A stretch of DNA of 64,000 bases from an uncultured Fidelibacterota bacterium (GTDB lineage Bacteria; Fidelibacterota; Marinisomatia; Marinisomatales; Marinisomataceae): the NCBI GenBank assembly GCA_902525615.1, contig CABZHT010000001.1, forward strand, positions 475,282 to 539,281. The letters run 5' to 3'. Numbering within the stretch: the first letter of the stretch is position 1; every line of letters starts with the position of its first letter. The translations under genes and the position numbers were made by a program. The notes under the pieces are model-generated. The model did no database searches. It saw only the letters and a list, made by a program, of their open reading frames with translations, and had not been told where the DNA came from. Positions 1-64,000 of the stretch are shown here, piece by piece.

Positions 1-10
1 ACGTGAAACG
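1..10. promoter_or_regulatory. Probable second parS site, cut by the window edge
   Basis: The first ten bases, acgtgaaacg, match nine of the ten last bases of the ParB-binding consensus TGTTTCACGTGAAACA. The same ten-base half occurs at the complete site 1.9 kb away. The other half would lie outside the window, so this call depends on unseen sequence. The site sits in the 3' end of mnmG. Confidence 0.5.
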
Positions 11-1880
11 GACGCTTTAAATATACTAATAAAATCGAAATATCCGATGGCCTAATACCGTTTATTCTTTGTGCTTGCCCAACAGTTTGTGGTTTTATAT
101 TTATAAATTTTTCTCTGCTTTCATTTGAAAGGCTTTTAATATCATTATAATTAAATTTCTCAGGAATAATCATATTTTCATATACTTTAATTTTATCAAT
201 TTCTTCCTTTTGCCTATTTATATAACCGCTGTATTTAATAATTGTTTCCGCTTCAAATAAAACTTCTTCTTTCATGTGGTTTGTGAAAATGTTTTTGGTT
301 TCTTTATTATTTATTTTCATGTCTGATATAGAAACTTTAGGCCTTTTAAGAATATTAGACATACGCGCAGGTTCCTTTATTGGTTTTTCACCCAACTCTT
401 CCAGCCTTTTATTAATTGTTTTTGGGTTTATGTTGTTATCTTCAAGAAACTTAACCGTGTTTGTAGTTTTTTCTATTTTTTCACTTAACAATTCTATGGT
501 TTTATCGTCGAGAAGACAATATTCTTTTGCTTTTGTTAATAATCTCTGATCTGCATTAGAAGATCTTAGTTGTAACCTATATTCGGCTCTTGAGGTAAAC
601 ATTCTATATGGTTCGTTGGTGTCTTTTAATATTAAATCATCAATTAACACTCCAACATAAGCATCACTTCTTTTTAAAACCAAAGGGCTTTCATTTAAAA
701 TAAAACAAGAGGCATTTATGCCCGCTATAATACCTTGTGACGAGGCCTCTTCATATCCAGATGTTCCATTTATTTGTCCTGCCATAAACAATCCAGAGAC
801 AGCCTTGCTTTCAAGGGTGTTTTTTAGTTGAGAAGGATAAAAAAAGTCATATTCAATCGCATATCCAGGCCTTATAAACTCTACGTTTTCTAAGCCACCA
901 ACTGTTTTGAGTGATTTTAGCTGAATTTTTTCTTCAAGGCTGGTTGAAAAGCCGTTTACATATATTTGTTCAGACATAGTCCATTCTGGTTCTAGCTGTA
1001 AAATATGAGAAGGGTTTCGATTAAATTTATATACCTTATCCTCAATAGAGGGGCAATATCTGGGCCCAGTTGCCATATCTTTTCCAGAATACATAGCCGA
1101 AGAAGAAAGGTTGTCTAAAATAATATTATGTGTGTCGCTATTTGTTCTAAAAGAATAACAGGGCTCATTTTTTGGAGAAAAGTTTTTTGTTCTATAAGAC
1201 AGGGGGGAGGGTTTTTTGTCTCCATATCCAGCCTCGCCCTTACTCCAATCAACAGAAGACCTTTTTATTCTTGGTGGTGTTCCGGTTTTTAATCTTCCAT
1301 TTTTAAGACCTAGGCTGTTTAGGTTTTCTGTAATTCCTTCAGCTCTTTTCTCTCCATACCTTCCTGCATTAATTTGTTTAGATCCAATGTGAATTAACCC
1401 ACCTAAGAAGGTTCCACAAGTCAAAACCGCCGCCGAACAAGTAATTTCTGAACCATCTTTTAAAAAAACCCCACGAACAGAACCCTTTTTTACATTTAGA
1501 GATACAACCTCTCCCTCTAAAACCCCAAGACCTTGTTTTTTAATGTATTTTTGGACAATTTTTTCATAGAGATTTTTGTCAATTTGTGACCTGGGGGACC
1601 AAACAGATCTCCCTTTTGATTTGTTAAGTGTTTTGCTCTGTAGCGTAGACAAATCAGCAAAAAACCCCATAACTCCGCCTAAAACATCAACCTCCTTTAC
1701 CATTTGTCCTTTTGCAAGACCCCCCACAGCTGGATTGCAAGACGTTCGACCTATAGATTTTTTGTCCATCGAAACCAAAAGAGTATTAATGCCTTTTTTG
1801 TGAGCAATAAGAGCTGCTTCAATTCCAGCATGTCCACCACCAACAACAACCAAATCATATTTATTTTGTGTGCGTTTCAC
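1..1880 (-). CDS. mnmG: tRNA uridine-5-carboxymethylaminomethyl modification enzyme MnmG (3' end cut off)
   Basis: FAD-dependent subunit that works with MnmE to install the cmnm5 group on the wobble uridine of several tRNAs. The frame is open from a GTG at 1880-1878 to the window edge, giving about 626 codons and ending in the family's C-terminal pattern (SDISILLVYLKR), so only a few residues are missing. Visible motifs are GGGHAGIEA near residue 14 (FAD binding), CNPAVGGLAKG, GPRYCPSIEDK, AGQINGTSGYEEA and TSRAEYRLQLR. The GTG start places the Rossmann glycines at the usual distance from the N-terminus. That start lies in the centre of a parS-like palindrome shared with the mnmE stop codon, so the two genes are probably translationally coupled. 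Confidence 0.97.
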   Translation of the reverse strand, partial: MKRTQNKYDLVVVGGGHAGIEAALIAHKKGINTLLVSMDKKSIGRTSCNPAVGGLAKGQMVKEVDVLGGVMGFFADLSTLQSKTLNKSKGRSVWSPRSQIDKNLYEKIVQKYIKKQGLGVLEGEVVSLNVKKGSVRGVFLKDGSEITCSAAVLTCGTFLGGLIHIGSKQINAGRYGEKRAEGITENLNSLGLKNGRLKTGTPPRIKRSSVDWSKGEAGYGDKKPSPLSYRTKNFSPKNEPCYSFRTNSDTHNIILDNLSSSAMYSGKDMATGPRYCPSIEDKVYKFNRNPSHILQLEPEWTMSEQIYVNGFSTSLEEKIQLKSLKTVGGLENVEFIRPGYAIEYDFFYPSQLKNTLESKAVSGLFMAGQINGTSGYEEASSQGIIAGINASCFILNESPLVLKRSDAYVGVLIDDLILKDTNEPYRMFTSRAEYRLQLRSSNADQRLLTKAKEYCLLDDKTIELLSEKIEKTTNTVKFLEDNNINPKTINKRLEELGEKPIKEPARMSNILKRPKVSISDMKINNKETKNIFTNHMKEEVLFEAETIIKYSGYINRQKEEIDKIKVYENMIIPEKFNYNDIKSLSNESREKFINIKPQTVGQAQRINGIRPSDISILLVYLKRPFH

Positions 1881-1887
1881 GTGAAAC
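1874..1887. promoter_or_regulatory. parS centromere-like site (ParB binding)
   Basis: GTTTCACGTGAAAC is a perfect 14-base palindrome identical to the core of the bacterial parS consensus; of the full 16-base consensus only the two outermost bases differ. It lies in the origin-type gene neighbourhood where parS sites usually occur. It spans the last base of the mnmE stop codon and the GTG start codon of mnmG, so one sequence serves segregation, termination and initiation. parA and parB are not in the window; in many genomes they follow mnmG and rsmG, which would place them just past base 1. Confidence 0.8.
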
Positions 1888-3176
1888 TATTTCCCCACAC
1901 AAAAAGATGAAAAAACCGCATCAAGGACATCATCTTTTGTTGTTTTTTTTGTTATACTGTCAAGAAAGTTTATTGATCTGTTAATATCTTCCACCAAAAG
2001 CTCTATAGAATCTTCAGATACCAACAAAGAATAAGCATCTTTTATGTGTTTTAACGAACTTTTTATTGCATTATACTGTCTTTTAGAGATTAAAAGAACA
2101 TCAGTTTTGGTTTTATCACTAATCAAGCTGTTGTAAATGACCTTTTTTAACTCTTTAATATTTTTTCCTGTTTTAGCAGAAATAAAAATATCATATTTTT
2201 CGTCTGGGGTTTTAATATCTGACTTATTAAAAACATGTATATGTTTAACACCTTCGAAAGAGAGACCCCTATCATTTAATATAATAGTCAAATCAGCATT
2301 TTTTGCCTCGACAAAAGACCTTTTAACACCAATTTTTTCTACATCATCACCAGACTCTCTAATTCCTGCCGTGTCCTTTAACAGTATAGGTAAGCCATTA
2401 ATATTTATACTTTTTTCTATAACATCTCTTGTTGTTCCTTCAACATCTGTAACGATTGATTGATCTTTATTAACAAGACAGTTGAACAGAGTTGACTTCC
2501 CTGCGTTTGGGGGTCCCAAGATCACAACGGATGCACCAGATTGAAACATTTTTGTTTCTTTAAAAGAAAGGACACAGGCATCTAGCTTTTTGATTGTCTC
2601 TAAAATTGTTTTTTCTGTATTTTTTAAAAGGTTTGGCTGTAGGTCTTCCTCCGATATATCAAGATTAAACTCAAGGTTTGCAACAACAGACACTAGAGAA
2701 GACTTAATAGAATATATTTCTTTTGATAAACCACCCCTAAGATTTTTAATTCCAGCCTTAACGCCAGCTAAAGACAAAGAGTGAATGATTGAAGCAACAG
2801 CCTCTGCCTCAGAAAGGTCCAGCTTTCCATTTAAAAAAGCAGTTTTTGTAAATTCACCGGCTTCTGCTAGCCTTGAACCAGCATCAACAGAAAGATCAAT
2901 TATTTTTGAAACGATTTCAGGGTTTCCGTGGCACGATATCTCCACCAGATTTTCTCCAGTATATGAGTTTGGACTAACATAGCTTGTAACCACAGCCTCA
3001 TCAAAGACTTCACCGTCGTTGTCGACTAGAAAACAAACCCTTGAAAAAGGGCGCGTTTCATTAAAAGGGCTATCTTTAACAAAGGTAGAAACATTTTTTA
3101 TTGCATCTTCTCCTGAAATTCTAACAACGGCAATACCACTAACGCCGGGAGGTGTTGAACAGGCAACAATAGCCAA
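1887..3176 (-). CDS. mnmE: tRNA modification GTPase MnmE
   Basis: Potassium-dependent GTPase partner of MnmG in tRNA wobble-uridine modification. Order in the 429-residue protein: N-terminal formyl-tetrahydrofolate-binding domain (1 to about 115), helical domain, and an inserted G domain with GPPNAGKST (221-229), GTTRD (247-251), DTAG (268-271) and NKSD near 316. It ends in the catalytic CVGK motif (FC[IV]GK type). The start is TTG at 3176, two bases after the yidC stop, with AAGGA about eight bases upstream inside the yidC end. The N-terminal pattern ACSTPPGVSGIAVVRISG aligns with the family from this start. Confidence 0.96.
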   Translation of the reverse strand: MAIVACSTPPGVSGIAVVRISGEDAIKNVSTFVKDSPFNETRPFSRVCFLVDNDGEVFDEAVVTSYVSPNSYTGENLVEISCHGNPEIVSKIIDLSVDAGSRLAEAGEFTKTAFLNGKLDLSEAEAVASIIHSLSLAGVKAGIKNLRGGLSKEIYSIKSSLVSVVANLEFNLDISEEDLQPNLLKNTEKTILETIKKLDACVLSFKETKMFQSGASVVILGPPNAGKSTLFNCLVNKDQSIVTDVEGTTRDVIEKSININGLPILLKDTAGIRESGDDVEKIGVKRSFVEAKNADLTIILNDRGLSFEGVKHIHVFNKSDIKTPDEKYDIFISAKTGKNIKELKKVIYNSLISDKTKTDVLLISKRQYNAIKSSLKHIKDAYSLLVSEDSIELLVEDINRSINFLDSITKKTTKDDVLDAVFSSFCVGK

Positions 3177-3178
3177 GA

Positions 3179-4846
3179 TTATTTCCTTACAGTTTCTGTT
3201 TTTTCGTTATTTATTATTTTTTGCTGTGCTATTTGCATTACATTAAAACACAAATAGTATAGATTTAATCCTGATGGGAAGGAATAAAATAAAAAGAACA
3301 TCATACCAGGAAACATATACTTCATCATTTGTTGAGTTGCTTCTTGCGCGGGGTCACCACCAGCGGGCTGAGAAGCTGAGCTTAGCTTCATCGTATAGTA
3401 CATAGAGCCAGCCATTAAAAAGGGCAATATATTAATCGGTATTCCTCCAAAACTAAAAAGCGTGTCGGCCGCAGAAAGATCATTAATCCATAAAAAGAAA
3501 GATTCGCCTCTAAATTCAATAGTGTTTCTAAAAACCATAAAGACTGACATTAAAACCGGCATTTGAATTAAAAGGGGTAAACATCCAGCCAGGGGGTTTA
3601 TCTTGTTTTCCTGAAAAAGCGCCGCCATTTTCTGTTGCTGTAGGGTTGGGTTGTTTTTGTATTTTATTTTAATTTGGTTCATAAGGGGAGATATTTCTTG
3701 CATTTTCTTCGATGACCTAAGTTGTTTGGCCATTAGCGGGTATGTAACAAGCTTGATCAAAACCGCAAAAAGCACAACAACAATACCATAGTTGGGTATA
3801 AGCCCATACAGAATTATCATAATACTATAAACAAGCCAAGAGACAGAAGAAAGCCATTGCCAACCTAAAATTTTTTCTTCGAGACCAACGCCGAGACTTT
3901 CAACGCTAGAGTAGTCAAGGGGTCCGAGATAAAGCTTATTTTTTTCAAGGTTTATGTCTTGGGTGATGCTAACATTAACCCCAGCCCTTAGGGGGGTTGG
4001 GTACTTTGTTATTTCAACTAAATCTGATTTTTGTGGAACAAAAAAGAAACCAAAATATTTTGTTCTATATCCAGCAAAGTCTGCTTGTCCAACATACCTT
4101 TTTTCTTCGGTATCAATGTTGTTGGTGTTTGATGACCCAAAAAATCCCGCAGCTCCGACCCTAAAAGATTCGATGCTACCAGCCTGACTTATTAAGCCTT
4201 CCATAAACATCGCGTCTTGTGGCCCTTCGTGTTCTGGTAGGCCGCCAACCCAGGATAGGGTATATTTTTCGTCTAAAGAAATATCCTTAAGACCTCTTAA
4301 AGAGGTTGAAACATCTATTCCATAAGAGTCAAAGCTAAAAACCAGCTCTTTTGTAACCGATCTACCAAGGTGTTCAGTGGCAAACAAAAAAGACGCTTCG
4401 GGGTCTGTTTCAGAAAGATTAACTGAACCCCCAGAAATTAACTTCCAGTTTTTGTCTAGGGAAACCACCTCGCCGGACTGATTTACAAAGCTTACAACCA
4501 GATTATTAGCGTTGTAGACATCAATCATATTTAAGGCATCTTCTGATTTTTTAAGGTGTTTTGTAAGATTATAAGAAACAATTGAACCTCCACCGACATT
4601 GCTTATTTCAGCAAGATAGTTTTTACCTTTAATAGTAAATGTTTGTTCCCTAACAGTAGAACTCTCTAAAACCGTTTTAACGGGTTTTTCTAGAGAGGGT
4701 TCTGAATATTTTTCTACTAAAGAAGTGTCAGGTAAAACAACGTCTTTATCGTTTTTTTCTGATGGAGAAATTAACTCAAGATAACTTGGCCACAATAATA
4801 AAATTGCACCGATTAGAATAAAACCAGTGAGAGTTTTACGATCCAT
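3179..4846 (-). CDS. yidC: Membrane protein insertase YidC
   Basis: Inserts and folds inner-membrane proteins, alone or with SecYEG. The 555 residues show an N-terminal membrane anchor (about 5-22), a large periplasmic domain (about 50-330) and the Oxa1-type core near 355-545 with hydrophobic segments. MAKQLRSSKKMQEISPLMNQ is the cytoplasmic coiled-coil hairpin of the family. The long periplasmic domain marks a Gram-negative YidC. The ATG at 4846 follows the rpmH stop after one base (TAA-A-ATG) with no clear ribosome-binding site, which suggests coupling to rpmH. The usual intervening rnpA and yidD genes are absent. Confidence 0.96.
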   Translation of the reverse strand: MDRKTLTGFILIGAILLLWPSYLELISPSEKNDKDVVLPDTSLVEKYSEPSLEKPVKTVLESSTVREQTFTIKGKNYLAEISNVGGGSIVSYNLTKHLKKSEDALNMIDVYNANNLVVSFVNQSGEVVSLDKNWKLISGGSVNLSETDPEASFLFATEHLGRSVTKELVFSFDSYGIDVSTSLRGLKDISLDEKYTLSWVGGLPEHEGPQDAMFMEGLISQAGSIESFRVGAAGFFGSSNTNNIDTEEKRYVGQADFAGYRTKYFGFFFVPQKSDLVEITKYPTPLRAGVNVSITQDINLEKNKLYLGPLDYSSVESLGVGLEEKILGWQWLSSVSWLVYSIMIILYGLIPNYGIVVVLFAVLIKLVTYPLMAKQLRSSKKMQEISPLMNQIKIKYKNNPTLQQQKMAALFQENKINPLAGCLPLLIQMPVLMSVFMVFRNTIEFRGESFFLWINDLSAADTLFSFGGIPINILPFLMAGSMYYTMKLSSASQPAGGDPAQEATQQMMKYMFPGMMFFLFYSFPSGLNLYYLCFNVMQIAQQKIINNEKTETVRK

Positions 4847-4847
4847 T

Positions 4848-4988
4848 TTATGAAGAAACGGTAAGACGCTTACGACCTTTTTTCATACGAGAAGATAAAA
4901 CCTTCTTGCCGCCAACGGTCGATTTTCTTTTCATAAAACCGTGCTTATTTTTCCTTTTTCTGTTACTAGGCTGATAAGTTCTTTTCAT
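4848..4988 (-). CDS. rpmH: 50S ribosomal protein L34
   Basis: A 46-residue, very basic protein. It starts [18 protein letters not shown] and continues with an [10 protein letters not shown] segment, the classic L34 pattern covering almost the whole family length. The gene is ATG at 4988-4986 and TAA at 4850-4848. It lies divergently from dnaA and directly before yidC, as in most bacteria around the origin. L34 sits in the large ribosomal subunit near the 23S rRNA. A possible promoter lies at 5005-5032. Confidence 0.96.
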
Positions 4989-5004
4989 AATAGTATATTG
5001 CCGA

Positions 5005-5032
5005 AATATAGTTTAATAAAACTATTTGTAAA
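5005..5032 (-). promoter_or_regulatory. Possible promoter for the rpmH operon
   Basis: On the minus strand TTTACA (5032-5027) and TATATT (5010-5005) are separated by 16 bases and lie 17 bases upstream of the rpmH start. This fits a sigma-70 type promoter, but the region is very AT-rich and chance matches are likely. Confidence 0.35.
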
Positions 5033-5128
5033 ACAAATAAAAGATTTCAAAAGTCCTAAAAAGTTCTATGCAACAAAACAAAAAGAACGTAAAGTAAATA
5101 ATGCAAAAATAAAAACATGTTAATAACC

Positions 5129-5137
5129 TGTGGATAA
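5129..5137 (-). promoter_or_regulatory. DnaA box directly upstream of dnaA
   Basis: TGTGGATAA is the exact reverse complement of the strong DnaA box TTATCCACA. It ends four bases before the dnaA start codon, where bound DnaA could block ribosome or polymerase access and give autoregulation. I saw no further perfect box in the 152-base AT-rich rpmH-dnaA intergenic region, so this alone does not prove that oriC lies here. Confidence 0.7.
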
Positions 5138-5140
5138 CTA

Positions 5141-6481
5141 ATGGATTATAAAAATATTTGGAAAAAAACAGACGAGGACCTTAAAAGCAGTTTGCCTGCA
5201 CACGCTTACGAAGCGTGGATTGAAACACTATCTCCTGTTGGAATAACAAACGACATTTTTATTGTTGAAGCACCAAACCAGTTTGCATATGACTGGATTA
5301 TTAATAATTATCACGATATCATATTATCTTCTTTAAAAGAGGTTGATAGCGCTTTACAATTAAAGGTTTCTATAGCCCCCCAATCAGAACAAAATATTTC
5401 TTCTGTTGAGCTTGATAAAGAAGAAACAACCAAACAGAGCAATGCGGGCAAAAGAAACAACATAAACCCTTCAAACATTTTTTCTTCATTTATTGAGGGG
5501 CCAAACAACGTTTTTGCAAAGAATGCAGCACACAAAGTTGCAAGCGCTCCGGGAACAGCAGACTTTAACCCACTTATAATTTATGGTGGGGTGGGGCTTG
5601 GAAAGACACACCTTTTACATTCAATTGCAAACGAATTAATAGGATCAAAAAAAGAAATAAACGTGGTGCTAGCCTCTTCTGAAAAATTTACAAACGACTT
5701 TATTGCGAGCATTCAAGAAAACAAAACACTGGACTTTTCTAAGGTTTATAGAAACGCCGATGTTTTATTAATTGATGATATACAGTTTTTTCAAGGAAAA
5801 GAGCAGACCCAAGAACAGTTTTTTCACACATTTAACGAGCTTTACACAAACGGAAAACAGATTGTAATGACAGCCGACAGATATCCAGGAGAAATGGTAG
5901 GGCTTCAAGATAGGTTGTTGTCTAGGTTTGAGTCCGGACTTCATGCAGATATTCAGCCGCCAGATTTTGAAACAAGAGTTGCCATATTATCAACAAAGGC
6001 CAAACAAAATAATATGAAAATTGAAGGAAGTCACCTTGAAAAGATAGCATCACATGTTAGGACAAACATAAGAGACCTAGAAAGCTGTGTAACAAAAATA
6101 TTTGCACACGCGACCCTTTCTGGAGATAAAATTAATGAAGCGCTTGTAGAGTCCATAATAAGGGAAAGGCTCGGAGACCAGGGGTACGGACAGGTTAATA
6201 TGCAAGATGTTGTCAGCGGAGTTTGTAGCATATTTTCTGTTTCCCAAGAAGAAATGGTGGGCCAGTCTAGAAGAAAAAACATTGCAGAGGCAAGACAGGT
6301 TGCAGCATATTTAGCGAGAGAGGTTTTAGATATGCCCTTGAGCGAAATAGGAGTACATCTAGGAGGAAGAGACCATACAACAATTATGCACGCACATAAA
6401 AAGGTCTCAGAACTATTAAAAAATGACGATAAATTTAAAAGAAGAGTAGATATTATTTATAACGAACTAAATTTTAGTTAA
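5141..6481 (+). CDS. dnaA: Chromosomal replication initiator DnaA
   Basis: Binds DnaA boxes and melts the origin to load DnaB helicase. The 446 residues show domain I (about 1-80, WIETLSP region), a short linker, and an AAA+ domain with GGVGLGKTHLL near 149 (Walker A) and LLIDDIQFF (Walker B). The C-terminal helix-turn-helix contains LGGRDHTTIMHAHKKV, the DnaA-box recognition signature. Length is typical. The ATG at 5141 lies just behind a DnaA box. It is followed after ten bases by ssb in the same direction. Confidence 0.98.
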   Translation: MDYKNIWKKTDEDLKSSLPAHAYEAWIETLSPVGITNDIFIVEAPNQFAYDWIINNYHDIILSSLKEVDSALQLKVSIAPQSEQNISSVELDKEETTKQSNAGKRNNINPSNIFSSFIEGPNNVFAKNAAHKVASAPGTADFNPLIIYGGVGLGKTHLLHSIANELIGSKKEINVVLASSEKFTNDFIASIQENKTLDFSKVYRNADVLLIDDIQFFQGKEQTQEQFFHTFNELYTNGKQIVMTADRYPGEMVGLQDRLLSRFESGLHADIQPPDFETRVAILSTKAKQNNMKIEGSHLEKIASHVRTNIRDLESCVTKIFAHATLSGDKINEALVESIIRERLGDQGYGQVNMQDVVSGVCSIFSVSQEEMVGQSRRKNIAEARQVAAYLAREVLDMPLSEIGVHLGGRDHTTIMHAHKKVSELLKNDDKFKRRVDIIYNELNFS

Positions 6482-6491
6482 AGGAAAAAAA

Positions 6492-6935
6492 ATGGCAAAG
6501 GGAACAGTAAACAAAGTAACATTAATAGGCAGGCTTGGACAAGATCCTGAAATAAGGTTTACCGGAGACGGTGCAGCTGTAGCTAGTTTTAGCGTTGCAA
6601 CAAACGAGTCATGGAAAAGCAAAGACGGCGAAATGCAAGAAAGAACAGAGTGGACAAAGGTAACCGTGTTTGGCTCAACCGCAGAAAAATATGTTCAACC
6701 ATATGTTAAAAAAGGAACCTTGGTTTATATAGAGGGGTCTTTGAAGACAGACAAGTGGCAAGACAAAGAGGGAAATGAAAGATATTCAACGGGCGTTGTT
6801 GCTAACAATTATGGCGGTGTTCAAATTTTGGGCGGAGGAGAAAACAATCTTGATTCCTCATCCGGAATGAACCAGGAACTTGCCAAAAAAGAAAACCTTG
6901 ATCAAACAGTAGAAGACGACGATTTACCTTTTTAA
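6492..6935 (+). CDS. ssb: Single-stranded DNA-binding protein
   Basis: Coats single-stranded DNA during replication, recombination and repair. The 147 residues comprise an OB fold (about 1-112, starting VNKVTLIGRLGQDPEIRF) and a short flexible tail that ends in DDDLPF. That acidic tip recruits partner proteins and is essential in the family. The gene follows dnaA by ten bases with a purine-rich AAGGAAAAAAA before the ATG. Location next to dnaA suggests co-expression of replication genes. Confidence 0.97.
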   Translation: MAKGTVNKVTLIGRLGQDPEIRFTGDGAAVASFSVATNESWKSKDGEMQERTEWTKVTVFGSTAEKYVQPYVKKGTLVYIEGSLKTDKWQDKEGNERYSTGVVANNYGGVQILGGGENNLDSSSGMNQELAKKENLDQTVEDDDLPF

Positions 6936-6938
6936 AAA

Positions 6939-7556
6939 ATGAGAGAACCACACCCAAGAAGCTGGCTGATAAGGTATGTTATTGGGGTGTTTTCGCTTTT
7001 GCTGTGCAGCGTTCTCACAAAATTTTCCGTTGAAGGTAAAAAAAATTTACCACCTTCAGGGCCATATATACTTGCGCCAAACCACATTGACGACGTTGAC
7101 CCTGCACCAATAACAGCAGCAGTTGTTAAGCCCATTACATATCTGATGGCTGAAGATCAAGCAGAGCTTCCTTGGTATAAGGCGTGGGGTCCATGGTCAT
7201 ATGGAGTTATGTTGGTAAATAGATCAAACCTTCAGATTTCTACAATTAAAAATATCCAAAAGCAGATACAAAAAAACGAAAGAATCTGTATTTTTCCAGA
7301 AGGAACTATAACAGGAGAGGGTCTTAAAAAGGGGAAAAGGGGTGTAGCATATTTTGCAATTAAAAACGAGATACCAATCATCCCAACTGCAGTAATAGGA
7401 ACTAAGGGGGTTTTAGAAAAAATAGGATCTTTTAAAAGAGAAAGCGTGAAGGTTGTTTTTGGAAGCCCTATATTTACAAGTAGCGGAGATAATATTGACG
7501 ACATAACCGCACTGACAATGCATGAAATAAAAAAATTATTACCTGAAGACTATTAA
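6939..7556 (+). CDS. plsC: 1-acyl-sn-glycerol-3-phosphate acyltransferase (PlsC family)
   Basis: Likely transfers an acyl chain to lysophosphatidic acid to make phosphatidic acid, at the inner membrane. The 205-residue protein has an N-terminal hydrophobic helix (about 10-28), the catalytic HX4D motif as H49-D54 in NHIDDVDP, and the FPEGT block near residue 120 that binds the glycerol phosphate. Start ATG is three bases after the ssb stop. Family members may act on other lysophospholipids, so substrate is inferred. Confidence 0.88.
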   Translation: MREPHPRSWLIRYVIGVFSLLLCSVLTKFSVEGKKNLPPSGPYILAPNHIDDVDPAPITAAVVKPITYLMAEDQAELPWYKAWGPWSYGVMLVNRSNLQISTIKNIQKQIQKNERICIFPEGTITGEGLKKGKRGVAYFAIKNEIPIIPTAVIGTKGVLEKIGSFKRESVKVVFGSPIFTSSGDNIDDITALTMHEIKKLLPEDY

Positions 7557-7571
7557 TAAAAGAGAGATATA

Positions 7572-7907
7572 ATGAACATAGAACTACTCACAACAGTGCT
7601 TAAAATTGTTATTTCAACAACCCTTTTTTTTGTGTGGGTTGTAAGATACGACAACATAATTACAGAGTTCAGAAAAGACTATAACTACCCGGACTGGTTA
7701 AGAGATCTTACGGGCATTACCAAGCTTTCTTGTGCTGTAATGTTGTTAAGCACAAACCCAGAACTGAACAATTTAGGATTAAAAGGTATTATAGTACTAA
7801 TGGCGTTTGCAATACTTACACACATCAGAGTAAAGAGCAACTTTAGAAAAGCCATACCATCCGTGACACTAATATCGCTTTGCCTGGCCCTGCTTTATTT
7901 TGGTTAG
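7572..7907 (+). CDS. Small DoxX-like membrane protein
   Basis: A 111-residue protein with about four hydrophobic segments (roughly 5-25, 47-62, 70-85, 92-110). The order, a YPDWL segment followed by ITKLSCAVMLL and a late short loop with RVKSNF, resembles the DoxX-like family of small membrane proteins of poorly known role. AAAGAGAG precedes the ATG as a ribosome-binding site. Its 3' end overlaps the convergent quinone-reductase gene by four bases. Function cannot be read from the sequence. Confidence 0.6.
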   Translation: MNIELLTTVLKIVISTTLFFVWVVRYDNIITEFRKDYNYPDWLRDLTGITKLSCAVMLLSTNPELNNLGLKGIIVLMAFAILTHIRVKSNFRKAIPSVTLISLCLALLYFG

Positions 7908-8905
7908 TCGTTAATAAAAACAACCTTACCAACAACTCCGCGCTTAGCAATTCGTTCAATTGCTTCAACCGACTCGGACATGGGTATGGTTTCTGATATG
8001 AGAGGGGTTAGCTTATCAGAGCCAAGGAGCTCCCCAATTTCTTTCAAGTTTTGTGCGTTTTGTTGAGGCTCTTCTTGTTGAAATCTTCCAATGAAAACAC
8101 CAGAAACAGCACAACCCTTTAGAAGCATTAGGTTTGTGGGAAAGGACGGGATCTTTCCCGCAGCAAAGCCAACCACAAGATAGGTTCCTCCCCAGCCAAT
8201 AGACCTCAGTGCCGGCTCAGCAAAACAGTCACCTATTGGATCATAGATGATAGAAAACCCTCCACGAACACTTTTAGACTTTAATTCTTTTGTAAGCGCT
8301 TTCTGCCCTTCCTTGTCAAGTTTTTCTTCGCCGTATATAACAACATCATCCACTCCGTAGCTCTTACACACAGCAGCTTTTTCTTCGGTAGAGACAGCAG
8401 CTACAACCCTTGCACCAAAGGACTTTGCAATGTCTACGGCAGCCAAACCAACACCGCCAGCGGCACCCAAAACCAACACTTCATCTTCTTTGTTAACTTT
8501 TGCTCTTTGAACAAGGCCATGGTAGCTTGTGCCATAAACCATAAAAACGCCAGCTGCTATCTTGTGAGGAAAACTTTTAGGGATAGGAAAAGCCGCTCTT
8601 TCAGACACTACAATTTTTTCTGCAAAAGCACCGAAGCCTTTAAAAAACGCAACGCTGTCTCCAACGCTGTGCATTTTAACATCAACCCCAACCGAAGAAA
8701 CAACACCAGAACCCTCATGTCCGGGAGAAAAAGGTCTTTCTGGTTGAAATTGATATAAGCCTTGAACAATAAGACTGTCTGGATAGTTTAGCCCAGCTGC
8801 TTTTACATCAACGACAATTTCTCCTGGTCCCGCAACAGGATCAGCAACTTCTTCCCAAACAAGCTCTGAAACCGGAGCAAACTTTTTACAAATAATAGCT
8901 TTCAT
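7904..8905 (-). CDS. Zinc-independent quinone oxidoreductase-like protein (MDR superfamily)
   Basis: NADPH-dependent medium-chain reductase, probably acting on quinones or enals in the cytoplasm. The 333 residues have the GroES-like N-terminal domain (about 1-130, including GLNYPDSLIVQG and PGHEGSG) and a Rossmann domain with LGAAGGVGLAAVDIAK near 150. Zinc-binding cysteine clusters are absent, which separates it from alcohol dehydrogenases. A strong AGGAGAG lies just before the ATG at 8905. It is the last gene of the purine operon, after an eight-base gap from purH, but no role in purine synthesis is evident. Confidence 0.85.
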   Translation of the reverse strand: MKAIICKKFAPVSELVWEEVADPVAGPGEIVVDVKAAGLNYPDSLIVQGLYQFQPERPFSPGHEGSGVVSSVGVDVKMHSVGDSVAFFKGFGAFAEKIVVSERAAFPIPKSFPHKIAAGVFMVYGTSYHGLVQRAKVNKEDEVLVLGAAGGVGLAAVDIAKSFGARVVAAVSTEEKAAVCKSYGVDDVVIYGEEKLDKEGQKALTKELKSKSVRGGFSIIYDPIGDCFAEPALRSIGWGGTYLVVGFAAGKIPSFPTNLMLLKGCAVSGVFIGRFQQEEPQQNAQNLKEIGELLGSDKLTPLISETIPMSESVEAIERIAKRGVVGKVVFIND

Positions 8906-8913
8906 AAGCTCTC

Positions 8914-10413
8914 CTAATGTTTAAAGACCCTAAAACCAGTAAAGGCCATAGCAATTTTATTTTTGTTGCACGACTCAACAATCTCGCGGTCTCTTATAGA
9001 TCCGCCAGGTTGGATTATGGCAGCAATTTTGTATTGTGCCATTTTTTCTATTGAGTCTTTAAAAGGGAAAAAAGCGTCAGAAGCTACGACACACCCCCTA
9101 GGTATTTCTGTTTTTTCAAAAGCTATTTTCGTGGCATCTACCCTGCTTGTCTGACCACCAGATATACTTATAATTTTATTGTTTTTTGCTACAACGATAG
9201 CATTTGACTTTGCGTGTTTGACCACCTTCCAAGCAAATAAGCCGGTAGAAAGTTGGTTTGGAGTCAACCTCTTCTTTGTTGGAACAACAAGGTGTTTTTC
9301 GAGTAGTTTTGAACCATCTCGCTCTTGACCCAAGCTTCCACCACCAATTGTTTTAATCGAAAATTCTGGAGACAAATATTTTTTGAGGCTTAAAACGCGA
9401 AGATTTTTTTTCTTTGAAAATATTTTTAATGAACCGGTGTCAAAAGAAGGAGCAACTATGATTTCAAAGAATATTTTATCTATTTTTTTTGCCAGATCAA
9501 CAGTACACTTTTTGTTCATTGCAACCACCCCGCCAAAAGCAGACAGGCTATCAACATTGAGCGCTTTAGAAAAAGCTTCGCCAACATTCTTTCCCACTCC
9601 GACACCGCAAGGAGAGTTGTGTTTTACTATAACGCAAGCAGGGGTTTTTCTAAACTCTGATAGACATTGTAAAGCAGCGTCCCCATCTAAATAATTATTG
9701 TATGATAGAGCCTTACCCTGGTGTTGTTTAGCCTGCGGAATACCAAGAGAGGAGGGCGCGTCTCCCTTAACAACAAAAGCCTGTTGATGAGGATTTTCAC
9801 CATAACGCAAAGAATCATGTTCTGGTATTTTTTCTGATAGCGTTTCAAAGATTGTTTGATCATATTCAGCACAGTGGCCAAAGGCTTTTTTAGCAAGGTT
9901 AAAACGCCTTTTTTCTGTAAGACCCCCACTAGAAATAGCTGCACCAACAGAACGGTAGTCTTTTGGGCTTACAACAACACTAACCCATTTAAAGTTTTTT
10001 GCTGCCGCCCTAATCATGGTTGGTCCACCAATGTCAATATTTTCTATTTTTTCATCCATTGTGGAGGCGGCGTTTTTAGCAACGTCGGAAAATGGATATA
10101 GATTGCAAACAACTAGATCAATCCAGGTAATACTGTTTTTTTTAGCTTCAGCTTTATCCTTATCTCTTTGCCCAAGAATCCCACCAGAAATATATGGACT
10201 AAGGGTTTTAACCCTTCCCCCGAAAATCTCAGGAAAGCGAGAAATTGAAGACACTTTTGAAACCCTTACTCCAGCGCCCTTTAGCGCCGAGGCCGTACCA
10301 CCAGTTGCAAATATTTTTACACCATTTTTTTGAAGCAGTTTAGCAAACGCTAAAACACCAGATTTATTAGAAACCGATATTAGGGCAGTTTTAGGTAAGG
10401 CTTTGTTTGTCAT
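8914..10413 (-). CDS. purH: Bifunctional AICAR transformylase / IMP cyclohydrolase
   Basis: Catalyses the last two steps to IMP. The 499 residues contain the MGS-like cyclohydrolase domain (about 1-150: ALISVSNKSG, FATGGTA, GRVKTL) and the transformylase domain with RYGENPHQQAF and VKHNSPCGVGVG. The C-terminal RDREIVESCNKNKIAM block matches the family. It is slightly shorter than typical (about 510-530). The usual GRVKTLHP sequence here reads GRVKTLSP. Its ATG overlaps the stop of the preceding PsiE-like gene (ATGA). Confidence 0.96.
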   Translation of the reverse strand: MTNKALPKTALISVSNKSGVLAFAKLLQKNGVKIFATGGTASALKGAGVRVSKVSSISRFPEIFGGRVKTLSPYISGGILGQRDKDKAEAKKNSITWIDLVVCNLYPFSDVAKNAASTMDEKIENIDIGGPTMIRAAAKNFKWVSVVVSPKDYRSVGAAISSGGLTEKRRFNLAKKAFGHCAEYDQTIFETLSEKIPEHDSLRYGENPHQQAFVVKGDAPSSLGIPQAKQHQGKALSYNNYLDGDAALQCLSEFRKTPACVIVKHNSPCGVGVGKNVGEAFSKALNVDSLSAFGGVVAMNKKCTVDLAKKIDKIFFEIIVAPSFDTGSLKIFSKKKNLRVLSLKKYLSPEFSIKTIGGGSLGQERDGSKLLEKHLVVPTKKRLTPNQLSTGLFAWKVVKHAKSNAIVVAKNNKIISISGGQTSRVDATKIAFEKTEIPRGCVVASDAFFPFKDSIEKMAQYKIAAIIQPGGSIRDREIVESCNKNKIAMAFTGFRVFKH

Positions 10414-10805
10414 TCGTTCTCTGGAAGCTCTGGAACGTTTTTATTCATTATTTTATTTCTATACGCCAAACCAACAAGAGCCAAAGACAATAGCGCCACA
10501 GAAGCAGAAAGATATAAAGATTCAATACCCTTTATATCTTCAAAAGATATATGTCTTGCTAAAGCAAACATGCCAATATATAAAGGATATCTTATTGGAA
10601 TTTTTCCAGTGGAAAAAAATATGTTTACCATTTGCATGATTTCTAGATAAATAAATAGCATTAAAACACTCTCTACCCTGACTCCTCCACCGTTTACAGC
10701 AGACATAACCTCCTCAAAACAAAGAAATATCACCATACCCAGTATAATTAAGTGTAGAACTTTTTCAACAATAGAAATAAAGCCAAAAAACAGTTTGTTA
10801 TTCAT
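10410..10805 (-). CDS. PsiE-like small integral membrane protein
   Basis: A 131-residue protein with four hydrophobic segments (about 12-32, 42-62, 76-90, 97-117). The RYPLYIGMFALARHI stretch and the EIMQMVNIFFSTG segment resemble the phosphate-starvation-inducible PsiE family, whose biochemical role is unknown. GGAGGAG directly upstream of the ATG at 10805 is the strongest ribosome-binding site in the operon. Its ends overlap purN (8 bases) and purH (4 bases), so it is a true member of the purine operon, although no purine role is known for the family. Confidence 0.65.
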   Translation of the reverse strand: MNNKLFFGFISIVEKVLHLIILGMVIFLCFEEVMSAVNGGGVRVESVLMLFIYLEIMQMVNIFFSTGKIPIRYPLYIGMFALARHISFEDIKGIESLYLSASVALLSLALVGLAYRNKIMNKNVPELPENE

Positions 10806-11370
10806 AACTCCTCCAGTTATTAATTACCTCTATAAAAGACTCCCCTTCAAGCTTTTGAACTCGTTCTCGAAGAGATTCAACAGAGTCATTTTCATAAACA
10901 GGACACGACTTTTGTAATAAAATAGGACCACAATCAACATCTTTCGTTACAAGATGAATTGTACACCCACTTTCTTTATCGCCCGCAGCCAAGACGCTTT
11001 CATGAACATCGTTGTTCATCCCACCAGCATATTTTGGCAGCAGAGAAGGGTGGACGTTAATTATTTTTCCACGCCACCTTTCTACAAACTCTGATGAAAG
11101 AATTCTCATAAACCCAATAAGCAAAATCAAATCAATTTTTTTGCTTTCTAAAATTTGTGACATTTCTAAGTCAAAAACATCACGTTTTTTATTTTTATGA
11201 CAAATAAAATGACCCTCTATACCATAAGCGCTAGCCTTTTTTAGAATCCCAGAAAGCTCATTGTTTGAAATGACAACCTCTACGCTGGCCAAAAGCTCTC
11301 CAGAGTTTATAGCGTTAACAACAGGAATAAGGTCTGTGCCGTTGGTTGACCCAATAACAGCTAATCTCAT
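10798..11370 (-). CDS. purN: Phosphoribosylglycinamide formyltransferase (PurN)
   Basis: Transfers a formyl group from 10-formyl-tetrahydrofolate to GAR, the third purine step. The 190 residues show the active-site pattern NVHPSLLPKYAGG and the SGCTIHLVTKDVDCGPI block with the catalytic aspartate. The loop after PKY reads AGGMNNDVHE, not the FKGxxAH of E. coli PurN; I recall similar loops in other PurN branches. The start ATG overlaps the purD stop (ATGA). Confidence 0.94.
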   Translation of the reverse strand: MRLAVIGSTNGTDLIPVVNAINSGELLASVEVVISNNELSGILKKASAYGIEGHFICHKNKKRDVFDLEMSQILESKKIDLILLIGFMRILSSEFVERWRGKIINVHPSLLPKYAGGMNNDVHESVLAAGDKESGCTIHLVTKDVDCGPILLQKSCPVYENDSVESLRERVQKLEGESFIEVINNWRSYE

Positions 11371-12674
11371 TGCAACAACTTCTTCATTCTTTTAATTCTA
11401 GAGTCAATCAACTTCTTTGTGCCAATGTCTTTTCTGTGAAAGAGGTTTCCGGATATGTTTGCTATACCGGTTTCAGCAAACAGCTCAGCCTGAAAAACGT
11501 CTTTGTTTTTACCAACCACCGCAACGGTTCTTGAGCCACAGGCTATTAGCTTTTGATCTTTTAACATAACAGATGCAAGAAAAACAGAGCGGTCATTTTG
11601 ATCACAAAACACTTCAAAGTTTTTTGTGGGTTTTTCTGGGTAACCCACCGGAACAACATATTTACAAACAGTAGCAAGCTTTTCGAAAGAGACATCTTGG
11701 TTTTTTAGGTTTCCATCAACCATAGAAATACAAATTGACAAGAAGTCTGACTCTAATATAGACAAGATATTCATTGCTTCGGGGTCACCGAAACGTGCGT
11801 TATATTCAATGACCTTAACACCACCCCTTGTTAACATAAAGCCACCATAAAGTATGCCAACATAGGGAGTACCCGTTTCCTCAAAAAGTTGTTTGGCTAC
11901 AAGTTCATTGGTTTTTTGAGCCTCGTTAATATCTTTTTCGCTTAAAAAGGGAAGAGAATGATTTCCAAAAGAGTAGGTTCCCATTCCCCCGGTGTTAGGA
12001 CCTGTATCGCCTTCGTATGCTCTTTTGTGATCCTGAACAACAGGCATATGTTTGCAAACCTTACCATCAACAAAACTCATTAAAGAAAACTCTTCTCCAA
12101 CCAGCTTTTCTTCGATTAAAAACTTTCCGCCAATGTTAATAATTTCGTTAGCGTAGGCAACGCCCTCATCGATATTTTTTAGGTGTTCACCAGAAACACG
12201 AACTCCCTTTCCCCCCATAAGACCATCAAACTTTATTACGTACTCTCCACTCAATTGTTTGATAAAGCTTTCAACCCCCTCTATTGAGCTAAACTCTTTT
12301 CTTTGTGGATTTTTTTCTGGACAGCAAAGATCAATTATTTTTCTTGCAAAAGTTTTGCTGGTTTCAATTAGTGCAACCTCTTTTTTGGGCCCAACGCACC
12401 CAACCCCAACATTTTCAAGCTCATTGACAATGCCATTAGCAAGCGGGTTTTCTGGCCCAATTATTGCAAAATCAACCTTATTTTTTCTACAATATGACAC
12501 AATATCAGATATGTTCGCAAGATCAGTAACAAAGTAGTCCTTACAAAGATCGAAGATCTGCGGGTTTATATCTTTTGATACACAAAAAAGAGAATTCTTT
12601 ATTGAGCTTTGAGAGATACATCTAGCAATTGCAACCTCTCTTGCCCCAGACCCCACCACCAAAACATTTTTCAT
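11367..12674 (-). CDS. purD: Phosphoribosylamine-glycine ligase (GAR synthetase)
   Basis: ATP-grasp ligase that joins glycine to phosphoribosylamine, the second purine step. The 435-residue protein starts with KNVLVVGSGAREVAIA, corresponding to the GGREHA region. It carries the ATP-grasp segment EYVIKFDGLMGGKGV (about 145-160) and the catalytic YNARFGDPEAM block near 315. Length is typical. It overlaps purF and purN by four bases each, giving a continuous chain of coupled genes. Confidence 0.96.
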   Translation of the reverse strand: MKNVLVVGSGAREVAIARCISQSSIKNSLFCVSKDINPQIFDLCKDYFVTDLANISDIVSYCRKNKVDFAIIGPENPLANGIVNELENVGVGCVGPKKEVALIETSKTFARKIIDLCCPEKNPQRKEFSSIEGVESFIKQLSGEYVIKFDGLMGGKGVRVSGEHLKNIDEGVAYANEIINIGGKFLIEEKLVGEEFSLMSFVDGKVCKHMPVVQDHKRAYEGDTGPNTGGMGTYSFGNHSLPFLSEKDINEAQKTNELVAKQLFEETGTPYVGILYGGFMLTRGGVKVIEYNARFGDPEAMNILSILESDFLSICISMVDGNLKNQDVSFEKLATVCKYVVPVGYPEKPTKNFEVFCDQNDRSVFLASVMLKDQKLIACGSRTVAVVGKNKDVFQAELFAETGIANISGNLFHRKDIGTKKLIDSRIKRMKKLLQ

Positions 12675-14122
12675 TCTTTGGAAGATCGGTTGTTTTCAAG
12701 TTGTGATAAATATTCTTCAGAAATTTTTCCGGCACGATACTTGCCCGTAAAAACTGAGTCTTCAAAGCTTGTAATGTTTGTATTTCCAATGTGCGCGGCC
12801 ATTCTTAAGTCTTCAATGTCTTGATAAATGAGTTCGTCTGCTCCGATGAAGAGTCTTATTTCTTCAACTGTTTTTCCGTGTGCAACCAGCTCTTTGGTTG
12901 CGGGCATATCAATACCATAAACGTTTTGATAGCGTACCGGAGGAGCGGCAGAAGCAAAGTATACATTTTTTGCTCCCTGTTTTCTAACCATTTCAACAAT
13001 TTTTTTTGAAGTATTTCCTCGCACAATTGAGTCATCAACCAGCAAAACGTTTTTATTTTTAAACTCAATTTCTATTGGGCTTAGCTTGTGAGCAACAGAC
13101 CTTTTTCTAATACTTTGACCCGGCATAATAAACGTTCTGCCAATATATCTGTTTTTAATAAAACCTTCTCTATATTTAACACCAAGCTTGTATGCAACCT
13201 GCATTGCAGATGTTCTGCTTGTGTCTGGAACGGGTATTACTGCGTCTATTTCTAGATGAGAATAGTCTCTAAGAATTTTATCTCCCAAAAAATCTCCCAT
13301 TCTAAGCCGAGATTTATGAACTGATATAGAGTCTATAACAGAGTCTGGGCGCGAAAAGTATACAAACTCAAAAAGACAAGGAGAGTGTGATATAGATTCA
13401 GCACAAATTCTTTTTTCTACAACACCGCTTTCAGATATAATGACAGCTGCTCCAGGATCAATGTCGTATTCAAACTCATAACCCAGAGCGCTAAGAGCAG
13501 AGCTTTCTGATGCAATCATAAAAGACTCATCATCTTTTTTGCCTACAACAAGCGGTCGAATTCCGTTTGCATCTCTAAAGGCAACCAAACCAACACCCCC
13601 AACAATCATTGTCACAGCAAAGCCGCCCTCACATCTTTCATATACTCTTTTTAGAACCTCAAAAACATGCTTATTTTGCAAAACATCAAAGTTTGTTTTA
13701 GACAATTCATATGCAAAAAGATTTAATAATATTTCAGAATCAGACTGAGTGTTAAACTGACAGAAGTGGGTGTCCAAAAGAAATTTTTTCATTTCATCGC
13801 TATTAGTCAAGGTTCCGTTGTGTGCAAGGCAGATATTAACAGGATTAGAAGAATGAAATGGTTGTGCTTCTGAAACGTCAGAACAGCCAGCGGTGGGATA
13901 ACGCACATGACCTATTCCTACATTGCCCTCCAAACCGAGAGACTCGTTTGTTTTAAAAACCTCAGTAACGACACCAAGCTCTTTATGAATAGAAAGTTTT
14001 TTGCTGTCCCAGGTTGCGATTCCAGCGGCATCTTGACCTCTGTGCTGAACCTGAATCAGGGCATCATAAATTTCACCAGAAACATTTTCTGTTGGGTGGT
14101 ATAAACCAATTATTCCGCACAC
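12671..14122 (-). CDS. purF: Amidophosphoribosyltransferase (PurF)
   Basis: First committed step of purine synthesis: PRPP plus glutamine to phosphoribosylamine. Translation starts at a GTG so that Cys2 of MCGIIGLYHP is the N-terminal nucleophile with no propeptide. The glutaminase domain (1 to about 230) includes QHRGQDAAGIAT, and the phosphoribosyltransferase domain has the PRPP loop NVLLVDDSIVRGNTS near 360. With 483 residues it is close to usual length. I see none of the extra C-terminal cysteines of the iron-sulfur PurF type. The start follows the purB stop after one base. Confidence 0.97.
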   Translation of the reverse strand: MCGIIGLYHPTENVSGEIYDALIQVQHRGQDAAGIATWDSKKLSIHKELGVVTEVFKTNESLGLEGNVGIGHVRYPTAGCSDVSEAQPFHSSNPVNICLAHNGTLTNSDEMKKFLLDTHFCQFNTQSDSEILLNLFAYELSKTNFDVLQNKHVFEVLKRVYERCEGGFAVTMIVGGVGLVAFRDANGIRPLVVGKKDDESFMIASESSALSALGYEFEYDIDPGAAVIISESGVVEKRICAESISHSPCLFEFVYFSRPDSVIDSISVHKSRLRMGDFLGDKILRDYSHLEIDAVIPVPDTSRTSAMQVAYKLGVKYREGFIKNRYIGRTFIMPGQSIRKRSVAHKLSPIEIEFKNKNVLLVDDSIVRGNTSKKIVEMVRKQGAKNVYFASAAPPVRYQNVYGIDMPATKELVAHGKTVEEIRLFIGADELIYQDIEDLRMAAHIGNTNITSFEDSVFTGKYRAGKISEEYLSQLENNRSSKE

Positions 14123-14123
14123 C

Positions 14124-15473
14124 TTACAGGTTCTCCAAAACTTTATTTATTACACCCAGATATGTATGTGGGGTTAATTCAAGAAGGGCAACCCTATCTT
14201 TTTCAGCAACATCCAGGCTGTTAACCAGCTGTAAATAAGATTCTTTTGTTAGCGGCTTTCCTCTGGTTAGTTTTTTGATTTTGTCATAAGCAGAAGCGTC
14301 TCCAGATTTTCGTAAAACCGTTTGTATGGCTTCTGCAAGAATACTCCAATTTTCATCCAACTCTTTTTTCATTTGTGCTTTGTTTGGAGATATCCTCAAA
14401 ACACCCTTAATTAGATTTTTATATGAAACGAGCGAGTGAGCAAACCCAACACCGATGTTTCTAAAAACAGTGCTACCGCTTAGATCCCTTTGAAGTCTAG
14501 ATCTTATAATTCTGGACGCTAAGAAAGAGAAGTTGTTGTTTGCGATATCTAGGTTTCCTTCGGCATTTTCAAAAAAGATTGGATTAATTTTATGGGGCAT
14601 AGTGCTTGAGCCAACCTCGCCGACTATATTTTTTTGAACAAAAATATTTCTACTTATATACAACCACATATCTAAAGAAAAATCAGAAAATATATTATTA
14701 ATTCTAACAAAAGAGTGTAGCAGTTCCGCAAGAGAATCTCCCGGTTCAACCTGTGTAGAAATCGGGGACTGTTCAAGGCCTAGCTTTTTTATAAACCTCT
14801 TTGAAAACAAGGGCCAGTTAAAATCTGGGAAGGCAACCTTGTGGGCTGCATAAGATCCTGTTGCACCCGAGAGCTTTGCTAACAACTTCATTTTTTTAAT
14901 CAAAGCAATTTCTCTTTCTACCCTAGAAACAAAAACAGCAAGCTCTTTTCCAAGGGTTGTTGTGGTGGCAGGCTGTCCGTGGGTTAAAGATAACAAAGAC
15001 AAAGATTTTGTTTTTTTTGAAAGAGCCCTTAGTTCTTTTAGAACGCCCTTTACGGAGGGGATCATTACATTTTCAACAGCACCCCGCGTCATTAAAGAGT
15101 ACGAAATGTTGTTAATGTCCTCGGATGTAAGCCCAAAGTGAACAAACGGCACCAAATCGCCGCGACCGATTTTTTTTAACTTTTCAGATACAAACACAAC
15201 AACTGCGTTTACATCATGATTTGTTTTTTTCTCAATTTTTTTTATTTGTTTAAAATGAGTTGATGAAAACTCAACGTATAAACCTTTCAACGAGTTTAGA
15301 GTCTTTTTGCTTAAGGCACGGGTTTTTTGAAAAGACTTATGTTCAATTAGGGCCAGCAGATACTCAACCTCAACCATTACTCGATGGCGCATTAGTGCCT
15401 GCTCTGAAAAAAATGCTTCTAGTTCAGAGACGTTTTTTTTATATCTCCCGTCTATTGGAGAAATATTGCTCAC
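14124..15473 (-). CDS. purB: Adenylosuccinate lyase
   Basis: Removes fumarate from SAICAR and from adenylosuccinate, so it serves both the IMP and AMP branches. The 449 residues start SNISPIDGRYKKNVSELE, as in the E. coli-like subfamily. They carry LTHGQPATTTTLGKE (catalytic His) and the signature GEVGSSTMPHKINP. The start is GTG at 15473, overlapping the purE stop (GTGA). The lyase lies between purE and purF in the operon. Confidence 0.96.
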   Translation of the reverse strand: MSNISPIDGRYKKNVSELEAFFSEQALMRHRVMVEVEYLLALIEHKSFQKTRALSKKTLNSLKGLYVEFSSTHFKQIKKIEKKTNHDVNAVVVFVSEKLKKIGRGDLVPFVHFGLTSEDINNISYSLMTRGAVENVMIPSVKGVLKELRALSKKTKSLSLLSLTHGQPATTTTLGKELAVFVSRVEREIALIKKMKLLAKLSGATGSYAAHKVAFPDFNWPLFSKRFIKKLGLEQSPISTQVEPGDSLAELLHSFVRINNIFSDFSLDMWLYISRNIFVQKNIVGEVGSSTMPHKINPIFFENAEGNLDIANNNFSFLASRIIRSRLQRDLSGSTVFRNIGVGFAHSLVSYKNLIKGVLRISPNKAQMKKELDENWSILAEAIQTVLRKSGDASAYDKIKKLTRGKPLTKESYLQLVNSLDVAEKDRVALLELTPHTYLGVINKVLENL

Positions 15474-15865
15474 ATTGAACCGATGTTTAATATTCTGTGT
15501 ACAGCAATAGCACAGTTCCCAGGATCTAGCACAGTAAGTACAGGTGTTTTGCTTGGCATCTGAAGCGTTGAGTGAATGTTAATGCTCATATCTACCTTAT
15601 CTTTGAAAGGAGGACAAGCTATGGTTGGTTTATTGCAGTTTGCACCTACAAAACCAGAAAGAGCGTTTGACCTTCCAGCTATTGTAACAAAAACAACAGC
15701 ATCTTTTTCTTCAAAAGACCTTATAATTTCTAATACTCTTTCAGGATTTTTGTGGGCTGAAGCAGCATGAACCTCGTGTTCAATTCCAAGCGTATCAAGA
15801 GTGCTAGTAATTTTATCTGCATGTGGCTGATCTGAGGTTGAGCCCATAATTAAAATGGCTTTCAT
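15470..15865 (-). CDS. purE: AIR carboxylase, class II PurE
   Basis: Converts AIR to CAIR. The 131 residues start KAILIMGSTSDQPHADKI and contain SAHKNPERV. The central motif reads VTIAGRSNALSGFVGANC followed by PTIACPP. AGRSN in place of AGGAAHLPG is typical of class II PurE, the type fused to SAICAR synthetase in animals, which uses CO2 directly and needs no PurK. No purK is present in this otherwise complete operon, which agrees. The protein is shorter than common class I PurE (about 160). ATGA overlap with the purC stop. Confidence 0.9.
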   Translation of the reverse strand: MKAILIMGSTSDQPHADKITSTLDTLGIEHEVHAASAHKNPERVLEIIRSFEEKDAVVFVTIAGRSNALSGFVGANCNKPTIACPPFKDKVDMSINIHSTLQMPSKTPVLTVLDPGNCAIAVHRILNIGSM

Positions 15866-16836
15866 AATAGCTCCTTTATGTTTTCAGTAATTCGTTTGTT
15901 TATATCATCAAGGTTTGGAAAAACAAATTTTTCTCCAGTGATTAGCTCATATAATAAAATGTATCTAGCAGAAAGCTCTGCAACAAGGTCGTCTGGAGCG
16001 TCTGGTAAAATTTTATCGTTATAAGGATCACAGTTTTTTGCAAACCAAAGCCTTAAAAATTCTTTATCTATATTTTCAGGTTCCTGACCTGCGTCAATTC
16101 TTTCTTTATATGAACCACTTATCCAAAATCTACTACTATCAGGAGTGTGTATTTCATCAACAAACTTAATTTTTCCTGAAGAGTCTGTACCAATTTCGTA
16201 TTTTGTATCTACCAGAATTAGGCCATTTTTCTTAGCTGTTTCTTGACCAAAAGCAAAAAGGTCTAAGCTCATTTTAGCAGCTATGTCGTAATCTTCTGCA
16301 GACATTAATCCAAGATCAATTATTTCTTCTCTAGAAACAGGTCTATCATGAACCTTATCTTTGGTTGTAGGTGTTAGCATGGGAGCGTCAAGTTTGTCGT
16401 TTTTCTTTAACCCCTCAGGAAGGGTGTTTCCACAATACTCTCGATCCCCATTATTATAAACGGTCCATAGAGAGGTGTCCGTTGTTCCCGTGATATAACC
16501 CCTCACAACAAACTCAACCGGAAAGACAGCGCATTTTTCCACTATAGAAACATTTGGGTCTGGGGTAGAAATAAGGTGGTTGGGAAATAGGTGTTCAGTT
16601 TTTTTAAACCACCACGCACTGACAGAATTTAAAACAGCGCCCTTGTATGGAATAGCAGCTAAAACACGATCAAAAGCGCTTTGCCTATCAGTAGAAATCA
16701 TTACCACTTTGTCGTCTAAAAAATAAGCATCCCTAACTTTTCCAACCTTTTTATTAGGGGCGTCAATGTTGGTATCCTGAACTGTATTAGTCAGGTTGCT
16801 GTTGATTTCCTGATAATATTTTTTGTCAATATTCAT
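15862..16836 (-). CDS. purC: SAICAR synthetase
   Basis: Joins aspartate to CAIR using ATP. The 324-residue protein is the long form. It carries GKVRDAYFLDDKVVMISTDR (ATP loop region), FVVRGYITGTTDTSLW, and LILVDTKYEIG followed by DEIHTPDSSRFW. The ATG at 16836 lies 11 bases inside the end of the PurQ-PurS gene. It directly precedes purE, the gene to which it is fused in animals (PAICS). Confidence 0.95.
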   Translation of the reverse strand: MNIDKKYYQEINSNLTNTVQDTNIDAPNKKVGKVRDAYFLDDKVVMISTDRQSAFDRVLAAIPYKGAVLNSVSAWWFKKTEHLFPNHLISTPDPNVSIVEKCAVFPVEFVVRGYITGTTDTSLWTVYNNGDREYCGNTLPEGLKKNDKLDAPMLTPTTKDKVHDRPVSREEIIDLGLMSAEDYDIAAKMSLDLFAFGQETAKKNGLILVDTKYEIGTDSSGKIKFVDEIHTPDSSRFWISGSYKERIDAGQEPENIDKEFLRLWFAKNCDPYNDKILPDAPDDLVAELSARYILLYELITGEKFVFPNLDDINKRITENIKELL

Positions 16837-18076
16837 GGCATTCCTGTGAAATAGGATTAGAAAAAATATGACTATTTAATATTAAATCTACGTCTTTTTT
16901 TGTTGAATGTGAATTAATTTTAACCTCCCAAACAACACCCCTTTTTATAGATTTTAAATCCGAGAAATCAAAGCGATCTCGCAGGGTTTGAGCAAGACTT
17001 TGACCAACAATATCGTCCTTGTTACGAACTAAAAACCAGTACACCCCCAATTCTTCTTTTGTTTTAGCTATATATTCTTTGCTGGGGTTAAACAAAACAT
17101 CAGTTGAGACAACTTTATCAATATCAAAACCCTCATTTGTATCAATTTCAAAATGAACATATTTTTTTACTTTAGCTTCTACGCCCAAGCTGTGAATACA
17201 TTTTTCGACCGATGCAGCTTCGTTGTCAGCGATAATTGTAGAAATAAGAAGTTCGCTGCCTTTTGATGGTTTTTTAAATTTCTGAATATTTATTTTTTTT
17301 GATTTAAAATTTAAAGCTTTATAGCTAAAGGGAGAATCAGACTCAACATAGTTTTTCATGCTTTCAAAAAAATCATCAGCCTCATTTTTTAGCGTTCGTT
17401 CAGGGTGGGGCATTATCGCCATCACATTCCCTGTTGGGTTGCTTAAGGCGGCGGCGCTATGAAGCGAGCCGTTAGGGTTGGTTGGAAAGTCGTCAGAAAG
17501 ATTTCCCTTTGAGTCACAATATTTATAGGTAATTAGATTGTTTTTTAATATTTTGGCCTCAAGTTCGTCGTTAAATAAAAAACGACCTTCGGCGTGTGCA
17601 ATAGGAACCCTCATTGGTTTTCCGTCCTTTTTTATAAAAGCCGATTTTGCGTTTTCGCAAGGCTTTATATAACACCACTTATTGAAATATCCTGTTCCAA
17701 TAATACGGCCACCTACCATTCTTTTGTTGTCAGTTAAAGAAACAAGAGTGTCAAACTCCTTGTTTCCCGGAACTAGGCCAGACTCTACTAAAATTTGAGC
17801 ACCATTACAAATTCCTAAAACAGGCTTACCAAGCAAAGCTTGTTTTTTTAGCTCATTAACAACCGGCTCAAGGGATGCAATAATTCCCGATCTAGACCTG
17901 TCTTCAAAAGAAAATCCGCCCAAAATTATAAAACCATCAAAATCATTTAACAGCTCAGAAGTGTCATTCCAAAAGTGTCCAAATGGCAACATACCGTGTT
18001 TTTGTAAAATGTTTTTTGTTTCGTTTTCTGTGTTGGAACCAGGAAACTGAATATAGGCTATTTTCTTTTTAGACAT
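16826..18076 (-). CDS. purQ: FGAM synthase glutaminase subunit PurQ fused to two PurS-like repeats
   Basis: Supplies ammonia to PurL for the fourth purine step. Residues 1-265 are a class I glutamine amidotransferase of PurQ type, with Cys90 (GICNGAQ) and His224/Glu226 (MPHPER). Residues of about 276-338 and 345-416 look like two PurS domains: each has a strand and helix, a short conserved core (LGVEAKVKKYVHFEI and FSDLKSIKRGVVWEVKI), and an end with FNPSKEY or FSNPISQECHEY. PurS is normally a separate protein of about 80 residues that bridges PurQ and PurL. The start at 18076 is chosen because GAGGTG lies seven bases upstream and the next residues are the PurQ N-terminus. A longer frame to 18124 has no such support. 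Confidence 0.88.
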   Translation of the reverse strand: MSKKKIAYIQFPGSNTENETKNILQKHGMLPFGHFWNDTSELLNDFDGFIILGGFSFEDRSRSGIIASLEPVVNELKKQALLGKPVLGICNGAQILVESGLVPGNKEFDTLVSLTDNKRMVGGRIIGTGYFNKWCYIKPCENAKSAFIKKDGKPMRVPIAHAEGRFLFNDELEAKILKNNLITYKYCDSKGNLSDDFPTNPNGSLHSAAALSNPTGNVMAIMPHPERTLKNEADDFFESMKNYVESDSPFSYKALNFKSKKINIQKFKKPSKGSELLISTIIADNEAASVEKCIHSLGVEAKVKKYVHFEIDTNEGFDIDKVVSTDVLFNPSKEYIAKTKEELGVYWFLVRNKDDIVGQSLAQTLRDRFDFSDLKSIKRGVVWEVKINSHSTKKDVDLILNSHIFSNPISQECHEY

Positions 18077-19112
18077 AAAGATGCACCTCATTAACGTTGT
18101 CGCTAATAACAACACCAATTTCACTACAACTATCTTTACCTATTAATGAAATTAACCTGTTTTTTTCCGATTGTTCTACAATAAACACAAGGCCAATTCC
18201 CATGTTAAAAGTTTGATATAGGTCTTTTGTTTCAATATCTAGGTTGTTTTTTAAGAAATCAAATATTGGTATTTTTTTCCAAGAGTTAATATTTACCTCT
18301 AAAGAGACATCTCCAGGAATAACACGAGGAACATTATCAACCAAGCCACCGCCCGTAATATGAGAAATGCTTTTAATATTAATTCCCTTATTTAGAACTT
18401 TCCCGATTAAAGAGCTGTAGTTTGTGTGTGGTGCCAACAAGCAGCCTCCTACTGATACGTTGTACCCTGGCAGTGCGTCAGACGTTGAAAGTCCTAACGT
18501 ATCAAAAATAAGCTTTCTAGCCAAAGAGTACCCGTTGGTATGAAGCCCGTTTGAAAAAACTCCAATCGCCACATCTCCCGCCAGTACGCTTGACCCGTCA
18601 ATAATGTTGTTTTTTTCAATAATGCCAGTAGCTACCCCAACCAAGTCGTACTCATTTTTGTGATAAGTCCCAGGCATTTCAGCAGTTTCGCCACCAACCA
18701 AAGAAACACCATGTTCTTTGCACTCTTGTGCAACGCTTTTTATTATATCTGAAATAATATTTTTATTAAGATCGCTACCCGCTACATAGTCTAAAAAAGT
18801 CAAAGGAACAGCTCCGGTAGCCGCAACATCGTTACAACACGCATTTACCAGGTCATGGCCAATAAACTGAAAGTTGTTTGCAGCCATAGCAACAGACATT
18901 TTGGTTCCAACACCATCAATGCTTTGAACCAGAACTGGATCATCATAATTATTAAATATGTCTTTCAGCGAATACATGGAACCAAAGCCACCAATCGAAG
19001 ACAAAACATGTTTACTAAAAGTGTTGCTAATCTCCTTTTTTGACATTTCAATTGCCTCATCAGCTTTTTTTATATCGACACCGGCATCTTTATAGGTAAT
19101 TTTTTTATTCAT
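18069..19112 (-). CDS. purM: AIR synthetase (PurM)
   Basis: ATP-dependent ring closure of FGAM to AIR. The 347-residue protein has the family N-terminus YKDAGVDIKKADEAI, the SIDGVGTKMSVA nucleotide-site segment, GHDLVNACCNDVAATGA and SLVGGETAEMPGTY. The later ITGGGLVDNVPRV block completes the family pattern. The start ATG shares one base with the purL stop (TAATG). The 3' end overlaps the PurQ-PurS gene by eight bases. Confidence 0.96.
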   Translation of the reverse strand: MNKKITYKDAGVDIKKADEAIEMSKKEISNTFSKHVLSSIGGFGSMYSLKDIFNNYDDPVLVQSIDGVGTKMSVAMAANNFQFIGHDLVNACCNDVAATGAVPLTFLDYVAGSDLNKNIISDIIKSVAQECKEHGVSLVGGETAEMPGTYHKNEYDLVGVATGIIEKNNIIDGSSVLAGDVAIGVFSNGLHTNGYSLARKLIFDTLGLSTSDALPGYNVSVGGCLLAPHTNYSSLIGKVLNKGINIKSISHITGGGLVDNVPRVIPGDVSLEVNINSWKKIPIFDFLKNNLDIETKDLYQTFNMGIGLVFIVEQSEKNRLISLIGKDSCSEIGVVISDNVNEVHLYV

Positions 19113-21441
19113 TATTGAAGTTTTTCTCTAAGAGCATTTCCCCACGTTTTTTTTGTTTGAGTCACATCCAAGTCTATGAAGTTTTTTACAACAATCTTAT
19201 TGGATTTATTAGTTTTACCAATTTGTTTATAGGCACACCTGCTTTTATTTAATATGTCTTCAAAGGCAGAAGAGTTTTCTTCCGAAACCTCAACAATAAA
19301 TGCAAAGTTCTCGCTAAATAATAAGTTTTTGTCTATATATTTTTCAATAGAACAACCCACATTATTTACAAAGCTCATTTTAAAAAGGGATGTTGCAAGA
19401 CCGCCAAGGCCAACATAACTACCAGAGCTTACAAGACCTTCTGAATTAGCTTTTAAAACACAGTTTAACATGTTGCTATATTTTTGTACGTCAATTTTTT
19501 TAACCTTTGTGTTCTTTATATTTAAAACATCTACAACGATGCTTCCACCAATAAAGGCAGGAGCTTCGCCCACCAAATATATATTTGCATCGCTAGACTT
19601 AAACCCATTCATTAAAACCTGTTCTTTGGAAACCTTCCCAAAACAACCTATCATTGGGCTTGCTGGAATAGATTGATCCCCACTCTGGTTATAAAAGCTT
19701 ACGTTACCTGCCACTATTGGCAGATTGTCTGTTCCGTTAAAGTGTAAAAGGCTACAAGTCTCCATAATGGCAGCACAGCTTTGCGAAAATTGCCACATTT
19801 GTTCAGGTTTTTCAGGATTTCCAAAACACAAACAGTCAGTAAGTGCAAGCGGGGAAGCGCCCACAGAAACAGTTTTTGCACAAGCCTCTATAACAGCGTA
19901 CTGTGCAACAAGATAGGGATCAATTTTACCAATTGAAGGGTTGTGAGCCAGGGCAGCAGAAAAACAATCATCTTTAATTTCTTTTGGAAATTTTTTTGAG
20001 TCAAAAGGAGCAACCACACCAGCGTTTGTTCCCCCCCTCTCATTGACAACTCTTCCTTGAACATTTTTATCATAAGACTCATAAACAGGCGCGCGCGAAG
20101 CCACATTTTCGTGAGATAAAATTTTTAACATTAAATTGTTATAGTTAATTTTTTCTGGCAGAGGATCGTTTTCTAGTTGGGTTTTCTTTTCAGACATTGG
20201 GCGATTATAAACAAAACCCTCATTTATTTTTTCTATTGGCCCATCGACAAGTTTTTTATCTTTATAAAAAACAGTATAATGCTTTTCATTTATAATTTTT
20301 CCTACAACGCTTGCCATTGCACCAACTGAAACGTTTGGAAAATCAAACACCTTGTTGTAATGGTCTAAAATAGTTTGTGTCAAATCTTTTGGACAGGCCC
20401 ACATAAAACGTTCCTGTGTTTCTGAACAAAGGATAACATGACCATCAAGTTCCGGCATACTGGTATGAATTTTATCCACCCAAACTTCAGCGCCCAGCCC
20501 AGCAGCGTCCGCCAGCTCAATACTTGCACAAGCAACACCACCAGCGCCCAAATCCTTAAAACCAACCCTATTTATTAAATTGTTTTCTTCTAAAAAGTCA
20601 AAAAGGGCATAAGTAGATTTTAGAATATGCCTTTCAAGAAATGCGTTTGGTTCCTGGACAGCCCCCTTGTTTTGCTGTTCTTTTTCTTCTTCAAGCTCTA
20701 GCGATGCAAAACTAGCTCCGCCAAACCCACTATTATCTGTTGGTTTTCCAACCAATATTAGATCATAGTCAACAGAATTTTTAGGTGCCTTTGACCTGAT
20801 TACATTTTTTTCTTTAACTACGCCGGCTGTTAATACAGTAACCAAACAATTTTCATTGTATTCTTTATCAAAATACAAGTCACCACAAATATTTGGTATA
20901 CCAAGCGGGTTTCCATAACCCGCGATACCAGACACAACACCGTCGCTTATCCATTTTGTTTTATTTCTATCAATATCTCCGAACCTTAAACTATCACCCA
21001 AAGACATTACTTCTGCTCCCATACAGCAAACATCTCTTACATTTCCTCCGACTCCAGTAGCAGCACCTTCATAAGGTACAATTTGGCTGGGGTGATTGTG
21101 CGATTCGTGGCTTACAACAAGACCGTACCTACTTCCTTTGTCATCTACAGACAACGAAACGACACCCGCATCATCTTGAGCGCCCAAGATTACGTGCTCC
21201 CCATCTGTTAAAAAGTGTTTTATATGATTTTTGCTGCTTTTATATGAACTGTGCTCTGATCCTTGTATAGAAAATAGAATAAGTTCTGTTAAGGTAGCCG
21301 GCCTATCAAGAAACGAAAATTGAATTTTTTTTACTTCGTCAACGCTTAGCGGAATATTTAACCCTTTGAGCATTTTTATGATTTCTGCATCCGAGCTAGA
21401 AGAAAAATCGATTGTGTCCCAACTAGCAAGTTTATCTAGCA

Positions 21442-21442
<1 letters not shown>
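19112..21442 (-). CDS. purL: FGAM synthase subunit PurL (small type)
   Basis: Catalytic subunit converting FGAR to FGAM. At 776 residues it is the small PurL that needs separate PurQ and PurS, here supplied by the fused gene downstream. Motifs include SHESHNHPSQIVPYEGAATG (about 110-130), the FKDLGAGGVACASIELADAAG block, and the second-half MIGCFGKV region. The ATG shares one base with the purA stop (TAATG). Confidence 0.96.
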
Positions 21443-24009
<2,567 letters not shown>

Positions 24010-24128
24010 ATTTAATTTTTAAAAAAGCCAACACGTACATACATATATATGTAAAGCAAAAATTTAAATTGGCCTAAAAAGCAGATTCATTAAACAATTT
24101 TTACTAAAAATAAAAATTGAAAAAAAGA

Positions 24129-24160
24129 TTGACATACTTGTAATAAATATCCAACTTTAT
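24129..24160 (+). promoter_or_regulatory. Possible promoter of the TonB receptor operon
   Basis: TTGACA at 24129 matches the -35 consensus exactly and lies in the only long gap upstream of the operon. The sequence 17-20 bases downstream (CAACTTTAT) is a poor -10 for sigma-70. The organism's own consensus may differ, so the exact promoter is uncertain. Confidence 0.3.
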
Positions 24161-24171
24161 GAAAATTGCGT

Positions 24172-24190
24172 TTTTAGCATACTGCTAAAA
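24172..24190. repeat. Inverted repeat, possible operator
   Basis: TTTTAGCA, a three-base spacer and TGCTAAAA form perfect eight-base arms about 105 bases upstream of the TonB receptor start and about 40 bases downstream of the TTGACA hexamer. The size and spacing would suit a dimeric regulator, but no such regulator is encoded nearby. Confidence 0.4.
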
Positions 24191-24296
24191 GTGTATTAAA
24201 AAGGGTTTAAGAGTAAAAAAAATAACATTTACTGATAGTGGCGTAGCTGCTACAAAAATTATAAACTATATATTAGGATTAAATAAGGAGTTGTAA

Positions 24297-27200
24297 ATGA
24301 TTAAATACATGAAATCACTATTAACAATTGTTGTGCTTTTTTCAACAATGGTTGCGCAAACAGCCAACGCTAAAATTGCGGGTGTTGTTACGGGCGATGA
24401 CGGCACACCACTGGTTGGTGCAAACGTTTTCGTTGAGGGCTCTGATCTCGGAGCTGCAACAGATGAGCTTGGTAGATTCTTCATTTTAAACGTGCCGGTT
24501 GGAAACTACTCTGTTAAGGCGGAGTACATCGGGTATAAATCTTATGTAGAATCTAACGTTAAAACATCTGTTGGTTTTACAACGACAGTTGACTTTGTTA
24601 TGTCGGTTGCATCGGTAGCTGGTGAAGAAGTTAATGTTGTACGTGAGAGAAAACTTGTTAATACAAATGCTACAAATACTACAAGGGTTGTCGATAAAGA
24701 GTTAATTGATAATTTTGCAGTTAGAGGTGTTGGTAATATCGTTAATTTACAAGCAGGTGTTGTAAATGGATATTTCCGCGGAAGTAGAAGTGGCGATAAT
24801 AAATATTTAATTGACGGCGTGCCTGTAAAAGATTTATTTGGCGGCGGCAATTTCATTGGACAGGTTTCACAGGAAGCACTTCAAGAAGTAAGTGTTCAAG
24901 CAGGTGGAGCATCTTCTGAATATGGCGGTGCCAACGGTGGAGTAATTAATCTTACAACAAAGTCAGGTGGAAACGCATGGAATTTTGGGGTTAATGCACT
25001 AACAGCGCTTGGAGAAGAAACACCGTCTACAGAAAAAGATAAACTTTATTCTGATGGTTATCAATCAATTACATTTGATGCAGGTGGACCGATTGCGGAA
25101 AACTTAAGAATGTATGCATCTTACACAAATGTACAGTTTTTAGGTTCTTTATCTTCAGGTCACAGAGTAAGAGGAACTGTTACACCATGTGTCACAATGG
25201 AAGCATGTGAAGCTATTGATAATCTAATGGCTATACAAACTATTACAAGAAATAATAATGATGGTAATGTGCAAGCCTCAGCTTTAACACCTGAAAATAA
25301 TACAACAACTTATTTAGGTTACTCAGATTATAGCAGAGTATGGGGGCCTAAAACACACGATGATTCAGAAACAAACAGATTCGTTGGTAATCTTGTTTAT
25401 TCAACAGGTCCATTAAAACTAAAACTTGGTGTTCAATCATCTGATGGTGTAAACAGAGGTTCTTCCAATTCTACACAGATATATAATACAGGAAGAACTG
25501 GATCGGGTTCTTATAATGAAAATTCGTTTAATTTAGCATACATAAATCTTAATTATGCTATTAGCCCTCTTTCATATGTTAAGCTTACTTTATCTAATCA
25601 GGCATATGAAACGGAAACTACGAATGAAAGACATGGTACTGATTTAGCTTCTTATGGTGTAAGAAGCACTGGTTTTCCAGACTACAATTCAGTTGTAAAT
25701 GGCAATTTGAATATGTCAAATATTGATCCTTACTATTTTTGGAGAAGAAATGGTCTAGGAAACTCCTCAGCACAACTAGTTGGTTTGCTTGGCCAGTCAT
25801 CATTTGGGTATCAGTATAGCTCTTATTACAAAAGAAACACAGATACCAACACAATGAGTGTTGACTATACTAATCAAATTGGATATAACGAATTTAAAAT
25901 GGGTGCTTCAATAGAAAATCATGAAATTTCATATTACAGCAACCCTTACCCAGAAAGAATAACATATAATTTTGGACTTCTTGATACTGATGGAAGTGGT
26001 ACCATTGATGCAGACGAATATACTGCTGCAAATGTATCTCCAGCAGATTGGGAATTCTCAACATTAAAAGATAGTTATGTAACAAATCTTGGGTATGATA
26101 TTTATGGAAATAAATGGAACGGCTCATATAACGAGGCAACACACATGTTGGCTCCAGGAGAACCAGAACAAACCAGAGCATATGTTCAAAACAAGTTCGA
26201 GCTCAGAGATGTTGTTGTACAGCTTGGTCTTGCATATGAAACGTTTGACAGTGGAGCGTTAGCGCCTGATTCAGACGGAGATGGTAAGGGTGATTCCGAT
26301 GGTTATGATCAACTTTATTTTTCTGACTTGCGTTTAAATAGAGACGGTGATGAAAATGGAGATTACGCTTGGAGGGCGGTGCCAAAAGAAACAGACCTTC
26401 AACCTAGAATAGGTATTGCATTTCCAATTTCAGATCGAGCTGTATTTAGAGCTAATTACGGTAGATATTGGCAGCCAGTAGAATTAAGTAATTTATATGT
26501 TTCAGACACTGAAATATCATCCAACTTCCTGTTGGGTAATTTTACTACAACTGGTAATGCTGCTTTAAAACCAGAAAGATCAACACAATATGAAATAGGT
26601 GTTGAACAGATGGTTGGTATGAACGCAGCTATTAAATTGGAAGGTTTTTATAAAGAAAGTAAAGACTACCTCTTTTTAGAAAACAGAAATAATGCCCAAA
26701 TTTCAACACTTGGTTCTGAGTCTTTATCTCAATTCCAGTGGGCACAATATAAAAACGGTGATTTCCTTGTTTCTCAAGGTGTAACCGCAAGTTTTGAAAT
26801 GAGAAGAGTTAACGGATTGTTGGCACAAATCAATTATACACTTTCTGAATCACGCGGAACAGGATCAACTGGTAGTTCAAACTACTATGTGTCATATCTT
26901 GAAGGCGAATATCCTAAAACACTATCTTTATTATCATATGATCAAACACATACAGCAAACGCAGTAATTGACTATAGATCCGAAGCGCTTTCTGGTATAG
27001 CGAAAGACAGTGGTTTCAATATGGTGATTAAATATGGTAGTGGTACAAGATATACGCCAATGCAAATGGGATCACAGGTGTTTGGTAATACAAGACCTGC
27101 AACCCCAGATGGACCATTGAATTCTTCAATAGGACCATCATATTTTAATGTTGACCTAAGGGTTGATAAAAAAGTTAATATAGGTAACAGCATGGTAAAT

Positions 27201-27440
27201 GTTTATCTATCAATTGCTAACCTATTAAATACTGATCACGAACTTGGTCATTGGAGTACATCAGGAATGGTGGATGATGATGGTTGGATTGGATCAGAGT
27301 CTGGACAAGCATGGGTATCAAACTGGCTAGGAAGTTACCCAGATGTTCCAGCAGAAAATCTTTACAATGACTTAATTGGAGGTTCCGGAAGATACGGCGC
27401 TCCAAGAACAGTAAGATTAGGATTAAATTATAACTTTTAA
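24297..27440 (+). CDS. TonB-dependent outer-membrane receptor with carboxypeptidase-regulatory-like domain
   Basis: Probable outer-membrane importer driven by TonB; ligand unknown. The 1047 residues comprise a signal peptide (about 1-25, ending TANA), a carboxypeptidase-regulatory-like domain (about 27-105), a plug (about 115-240, with YLIDGVPVKD and SSEYGGANGGVINLTTKSGG) and a beta-barrel ending in PRTVRLGLNYNF with terminal Phe. Two calcium-type segments sit in the barrel region: a canonical EF-hand loop at 563-574 (DTDGSGTIDADE) and an aspartate-rich SDGDGKGDSDG stretch near 660. AAGGAG precedes the ATG. It heads an operon with the next two genes. Confidence 0.9.
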   Translation: MIKYMKSLLTIVVLFSTMVAQTANAKIAGVVTGDDGTPLVGANVFVEGSDLGAATDELGRFFILNVPVGNYSVKAEYIGYKSYVESNVKTSVGFTTTVDFVMSVASVAGEEVNVVRERKLVNTNATNTTRVVDKELIDNFAVRGVGNIVNLQAGVVNGYFRGSRSGDNKYLIDGVPVKDLFGGGNFIGQVSQEALQEVSVQAGGASSEYGGANGGVINLTTKSGGNAWNFGVNALTALGEETPSTEKDKLYSDGYQSITFDAGGPIAENLRMYASYTNVQFLGSLSSGHRVRGTVTPCVTMEACEAIDNLMAIQTITRNNNDGNVQASALTPENNTTTYLGYSDYSRVWGPKTHDDSETNRFVGNLVYSTGPLKLKLGVQSSDGVNRGSSNSTQIYNTGRTGSGSYNENSFNLAYINLNYAISPLSYVKLTLSNQAYETETTNERHGTDLASYGVRSTGFPDYNSVVNGNLNMSNIDPYYFWRRNGLGNSSAQLVGLLGQSSFGYQYSSYYKRNTDTNTMSVDYTNQIGYNEFKMGASIENHEISYYSNPYPERITYNFGLLDTDGSGTIDADEYTAANVSPADWEFSTLKDSYVTNLGYDIYGNKWNGSYNEATHMLAPGEPEQTRAYVQNKFELRDVVVQLGLAYETFDSGALAPDSDGDGKGDSDGYDQLYFSDLRLNRDGDENGDYAWRAVPKETDLQPRIGIAFPISDRAVFRANYGRYWQPVELSNLYVSDTEISSNFLLGNFTTTGNAALKPERSTQYEIGVEQMVGMNAAIKLEGFYKESKDYLFLENRNNAQISTLGSESLSQFQWAQYKNGDFLVSQGVTASFEMRRVNGLLAQINYTLSESRGTGSTGSSNYYVSYLEGEYPKTLSLLSYDQTHTANAVIDYRSEALSGIAKDSGFNMVIKYGSGTRYTPMQMGSQVFGNTRPATPDGPLNSSIGPSYFNVDLRVDKKVNIGNSMVNVYLSIANLLNTDHELGHWSTSGMVDDDGWIGSESGQAWVSNWLGSYPDVPAENLYNDLIGGSGRYGAPRTVRLGLNYNF

Positions 27441-27458
27441 TGTAACGGAGAATAACTA

Positions 27459-30400
27459 ATGAATTATTTAAATAATATATTAAAGTTCACATTAGCCATT
27501 GCGTTACTGGTGCCTACATTTGTTATCGGTAGAGATAAAAAAGATGGTACAAGTAGATATGTAGGTTTTTCATCTATGCCTGTTGACTACGAAGAGTTCA
27601 ATGTAAACAATTGGACAATTGACACGTCAAATGATGGAAGATTAATGGTTAATAATGTGAGAGGTATTGGTGGTGAATGGAAAAACTCTGGCGTCTTTCT
27701 TGTTTATGCTCAGGCATGGTGGTTTGCTGGATTAGATTCAGCTGGTCAGCTTAGAGTAGTAGGAAATGAGTTCTCATCCGATATGGAAGTAGGACCACTT
27801 GGCGGAGACCCAAATGCTGCTTCCAGTAGAACATACAATGTTAGTAAAGCTATGTTAGCTGATCCAATTTTGTATCCAGATTTCCAGGAATGGCCAGTTG
27901 CTCAAGGTGCACCATGGGTTGATGCCGATGGCGACGGGGTTTATTCTCCATTACCTAATGGGCCTGATCATCCTGAATTTGTGGGTGACCAGGTAATTTG
28001 GTCTATTCAGAATGATGCAGTGCCTACAGCCAAAGGTATAACTGGAGGTTTTCCAACCAATGTTGAAGTAAGAACAACAATGTTTGGATTTGACAGACCA
28101 GATGCTTTTGGAGACATTGTTTTTATGAAACATGCAATGACCAATACAACAGACGAAGATATTACTGATGCATATTTTGGTGTTTGGGTAGACCCAGATA
28201 ATGGTAAGTATGACGCTGACCTTATTGGTGTTGATCCGGAATTATCTTTGGGTTATTGTTATAATGATGGAGTTGACCCAGAATGGGCAGCTACAGAATA
28301 TGGCCCAGGTCCTGCAGTTGGATATGACTTCTTCCAAGGTCCTGCAGTACCATGTACCACCGAAGAAATTTCTGGCGGAACATGTCCTGGTGCTAAGCAG
28401 TTAGGTCAAGTCATTCCAGGAATGAAAAACTTAGGATTATCAGGATATAATCTATTTATTAATAGTGACGCCGTTTTTGGTGACCCTGAAGAACCAGATG
28501 AATTTTACTATGGTCTTCAAGGTTTGAAAACAGACGGAACACAACTAGAAGAACAAATTACTGGTGAAACATGTACACCTGAAGAAGTTGCAGCTGGAAC
28601 ATGTTCTAATCCTTATGTTAATTGTGAGGGTGTCGAATCTGGAGGAACTTGTTATTCTAACTTCTCTTTCTGGGGAGATCCTTCTGTAGATACAGACTTT
28701 GATGGAGACGGAACCGTTACTGCAGCTGAGCTTGCATTAAATCCAATTGATGGTTATGTAAGAGAGCCGGACGACAGAAGATTTTTACAATCTGTGGGAC
28801 CGTTTACTTTAGAAGCTGGAGCTACACAAGAAATTGTATATGGTGCTTTAGCAGCATATTCAACTGAGTCATCTATTGCTTCGATTGAAGTATTAAAACA
28901 AGTTGACCAGTTAGCTCAATTAGCATATGACATTGATTTTGCATTACCAGATTCTCCACCATCACCAATTGTTGATGTTTTGGTGAACAAAAACACTGTT
29001 AAGCTTTATTGGGATGCAGCTGCTGTAAGTTACGAGGCAGAAAGTTTAGTCGATTTAGACGCAAACGGTGATGCTACTATGTTCAAATTTGAAGGATACA
29101 AAGTATATCAATATTCCAATCCAACGGGTGCCAACGCTAAAGTTGTAGGAACCTTAGATAAGGTTAATGGTATTACAGAAATTGTTGACACCGTTTTTGA
29201 TCCAAATTATGGTTTTAATATTGATATTCCTGTAGCGCAAGGTGAAGACAGTGGTGTTTCAACTGAATTCACTGTAACACAAGACTATATTAATACCTCA
29301 AGCTTATTAGCAAATAGAGAATATTATTTTGGTGTTTCTGCATATGGATACAATGCTTTAGGTATTCCTAAAATGCTAGAAAGTTCACCAACGATGGTAT
29401 CATTTAGACCAGCTGACAACATGACGCTTGATATGTCTAATGGATTATCAACTCCTGTTGAGTACACAAAAGCAGGCTTAGGTGATGGATCAATTACAGT
29501 TCAAGTAGTTGACCCTTCTAAAATTACCGGTGATGATTATAAGGTTACATTTAACGATCAATTAGATGGTGTTGACCTTGTAAACTGGACTTTAACCAAT
29601 GTCACTACAGGTGAAGTATTAATTGAAAACAATACAATACAAGATGGTATTGATCTTAAGGATATGTCTAACGTTGGTCTTGAGTCTGGTGGTGTAAAAG
29701 AAGGCTTCAGACTTGTTGTTAGTGGTCCTGCACCTGGGCATAATAATTTTAGAGAAATCTCCTCAAGCGACGTAGACAATTATATGACAGCTGCGATGAG
29801 AGATCCAAATATTTCTTATGGAGTTCTTGGAAACACCTATACATTAGGTGGTTCTTTATCAGCTACTAAAGGTATTTTAGAAAATAGAGTCGGTTATCCA
29901 GATGGTGGTATTAATCAACCATCTGCATCAGGTGGATATTTCTCAAATCATATTTGGGATTATGATGTATTTGATTATCAAGGTACTGATGATGTTGTAT
30001 TTGACTTTTCAACACCATCTGTAGCACACGAATGGCCATATTGGGGTACAGGAAGAAGGACAGTTACAACTGTACCTTTCAGTGTTTACAGATTTACTGT
30101 TGATGGCAGAAAAGAACAATTATGGGTAACATTTGAAGACCTTGATAGGGATGATGAATGGTCACATGTTGACTATGAACATGTAAATAAATCTTATTCT
30201 TTATATCCAGGTTTTAGGGAAGGCATGTCTAGAGAAGAAAGACAAGCAATTGAAGACTCTTTTGCAAACAGTGGTTCAGACGATGGAAATTGGTATGCAA
30301 CTGGTGAAGCGCGTGGACAAAATGGTCCATCATATGGACACTTTGGTTATGAACCTATTTATATTATGGGTCACCAAGGAACACCATATGATCCTTCTTT

Positions 30401-31073
30401 AGAGTCTGTATACTTACAAGAAACCGATATTTATTACAATGGTGGTTGTGAGCATTACCACGGTCTTTGGTATGGCGGTGGTTGTGATATGGATATATCA
30501 AATCTAGTTGCACCTACTTCTCCAAATAGTACTGCTTTTTATGGTACATATTTCTCAGGTTTAATTTATACTACTTACTTCTCAGCAGCTGTTGGAGACG
30601 GATTAAGTCCTCTTCCAACTGCAGCGGGATCAGCTCAATATAATTTTCCTGATGCTGGTGCATGGGTTGTAATTAATAATAAACCTAATTCAGCACAAGT
30701 TGAGTTTAACTTCTCAACAGCTGGGAATATGGTAGAATCAAAAGCCTATACTAATGAAAATATTACAGTATGGCCAAATCCATATTATGGTGCGAACGTA
30801 GAAGAAACTGGTCCATATGATCAAAGACTAATGTTTAGTAATCTTCCATCAAATGGTCAAACTACTGTTAGAATTTATGCAGTAGATGGTACTTTGGTCA
30901 GGTTGCTTGAACATAATGACACTGGTTCACAACACTTAACATGGGATCTTAATAATGAATTTGGATTACCAGTTGCGAGTGGAATGTATTTTGCTCACGT
31001 TGATGCAAAAAATACAGAAAAGGTGTTAAAACTTGCAATTATTCAACCAGAAATGCGTATAGACACATATTAA
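27459..31073 (+). CDS. Large secreted protein with T9SS/FlgD-like C-terminal domain
   Basis: A 1204-residue exported protein of unknown function. A signal peptide (about 1-24) is followed by long beta-rich regions. Calcium-type motifs are DADGDGVY near 153 and a canonical EF-hand loop at 413-424 (DFDGDGTVTAAE). Two CTxEExxxGTC segments lie near residues 297 and 370. The last 90 residues (ITVWPNPYYG, RIYAVDGTLVRLL, GLPVASGMYFAHVDA) resemble the T9SS type A sorting or FlgD Ig-like domain used for secretion and surface attachment. GGAG lies upstream of the ATG. Position between a TonB receptor and a PorV-like protein suggests surface exposure and joint function. Confidence 0.75.
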   Translation: MNYLNNILKFTLAIALLVPTFVIGRDKKDGTSRYVGFSSMPVDYEEFNVNNWTIDTSNDGRLMVNNVRGIGGEWKNSGVFLVYAQAWWFAGLDSAGQLRVVGNEFSSDMEVGPLGGDPNAASSRTYNVSKAMLADPILYPDFQEWPVAQGAPWVDADGDGVYSPLPNGPDHPEFVGDQVIWSIQNDAVPTAKGITGGFPTNVEVRTTMFGFDRPDAFGDIVFMKHAMTNTTDEDITDAYFGVWVDPDNGKYDADLIGVDPELSLGYCYNDGVDPEWAATEYGPGPAVGYDFFQGPAVPCTTEEISGGTCPGAKQLGQVIPGMKNLGLSGYNLFINSDAVFGDPEEPDEFYYGLQGLKTDGTQLEEQITGETCTPEEVAAGTCSNPYVNCEGVESGGTCYSNFSFWGDPSVDTDFDGDGTVTAAELALNPIDGYVREPDDRRFLQSVGPFTLEAGATQEIVYGALAAYSTESSIASIEVLKQVDQLAQLAYDIDFALPDSPPSPIVDVLVNKNTVKLYWDAAAVSYEAESLVDLDANGDATMFKFEGYKVYQYSNPTGANAKVVGTLDKVNGITEIVDTVFDPNYGFNIDIPVAQGEDSGVSTEFTVTQDYINTSSLLANREYYFGVSAYGYNALGIPKMLESSPTMVSFRPADNMTLDMSNGLSTPVEYTKAGLGDGSITVQVVDPSKITGDDYKVTFNDQLDGVDLVNWTLTNVTTGEVLIENNTIQDGIDLKDMSNVGLESGGVKEGFRLVVSGPAPGHNNFREISSSDVDNYMTAAMRDPNISYGVLGNTYTLGGSLSATKGILENRVGYPDGGINQPSASGGYFSNHIWDYDVFDYQGTDDVVFDFSTPSVAHEWPYWGTGRRTVTTVPFSVYRFTVDGRKEQLWVTFEDLDRDDEWSHVDYEHVNKSYSLYPGFREGMSREERQAIEDSFANSGSDDGNWYATGEARGQNGPSYGHFGYEPIYIMGHQGTPYDPSLESVYLQETDIYYNGGCEHYHGLWYGGGCDMDISNLVAPTSPNSTAFYGTYFSGLIYTTYFSAAVGDGLSPLPTAAGSAQYNFPDAGAWVVINNKPNSAQVEFNFSTAGNMVESKAYTNENITVWPNPYYGANVEETGPYDQRLMFSNLPSNGQTTVRIYAVDGTLVRLLEHNDTGSQHLTWDLNNEFGLPVASGMYFAHVDAKNTEKVLKLAIIQPEMRIDTY

Positions 31074-31092
31074 ACTATAAAAGGAATTAATT

Positions 31093-32151
31093 ATGAAAAA
31101 TACAATATTTAATAGTTTAAAAGCTGGGTTGATAGCATCTTTATTAGGTGCTACCATCTATGCAGGTACAGTGAATTCAGCTGGAACTGCAGCAGGAGCT
31201 CAACTTTTAATTCCACAGGGAAACCTAAATATTGCTTTATCAACTGCTAACGGTTCTTCCGTGAGCGGCCTAAACTCTATTTATGTTAACCCTGCTGGTG
31301 TAGCAAATTTAAGTTCAATGGCTGGTATGGCTTCAAGTGGTGACTATCTTGCAGATACACAGTTAACAAACCTTTCATTTGGTATGCCTCTAAACGAATC
31401 CACAAACATGGCAGTCAGTTTAAGAACTATGGATTTCGGCGATATAATGAAAACAACAGCTACCAGCACAGAGGGAGATGGAACTACATTTAGTCCATCG
31501 TTCTTAGTTGCTAATCTAGCTTTTGGTAGAAATATTTCGGACAGAGTGCGTGTTGGACTTGTAGGTAAAATGGTTTCAGAAACCATTGAAGACGTAAGTG
31601 CAACTGCAATGGGAGCTGATGTCGGTGTTCAATATGATTTTCCAGGAGACAGACTAACTGTTGGTGTTGCTCTTAAAAATCTTGGGTCAAGACTTGAGTA
31701 TTCAGGTACAGGCCTAGAGCAACAACTTACTCCTGACGGCACACAACCAGGAACGAAAGATGAGAATTTTTCCATGAGTGCTATGGATAGTCCTCTTCCT
31801 ACTTCGTTGGATATTGCTGTTGGTTATCAGCTTTCAGATGGTTTAACTGTTATGACTAGTTTTGAAAACTTTTCATATCAGCTAAACACATTATCTTTTG
31901 GAGCAATGTATTCAGCTGGAAACGTATGGCTTGCAGCAGGTACAAAGATGAATGTTCAAAAAGGTGATCAACCATCTGGTATGAGCGACGTAGTTTGGGA
32001 AGACTACACCACTTCAAATTGGGGTGCTACTCTAGGTTTTGGAGTGAATTTAGAAATGGATGCTACAAATGTATCTATTTCTTATGCTTATAGACAAAGT
32101 GTTGAATTCTTTGATGATTTTAGCTCTGTTGAAGTAAGCTTTACTTTCTAA
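31093..32151 (+). CDS. PorV/PorQ-family outer-membrane protein
   Basis: A predicted outer-membrane beta-barrel of the PorV/PorQ (UPF0164, FadL-like) family. The 352 residues have a signal peptide (about 1-24), the typical early motif GLNSIYVNPAGVANL near 60, alternating strands, and a C-terminal strand ending SVEVSFTF. PorV proteins carry T9SS cargo to the surface in Bacteroidota; here its upstream neighbour has a C-terminal sorting-like domain. Whether this organism has a full T9SS cannot be seen. AAGGA precedes the ATG and a strong terminator follows. Confidence 0.78.
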   Translation: MKNTIFNSLKAGLIASLLGATIYAGTVNSAGTAAGAQLLIPQGNLNIALSTANGSSVSGLNSIYVNPAGVANLSSMAGMASSGDYLADTQLTNLSFGMPLNESTNMAVSLRTMDFGDIMKTTATSTEGDGTTFSPSFLVANLAFGRNISDRVRVGLVGKMVSETIEDVSATAMGADVGVQYDFPGDRLTVGVALKNLGSRLEYSGTGLEQQLTPDGTQPGTKDENFSMSAMDSPLPTSLDIAVGYQLSDGLTVMTSFENFSYQLNTLSFGAMYSAGNVWLAAGTKMNVQKGDQPSGMSDVVWEDYTTSNWGATLGFGVNLEMDATNVSISYAYRQSVEFFDDFSSVEVSFTF

Positions 32152-32184
32152 GATTAACGTCTTAGACTTAATTCCTTTTAAATT

Positions 32185-32212
32185 AAAGGCCTGTTTAAAA
32201 ACAGGCCTTTTT
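32185..32212 (+). terminator. Rho-independent terminator after the receptor operon
   Basis: AAAGGCCTGTTT and AAACAGGCCTTT form 12-base perfect arms around a two-base centre, followed by TT. The GC-rich core with flanking A and T runs could also stop the convergent transcript from 32213. Confidence 0.88.
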
Positions 32213-33019
32213 CTATTCAAAAATATTGTTAAAGGATTCAATAGTAAGTTGATCAACTATTCCTTCTCCAATGAAATAAAATTTTTCATCTTTTTCAAAA
32301 ATAACTTCAAAATTAATGATATCTTTTTGGACCTCTAATTTATTATCTGCATTGGTTAATAAAGTTGTTGAAAGTACATCTACTCCTTCGTTATCAATGA
32401 AACCTAATTCGGTTAATATAGTTGCTTCCATTCCAACTTCAATATTTTCTGGTATGTTTTTTAAGTTAGTATATATTGATAATGCCCTGAAATTTTCAGC
32501 AAAATAATACCCGTGATCAATCATTATGTAATTTTTATATAATATGCGCTTAAAATCATTTGGCAAATATCCTAGTTCGTTAATCATTCTATCAAAATAG
32601 TGTTTAAACTTCATATCTTGTGTCCAAATATCTTCAACACGGTTTCTTTCAACATCTATTATAATGCCCATGCCTATTGGATAAATTATTGATTCTTCAT
32701 CACATTGAAATGTGAATGATTTTTTTACCGTTTCATCATTAAAAAAATAATAATTAGATCCTGGTAGCTGACTTATGGATTGAATATCTTTAGTTCTTTC
32801 TGCAGTACAAGGGTATTTTAAGTTATTTCTTAGTTCATTTTTTAATAGAGATATATTGTTTGTTTTGAAGACAAATAATTCGTCATTGAGGATGCCAGTT
32901 TCCACTTGTTTCGATGTTTCTGTAACAGTGTTTATAGCATTATCAATTTTATTTTTTTCAATTATTGTGTCCGAGCAACTTAAAAGCATAATTAGTGTAA
33001 TTAAATTAATTTTTTTCAT
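32213..33019 (-). CDS. Lipoprotein, degenerate M23 (LytM-like) paralogue
   Basis: Exported lipoprotein with signal MKKINLITLIMLLSC (Cys15). Its second half aligns with the M23 peptidase encoded just upstream: NYIMIDHGYYFAENFRALSI against HIIIDHGFDYLPGYRTTS, then an hydrophobic segment, then INFEVIFE where the peptidase has LHWEIHFE. The HxxxD and HxH zinc ligands are absent, so it should be inactive as a peptidase. Degenerate LytM proteins often activate or scaffold amidases. The start at 33019 is chosen because GAAGGAGAGG lies just upstream; a start at 33034 adds five residues. It overlaps the M23 gene by 14 bases. Confidence 0.7.
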   Translation of the reverse strand: MKKINLITLIMLLSCSDTIIEKNKIDNAINTVTETSKQVETGILNDELFVFKTNNISLLKNELRNNLKYPCTAERTKDIQSISQLPGSNYYFFNDETVKKSFTFQCDEESIIYPIGMGIIIDVERNRVEDIWTQDMKFKHYFDRMINELGYLPNDFKRILYKNYIMIDHGYYFAENFRALSIYTNLKNIPENIEVGMEATILTELGFIDNEGVDVLSTTLLTNADNKLEVQKDIINFEVIFEKDEKFYFIGEGIVDQLTIESFNNIFE

Positions 33020-33734
33020 AATCCTCTCCTTCAAATAGTTTATTTGATAGTTTTAAAATACTCTCTTTACTAATATTTTGTCCCAAATAATATTTGTTAT
33101 TTTCATTTTCAAAGTGTATCTCCCAATGTAAATGTGCACCAAGAAGATTGTTGAGAGCCCCATATTTGGTTCCTGAATTACCAACATAACCTATTAATTC
33201 TCCTTTTTTAATAAAATCTCCAACTTTTTTATCATTTATTTTTTCTAAGTGGGCATAGGTCGACGTTGTTCTATATCCAGGTAAATAATCGAAACCATGA
33301 TCTATTATTATATGTTTACCAAGTAGTATATGATTGTAAATATCCTTCGGTGTTTTTTTCATTTTACCAGTTGTTTTTAAAAAATTATTGTAGGATTCTA
33401 TGTCAACATCTTTATATTCGGTGTTTGCAACTATAATAATTCCATCTAACGAAGCGAAAACTGGAGTCATAAATGGCACAACAATATCAATTCCTTCATG
33501 AATGCCATTTCTATATTTTCTTTCAGCATTTGGTAGGAGGTTTGATTGGTTTGTTAAAATAACACCTTTTATTGGAAATAAAATTTTTTCTCTAACATCT
33601 TCATATTTTGGAGATTCGTTTTCAAAAGTGTTAAATAATTTTAATTCGTATGATTCTTGCAATATTTCTAAGTTATTGTTCGGAGCACATGAAAAAATTG
33701 CAAAGAAAACTATAATAATAATTCTATTTTTCAT
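33006..33734 (-). CDS. M23-family (LytM) metallopeptidase lipoprotein
   Basis: Predicted peptidoglycan endopeptidase anchored by a lipid: signal MKNRIIIIVFFAIFSC with Cys16. The M23 domain is complete: His79 and Asp83 in GIHEGIDIVVP, IIIDHGFDYLPGYRTTSTYAHL, and His201/His203 in GAHLHWEIHF bind zinc and catalyse. The ATG at 33734 overlaps the previous stop by 11 bases; an alternative start at 33773 would put 13 extra residues before the signal and is less likely. It is followed by a paralogue lacking the zinc ligands. 242 residues from this start. Confidence 0.85.
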   Translation of the reverse strand: MKNRIIIIVFFAIFSCAPNNNLEILQESYELKLFNTFENESPKYEDVREKILFPIKGVILTNQSNLLPNAERKYRNGIHEGIDIVVPFMTPVFASLDGIIIVANTEYKDVDIESYNNFLKTTGKMKKTPKDIYNHILLGKHIIIDHGFDYLPGYRTTSTYAHLEKINDKKVGDFIKKGELIGYVGNSGTKYGALNNLLGAHLHWEIHFENENNKYYLGQNISKESILKLSNKLFEGEDYEKN

Positions 33735-34272
33735 TGATATATGATATAAGATAAGTATTATTTTTATATACAAATTTAATTTTTTTTATTTTTTTATTTA
33801 AATCGGTCCACACCATTATGATATCATTATTCAAAATTATTTTATTAATTTTATTGATATCATCATCTCGATTTATTTCTCTGATGTCCATACGATATAA
33901 TCTTAAATCATCTTCTTGAGCGCTAAATAGAAATCTGACTTTTATTTTTTTATTATTTAATAAGTTATACTCTTCAATCCATGAGTCTTCTTTTGAAATG
34001 ATTCTTTCGGTTAGCATTTTATTAAATATATTATCAACCACAAACGATTGATTTTCATATTGAATATTTTCATTTAACAATGTTTCACCAAACCAATTAT
34101 TTGAGGTTATTCTAATTTTATCATTTTCAATTTCTAACAAAATTGCATTATCTACTGAAAAGATTTTAAGATTTTCATTCAACCAATATTCCAAAGAAAT
34201 CTTTTGTTCTATTTTGTCACCAGCTAAAAGTTGGTATAAAAGTAAAACTATGATATATATGATTTGTTTCAT
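33724..34272 (-). CDS. Exported protein of unknown function
   Basis: I do not recognise this 182-residue protein. An N-terminal signal (MKQIIYIIVLLLYQLLAG) is followed by a lysine- and asparagine-rich region with alternating hydrophobic residues, suggesting a beta-rich periplasmic protein. The general shape, single domain after a signal with strands and few turns, would be compatible with a LolA-like fold, but no diagnostic motif is seen. It overlaps mgtE by four bases (ATGA) and the M23 peptidase gene by 11, so it belongs to a cell-envelope operon. Confidence 0.6.
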   Translation of the reverse strand: MKQIIYIIVLLLYQLLAGDKIEQKISLEYWLNENLKIFSVDNAILLEIENDKIRITSNNWFGETLLNENIQYENQSFVVDNIFNKMLTERIISKEDSWIEEYNLLNNKKIKVRFLFSAQEDDLRLYRMDIREINRDDDINKINKIILNNDIIMVWTDLNKKIKKIKFVYKNNTYLISYINEK

Positions 34273-35639
34273 TTTATTAATATGATTGAAGCAATTAAAA
34301 AATATAAAGCGACCCCTATAATATCTATTGCTGTTGTAACAAAAGGACCTGTTGATATTGCGGGATCAAAACTAAGTTTTTTAAGTGCTATAGGTACACT
34401 TGCACCGACTGCTGCTGCAATAGTCATTGAGCAAAATATACTTAATCCTACTACTAAGCCTAAGTTGTCCATAGCTGTTTCTGTGATATATTCTGAAGCT
34501 AGGCCTACTATTAATCCGTAAGTTGCGCCCAGTAAACTTCCCACAATTACTTCTTTAAAAATTAATGGAATAGTGTTTGTAACATCTACTCTACCTGTAG
34601 CTAATCCTCTAACAACAATGGTTGAAGATTGTGTACCAACATTGCCGCCAATGTCAATTATTACTGGTATAAATGCAGCTAAAACGATTACTTGTTCAAG
34701 AAGACTGCTAAAGTAACTTATTATAGCAGCTGCGCATATACCTCCTATTAAACTTGCAAGTATCCAGGGTGCTCGAGAGTGGGCATTTTCTATAGGGGAT
34801 TTTAAAAGAATTTCTCTATCCTTTCCTACTCCAGCCATTTGTAAAAAATCTTCAGAAGCTTCTTCTCTAATAATGTCAACAACATCATCGATAGTGACAA
34901 TACCTAAAAACTTATTTTTTCTATTCACTACTGGTAGAGCAAGGTAATTATATTGAGCTACTTTTTTTGCTACTTCTTCTTGATCAGTATCAGTGGTTGC
35001 GGCTTGAATATCTTTAATCATAATTTCTTTTAGTCTTTTAGTATTTTTTGAGGTTACCAGTGTTCTCAAAGATACAACACCAACAAGCTTTTCTTTATTA
35101 TCTAATACATACAGATAAAATATTTTATCATTTTCAGGAAATGACTGAAGTTTTTTTATGCTATCTTTAACGGTGGTACTTTGATTTAGAGTAAAAGTTT
35201 CTTTTGTCATAATGCTTCCAGCACTATCATCAGGATAAGACATTATTTCTTCAACCTCCTCTTTATCATCAATTTCAATTATTTTTAAAATTTCGCTTTG
35301 TTTTTCTTGAGAAAACATTCCGATTATAGTTGCCTGGTCGTTTGTATCAAGATATCTAAAAATATTCGAAATTGTTTTGGAGTTTTGATGTTTTAAAATT
35401 TTTTCAATTAACGATTCGTCTAACTCTTCTAAAAGCCTTGCTTTATGTAATGCAGTAGGGCAAAGACTAAAAATAGTATTTTGATCATATTGATTTAAGT
35501 TTCTCATGATAAGCGCAACATCTGCTTGGTGCGTTTTTCTTAATATTTTAGCAATGTTAGTGTGAGCTCTTCTCCTTAAAAGGCGTTGCATAGTGTTTCT
35601 TAGCAGATTGATTTCAGTTGAAAAGATAGCTTTTTTCAT
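34269..35639 (-). CDS. mgtE: Magnesium transporter MgtE
   Basis: Inner-membrane magnesium channel gated by cytosolic magnesium. The 456 residues comprise an N-terminal helical domain (about 1-130), tandem CBS domains (about 135-260, including PDDSAGSIMT and NKFLGIVTIDDVVDII) and five membrane helices from about 285. The pore motif PVIIDIGGNVGTQSSTIVVRG is intact. It is first in a four-gene minus-strand operon and divergent from proS, with only 56 bases between them. Confidence 0.95.
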   Translation of the reverse strand: MKKAIFSTEINLLRNTMQRLLRRRAHTNIAKILRKTHQADVALIMRNLNQYDQNTIFSLCPTALHKARLLEELDESLIEKILKHQNSKTISNIFRYLDTNDQATIIGMFSQEKQSEILKIIEIDDKEEVEEIMSYPDDSAGSIMTKETFTLNQSTTVKDSIKKLQSFPENDKIFYLYVLDNKEKLVGVVSLRTLVTSKNTKRLKEIMIKDIQAATTDTDQEEVAKKVAQYNYLALPVVNRKNKFLGIVTIDDVVDIIREEASEDFLQMAGVGKDREILLKSPIENAHSRAPWILASLIGGICAAAIISYFSSLLEQVIVLAAFIPVIIDIGGNVGTQSSTIVVRGLATGRVDVTNTIPLIFKEVIVGSLLGATYGLIVGLASEYITETAMDNLGLVVGLSIFCSMTIAAAVGASVPIALKKLSFDPAISTGPFVTTAIDIIGVALYFLIASIILIK

Positions 35640-35671
35640 TGTATTGGATTTTCTATAAATTAACTCTACTT

Positions 35672-35677
35672 TATAAT
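35672..35677 (+). promoter_or_regulatory. Likely -10 element of proS
   Basis: TATAAT lies 18 bases before the proS start codon in the 56-base mgtE-proS gap. Transcription would begin about 12 bases before the ATG, giving an almost leaderless mRNA with no ribosome-binding site. A -35 element is not clear (TTTTCT at 17 bases). Confidence 0.45.
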
Positions 35678-35695
35678 ATATTAAAGCGATAGTAA

Positions 35696-37156
35696 ATGGC
35701 CAAAATTACAAAACAGAGCGATAATTTTTCCAAATGGTATACAGACGTAATACTAGACGCTGATTTAGCTGACTATGGTCCTGTTAAAGGTACAATGGTA
35801 GTAAAGCCTTATGGTTTTTCGCTTTGGACAAACATCAGAGACTCCTTAAATAAAATGATTGAAGACAGTGGTCATGATAATGCATATTTTCCACTATTTA
35901 TTCCTAAAAGTTTTTTAGAAAAGGAAGCCAAACACGTTGAAGGTTTTGCCAAAGAGTGCGCTGTTGTAACTCACTCAAAACTTATCTCTGAAGAAGGGTC
36001 TTTAACAGTAGATCCTGACTCAAAACTTGAAGAAGAAATCATTGTTAGGCCAACATCTGAAACAATCATTTGGCACATGTTTAAAAAATGGATTACATCA
36101 TACAGAGATCTACCATTAAAAGTAAACCAATGGGCAAATGTTGTACGTTGGGAAATGCGCACTAGACTATTTTTAAGAACTTCCGAGTTTTTATGGCAGG
36201 AAGGCCATACTGCACATGCTACGAAAGAAGAAGCAATGAAAGAAACGCTAGACATTGTAGAAATTTATCGAACATTGTTTGAAGACTATCTAGCAATTCC
36301 AACAATTATAGGCAGGAAATCAAATCTTGAAAGATTTGCAGGAGCAGATGAAACATTCTCAATTGAGACAATGATGAGAGATAAGAAAGCCTTGCAAGCA
36401 GGTACCTCACATTATCTTGGGACTAATTTTGGATCAGCATTTGATGTAAAATTTCAAAGTAAAGACAACAAAGAGCACCCGGTTTATGCAACAAGTTGGG
36501 GTGTTAGCACAAGGATGGTTGGAGCGCTGATAATGGTTCATGGAGATGATAAAGGTCTAAAAATTCCACCTAAAATTGCACCTACGCAAGTTGTTATTGT
36601 CCCAATTAATCCAAAAAAAGAAAAGTCTGAAGAATTTTCTAGTTTTGTAATAAAAGTGAAAGAAAAATTAACTCACCTAGACATAAGAACACACATTGAT
36701 GATCTCGATGAAAGCCCAGGATTTAAATTTAATAAATGGGAGCTTAAAGGTGTGCCAATAAGAATTGAAATCGGCTTAAAAGAGTTTGAGAATATGGAGG
36801 TCACTGTTTGTCGAAGAGATAATTCAGAAAAATATCAAGTCCAAAGCGATAAAATTGACGAAATACCAACTATCTTACAAAATATTCAAGATAATCTTTT
36901 TAATGATGCAAAAAACTTTATGGATAACAATACATGCACGGTAAGCTCTTTTGCTGATTTTACAGATATCCTATCGAAAAATAACCAATTCATCAAAGCA
37001 TATTGGGATGGAACAGATGAAACTGAACTTAAAATAAAGGAAAAAACTAAAGCAACAATACGCTGCATAGTTGAAGACAACGAAGACTCCTCCAATAAGT
37101 GTATTTTTTCAGGTGAAACTGCTAAACATTTGGTAGTTTTTGCTAAGGCTTACTAG
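35696..37156 (+). CDS. proS: Prolyl-tRNA synthetase, archaeal/eukaryotic-like type
   Basis: Charges tRNA-Pro. The 486-residue protein lacks the editing insertion of the E. coli type. It follows the type 3 pattern: KWYTDVILDADLADYGPVKG at the N-terminus, RPTSETIIWHMFKKWI, the class II motif segment GTSHYLGTNFGSAFDVKF, and a C-terminal zinc-like domain ending FSGETAKHLVVFAKAY. No ribosome-binding site precedes the ATG, in line with a short leader. It is followed after four bases by a strictosidine-synthase-like gene. Confidence 0.95.
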   Translation: MAKITKQSDNFSKWYTDVILDADLADYGPVKGTMVVKPYGFSLWTNIRDSLNKMIEDSGHDNAYFPLFIPKSFLEKEAKHVEGFAKECAVVTHSKLISEEGSLTVDPDSKLEEEIIVRPTSETIIWHMFKKWITSYRDLPLKVNQWANVVRWEMRTRLFLRTSEFLWQEGHTAHATKEEAMKETLDIVEIYRTLFEDYLAIPTIIGRKSNLERFAGADETFSIETMMRDKKALQAGTSHYLGTNFGSAFDVKFQSKDNKEHPVYATSWGVSTRMVGALIMVHGDDKGLKIPPKIAPTQVVIVPINPKKEKSEEFSSFVIKVKEKLTHLDIRTHIDDLDESPGFKFNKWELKGVPIRIEIGLKEFENMEVTVCRRDNSEKYQVQSDKIDEIPTILQNIQDNLFNDAKNFMDNNTCTVSSFADFTDILSKNNQFIKAYWDGTDETELKIKEKTKATIRCIVEDNEDSSNKCIFSGETAKHLVVFAKAY

Positions 37157-37160
37157 TGAA

Positions 37161-38225
37161 GTGAAAAAAATTAATAATATTTCAAATATAATTTCACTTC
37201 TATTAACCACAGCCATAATCTATCTTTTGTTTTGGCCAGTTCCTTTAGAACCAACCGCATGGGAAAGCCCAAAAGACAGTAGAATGGACCCTATATTTTC
37301 TTTGAATCAAAAACTTAAAGACATCAAGATATTTTGGATTAATGATGGATATGTTGGACCAGAGGACATTGTGCTTAAAAATGATGAAATTTATGTAGGC
37401 TATGATAGTGGCGTAATAATGAATGTTGATGGTATTTTTTCAGACACTAAAGGCAGACCTCTCGGTATGGCATTTGATTCTGGCGATAACTTAATTGTTG
37501 CAGACGCTATTCGAGGTCTTATTTCAATTGATGATAGCGGTGAGGTTACTTCCTTATCGATTAAATCAGATTCTGACAATATACCGTTTAAATTTGTTGA
37601 CGACTTGGACATTGCAAGTGATGGTAAAATTTACTTCTCAGATGCGTCCAGCAAATATGGATATGGCAGTCACAGGTTAGAGCTTTTAGAACATTCTGCT
37701 AACGGCAGATTACTGGTTTATGATCCAGTTACTCAAAAAACAACGACCCTTTTAAAAGACTTATACTTTGCAAATGGAGTAGCGCTTAGTAGCGACGAGT
37801 CATTTGTTTTGGTTAACGAAACATTTATGTACAGAATACAAAAATATTGGTTAAAAGGTGAAAAAGCTGGAAAATCAGAAATTTTTATAGAAAACTTACC
37901 AGGTTTCCCAGATAACGTATCATCAAACGAGGAAGGTATTTTTTGGGTTGCGTTATTTAACCCAAGGAATGACTTTATTGAAATGTCGTCCAATAAACCA
38001 TTTTTAAGAAAAATGGTTTTAAGACTTCCCGAATCATTGCAACCACAACCAATTAATCATTCGTATGTTCTCGGATTAGATGAAGAAGGTACAGTAGTCT
38101 ATAACTTACAATACAAAGCAGATGAAGCTTACTCTCCTATTACTAGCGTGAAGCAATACGAAAATAATTTATATTTTGGAAGCTTAACTCACGCAGGCTG
38201 GGGGAAAATAGAAATTCCAAAATGA
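37161..38225 (+). CDS. Strictosidine synthase-like / SMP-30-type beta-propeller protein
   Basis: Membrane-anchored six-bladed propeller related to strictosidine synthase and animal APMAP; substrate unknown, possibly a lactone or ester. Residues of about 8-28 form a membrane helix. Family blocks include GRPLGMAFDSGDNLIVADA, DLDIASDGKIYFSDASS, the FANGVALSSDESFVLVNET motif and PGFPDNVSSNEEGIFWVALF. The start is taken as GTG at 37161, four bases after proS. A TTG at 37140 in the same frame would overlap proS and lacks support. The 3' end overlaps recO by four bases. Confidence 0.78.
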   Translation: MKKINNISNIISLLLTTAIIYLLFWPVPLEPTAWESPKDSRMDPIFSLNQKLKDIKIFWINDGYVGPEDIVLKNDEIYVGYDSGVIMNVDGIFSDTKGRPLGMAFDSGDNLIVADAIRGLISIDDSGEVTSLSIKSDSDNIPFKFVDDLDIASDGKIYFSDASSKYGYGSHRLELLEHSANGRLLVYDPVTQKTTTLLKDLYFANGVALSSDESFVLVNETFMYRIQKYWLKGEKAGKSEIFIENLPGFPDNVSSNEEGIFWVALFNPRNDFIEMSSNKPFLRKMVLRLPESLQPQPINHSYVLGLDEEGTVVYNLQYKADEAYSPITSVKQYENNLYFGSLTHAGWGKIEIPK

Positions 38226-38896
38226 AAATCAAATCACACGCTTTTGTACTAAAAACAACAATCTTTAAGGAGTCAAGTTTAATAATAAGGCTATTTACAC
38301 GAGAAAAGGGCAAGTCTACATACATTGTAAAAGCAGCAATGAGACAAAAGTCACCTAATAAAGCAATATATCAGCAGTTAAATGAGGTAGAGATTAATTA
38401 TACGCATCATCCCAAAAAACAAATACATCCAGTTTATAATGTAAAACTCGTAAATGATTGGGAGGATATATGTACAGACTTAAAAAAAATAGTGCTTTGT
38501 ACATCCATGCTAGAAATAATTGATAAAAGCTATGATGAAGAAGTTCCAGATACAAAGACATATGATACATTACAATCCGTAATGCTCTATTTTGACCGTT
38601 ATAATAAAAATCTTAATAACGCTTTTTATTACTTTATATTGCATTTTCTTAAAAACAGCGGGTATGACATTTTAAGCGCAAAAAAACATCCAATAATCCT
38701 GCGTTTTCAGCAAAAAAATCCTAATATATTGGATGATTTAGATCAAATATTTGATTTAGATCTTAATGGAATGAATAAATCAAAAAATATCCCTAATTAT
38801 GAAAGAAAAATAATGACCAGATTTATGTCAGAGCTTGTAAGATACCACTTTCCAGATGTAAAGTCTTTTAAGGTTGCAAAAGATTTATTTAGTTAG
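38222..38896 (+). CDS. recO: DNA repair protein RecO
   Basis: RecO helps RecR load RecA on SSB-coated DNA. The 224-residue protein starts KSHAFVLKTTIFKESSLIIR, followed by FTREKGKSTYIVKAAMR, the OB-fold pattern of RecO, with a helical C-terminal half. The zinc-finger cysteines found in some RecO proteins are not present. ATGA overlap with the gene before, and an eight-base tail overlap with the convergent ftsB-like gene. Confidence 0.85.
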   Translation: MKIKSHAFVLKTTIFKESSLIIRLFTREKGKSTYIVKAAMRQKSPNKAIYQQLNEVEINYTHHPKKQIHPVYNVKLVNDWEDICTDLKKIVLCTSMLEIIDKSYDEEVPDTKTYDTLQSVMLYFDRYNKNLNNAFYYFILHFLKNSGYDILSAKKHPIILRFQQKNPNILDDLDQIFDLDLNGMNKSKNIPNYERKIMTRFMSELVRYHFPDVKSFKVAKDLFS

Positions 38897-39182
38897 ATTC
38901 TTCTACCTTTACTTTAAAAACTCTCTCCCCAGGTTTAACCATTTTAAATTTTTCTCGAGCAATTTTTTCAATGTATTTTTCGTCAAATTTTAACTTCTCT
39001 TCTTCTTTTTCAAGCATAGCAATTTGATTTCTTAAGTCATTAATTTCATTTTGAATCTCTAATTTTTCTTTTTTAAGTGACCATAAATTAATTAATCCCC
39101 TGTCGCTAAATAGAAGTAAAGATATGCAGCCAACAACAATTGTGACCATTAAGAGGTTTGTTAGTGAGAAAAATGATTTCAT
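38889..39182 (-). CDS. FtsB/DivIC-family septum formation protein
   Basis: Short bitopic cell-division protein. The 97 residues have a short cytoplasmic start, one membrane helix (about 10-27), a coiled coil (about 35-68, KKEKLEIQNEINDLRNQIAM) and the family C-terminal EKIAREKFKMVKPGE motif. FtsB/DivIC links FtsL and FtsQ in the divisome. Position directly downstream of eno (ATGA overlap) is the common eno-ftsB arrangement. Confidence 0.88.
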   Translation of the reverse strand: MKSFFSLTNLLMVTIVVGCISLLLFSDRGLINLWSLKKEKLEIQNEINDLRNQIAMLEKEEEKLKFDEKYIEKIAREKFKMVKPGERVFKVKVEESN

Positions 39183-40462
39183 TTAACAAAGTTTAAAGAA
39201 TTGCACAATGTTGAGTTTTCGAGCCGTTCTTCAATTCTTAGAAGTCGGTTATATTTTGCAGTTCTATCAGATCGACATACTGAACCCGTTTTAATTTGTC
39301 CGCCATTCATCGCAACTGATAGATCGGAGATAAAAGTATCTTCCGTTTCACCTGATCTGTGTGAAATGATATAATTCATATTGTCTGTTTTAGCCATCTC
39401 TATTGCCTTGATGGTTTCTGAAACAGTTCCAATTTGATTTAATTTAATCAATATAGCATTCATTGAGTTTTGCTCAATTGCTTTTTCTAGCTTTTTTGGG
39501 TTGGTCACAGTTAAATCATCGCCTACAATTTGAATCTTTGAACCAAGTGCCTTGTTCATGCTTGCCCAACCTTCCCAATCATTTTCATCTAGACCATCTT
39601 CAATCGAAACAATCGGGTATTTTTGAATTAAATCTTCATAAAAACCAATCATTCCATCTGTGTCCAAAACGCTTCCATCAACTTTTAAATGGTATTTATG
39701 ATGTTTATAAAAACTAGATGCTGCTACATCTAAAGCTAAAGAAATATCATTTCCGATGTTAAACCCAGCTTTTTCAATAGAATTAAGAAGAAGCTCAATT
39801 GCATGGTCATTTGATTTTAATGCCGGAGCAAATCCACCTTCATCCCCTACTGTTGTTCCTAGTCCTTGTTTTTTTAATTCTTTTTTCAAACAGTGAAATA
39901 CTTCAGATCCCATTTGAAGAGAGTGCTTAAAACTTTTTGCACCATGTGGGAATAGCATAATTTCTTGCAGATCGGAACCTTGGTCTGCGTGCATTCCGCC
40001 ATTAAGGACGTTTATCATTGGTACAGGCATTATGTTGCTATTTGGGTTTAAATAGTGATATAATGGTTTATTGTAAAAAGTAGCACTAACTACTGAACAA
40101 GCCATTGATATTCCTAAGCTTGCGTTTGCGCCGAATGCGCTTTTATTTGAAGTTCCGTCAATATTAATAAGTAAATCATCAATTTCTTTTTGGTTGCTTG
40201 CATCTTTGCCAATCAACGCAGTCCCAAAATTGTTGATAACGTTGTCTACAGCTTTTAAAACACCTTTACCGTGAAATCTTTTGGTGTCTCCATCTCTTAG
40301 TTCAAGAGCTTCAAATTCTCCCGTAGATGCTCCAGAAGGGACAGCAGATATACTTTTATGACCCGATGCTGTAATTTCTACTTCAACAGTTGGAAATCCC
40401 CTAGAGTCTAAAATCTCTCTAGCATGAACCTTCTCGATTATTGGTTTGCGTGCTTTTTTCAT
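39179..40462 (-). CDS. eno: Enolase
   Basis: Converts 2-phosphoglycerate to phosphoenolpyruvate in glycolysis. The 427 residues include REILDSRGFPTVEVEI, SGASTGEFEALELRDGD, the GDEGGFAPAL block (catalytic Glu), the metal ligands in SIEDGLDENDWEG and GDDLTVTNP, the LIKLNQIGTVSET lysine region and SHRSGETED. Length is normal. The start carries about eight residues before the usual KVHAREILD start, so translation could begin slightly later. Confidence 0.97.
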   Translation of the reverse strand: MKKARKPIIEKVHAREILDSRGFPTVEVEITASGHKSISAVPSGASTGEFEALELRDGDTKRFHGKGVLKAVDNVINNFGTALIGKDASNQKEIDDLLINIDGTSNKSAFGANASLGISMACSVVSATFYNKPLYHYLNPNSNIMPVPMINVLNGGMHADQGSDLQEIMLFPHGAKSFKHSLQMGSEVFHCLKKELKKQGLGTTVGDEGGFAPALKSNDHAIELLLNSIEKAGFNIGNDISLALDVAASSFYKHHKYHLKVDGSVLDTDGMIGFYEDLIQKYPIVSIEDGLDENDWEGWASMNKALGSKIQIVGDDLTVTNPKKLEKAIEQNSMNAILIKLNQIGTVSETIKAIEMAKTDNMNYIISHRSGETEDTFISDLSVAMNGGQIKTGSVCRSDRTAKYNRLLRIEERLENSTLCNSLNFVK

Positions 40463-40584
40463 AAAAAAAGTTAATGTCTATTATTTTCATATGAAATAAC
40501 AGAATTCAACATTATTCATGCAACAATCACCAAAATGACCAGAAATTGTATATTATTTATTTAATAGATAAGACTCAAAAAAGG

Positions 40585-40613
40585 TTGATTAGCCCAAAAA
40601 AAGAGACTATAAT
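40585..40613 (+). promoter_or_regulatory. Near-consensus sigma-70 promoter
   Basis: TTGATT and TATAAT are separated by exactly 17 bases. This is the best promoter in the window. Transcription should start near 40620 and run into the terminator hairpin at 40681-40721 before reaching the small-protein genes. Confidence 0.75.
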
Positions 40614-40623
40614 TATTAATAAG

Positions 40624-40704
40624 ATGAATTTTTGGCAACTTTTAAGAGAATTTAATCATATTGACATGATTAATGATGGGGGCAAAAAAACTATAAGTTT
40701 ATAG
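40624..40704 (+). CDS. Possible 26-residue leader peptide
   Basis: An open frame starts with ATG about four bases after the predicted transcription start and ends at TAG inside the 3' half of the terminator's inner stem. The peptide begins MNFWQLLREFNHIDM. There is no ribosome-binding site, so translation would have to be leaderless. A ribosome reading it would cover the terminator stem, which would suit translation-controlled attenuation, but the frame may be accidental. Confidence 0.3.
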   Translation: MNFWQLLREFNHIDMINDGGKKTISL

Positions 40705-40721
40705 GGTTTTTGCCTTTTTTT
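40681..40721 (+). terminator. Intrinsic terminator upstream of the small-protein genes
   Basis: GGCAAAAA (40681-40688) pairs with TTTTTGCC (40707-40714), and inside it CTATAA (40691-40696) pairs with TTATAG (40699-40704). A run of seven T follows. The orientation is plus, toward the small genes. No plus-strand gene longer than the 26-codon frame precedes it, so it ends a short leader transcript. Confidence 0.75.
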
Positions 40722-40753
40722 AACTAGTTATTAACTAATCAAGGAGGAATAAC

Positions 40754-40960
40754 ATGGCTTCATGGGATTCAATGTTAAATGGTGCTTTAAATGGTCTAAC
40801 AGGTGTAGTTAAGGCTGCAATTATCTTTTTTGTTTTTGCAGGCATACTTTTCGATACACCAGTTGATGCACTAGGTGGTATAATGGGTTTTGTAGATACT
40901 TTTCTTAATGGCGGACTAACAGGACTACTAGTTTTAGTTGTCTTCTTATCTTGGCTATAA
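40754..40960 (+). CDS. Small glycine-rich membrane protein A of a paralogous pair
   Basis: I do not recognise this family. The 68 residues contain two hydrophobic segments (about 17-33 and 54-68) around a glycine-rich turn, suggesting a membrane hairpin. AAGGAGGA six bases before the ATG is a near-perfect ribosome-binding site, rare in this part of the window, so high expression is likely. It aligns without gaps to the next small protein: G30, I31, L32, D34, G42, I43, V47, G53, G54, G57, L58 and W67 are identical and F33 matches Y33. There is no signal-peptide cleavage site or cysteine. Bacteriocin-, holin- or complex-subunit-like roles are all possible but unsupported. Confidence 0.8.
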   Translation: MASWDSMLNGALNGLTGVVKAAIIFFVFAGILFDTPVDALGGIMGFVDTFLNGGLTGLLVLVVFLSWL

Positions 40961-40983
40961 ACTAATCAGTATTTACTAATAAA

Positions 40984-41012
40984 TAGAGCTCCCTATTCAT
41001 TGGGGAGCTCTA
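40984..41012 (+). other. Intergenic hairpin between the two small genes
   Basis: TAGAGCTCCC and GGGAGCTCTA form a ten-base perfect stem with a nine-base loop. No T run follows, so it is not a standard terminator. It may set the ratio of the two products by protecting the upstream message or acting as a processing site. Confidence 0.55.
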
Positions 41013-41034
41013 AAAGCTCGAAGGAGAAAACACA

Positions 41035-41247
41035 ATGAAAGATGTGATAAAAAAAATCAATGATTTCTTAGGTATGACTACAGGCCTTTTGATTAATTTG
41101 ATTGTTGCTGGTACTATTATCGGTATCCTTTATGATGACATGTTTGGTGTCATTGCAGGAATTGGTAATGCAGTTAATGCTATTGGAGACGGTGGTGTTG
41201 CTGGATTAGTAGCAGTTATGCTCGTCGCAATGTGGATGAAAAAATAA
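41035..41247 (+). CDS. Small glycine-rich membrane protein B of a paralogous pair
   Basis: A 70-residue paralogue of the preceding gene, with the same spacing of conserved residues (GIL-Y-D at 30-34, GI at 42-43, GG at 53-54, GL at 57-58, W67). It has a basic N-terminus (MKDVIKKIND) and C-terminus (MKK) that should keep both ends on the cytoplasmic side of the membrane. Hydrophobic segments are at about 15-33 and 55-68. GAAGGAGA seven bases before the ATG is a strong ribosome-binding site. A terminator follows. Function unknown. Confidence 0.8.
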   Translation: MKDVIKKINDFLGMTTGLLINLIVAGTIIGILYDDMFGVIAGIGNAVNAIGDGGVAGLVAVMLVAMWMKK

Positions 41248-41274
41248 TCTAGTTTTCTCTACATTGATTGATAT

Positions 41275-41302
41275 AAAAAGGGCTCAAAATTTGAGCCCTT
41301 TT
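41275..41302 (+). terminator. Rho-independent terminator after the small-protein pair
   Basis: AAAAGGGCTCAA and TTGAGCCCTTTT form a 12-base perfect stem with a three-base loop, with T-rich sequence after it. It closes the unit that began at 40585. Confidence 0.88.
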
Positions 41303-41318
41303 ATATTATTTTTATAAT
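41291..41318 (+). promoter_or_regulatory. Possible promoter of the amidase-folC operon
   Basis: TTGAGC (41291-41296) and TATAAT (41313-41318) are 16 bases apart. The -35 lies in the terminator stem of the previous unit. Transcription would start only a few bases before the GTG of the amidase gene, so its mRNA would be nearly leaderless. Confidence 0.45.
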
Positions 41319-41328
41319 AATTTAAATA

Positions 41329-42483
41329 GTGAAATTATTAAGAACATATTTCCAACTTTTTTCAATTATTTTTTTACTTTCGCATTTATGTGCAAAAACC
41401 GAATCTAAGATAAAAGTTTTTGAAAATAATGTATTTGTTGGGGAAATAAATACCATTCAAAATCAAAATCTTTTTTCAGTAAATGATTTTATTCAAATAA
41501 CTAATTCAAAAAATTTTATAAACAATAAAACACAAAAAGCTGTTTTCTACGTTAATAATAAAAAAATAAAAATTAGCAACCAAATTACATTTATTGAAAT
41601 TGAAGACAACCTTTTTCAGCTTTCTTCAAAAGTTATAAATAAAAGCGGTGTTTATTATCTACCAACCGAATCATTTTTTGGAATCATTCAAAATTTGTCT
41701 GATTCTTCTTCAATAAAATACACAAATAACGAAATTAGATTTACATCTATTACTACAGATAAAAAAATAGTTAAAAAAAATGTAGATCTACGCAGCGAAA
41801 TAGAGAAATGGGAATTTAAAACCATTGTTATTGATGCTGGTCATGGAGGTAAAGATCCTGGAGCAGTTGGATATAGGGGTACCAAAGAAAAAGATATCGC
41901 ATTAGATGTTGCTAAGAGGTTGGAAAAGAAATTATCCAAAAACATGAACATTAAAATAATCATGACAAGAGATGAAGATGTATTTCTTCGGCTAAGCGAG
42001 AGAACTAAAATTGCAAACGAAAGTAACGGCAATTTATTTATCAGTATTCATACAAACGCTGCAGAAGACAGGAGAGCAAGTGGATTTGAAACCTTTTTAA
42101 TTGGTCCAAATAAAAATGAAGCAGCAGTTAGAGTTGCTGCTAGAGAAAACGCAGTACTAGAACTTGAGGGAACAACTGATAAAAAATTAACAAATGAAGA
42201 TTTGATTCAAGCAACAATCGCGCAAAGCTCTTTTGCTTCTAAGAGTGAACAGTTTGCATCCATGGTACAGAAAGAAATTAAAAAAAGAGTACAAAGTCGG
42301 GACCGTGGCGTTAAACAAGCTGGGTTTTATGTTCTTATGGGAGCATCAATGCCAAATGTTCTAGTAGAGCTTGGATTTATTTCTAATCCATCGGAAGAAA
42401 AGAAGTTGCGAAGTCCTCAATATCGAGATCAGTTGGCAACAGCAATTTATCGAGCTGTTGAACAGTACCAAAAAACTCTATAA
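41329..42483 (+). CDS. N-acetylmuramoyl-L-alanine amidase (Amidase_3)
   Basis: Exported zinc amidase that splits septal peptidoglycan. The 384 residues start at GTG with a signal peptide (about 1-22, ending LCAKTES). A variable N-terminal domain (about 25-150) may bind wall or regulators. The catalytic domain (about 163-384) has VIDAGHGGKDPGAVG (zinc His), the glutamate in GTKEKDIALDVA, LFISIHTNAA (second His) and NVLVELGFISNP (catalytic Glu). LytM proteins such as those at 32-34 kb are known activators of this family. Confidence 0.92.
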   Translation: MKLLRTYFQLFSIIFLLSHLCAKTESKIKVFENNVFVGEINTIQNQNLFSVNDFIQITNSKNFINNKTQKAVFYVNNKKIKISNQITFIEIEDNLFQLSSKVINKSGVYYLPTESFFGIIQNLSDSSSIKYTNNEIRFTSITTDKKIVKKNVDLRSEIEKWEFKTIVIDAGHGGKDPGAVGYRGTKEKDIALDVAKRLEKKLSKNMNIKIIMTRDEDVFLRLSERTKIANESNGNLFISIHTNAAEDRRASGFETFLIGPNKNEAAVRVAARENAVLELEGTTDKKLTNEDLIQATIAQSSFASKSEQFASMVQKEIKKRVQSRDRGVKQAGFYVLMGASMPNVLVELGFISNPSEEKKLRSPQYRDQLATAIYRAVEQYQKTL

Positions 42484-43731
42484 ATGATGATTGATTCTAC
42501 ATTAGAATATTTATACCAATTGCATAATAGAGGAATAAAGTTAGGTTTAGAAAATATTAATAAAATTCTTCATGAATGCAACAACCCTCATGATAAATTT
42601 AAATCGATTCATTTAGCTGGAACTAACGGTAAGGGCTCCACAGCATCTATAATTGCAAAAATCTTACAAAATGCAGGACAAAAGGTTGGGCTTTATACAT
42701 CGCCTCATCTGATTAATTTTAACGAAAGAATCAGAATTAATGGAGTACCAATTAACGATAGCGATATAATAAGTTTTACAAAAACATACAGAGATTTTTT
42801 TGAAAAACACTCAATTACGTTCTTCGAAGCTACTACTGCAATGGCATTTGACTATTTTAGAAAAAACAAGATTGATATTGCAATAGTAGAAACCGGGCTT
42901 GGAGGAAGATTAGATTCAACAAACGTTTTATTACCTATTCATACTATCATTACTGAAATAGACTTTGATCACACTCATCTTTTGGGTGAGACAGTCGAAG
43001 AAATAACTGCTGAGAAATGTGGTATCATAAAAAATTCCATTCCTAATACAACAATTAACACCAAAAGTAATATAGTTGAAGTCATAGATAAATTTTCAAC
43101 AAAACAGAACACCAAAACAAATTATATTAATAAAGATCTCATCAATATAGCGGAACATAAAACAAACAAACTTCGTCTCAATTATTATGATTCAGGTTAC
43201 ATATTACCTCAAGCTGGATCATTTCAGGCAGAAAATGCAATACTAGCTATTGAAACAATAAAAAATGAATTTAAAAATATTACCAATATTCAAATTCAAG
43301 ATGGGCTGGATCAATGGTTTTGGCCAGGCAGAATGCAACAAATGGAAGAAAATATATTTTATGATGTAGCTCACAATAGTTCGGGAGTAAATATTCTAAC
43401 CTCAGATTTATTTGATATATATAATCAAAAACCAATGGGATTGGTTGTAATGAAAAATGACAAGATAAGAACTGAAATTATTAGCTTATTTGAAAGCGCT
43501 TTTAAAGAAATAATTATATCAACTATTCCCTCAAAAGACATTCTTTCAAAAAATGATATTAAATCGACAAAAAGCTTAAATAATTACCAATTTATAGAAA
43601 ACTTAAATGATGCTTTAGGATTATTAAAAAATAAACAATTTGATGGACCAAAAGTTATATTTGGAAGCCATTATATTGCAAAATACGTCTATAAATTTTT
43701 TGATTTTTCCTTTGACAAAGGTAATATATAG
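42484..43731 (+). CDS. folC: Folylpolyglutamate / dihydrofolate synthase
   Basis: Mur-ligase-like enzyme that adds glutamate to dihydropteroate or folates. The 415-residue protein has LAGTNGKGSTASIIAKIL (P-loop, about 44-61), TSPHLINFNERIRING, the FEATTAMAFDYF block and VETGLGGRLDSTNV. The ATG abuts the amidase stop (TAA-ATG). A second ATG follows directly, so the protein may start one residue later. Confidence 0.93.
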   Translation: MMIDSTLEYLYQLHNRGIKLGLENINKILHECNNPHDKFKSIHLAGTNGKGSTASIIAKILQNAGQKVGLYTSPHLINFNERIRINGVPINDSDIISFTKTYRDFFEKHSITFFEATTAMAFDYFRKNKIDIAIVETGLGGRLDSTNVLLPIHTIITEIDFDHTHLLGETVEEITAEKCGIIKNSIPNTTINTKSNIVEVIDKFSTKQNTKTNYINKDLINIAEHKTNKLRLNYYDSGYILPQAGSFQAENAILAIETIKNEFKNITNIQIQDGLDQWFWPGRMQQMEENIFYDVAHNSSGVNILTSDLFDIYNQKPMGLVVMKNDKIRTEIISLFESAFKEIIISTIPSKDILSKNDIKSTKSLNNYQFIENLNDALGLLKNKQFDGPKVIFGSHYIAKYVYKFFDFSFDKGNI

Positions 43732-43739
43732 TGTAATTT
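43712..43739 (+). promoter_or_regulatory. Possible promoter of rho
   Basis: TTGACA at 43712-43717 is a perfect -35, and TAATTT follows after 16 bases. It lies at the end of folC and would give a leader of about 45 bases. rho is autoregulated in other bacteria; nothing specific is visible here. Confidence 0.45.
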
Positions 43740-43789
43740 ATATTTCAAGGTGACTCTCCCCTAAGAATTTTCACAACAATCGAGGAATT

Positions 43790-45076
43790 ATGAAACTAAC
43801 TGATTTAAATGACAAAAAACTAACCGAATTAAAAGAGATAGCAAAGCAAATGGAAATTGAAAAATCATCATCCATGTCAAAAGATGATCTTATTGAAGCG
43901 ATTTCTGCTACAAACACTTCAGAGAAACAGGAGACAAATAAACCTTCTGCTAACAACGATAACAACAAAAGCGATAAAATGGCAGCTGGAGTTTTAGAAA
44001 TTTTACCTGATGGATATGGATTTTTAAGAAGTGTAAATGATAATTATTTACCAGGGCCGGAGGATATTTATGTTAGTCCATCACAAATTAAGCGATTTAA
44101 GCTTAAAACAGGTCATTTTGTTGAAGGAACTACTCGAGCTCCTAAATCTAAAGAAAGATTTCACGCACTTTTACAATTAACAAAAGTCAACGGTATGAAT
44201 CCGGAGAAAATTAAAGATCAAAGAAAGTTTGATAAGTTTACTCCACTCCATCCCAATGAAAAATTTAATCTTTCCAATACAAGCGATATGTCAATGAGAA
44301 TAATGGACATGGTAGCTCCAATCGGTAAAGGTCAACGTGGCTTAATTGTAGCTCAGCCTAAAACCGGTAAAACTATTTTAATTTCAAAGATTGCAAACGC
44401 AATTAGAAGAAATCACCCTAATACTGTCCTTATCATTCTTCTGATTGATGAAAGGCCTGAGGAAGTTACAGATATGAAAAGAAGTGTTGATGCAGAGGTT
44501 ATTGCATCCACATTTGATGAAGGACCAGAAAGACATGTGCAAGTATCTGATATGGCTCTTGCTAAAGCACAAAGATTAGTTGAATGTGGTAAGGATGTTG
44601 TTATTCTGCTAGATAGTATTACCAGGTTAGGACGTGCACACAATGCCGTAATCCCACATAGTGGTAAAATATTATCTGGAGGTGTTGATTCAAATGCGCT
44701 AAGAAAACCAAAAAAATTCTTTGGAGCAGCTAGAAATACGGAGGAAGGCGGAAGTTTATCTATTATTGCTACTGCTTTAATTGATACCGGAAGTAAAATG
44801 GATGGAGTGATTTTCGAAGAATTTAAAGGAACAGGTAATATGGAATTGGTTCTAGATCGAGAATTGAGTGATAGACGTATTTACCCTGCATTTAATATCG
44901 TAAAATCAGGTACCCGTAAAGAGGAGCTTTTATTATCAGATCAACATTTATCAAGGATGTGGATATTGAGAAAAATGTTAGGAGAAATGTCTACAGAGCA
45001 GGCTATGCAGTTTATGACCGATAGAATGCGCAGGACCAAAACAAATCAAGAATTCTTAGATTTAATGAGCCAGTAA
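43790..45076 (+). CDS. rho: Transcription termination factor Rho
   Basis: Hexameric RNA helicase that ends untranslated transcripts. The 428 residues comprise the N-terminal helical domain ([20 protein letters not shown]), a short charged linker rich in Asn, Ser and Lys, an RNA-binding cold-shock-like domain ([14 protein letters not shown]) and the ATPase domain with [15 protein letters not shown] (Walker A, near 188) and [21 protein letters not shown] precedes the ATG. Confidence 0.97.
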
Positions 45077-45077
45077 A

Positions 45078-46274
45078 ATGTCAAAAGAATTTTCTAGCCT
45101 AGTAAAAAAAATCAAACCTTCTTTTACTCTCCAAATGACTGCTAGAGCTGCAGAGCTCAGGTCTCAAGGAGAAGATGTAATTAATTTTGGTGTTGGAGAG
45201 CCTGATTTTAATACGCCTCAGCACATCATAGAGGCTGGAAAACAAGCTATGGTGGATGGGTACACAAAATATACGCCAGGATCAGGAATGTTAGAGTTAA
45301 AAGAAGCAATTCAAACTAAGCTTAAAAACTTAACAGGTATAAACTATGATCCTGGAAATATTATTGTTTCAAATGGCGGAAAACAATCATTATCAGTTGT
45401 TTGCCAAGCTCTGTTTGATAAAGGCGATAAAGTTGTAGTTTTTTCACCTTATTGGGTTTCGTTTCCAGAGTTTGTACGAATAGCTGGTGCAGAACCTTTA
45501 CTTGTAAATACAATCTCAGATAAGCAATTTGAACCAGATTTTGATGATTTGATTTCCAAAATCGATGACTCAGTTAAAGGAGTTATAATTAATTCACCAA
45601 GCAATCCCACTGGTGGCGTTTGGTCTGATGATGCAATATCTAGACTACTAAAATTAAGCAAAGAAAAAGATTGGATTGTTATATCAGATGAAACGTATGA
45701 AGAATTGGTTTATGATAATGAATTTAAAGCTATCGAAACTTTAGATAGTTTTGGTTGTGAAATTGTAACAATTAGAAGTATGTCAAAAACATATGCTATG
45801 ACAGGATGGCGAATTGGATATACAACAGCAAACGAACAAATTGTCAAAGCAATGTCAAAAATTCAAGGCCAAACCACTTCATGCCCAAATGCTATTGGGC
45901 AAAAAGCGTCAGTAGCTGCTTTGTTGGGTGATCAAGAACCTGTAAGACAAATGAAAGAAAAATTTAGAAATCGTAGAACAGTTATGTATAAAGAGCTGAA
46001 CGAAATTGATAATGTACATTGCGATATGCCTGGAGGAGCCTTTTATATGTTTCCAGACTTCTCATATTACTTAAATAAAAAAAATGAGGATGGAAAAATT
46101 TTACAAGACACTTTCGACCTTTCTGATTATATTCTCGCCGATGCTAAGGTTGTTACTGTAGCTGGTGATGGTTTTGGAGCAGGCGGATACTTAAGGTTTT
46201 CATTTGCTACGAACACAGAAACAATAATAAATGGCATACAAAGAATAAAAAATAGTTTAAAAAAGCTTAAATGA
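45078..46274 (+). CDS. Aspartate aminotransferase (class I, PLP-dependent)
   Basis: Likely interconverts aspartate and oxaloacetate with glutamate. The 398-residue protein follows the bacterial class I-gamma pattern: [31 protein letters not shown], the [11 protein letters not shown] block, [11 protein letters not shown], and the PLP lysine in [15 protein letters not shown]. Closely related enzymes may accept prephenate or aromatic substrates. It starts one base after the rho stop and overlaps rpmE2 by four bases. Confidence 0.9.
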
Positions 46275-46525
46275 AAAAAGATACACATTCAAAAGATTAT
46301 AGATTGGTAGTTTTTGAGGATAGTTCTTGTAATTATTCTTTTCTTACTCGTTCTACTGTCAAAACCGATAAAACTGTCAAATGGGAAGATGGCAATGAAT
46401 ATCCCTTGTTCAAATTGGATATTTCAGACAAATCACATCCATACTATACCGGTCAGAGAACCCTTGTTGATACTGCTGGAAGAATTGAAAAATTCAACCG
46501 CAAATACAATAAAAAAGATTCTTAA
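46271..46525 (+). CDS. rpmE2: 50S ribosomal protein L31, type B
   Basis: Large-subunit ribosomal protein. The 84 residues show the type B pattern: [59 protein letters not shown]. Type B L31 lacks the zinc-binding cysteines of type A, and only one cysteine is present here. Its location before prfA and prmC is a common ribosome-related cluster. ATGA overlap with the aminotransferase. Confidence 0.95.
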
Positions 46526-46555
46526 AGACTCTTTTTTTAATAATTTATTTAACTA

Positions 46556-47611
46556 ATGGATATTTTATCAAAGGCTAATAGCATCGTTTCTGAATATGAT
46601 CAGATCATGCAGCAAATGATGGATAGCAAAATTATGCTCAATCAAGAAAAAATGACTTCATTATCAAGACAAAAAAGTGCACTTGATGAATCATATCAAC
46701 TTTGTAAACAATATATAGATTTAAAAAATCAGCTAGCTGAATTGGATGAAATGAAGAATGATATAGAATATGAAGAATTAGCAAAGGAAGAATCTATTGA
46801 GGTAAACAATAATCTTGCATCTATAGAAAAACAATTAAAGAAAATTTTAATTTCAGATGACCCTAATGACAATAAAAATGCAATTATTGAAATTAGAGCG
46901 GGTACTGGAGGTGATGAAGCAGGGTTGTTTGCTTCAGATTTAATGAGAATGTACTCTAGGTATGCAGAAAACAATAATTTGAAAGTAAAAATTATGGATA
47001 TACATGAAACTGGAGTTGGTGGATTAAAATCGGCAACTTTTAGTATCGAAGGTCCAAAAGCATATGGTGTATACAAATATGAAGGCGGCGTGCACAGGGT
47101 TCAACGAATTCCCAAAACTGAATCAGGTGGAAGAGTTCATACCTCAGCTGCAACTGTAGCTGTTTTGCCAGAAGCTGAAACCGCCGAAGTTGAGATAAAT
47201 GACTCTGACATAAAAATTGATACATATAGAGCTAGCGGAGCTGGTGGACAGCATGTTAATAAGACAGAATCTGCAATTAGATTAACTCATATACCAACAG
47301 GGCTAGTTGTCACTTGTCAGGACGAAAGTTCTCAACATAAAAATAAAGCTTCAGCTATGAAAGTTTTGAGATCTAGGCTCTTTGCATTAGAGCAGGAAAA
47401 ATTAAATAAAGATAGAGATGAAATGAGAAAAAGCCTTGTTTCTACTGGTGATCGTTCTGCTAAAATTAGAACTTATAATTTCCCACAGGGAAGAATTACA
47501 GATCATCGAATCAACTATACAACACACAAGCTGCAAGTTACGCTGGAAGGCGAGTTAGATCATTTAATTGAGCAGTTAAAACTTGCTGAAGATAGCGCTA
47601 AAATAGAATAA
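46556..47611 (+). CDS. prfA: Peptide chain release factor 1
   Basis: Recognises UAA and UAG stops. The 351 residues have the PxT stop-recognition motif as PKT in RVQRIPKTESGGRVHT and the GGQ peptide-release motif in YRASGAGGQHVNKTESA. The GGQ glutamine is the substrate of PrmC encoded just downstream. The protein starts directly with a helical domain. No clear ribosome-binding site precedes the ATG. Confidence 0.97.
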   Translation: MDILSKANSIVSEYDQIMQQMMDSKIMLNQEKMTSLSRQKSALDESYQLCKQYIDLKNQLAELDEMKNDIEYEELAKEESIEVNNNLASIEKQLKKILISDDPNDNKNAIIEIRAGTGGDEAGLFASDLMRMYSRYAENNNLKVKIMDIHETGVGGLKSATFSIEGPKAYGVYKYEGGVHRVQRIPKTESGGRVHTSAATVAVLPEAETAEVEINDSDIKIDTYRASGAGGQHVNKTESAIRLTHIPTGLVVTCQDESSQHKNKASAMKVLRSRLFALEQEKLNKDRDEMRKSLVSTGDRSAKIRTYNFPQGRITDHRINYTTHKLQVTLEGELDHLIEQLKLAEDSAKIE

Positions 47612-47620
47612 AACGATAAT

Positions 47621-48460
47621 ATGACCCTTTTAAAAGATTACTTAAAATCGCAGATTTTAAAATTAGAGGGCACAAAGGTTCAAGAAATTCAAGCAAAGAG
47701 TAACATTCTTGTTCAGAATTATTTTAAAATATCAAAAGCTGATTTACATATTAAGGATATACCATTATCTGCGAAAGATATTACACATCTAGATAGTATG
47801 TTTGCCCAGCTCTTCCAAAATAAACCTGTTCAATATATTACCGGTGAAACTTATTTTTATAATGATAAGTTTTTAACTCCACCTGGAGTTTTCATACCCC
47901 GACCTGAAACCGAACTATTAGTAGATTGTGCAGTTGAATTTTTGTCTCAAAGCAAAAATAGTTTGAAAATTATTGATTTTTGTACAGGCAGTGGATGTAT
48001 TTTATTGAGCATTGCAAAGAAATTTCCAAACCATGAATACATAGGTTTAGATAAATCCGAACTTGCTATCAAAACAGCCGAAAAAAATAGGAAATCACTA
48101 GGTTTAAAAAATGTACAATTTTTCAATCAAGATATTTTTGAGTATAATCAATCAAAAGCTGATTTATTATTGTGTAATCCCCCCTATTTAGCAAAACATG
48201 AGATAGACAGTCTAGAGCAATCAGTACGAGACTATGACCCACTAAGTGCACTTACGGATTTCAAGAACGGTACGTCATTTTATAAGCACTTAATATCAAA
48301 TTTTAATAAGCTTGTCAAAACAAATGGTATCATGTTATTAGAAATTCCCTTTTCAGCTGTTACCGATAATATTATTTCAATTAATAAAAATTTCAATGCT
48401 AATAAATCCCTTTTTTACAAAGATTTAGAAGGAAAAAATAGAGTAATTAAGATATATTAA
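47621..48460 (+). CDS. prmC: Release factor glutamine methyltransferase PrmC
   Basis: Methylates the GGQ glutamine of release factors. The 279 residues contain PVQYITGETYFYND, FIPRPETELLVDCAVEFL, the SAM-binding IIDFCTGSGCILLSIA near 123 and the catalytic NPPYL. It lies ten bases after prfA, the usual partnership. Some identity with HemK-like proteins is expected, as these are the same family. Confidence 0.95.
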   Translation: MTLLKDYLKSQILKLEGTKVQEIQAKSNILVQNYFKISKADLHIKDIPLSAKDITHLDSMFAQLFQNKPVQYITGETYFYNDKFLTPPGVFIPRPETELLVDCAVEFLSQSKNSLKIIDFCTGSGCILLSIAKKFPNHEYIGLDKSELAIKTAEKNRKSLGLKNVQFFNQDIFEYNQSKADLLLCNPPYLAKHEIDSLEQSVRDYDPLSALTDFKNGTSFYKHLISNFNKLVKTNGIMLLEIPFSAVTDNIISINKNFNANKSLFYKDLEGKNRVIKIY

Positions 48461-48466
48461 GGGTGT

Positions 48467-51400
48467 ATGAAAAGCGAATTTATCCATTTACATAATCACT
48501 CTGACAACAGCTTGCTTGATGGCGCTCAAAACATTCCTTCTGTACTTGAAACCATTACAGATCTTGGAATGGACTCTGTTGCTTTAACTGAGCATGGAAA
48601 TTTATTTGGTGCCGTTTCATTTTATAAAAAAGCGAAAGATAAAAATATTAAGCCAATTATTGGTTGTGAAGTATATGTAGCCAAAGGAAGTCGTTTTCAA
48701 AAGGATAGATCTAGCGGTATGGGACAATATAATCACCTAGTTCTAATTGCACAAAACTATCAGGGCTATAAAAATCTAATGAAGATTGTAACACACGGCT
48801 ATTTAGAAGGATTTTATTATAAGCCAAGAGTAGATACGGAGATTTTAAAAAAATATAACGAAGGTATTATATGTCTTTCGGCATGTTTAAAGGGGATTTT
48901 ACCAGAAACATTAATTTATAATGGTCTTGTAGCAGGAAAACAGGTTGCTGAAGAATATTCCAGTATTTTCCCCGGCAGATATTACATAGAACTTCAAAAT
49001 CATGGTATTCCAGAAGAGTTGCAAAACATTCAACTAGCTACAAAGCTTGCAAAAGAAATGAATTTGCCAATTGTTGCCACGAACGATGCGCATTATGCAA
49101 AAAAAGAACATTATAAAGCACATGATGTGCATATATGTATTGGTACAGGTAAGCACTTATCTGATAAAAATAGATTAAAGTATCCTGGACATGAATTTTA
49201 TTTTAAATCTCAAGATGAAATGTTCTCATTATTTAAACAATTTCCTGAAGCCTTAGAGAACACAAGAGCTTTAGCCGATTCAGTAGATCTCCAAATTCCC
49301 ATGGAAGACTATCACTTACCATGGTATTCTATTCCTGGAGATAAAAAATCGAAAGATATTGATGAACATCTAAAAACACTTTGCTCTACGGGTTTGAAAG
49401 ATAAATATGAAAATATCAATGGAGAGATAAATCAGAGGCTCGATTATGAGTTATCAGTCATAAAAAAAATGGGATTTGCAAGCTACTTCTTAATTACAGC
49501 AGATTTTGTGGAGTATGCTAAAAAGAAAAAAATACCCGTAGGTCCTGGTAGAGGGTCTGCTCCAGGAAGTATAGTATCTTATGCTCTTGGTATCACCAAT
49601 ATTGATCCTTTAAAACATAATTTGATTTTTGAAAGATTTTTAAACCCAGACAGAATCAGCATGCCTGATATTGATATAGATTTTTGTGTTGAAAGAAGAG
49701 GACAGGTTATAGATTATTTAAAAAGTATTTATGGCGAAGACTCTGTAACTCAAATTATTACTTTCGGGAAAATGAATGCTCGTGCGGTAATAAGAGATGT
49801 AGGAAGAGTTATGAGTTATTCATATTCAGAAGTTGATAAGATAGCTAAGATGATTCCTGAAGGTCCAAAAGTAACTCTAGATCAAGCACTAAAACAAAAT
49901 TCCGATTTAAGAACTGTTTCACAAACCAATTATAAAGAATTAATTGATAATGCTAAAGTTTTAGAAGGTATGACAAGACATGCCTCTATCCACGCTGCTG
50001 GCGTTGTAGTTGCACCTGGGGATTTAACGGACTTTGTCCCCCTTTACAGATCCTCTCATGGTGATGTAACTACTCAGTATGATATGAAAGAGCTTGAATC
50101 AATTGGGTTGCTAAAAATGGATTTTCTTGGCTTAAGAAATTTAACAGTTATTGATAAAACAATAGACTTAATTAAAAAAAGATTTAACGAAGATATAGAC
50201 ATAGACAAAATTGATATGGAAGATCCTAAAGTCTATAAGCTTTTCGCAAAAGGTCTCACAGTAGGCATTTTTCAATTTGAATCAGCTGGTATGAGAGAAT
50301 TTCTTAAAAAACTACAACCAAAAAGTATAGATGGTTTAATTGCAATGAATGCATTGTATAGGCCTGGTCCGATGCAGAACATTGATCGATATATTAAACG
50401 TGCACATGGAAGAGAAAAGGTTGAATATGTTCATCCATTATTAGAGGAAGCATTAAAAGAAACATATGGAATTATAGTTTATCAAGAGCAGGTAATGCAG
50501 ATTGCAAACATCATCGCAGGATTTACGTTATCTGAAGCAGATGAAATGAGACGTGCAATTGGTAAAAAGATTCGTTCATTAATGGATAAAATGGCTGATA
50601 AGTTTGTTAAAGGTGCTGTAAAAAATGGCTTATCAAAAGCAAAAGCAAAACAGATTTTTGAATTAATAGATAAATTTGCTCAATACGGTTTTAACAAAAG
50701 CCATTCTGTGGCATATTCATACATAGCCTATCAAACAGGATGGCTGAAAACACACTATACTGCAGAATTTATGTCAGCGAACTTAACAAGTGAGATGAAT
50801 AATACAAATAAAGTTGTTGTCTTAATCAATGAATGCCGAAAATTAAATATTAAGGTTCATGCACCTGATATCAACAAATCTGGAATTAATTTTGAACCAT
50901 TAAACGATAAAGAAATCTCATTCGGATTGAATGCAGTAAAAAATGTTGGAGTAAAAGCTCTAGAGCAGTGTATCGAAGTGAGAAGTAAGCATGGGGAGTT
51001 TAAATCTATTTTTGATTTTATTTCTAAGGTAGACCAAAGGCTTGTAAATAAAAAAGTATTAGAAAGCTTAATTCTTGCTGGAGCATTTGATTCGTTGAAC
51101 AAAAATCGTTCACAATTATTTGAAGCAGTAGATTTAGCAATAAACTATGGGAACCAAGTAGATAAACAATCTAATAAAAACCAAATTAATTTATTTGGTG
51201 ATCAAGAAGAATTAATTAAAGTGCCTGATTTGCCAATCATTGAAGATTGGGAGAATCAGGAGAAGCTATCAAAAGAAAAAGAAGTGCTTGGAATTTATGT
51301 TTCAGGAAACCCGTTAATTAAATACGCAGATACCATTGAGGAATTAAGCAATTACGATTTTTCTGAAGAAAGAATATTAAAAGAGAATTCTGTTGTAAAA

Positions 51401-51889
51401 ATTGGTGGTGCTATAACAAACTTTAAACTACACTTTGATAAAAAGAATCAGCAGATGGCCTTTTTTAATTTAGATTGTCTAGGAGGACAAGCTGAGGCAA
51501 TTATATTTCATGATGCTTTTGATAAGTATAAAGAAATTATCAAAGATAATAATATAGTATTTTTAGTGGGCCACACTTCGACGCAAAACGACTTTGCTGA
51601 TCTAAAATTAATTGTCGACGAAGTCGTTCCTATCAATCATGCCAAGAAGGTTTTAAAATTAAATGAGGTGAATATCAGATTACCAAAAAATTCATCAAAA
51701 GATTTAATGAACGATATAGTTGAGTTAGCAAATCAAAACAAGGGAGATCATTCTTTTGTAGTGCATATTCAAGGAGAAAACGGCCAGGAAAGAAAAATTA
51801 TTTCAAAGAAGATTAAGGTATCAAATAACAATCAATTTTTAATTTTATTAAGAGATTTATTAGGGGAATCAAACGTTTGGATTGATTAA
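48467..51889 (+). CDS. dnaE: DNA polymerase III alpha subunit
   Basis: Replicative polymerase. The 1140 residues comprise a PHP domain (HLHNHSDNSLLDGA, ALTEHGNLFG, TNDAHY), a polymerase core with GPGRGSAPGS and catalytic aspartates in PDIDIDFCVERRG (about 395-410), the helix-hairpin region and a C-terminal OB domain (VKIGGAITNFK, near 980). It is the DnaE1 type, not PolC. AAGGGTG precedes the ATG. The last residues are a weakly conserved tau-binding tail. Confidence 0.97.
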   Translation: MKSEFIHLHNHSDNSLLDGAQNIPSVLETITDLGMDSVALTEHGNLFGAVSFYKKAKDKNIKPIIGCEVYVAKGSRFQKDRSSGMGQYNHLVLIAQNYQGYKNLMKIVTHGYLEGFYYKPRVDTEILKKYNEGIICLSACLKGILPETLIYNGLVAGKQVAEEYSSIFPGRYYIELQNHGIPEELQNIQLATKLAKEMNLPIVATNDAHYAKKEHYKAHDVHICIGTGKHLSDKNRLKYPGHEFYFKSQDEMFSLFKQFPEALENTRALADSVDLQIPMEDYHLPWYSIPGDKKSKDIDEHLKTLCSTGLKDKYENINGEINQRLDYELSVIKKMGFASYFLITADFVEYAKKKKIPVGPGRGSAPGSIVSYALGITNIDPLKHNLIFERFLNPDRISMPDIDIDFCVERRGQVIDYLKSIYGEDSVTQIITFGKMNARAVIRDVGRVMSYSYSEVDKIAKMIPEGPKVTLDQALKQNSDLRTVSQTNYKELIDNAKVLEGMTRHASIHAAGVVVAPGDLTDFVPLYRSSHGDVTTQYDMKELESIGLLKMDFLGLRNLTVIDKTIDLIKKRFNEDIDIDKIDMEDPKVYKLFAKGLTVGIFQFESAGMREFLKKLQPKSIDGLIAMNALYRPGPMQNIDRYIKRAHGREKVEYVHPLLEEALKETYGIIVYQEQVMQIANIIAGFTLSEADEMRRAIGKKIRSLMDKMADKFVKGAVKNGLSKAKAKQIFELIDKFAQYGFNKSHSVAYSYIAYQTGWLKTHYTAEFMSANLTSEMNNTNKVVVLINECRKLNIKVHAPDINKSGINFEPLNDKEISFGLNAVKNVGVKALEQCIEVRSKHGEFKSIFDFISKVDQRLVNKKVLESLILAGAFDSLNKNRSQLFEAVDLAINYGNQVDKQSNKNQINLFGDQEELIKVPDLPIIEDWENQEKLSKEKEVLGIYVSGNPLIKYADTIEELSNYDFSEERILKENSVVKIGGAITNFKLHFDKKNQQMAFFNLDCLGGQAEAIIFHDAFDKYKEIIKDNNIVFLVGHTSTQNDFADLKLIVDEVVPINHAKKVLKLNEVNIRLPKNSSKDLMNDIVELANQNKGDHSFVVHIQGENGQERKIISKKIKVSNNNQFLILLRDLLGESNVWID

Positions 51890-51899
51890 ATTGTAAGGT

Positions 51900-52310
51900 A
51901 TGAAAATAAATCCACCAATTAGAATATTAATGGCAAAACCAGGACTAGATGGTCATGATCGCGGAATTAAAGTCCTTGCGGCTGCTTACAGAGATGCAGG
52001 TATGGATGTCATCTATTTAGGACTTAGACAAACACCAGAAAGTGTTGTCAAAGTTGCAATTCAAGAAGGTGTTGATGTAATTGCTCTTTCAATACTTTCA
52101 GGTGCACATATGACAATTTTTTCAAAAGTGATGGAGCTTATAAAAGAAAATAATTTGAATAACGTACTAGTAACAGGTGGTGGAATTATACCAGAAGAAG
52201 ATGCTGAGGAATTATCTAGTTTAGGAGTTGGGAAGCTCTTTGGTCCAGGTACTCCTGTAAAAGAGTCACTCGACTATATTGAAAGTTGGGTCAAAGAGCA
52301 TAGAAGATGA
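51900..52310 (+). CDS. Cobalamin-binding subunit of methylmalonyl-CoA mutase (stand-alone)
   Basis: Binds B12 for a mutase whose catalytic subunit is encoded elsewhere. The 136 residues start IRILMAKPGLDGHDRG with the DxHxxG motif, whose histidine is the lower cobalt ligand. They continue with VIYLGLRQTPE, ALSILSGAHM and LVTGGGIIPEED, as in the C-terminal B12-binding domain of the mutase. The separate-subunit form occurs in archaea and several bacteria. No mutase, epimerase or ArgK/MeaB gene is in the window. Confidence 0.88.
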   Translation: MKINPPIRILMAKPGLDGHDRGIKVLAAAYRDAGMDVIYLGLRQTPESVVKVAIQEGVDVIALSILSGAHMTIFSKVMELIKENNLNNVLVTGGGIIPEEDAEELSSLGVGKLFGPGTPVKESLDYIESWVKEHRR

Positions 52311-52717
52311 TATCAAACATTACCAATACATTTATTAAAGCAAAAAAAGCTTTTGATATTTCACAATTCACAGAATCTAAAAATCTACTTAACGAAGTTA
52401 TAAAACATGATAAAGATTTTTTATCTGCGTACTTGATGCTTTATGAAATCTATGATAAGACAAATTCAAAAAAGAAAAATATCATTTATAAAGAATTAAA
52501 AAGGCTTGATCCAGATTTATCAATAAAGCATAAGCCTGTAGTAAGTGCTAAAAAAAGAGTTTCTAAAAAACCTGAATTAGTCACACTTTCTCTAATCAAG
52601 CTTATGATTTCTCAAGGGAAAAAAACGCAGGCAAAGAAAAACCTTCGTTCGATAATTAGTCATTCAAAAAATAAGAATGAGCAAAATAAAGCACAAAACA
52701 TACTAGATAATTTGTAG
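52307..52717 (+). CDS. TPR-like small protein of unknown role
   Basis: A 136-residue lysine-rich helical protein. Two tetratricopeptide-like helix pairs can be read near 10-45 (AKKAFDISQFTESKNLLNEV) and 95-130 (MISQGKKTQAKKNLRSII), separated by a basic stretch (SAKKRVSKKPEL). It has no signal peptide and no catalytic motif. ATGA overlap with the B12-binding subunit and an eight-base gap to the M24 peptidase. Specific function not known. Confidence 0.65.
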   Translation: MISNITNTFIKAKKAFDISQFTESKNLLNEVIKHDKDFLSAYLMLYEIYDKTNSKKKNIIYKELKRLDPDLSIKHKPVVSAKKRVSKKPELVTLSLIKLMISQGKKTQAKKNLRSIISHSKNKNEQNKAQNILDNL

Positions 52718-52725
52718 GGGTTAAA

Positions 52726-53813
52726 ATGAGCATTGAATATTTTCAAAGAAGACAACATATATTAATTGATAAGCTTGCAAAAGAAAATCTTGATGGAATG
52801 ATTGTAACTAATTTAACACACATTAGGTATTTATGTGGTTTTACTGGATCAAGTGCAACATTATTAATTACGGCAGATCAAGTACATTTTATTACTGATG
52901 GAAGATACGTCGTACAATCAGAAAAAGAAGTAAAGGGAGCAAAAGTTCTCATAGATAGCATACCTCACTATGAGGTTATTAAAAAACAAAATCTATTAAC
53001 TAGCAGTCAAAGCATAGGATTTGATGGAAATAATGTAAGTCACCAAGGTTATCAGCAATTATCAAAAGTTTTATCTGACATAAACCTAAAAAATATTACT
53101 GGAATTATAGAAAAAATGGCCATGTCAAAGGATGAAAAAGAGTTAGAAGCAATTAGAACAGCTGTTGAGATTACAGATAAGGCGTTTGCTGAAGTATTGC
53201 CAATGGTGAAAATTGGAGTTGAAGAAAAGGTCATAGCAAATCAATTATCATTTTTATATAGAAAGTATGGAGACTCTGATTCAGATGCATTTGCTGCTAT
53301 AGTTGGTACAGGGCCAAATTCAGCTAAACCTCACCATAAGCCGACAGATAGAAAAATTGGACCAGGTGAATTGCTAGTTATTGATTCAGGTGCGAAGTTT
53401 GCAGGATATCACGCTGATATGACTAGATCATTCGCAACAAAAGGATATTCAGATGAGCAGAAATCAATTTATGATATTGTTTTAAATGCTCAAGTTAAAA
53501 GTATCGAAGGAATAAAATCTGGACTGTCTTGCAAGTCTATTGATTCGATTGCAAGAGATCATATAGCAAATGCAGGTTATAGTAAATTTTTTGATCATGG
53601 CCTAGGGCACTCTTTAGGGTTGGAAATTCACGAAGACCCAAGGTTTAGCAAAGTAAGTGAAGATGTTCTCGAAGAAAACTACGTAATGACTGTTGAACCG
53701 GGAATTTATGTACCAGATATTGGTGGTGTAAGAATTGAAGATGACATTATCGTTACAAAAAATGGAGCTGAAATCCTCAATAAAACTTCTAAAGAATTTC
53801 AAGTAATTTTATA

Positions 53814-53814
<1 letters not shown>
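52726..53814 (+). CDS. Xaa-Pro aminopeptidase (M24 family)
   Basis: Cytoplasmic metallopeptidase that removes the first residue before proline. The 362-residue protein has a creatinase N-terminal domain (about 1-125, GMIVTNLTHIRYLCGFTGSS) and a pita-bread domain. Metal ligands appear in VIDSGAKFAGYHADMTRSF (two Asp), DHGLGHSLGLEIHE (His), MTVEPGIYV (Glu) and GGVRIEDDI (Glu). This short form resembles PepQ/YqhT-type enzymes. GGGG-rich GTAGGGG lies before the ATG. Confidence 0.92.
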
Positions 53815-57915
<4,101 letters not shown>

Positions 57916-57923
<8 letters not shown>

Positions 57924-58845
57924 AAATATAGCAATAAAAATCAATAAGCTTTTTAAGTCATATGATGATGTAAAAGCAGTACGAGGTATTGATTTGGAAA
58001 TCAATAAAGGTGAGTTTTATGGCTTACTAGGTCCTAATGGCGCTGGAAAATCAACTACTATCAATTCAATTACAAGTCTAGTTAAGCCATCAGATGGAGA
58101 TATTGAAATTTTTGGAAAAAACATAGAAAATGAATTTAGATTTGCTAGAACGCAAGTTGGAATTGCGCAACAGGAAGTTAGCACGGACTGGTTTTTCCCT
58201 TTAGAACAATTATTGTATTTTCAGGCTGGTTTTTATGGAGTATCAAGATCTCATGCAAAAGAAAGAATTGAATATTTGCTAGAAAAATTAGGTTTATCCA
58301 AACATCGAACAAAAAAAATGCGAGAGCTTTCAGGAGGAATGAAGCGAAGGTTACAAATAGCAAAAGCTTTAGTACATGACCCTGAAATAATCATTCTTGA
58401 TGAACCTACTGCTGGCGTTGATGTTGAATTAAGGCATGATCTATGGCTGTATTTACAAGAACTGCATAAAGATGGGAAAACAATATTGTTAACAACTCAC
58501 TATATAGACGAAGCAGAGCTTTTATGTGAGAAAGTCGGGATTATAGATAAAGGAAAGTTAATTGTTGAAGACACAGTTTCTAATTTAAAAAAAATGGTCA
58601 AAAACTCTTCTATTGAAATACAATTAAAAGATAATGATAATAATGATTTAAGTTTTTTAGGTGAATATGATTATAAAATTGATAATAACTCTTTGAAAAT
58701 TTTTACAGATACACCCAATCTTGAATTACCTTCAATAATTTTAAAATTTTCTGAAAAAAATATTAAAATTGAAGATATCCACATTCCTCAAACATCTTTA
58801 GAGGATGTTTTTTTAGATTTAACGGGGAGGAAAATTAATGATTAA
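57916..58845 (+). CDS. ABC transporter ATP-binding protein (ABC-2 exporter type)
   Basis: Energises the permease encoded next. The 309 residues have GLLGPNGAGKSTTINSI (Walker A, about 34-50), the Q-loop, LSGGMKRRLQIAKALVHDP signature, IIILDEPTAGVD (Walker B) and LTTHYIDEAE (switch His). The C-terminal domain (about 225-309) is as in DrrA/NatA-like exporters. Substrate cannot be told; drug, lipid or polysaccharide export are all seen in the family. It overlaps the permease by eight bases. Confidence 0.93.
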
Positions 58846-59602
58846 AAACTGGGTTGGTTTTTATACTCTCTCCTCAAGAGAAATTATGCGTTTTTTCTCC
58901 GTTTGGAGACAAACTATAATTCCAGGAATAGTTACTACTTTATTATATATCTTTGTTTTTGGAGTAGCTCTAGAAAATAGAATTAGTGAGATAGGCGGTG
59001 TTTCATACAAAATATATATCTTACCAGGTTTACTAATGATGAACGTTATTACTAACGCAGTTGCAAATTCCGCCTCGTCAATGTTACAAATGAAATTACT
59101 TCAAACTCTTCCTGAGCTTTTGATTACTCCACTTTCCAGCCTTGAATTATCATTATCATTTATAATTGGAGGCGCTATAAGAGGATTTGTTAATGGAATT
59201 TTAATTCTTGTGATTTGTTGGCTAGCAGGAATGCCTATTTTGAATCTACCCCTTACATTATTTTTTATTCTTTTAGTATCGTGGTCATTTTCAAGTCTGG
59301 GTCTTTTTGTTGGACAGTTATCTGACTCCTGGGATCAGCTTGCGCTCATACAAAATTTTGTTATTACACCATTTAGTTTCCTTGGAGGAATATTTTATTC
59401 CATTAAAATGCTCCCTGGTTGGGCTATGACTTTAAGCCAAGTAAATCCTATCTATTATGCAATTAGCGCATTACGAGAAGCAACGCTTGGTGTTTCAGAT
59501 GCTTCATTTCTGGCAGCATCTATCTTTTTAGTTCTATTTACTATTGCAACAACAGTGATGGCAGTTACACTTATGTCAACAGGAAAAAAAATTAGGTTTT
59601 AA
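58838..59602 (+). CDS. ABC-2 type permease
   Basis: Inner-membrane partner of the preceding ATPase. The 254-residue protein has about six membrane helices (near 22-42, 60-78, 105-130, 135-158, 170-190 and 225-245) and the family segment FLGGIFYSIKMLPGWAMTLSQVNPIYYAI before the last helices. The DrrB/NodJ-like pattern suits export. It is the last gene before carA, with a 28-base gap. Confidence 0.92.
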   Translation: MIKNWVGFYTLSSREIMRFFSVWRQTIIPGIVTTLLYIFVFGVALENRISEIGGVSYKIYILPGLLMMNVITNAVANSASSMLQMKLLQTLPELLITPLSSLELSLSFIIGGAIRGFVNGILILVICWLAGMPILNLPLTLFFILLVSWSFSSLGLFVGQLSDSWDQLALIQNFVITPFSFLGGIFYSIKMLPGWAMTLSQVNPIYYAISALREATLGVSDASFLAASIFLVLFTIATTVMAVTLMSTGKKIRF

Positions 59603-59630
59603 TTTTTGTTTAATTGATTTAAAATAAGCC

Positions 59631-60731
59631 ATGCAAAAATTAAAAAAGGCTATCCTATTTCTAGAGGATGGCCTTTTTTTTATCGGAAAAAGTCTTGGTA
59701 AAAGTGGAGAAACTTTCGGGGAAGTTTGCTTCAATACTGGAATGACTGGGTATCAGGAAATATTAACTGATCCTTCATATTCTAATCAGATGATTGCAAT
59801 GAGTAGTCCGCATATAGGAAATTATGGGACCAATAATAGCGATACTGAATCTGAAAAAGTTTATGCTACAGGCTTTATAATTAAGAGCGAATCTATACAA
59901 CCTTCAAATTGGAGGTCTGAAGAATCTTTATCATCTTTTTTAATAAAACATAATATAGTTGGCATTCAAGATATTGATACAAGAGCATTAACTATTCACA
60001 TAAGAAAAAAAGGTGCAATGAGAGGAATTATTTCAACGGAAGATTTTGACGCTCATAATTTGGCAAGCAAAATTAAGAATATTCCTAAAATGGAAGGTCA
60101 AGACTTAGCAATTAAAGTTGCCAGAAAGAAAAAAGTGGTTTTATCAGATACTGATAACCCTATTTATAAAATTGCGGCAATTGATTTTGGCATGAAAAGC
60201 AATATATATGATATTATGCTTGAACACGATGCAGAAGTTGAAATCTTTCCAGCAAATGTATCCCACGATGAAATACTTGCTTCTAATCCAGATGGTGTGT
60301 TTTTATCGAATGGACCTGGTGACCCTGCTGCTGTAACATATGGAATAGAAACGGTAAAAAATTTGTTGGGTAAAAAACCTATATTTGGAATATGTCTTGG
60401 GCATCAAATTCTAGCTTTAGCATTAGGTGCTAATACGTTCAAAATGAAGTTTGGTCATAGAGGTATTAATCAGCCAGTTAAAAACTTAATTACAAACAAA
60501 GTTGAAATTACATCCCAAAATCATGGATTTGCTGTTGACGAAGATTCTCTTCCATCAAATGTTACTGTTACACATAAACATTTAAATGATGATACTATTG
60601 CAGGGATAAGCTGCAATGATATTTCAGCATATTCAGTTCAATATCATCCTGAAGCCAGTCCAGGACCACATGATTCAAGATATGTTTTCAAAGAATTTTT
60701 TAATATGATGAAGAACAATGCCAAAACGTAA
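59631..60731 (+). CDS. carA: Carbamoyl-phosphate synthase small subunit
   Basis: Releases ammonia from glutamine for carbamoyl-phosphate synthesis. The 366 residues have the N-terminal domain ([35 protein letters not shown]) and a class I amidotransferase with Cys255 in [15 protein letters not shown] and His in [11 protein letters not shown]. The start is ATG at 59631, preceded by no clear ribosome-binding site. A terminator-shaped hairpin lies in codons 4-17. The 3' end overlaps carB by 14 bases. Confidence 0.96.
59642..59681 (+). terminator. Terminator-shaped hairpin inside the 5' end of carA
   Basis: Bases 59642-59656 (AAAAAAGGCTATCCT) and 59665-59679 (AGGATGGCCTTTTTT) pair over 15 positions with one U-G wobble and an eight-base loop. 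The T run reaches 59681. It is built like an intrinsic terminator yet lies wholly in the carA reading frame, 11 bases after the start codon's first base. It may be the terminator for the ABC genes, an attenuator of carAB relieved by translation, or both. Confidence 0.65.
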
Positions 60732-63700
60732 AGATATAAACACTATTTTAGTAATAGGTGCTGGACCCATTGTTATTGGCCAGGGGTGTGAATTTGATTA
60801 TTCTGGGACACAAGCTATTAAAGCTTTAAAAGAAGAAGGCTATCGAGTCGTATTAATTAATTCTAACCCTGCTACAATCATGACAGATCCTCAATTTTCT
60901 GATAAAACCTATATTGAGCCTATTTCCGCAGAATACGTTGAAGCAATAATAAAAAAAGAAAAACCTGACGCTATTCTGCCTACAGTTGGGGGACAAACAG
61001 CTTTAAATGTTGCCATGAAGCTAGATGAAAAAGGAATTCTTAAAAAGTATAATGTTGAACTCATTGGAGCTAACAGGAAAGCTATTGAAACTGCTGAAAG
61101 CAGAGAAATGTTTAAGCAGGCAATGTTAGAAATTGGTCTTGATTTACCATACGGATATACTGTTAAATCGTTAGATGAGGCTAAAAAGTTATTAAATAAA
61201 ATCTCCTTACCTGCTATTATCAGACCTTCATTTACTTTAGGCGGTTCAGGCGGTTCTGTTGCATACAATGAAGAAGAATTTGAAGCATCAGTAAATAAAG
61301 GTCTGAAAGAAAGCCCTACCGGTCAAGTTCTTGTTGAGGAATACTTAAATGGTTGGAAAGAATATGAATTAGAACTGATACGAGATTTAAATGATAATGT
61401 TATCATCATTTGCTCAATTGAAAATATTGATCCAATGGGTATACATACTGGTGATTCTATTACAATAGCACCCGCAATGACATTAAGCGATAAAGAGTTT
61501 CAATTAATGCGAAATGCAGCTATAAAATGTATTAGAAAAATAGGTGTGGATACCGGAGGTTCAAATGTTCAATTTGCAGTTAACCCAGTAGATGGAAGAA
61601 TGGTGATTATTGAAATGAATCCAAGGGTGAGCAGGTCTTCTGCATTAGCATCAAAAGCTACAGGATTTCCTATAGCGAAAATTGCTGCTAAGCTTGCGGT
61701 TGGATATTCTCTAGATGAATTAAAAAATGATATAACCAACAGAACATTGGCTGCCTTTGAACCAACAATTGACTACATAGTGACAAAACTGCCAAGATTT
61801 GATTTTGAAAAATTTTCATCAGCTTCTGGAAAACTTGGCGTACAAATGCAGTCTGTCGGGGAAGCGATGGCTATTGGAAGGACATTTAGGGAATCATTTC
61901 AAAAAGCTTTCCGCTCTTTAGAGCTTAATTTACCAGGATTTGAAACAAAAGATCCTCGAGATGAAGATTTAGATATTAAAAGATTTAGAGAGCTAGATAT
62001 TAAATCTTTAAATGATGGTAGCGCATTTAGGATGTTAAAAGTCAAAGAAGCTATTAAGCAGGAATTTTCAATCGAAGAAATTCATAAAAATACTGGCATA
62101 GATCCATGGTTCTTAACAGAAATTCAAGAAATAGTTAATATTGAAAAAGAGTATTCTTCGATAGAGAATTTAGAATTTTTAAAAAAGAATGGATTTTCAG
62201 ATTTACAAATAGCTCGCTTAAACAATTTATCCGAAAATGAAGTTCAACAAATGAGAATAGATCAAGGAATTAAACCAGTCTATAAATTAGTAGATACTTG
62301 TGCTGGGGAATTTGAAGCTGAAACCCCTTATTCATATTCCACATATGAATCAGAAAATGATTTAAAACCTCTTGAAGGTAAAAAAATTATGATTTTAGGA
62401 GGTGGTCCAAATAGGATTGGTCAAGGTATTGAATTTGATTATTGTTGTGTACAAGCGGTATTTGGTTTGAGAGAAGCTGGCTATAAATCGATAATGGTTA
62501 ATTGTAATCCTGAAACTGTCTCAACTGATTTTGATTTAGCTGATAGACTTTATTTTGAACCAATAACATTTGAAGATATTATGAATATTATAGATTTTGA
62601 AAAGCCTGATGGTGTATTAGTACAATTTGGGGGACAAACACCATTAAAAATTGCTAATCAACTTGCTTCAACTGGAGTCAAAATTTATGGTACATCATCC
62701 GACAGTATTAATCTTGCTGAAAACAGAGAAGAGTTTGCTAGGGTAATTGATAAGCTAAACATATTAACTCCTGAGTATTGTATAGCCAAAAATTATGATG
62801 ATATTTATAGTTATGCCGAAACTGCTAATTTTCCAGTATTAGTAAGACCAAGTTTTGTATTAGGTGGAAGAGCAATGCAAATTGTCTATTCAAAAGAACA
62901 ATTGGTGGATTACGTATTTAGATCAGCTGAAGCTACAAATGATCACCCAATTTTAATTGATCAATTTATTGAAAATGCATTTGAGTTTGATGTAGATGCA
63001 CTTTGCGATGGAGAAAACGTTTTCATTGGAGGAATTATGCAACATATTGAAGAAGCTGGAGTTCATTCAGGAGATTCTTCATGTGTTATTCCCCCATACG
63101 AAGTAAATGATACCGTTAAAAAAGAAATTAAAACTATTACAGCCCAATTAGCACTAGAGCTTAAAGTGGTAGGTTTAATTAACCTTCAATTTGCTGTAAA
63201 AGATGATAAAGTCTATGTTTTAGAGGTAAACCCAAGATCAAGCCGCACAGTGCCTTTTGTCAGTAAATATAGCAATGTGCCATTGGCAAATATAGCCGCA
63301 CAAATTTCAGTTGGTAAATCATTAAATGACTTCAAATTGAAAGAAAATAATTTTGAACATTATGCTGTAAAGAAAGCAGTATTACCATTTAAAAAGTTTA
63401 AAGATGAAAAAGTCTTTTTAGGCCCTGAAATGAAATCTACTGGTGAGGTAATGGGTATTGATATGAGCACAGGTAGTGCTTTCTTAAAAGCGATGAAGTC
63501 AGATGGGTATAATGTTCCTAAACAAGGCACAGCTTTTTTATCAGTGAATAAAACAGATAGGGCAGGCCTTGTTCCAATAGCAAAAAATTTACTGGGCTTA
63601 GGCTTTAACCTTGTTGCTACAAAGGGTACATGCAGGTTTCTAAATGAACAAGGTATTTTGTGCGATGATTTGTTTAAAGTTGGTGAAGGAAGACCAAATG

Positions 63701-63912
63701 TTGTTGATGAAATTTTAAATGATAATATTCAATTAGTAATCAATACTCCTGAAGGGCCACAATCAAGATTTGATGAAGAAGCGATTGGAAAAACGTCAGT
63801 CATGAAAAATATTTTAACTATTACTACGCTCCCAGGGGCAAGAGCTGCTATTGATTCTATGAAACATTTAAACAAAATTAGCGTGAAAGCACTTCAAGAA
63901 TATTTTAAATAG
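60718..63912 (+). CDS. carB: Carbamoyl-phosphate synthase large subunit
   Basis: Makes carbamoyl phosphate for pyrimidines and arginine. The 1064 residues show the two homologous ATP-grasp halves: [32 protein letters not shown] and the mirrored [31 protein letters not shown]. An oligomerisation domain (about 400-550) lies between them and an MGS-like allosteric domain at the end (about 935-1064, [11 protein letters not shown]). Length is normal. It overlaps carA by 14 bases and the convergent partial gene by eight. Confidence 0.98.
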
Positions 63913-64000
63913 TTTTCAATAAATCAGAAATTTTTTCTTTTAGTACTTCCCTAGTAGTTCTAAAAACATTTAAATCGTTTTCATCATATGACCATTTTTT
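63905..64000 (-). CDS. C-terminus of a low-molecular-weight phosphatase / arsenate reductase-like protein (partial)
   Basis: The last 31 codons of a minus-strand gene entering from the right. The end reads [15 protein letters not shown] then a charged helix and TI, with TAA at 63907-63905. An aromatic residue, an acidic stretch and [12 protein letters not shown] are seen at the end of low-molecular-weight tyrosine phosphatases and related arsenate reductases. The catalytic P-loop is outside the window, so the family is a suggestion only. It overlaps the carB stop by eight bases. Confidence 0.45.

Follow-up and report, generated by a model that had tools for sequence, protein, structure and literature searches.

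TrbC/VirB2 pilins (PF04956) are small proteins with two hydrophobic helices, and ATP synthase subunit c is a helical hairpin of about 70-75 residues. Class II phage holins, of 65-95 residues, cross the membrane with two helices and end in a basic C-terminus. MIC10-type and caveolin-type scaffolds shape membranes through the oligomerisation of small hairpins that bear glycine motifs. Cyanophages carry psbA/psbD and hli, genes for membrane proteins that have diverged from those of the host. Here, we describe two tandem genes, A and B, found in a 64,000-nucleotide stretch of DNA, hereafter the window, and compare their products with these systems.

The window comes from a marine Candidatus Marinimicrobia genome of 919 kb with a completeness of 89%. 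Near-identical loci are found in single cells and MAGs of Candidatus Marinimicrobia (Neomarinimicrobiota). The 5' neighbour of A is presumably enolase (39179-40462, minus strand) and the 3' neighbour of B is taken to be an N-acetylmuramoyl-L-alanine amidase-like gene (41329-42483, plus strand), both names being read from the translations with family knowledge. An earlier note had described A and B as paralogous small membrane proteins of an undescribed family, and the coordinates, lengths and shared residues that it named are all correct (Table 1). Comparison of the A and B family profiles gives a probability of 98.9% and E=2.3e-17, with no gap over 71 columns. This rules out a chance likeness and upholds the gapless relatedness claimed before. 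The pN/pS of 0.20 for A and 0.24 for B, measured over 18 congeneric species, corresponds to purifying selection on both genes; these values are raw proportions with synonymous sites near saturation, so that the true ratio is lower. The ribosome-binding sites, already noticed as unusually strong, rank first (A) and fourth (B) among the 50 genes of the window in predicted pairing, and the block TTAACTAATCAAGGAGGAATAACATGGCTTCATGGGATT shows no variation in any of the 18 species. Judged from the sequence, A and B are real, translated paralogues.

Table 1 Features of the A-B unit in window coordinates
Feature	Position	Strand	Description
Promoter	40585..40613	+	TTGATT 40585-40590, spacer 17, TATAAT 40608-40613; in all 18 aligned species of the genus
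5' leader of the A-B unit	40620..40753	+	Approximate transcript start to start of A; from genus alignment
Leader hairpin 1	40652..40673	+	TTAATCAT-attgac-ATGATTAA; sequence and pairing kept in the genus
Leader hairpin 2 and T-run	40681..40721	+	Attenuator-like; compensatory changes in the genus
RBS of A	40741..40747	+	AAGGAGG; invariant in the genus
Gene A	40754..40960	+	68 aa, small two-helix membrane protein, first of the pair
A-B intergenic hairpin	40985..41011	+	AGAGCTCCC / GGGAGCTCT, without T-run; compensatory changes between species (by eye)
RBS of B	41021..41026	+	AAGGAG
Gene B	41035..41247	+	70 aa, paralogue of A, second of the pair
Terminator-like hairpin after B	41276..41303	+	Flanked by A-run and T-run; conserved in the genus; may serve both strands

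AlphaFold2 predicts helical hairpins for both proteins with moderate confidence (mean pLDDT 76.7 for A and 76.1 for B; pTM about 0.43 for the monomers), in agreement with the two hydrophobic segments seen earlier in each protein. The predicted helices span residues 2-33, 39-51 and 55-67 of A, and residues 2-32 and 36-69 of B. In 108 diverse rows, the numbers of K/R and D/E residues per protein are 0.01 and 0.23 in helix 1, 0.00 and 0.02 in helix 2, 0.50 and 2.31 in the loop, and 1.55 and 0.19 at the C-terminus. G57 (A numbering), at the start of helix 2, is present in 100% of these rows and G54 in 81%. The traits that mark the new family are found together: the glycine at the start of helix 2, the charge-free helices, the acidic loop and, in hosts, the tandem A-B arrangement.

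Searches of Pfam, NCBIfam, PHROG, PADLOC, Rfam, PDB and Foldseek gave no convincing family match, and we found no description of the family in the literature. Sequence matches in the PDB (photosystem, V-ATPase, toxin; E 0.1-10) and Foldseek matches of the A and B models (E above 4) are attributed to chance. The best PADLOC match, PD-T4-10_B, reaches E=0.045 in one of 12 members and does not identify the family as a known anti-phage defence protein. The description of the pair as undescribed thus holds, with homologues that are paired likewise elsewhere. By these searches, A and B form a protein family absent from the libraries searched; the claim of newness concerns the family, not its biochemistry.

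Of 27 members, 4 match TrbC/VirB2 weakly in Pfam, with E=1.9e-4 at best; A and B of the window are not among them. In the Flavobacteriales/phage set, TrbC/VirB2 gives no match and T4SS_pilin reaches 0.37 in one of 12 members. In contrast with these pilins, A and B have no signal peptide, their loop is acidic instead of basic and they are paired paralogues. Their helix 1 starts ~17-20 residues in, which leaves no room for a cleaved signal peptide. No type IV secretion genes are located beside the pair, whose neighbours are housekeeping or porin-like. TrbC/VirB2, although the best lead from the family searches, therefore fails on both signal peptide and gene context. Compared with ATP synthase subunit c, helix 2 of A and B is devoid of a carboxylate (D/E 0.02), the loop is acidic and no Pfam match links the families.

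Using single-protein queries, 74 of 101 relatives are positive for A and 78 of 101 for B. Of 245 genomes sampled from the phylum, 142 match a joint profile at E 0.001, or about 140 if two weak cases (G013, G121) are set aside. Outside the phylum, a query with the A protein of a diverged pair in a MAG named Cryomorphaceae identified the family in 61 of 248 sampled genomes of the order Flavobacteriales, all of 0.8-2.0 Mb. The tandem pair is present at each of the 30 Flavobacteriales loci examined. In the rest of the Bacteroidota sample, the Marinimicrobia profile matched 0 of 296 genomes and a broader profile 0 of 395; within Bacteroidota the family seems confined to some Flavobacteriales, or else the samples missed carriers. 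The paired arrangement thus recurs across Marinimicrobia and is shared by Flavobacteriales, and the objection that the pair might lack paired homologues falls away. The diverged pair of the Cryomorphaceae-named MAG, its second, is located on its own 617 kb contig, adjoining phosphoglucomutase with polA not far away. The same MAG also contains a Marinimicrobia contig (BOWN01000006.1; L177/L292), with a gene order near-identical to that of the window. This is probably a binning error in the public genome.

Pairing is strict. We counted 124 distinct adjacent pairs, 95 from Marinimicrobia, with gaps of 9-152 bases, and 29 from Flavobacteriales, with gaps of 55-129 bases. A precedes B in these pairs, and unpaired cases are few. 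In three genomes of family f10 (L075, L093, L074), the pair is duplicated in tandem as an A-B-A-B unit. The paralogy is ancient. The tree places first- and second-position genes in separate clades, with supports of 100/97 and 100/98 for the main group of Marinimicrobia, and the same A/B split is observed in Flavobacteriales and in the f8/f20 group; the tree is built on 74 columns and does not settle the deep branching order. At least five unrelated gene neighbourhoods surround the pair. In the window-type order it has eno, or a glycosyltransferase-type operon, on one side and the amidase gene on the other. It is adjoined by yajC in families f3, f5 and f8, is found at other loci in f16, f17, f19, f20 and f30, and has pgm, polA and a PLP enzyme beside it in Flavobacteriales. 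Because its neighbours vary in this way, the pair behaves as an autonomous unit. Several genomes of the same genus (G014, G012, G022, G017, G001), including one rated 93% complete (G014), gave no credible match, which argues that the pair is dispensable somewhere. A recent loss in some of these genomes is possible.

Family members are also encoded by viral contigs of IMG/VR, with B-type copies on contigs L252-L264 and A-type copies on seven contigs, L265-L271. Both types are found on four contigs (G245, G252, G253, of 169 kb, and G254), up to ~10 kb apart. Contigs with such copies bear T4-type genes, including those for a baseplate wedge protein, PhoH and peptide deformylase. Three viral B copies cluster together (96/96) within the Marinimicrobia B clade (100/98), and this nesting points to Marinimicrobia as their likely source and host. 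The profile of the Flavobacteriales B gene retrieved five further viral contigs (L327-L331) and that of the A gene retrieved 47 (L332-L378), a large group of uncultivated T4-type phages with one copy each, located near the gp32 single-stranded DNA-binding protein gene and thyX. The gp32 assignment in the latter group follows from an SSB match with E=2e-118. The copies in most phage contigs lie among gp32, thyX, PhoH, sigma-like and baseplate genes. The gp32-linked phages seem to carry a single family member. The A-family profile matched nothing in the viral contigs, the viral A copies being too diverged for its patterns. No family match was obtained in isolated phages (INPHARED, four queries) or in plasmids (one query).

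On five of the seven A-type contigs (L265, L267, L268, L269, L270), the A copy starts 25-30 bases 3' of a porin-like gene of about 270-290 aa that Pfam does not match. In the gp32-linked phages, an outer-membrane-like gene family is found ~0.3 kb downstream or 4-6 kb upstream of the copy on 18 of 34 contigs, a count made by homology with many of the remaining contigs cut short.

The earlier note also held the pair to be isolated between two terminators. The downstream hairpin is indeed terminator-like. The upstream one is leader hairpin 2, which lies between a conserved promoter, ~140-170 bases 5' of A, and the A start codon, and so belongs to the unit's own 5' leader. At the place of this promoter, other families show a Bacteroidetes-type element (TATTG...TAAATTC). 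Hairpin 2 precedes A in most families, with a T-run that is frequent, not constant; it is a candidate attenuator, stabilising hairpin or small-RNA end. In family f9, the leader contains a GTGG/CCACATAC hairpin as well as a G+C-rich hairpin enclosed by an outer stem, with compensatory changes. A covariance model of the f9 leader gives matches that end just before A in many loci outside its training set, with E between 7e-9 and ~0.1 over 705 kb, a score that derives partly from the shared ribosome-binding site. A structured leader with its own promoter is seen upstream of A both in the window (40585-40753) and at loci L172-L251, often with a U-tailed hairpin before the ribosome-binding site. The phylum-wide leader may be a new cis-acting RNA, or else a small RNA. 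Nothing in Rfam matches the 5' leader of A. Rfam matches at ~41217-41348 (DapZ and others) were below gathering scores, AT-rich hairpins having been matched, and were rejected. The hairpin between A and B may act in stability or processing and in this way set the A:B ratio.

We propose that A and B may be the two subunits of one previously undescribed inner-membrane hetero-oligomer, a reading that we place just short of an even chance. The evidence counted for it is the tandem pairing with separate A and B clades, the copying as A-B-A-B, the autonomy of the unit, the phage contigs with both members, the charge pattern with its invariant G57, the AlphaFold2 hairpins, the strong ribosome-binding sites and the leader. 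Each subunit would fold as a helical hairpin whose two ends face the cytoplasm, as the positive-inside rule predicts from the acidic loop and the basic C-terminus. An amphipathic start would lead into a charge-free helix and then an acidic amphipathic loop in the periplasm; the second helix, also charge-free, would begin at the invariant glycine. The hairpins would pack through small residues, namely G57, the near-invariant G54 and G26xxxG30 in B, into a glycine-packed assembly. Produced in abundance from its own leader-controlled unit, this assembly would shape or stabilise the inner membrane, or line a small pore. Since the helices have no polar or charged lining, a scaffold is slightly favoured over a pore, both being roles that the earlier note had considered. 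A and B may work like the MIC10-type and caveolin-type scaffolds, to which they are likened by general description and from which they differ in having two paralogous subunits. Because four phage contigs keep both types, up to ~10 kb apart, the two proteins probably act together. In the gp32-linked phages the apparent single copy suggests that a hetero-oligomer is not required for every member. T4-type phages of the same bacteria would supply A-type and B-type subunits, and the membrane state would be kept or altered to their benefit during infection.

Alternatively, A and B could belong as accessory subunits to a known, larger membrane machine, such as a respiratory complex or Sec/YajC, which we regard as unlikely. 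Across 245 genomes, the pair and cytochrome oxidase subunit I (PF00115) occur together in 118, the pair only in 22, the oxidase only in 47 and neither in 58 (Fisher p=9e-11, odds ratio 6.6, uncorrected for ancestry). This co-occurrence is suggestive, but it follows ancestry and has 69 exceptions. The yajC context, seen in three families, is one among several, and T4-type phages have the pair without any partner complex. A further, improbable reading gives the phage copies a role in superinfection exclusion or in envelope remodelling with a phage outer-membrane protein, the host genes being targets or parts of the pathway. The porin-like neighbours in both groups of phages would fit such a role, as would the porin-like gene directly 3' of the pair in host families f17 and f19. 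Porin-like genes are common, however, and their outer-membrane assignment is based on signal peptides and aromatic C-termini, with no Pfam match. We take this repeated adjacency as a lead on envelope function, not as proof.

The likeness to class II holins in size, membrane helices and basic C-terminus, together with the presence of both members in phage genomes, raises the quite improbable case of a holin-like lysis or permeabilising pair, of phage origin and adopted by the host, or of host origin and adopted by phages. No lysis cassette accompanies the pair in hosts, nor the copies in most phage contigs. L330 has a lysozyme-like gene ~1.5 kb upstream, and in L252 the start of B coincides with the end of a 3D-domain-like protein. 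Unlike holins, A and B are a core chromosomal pair under purifying selection, and with such strong ribosome-binding sites they would be lethal as holins unless controlled. No holin family is convincing either (top PHROG holin 0.018). The bacteriocin-like two-peptide product considered in the earlier note, or any secreted antimicrobial pair, is very unlikely indeed. A tandem of two small, hydrophobic, glycine-rich peptides recalls such systems, and a circular bacteriocin model matches one member at E=0.19. Against this, the translations contain no double-glycine leader, the genes near the pair include no ABC transporter, other export gene or immunity gene, and the pair is a vertically conserved core across the phylum, at several unrelated loci, with strong purifying selection and membrane topology signals.

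The hetero-oligomer reading would extend the cyanophage case. As with psbA/psbD and hli, the genes in question encode membrane proteins of the host, and T4-type marine phages carry divergent versions of both paired subunits; unlike in cyanophages, the hosts are non-photosynthetic and the host protein family has no name in the libraries searched. That the pair represents an ancient two-subunit membrane assembly of marine FCB bacteria, with a structured leader RNA and with both subunits acquired by T4-type ocean phages, is a possibility that we hold somewhat more loosely than the oligomer itself. Two lineages of marine bacterioplankton have the family, as do many uncultivated marine phages, and no searched library names it. 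The phylum-wide leader RNA offers a second lead. Flavobacteriales have cultured members, so that a deletion test may be possible among the carriers of this group. Because phages keep both paralogues, the membrane function presumably matters during infection. If the proposal is true, a general inner-membrane function would be limiting during infection of non-photosynthetic bacterioplankton.
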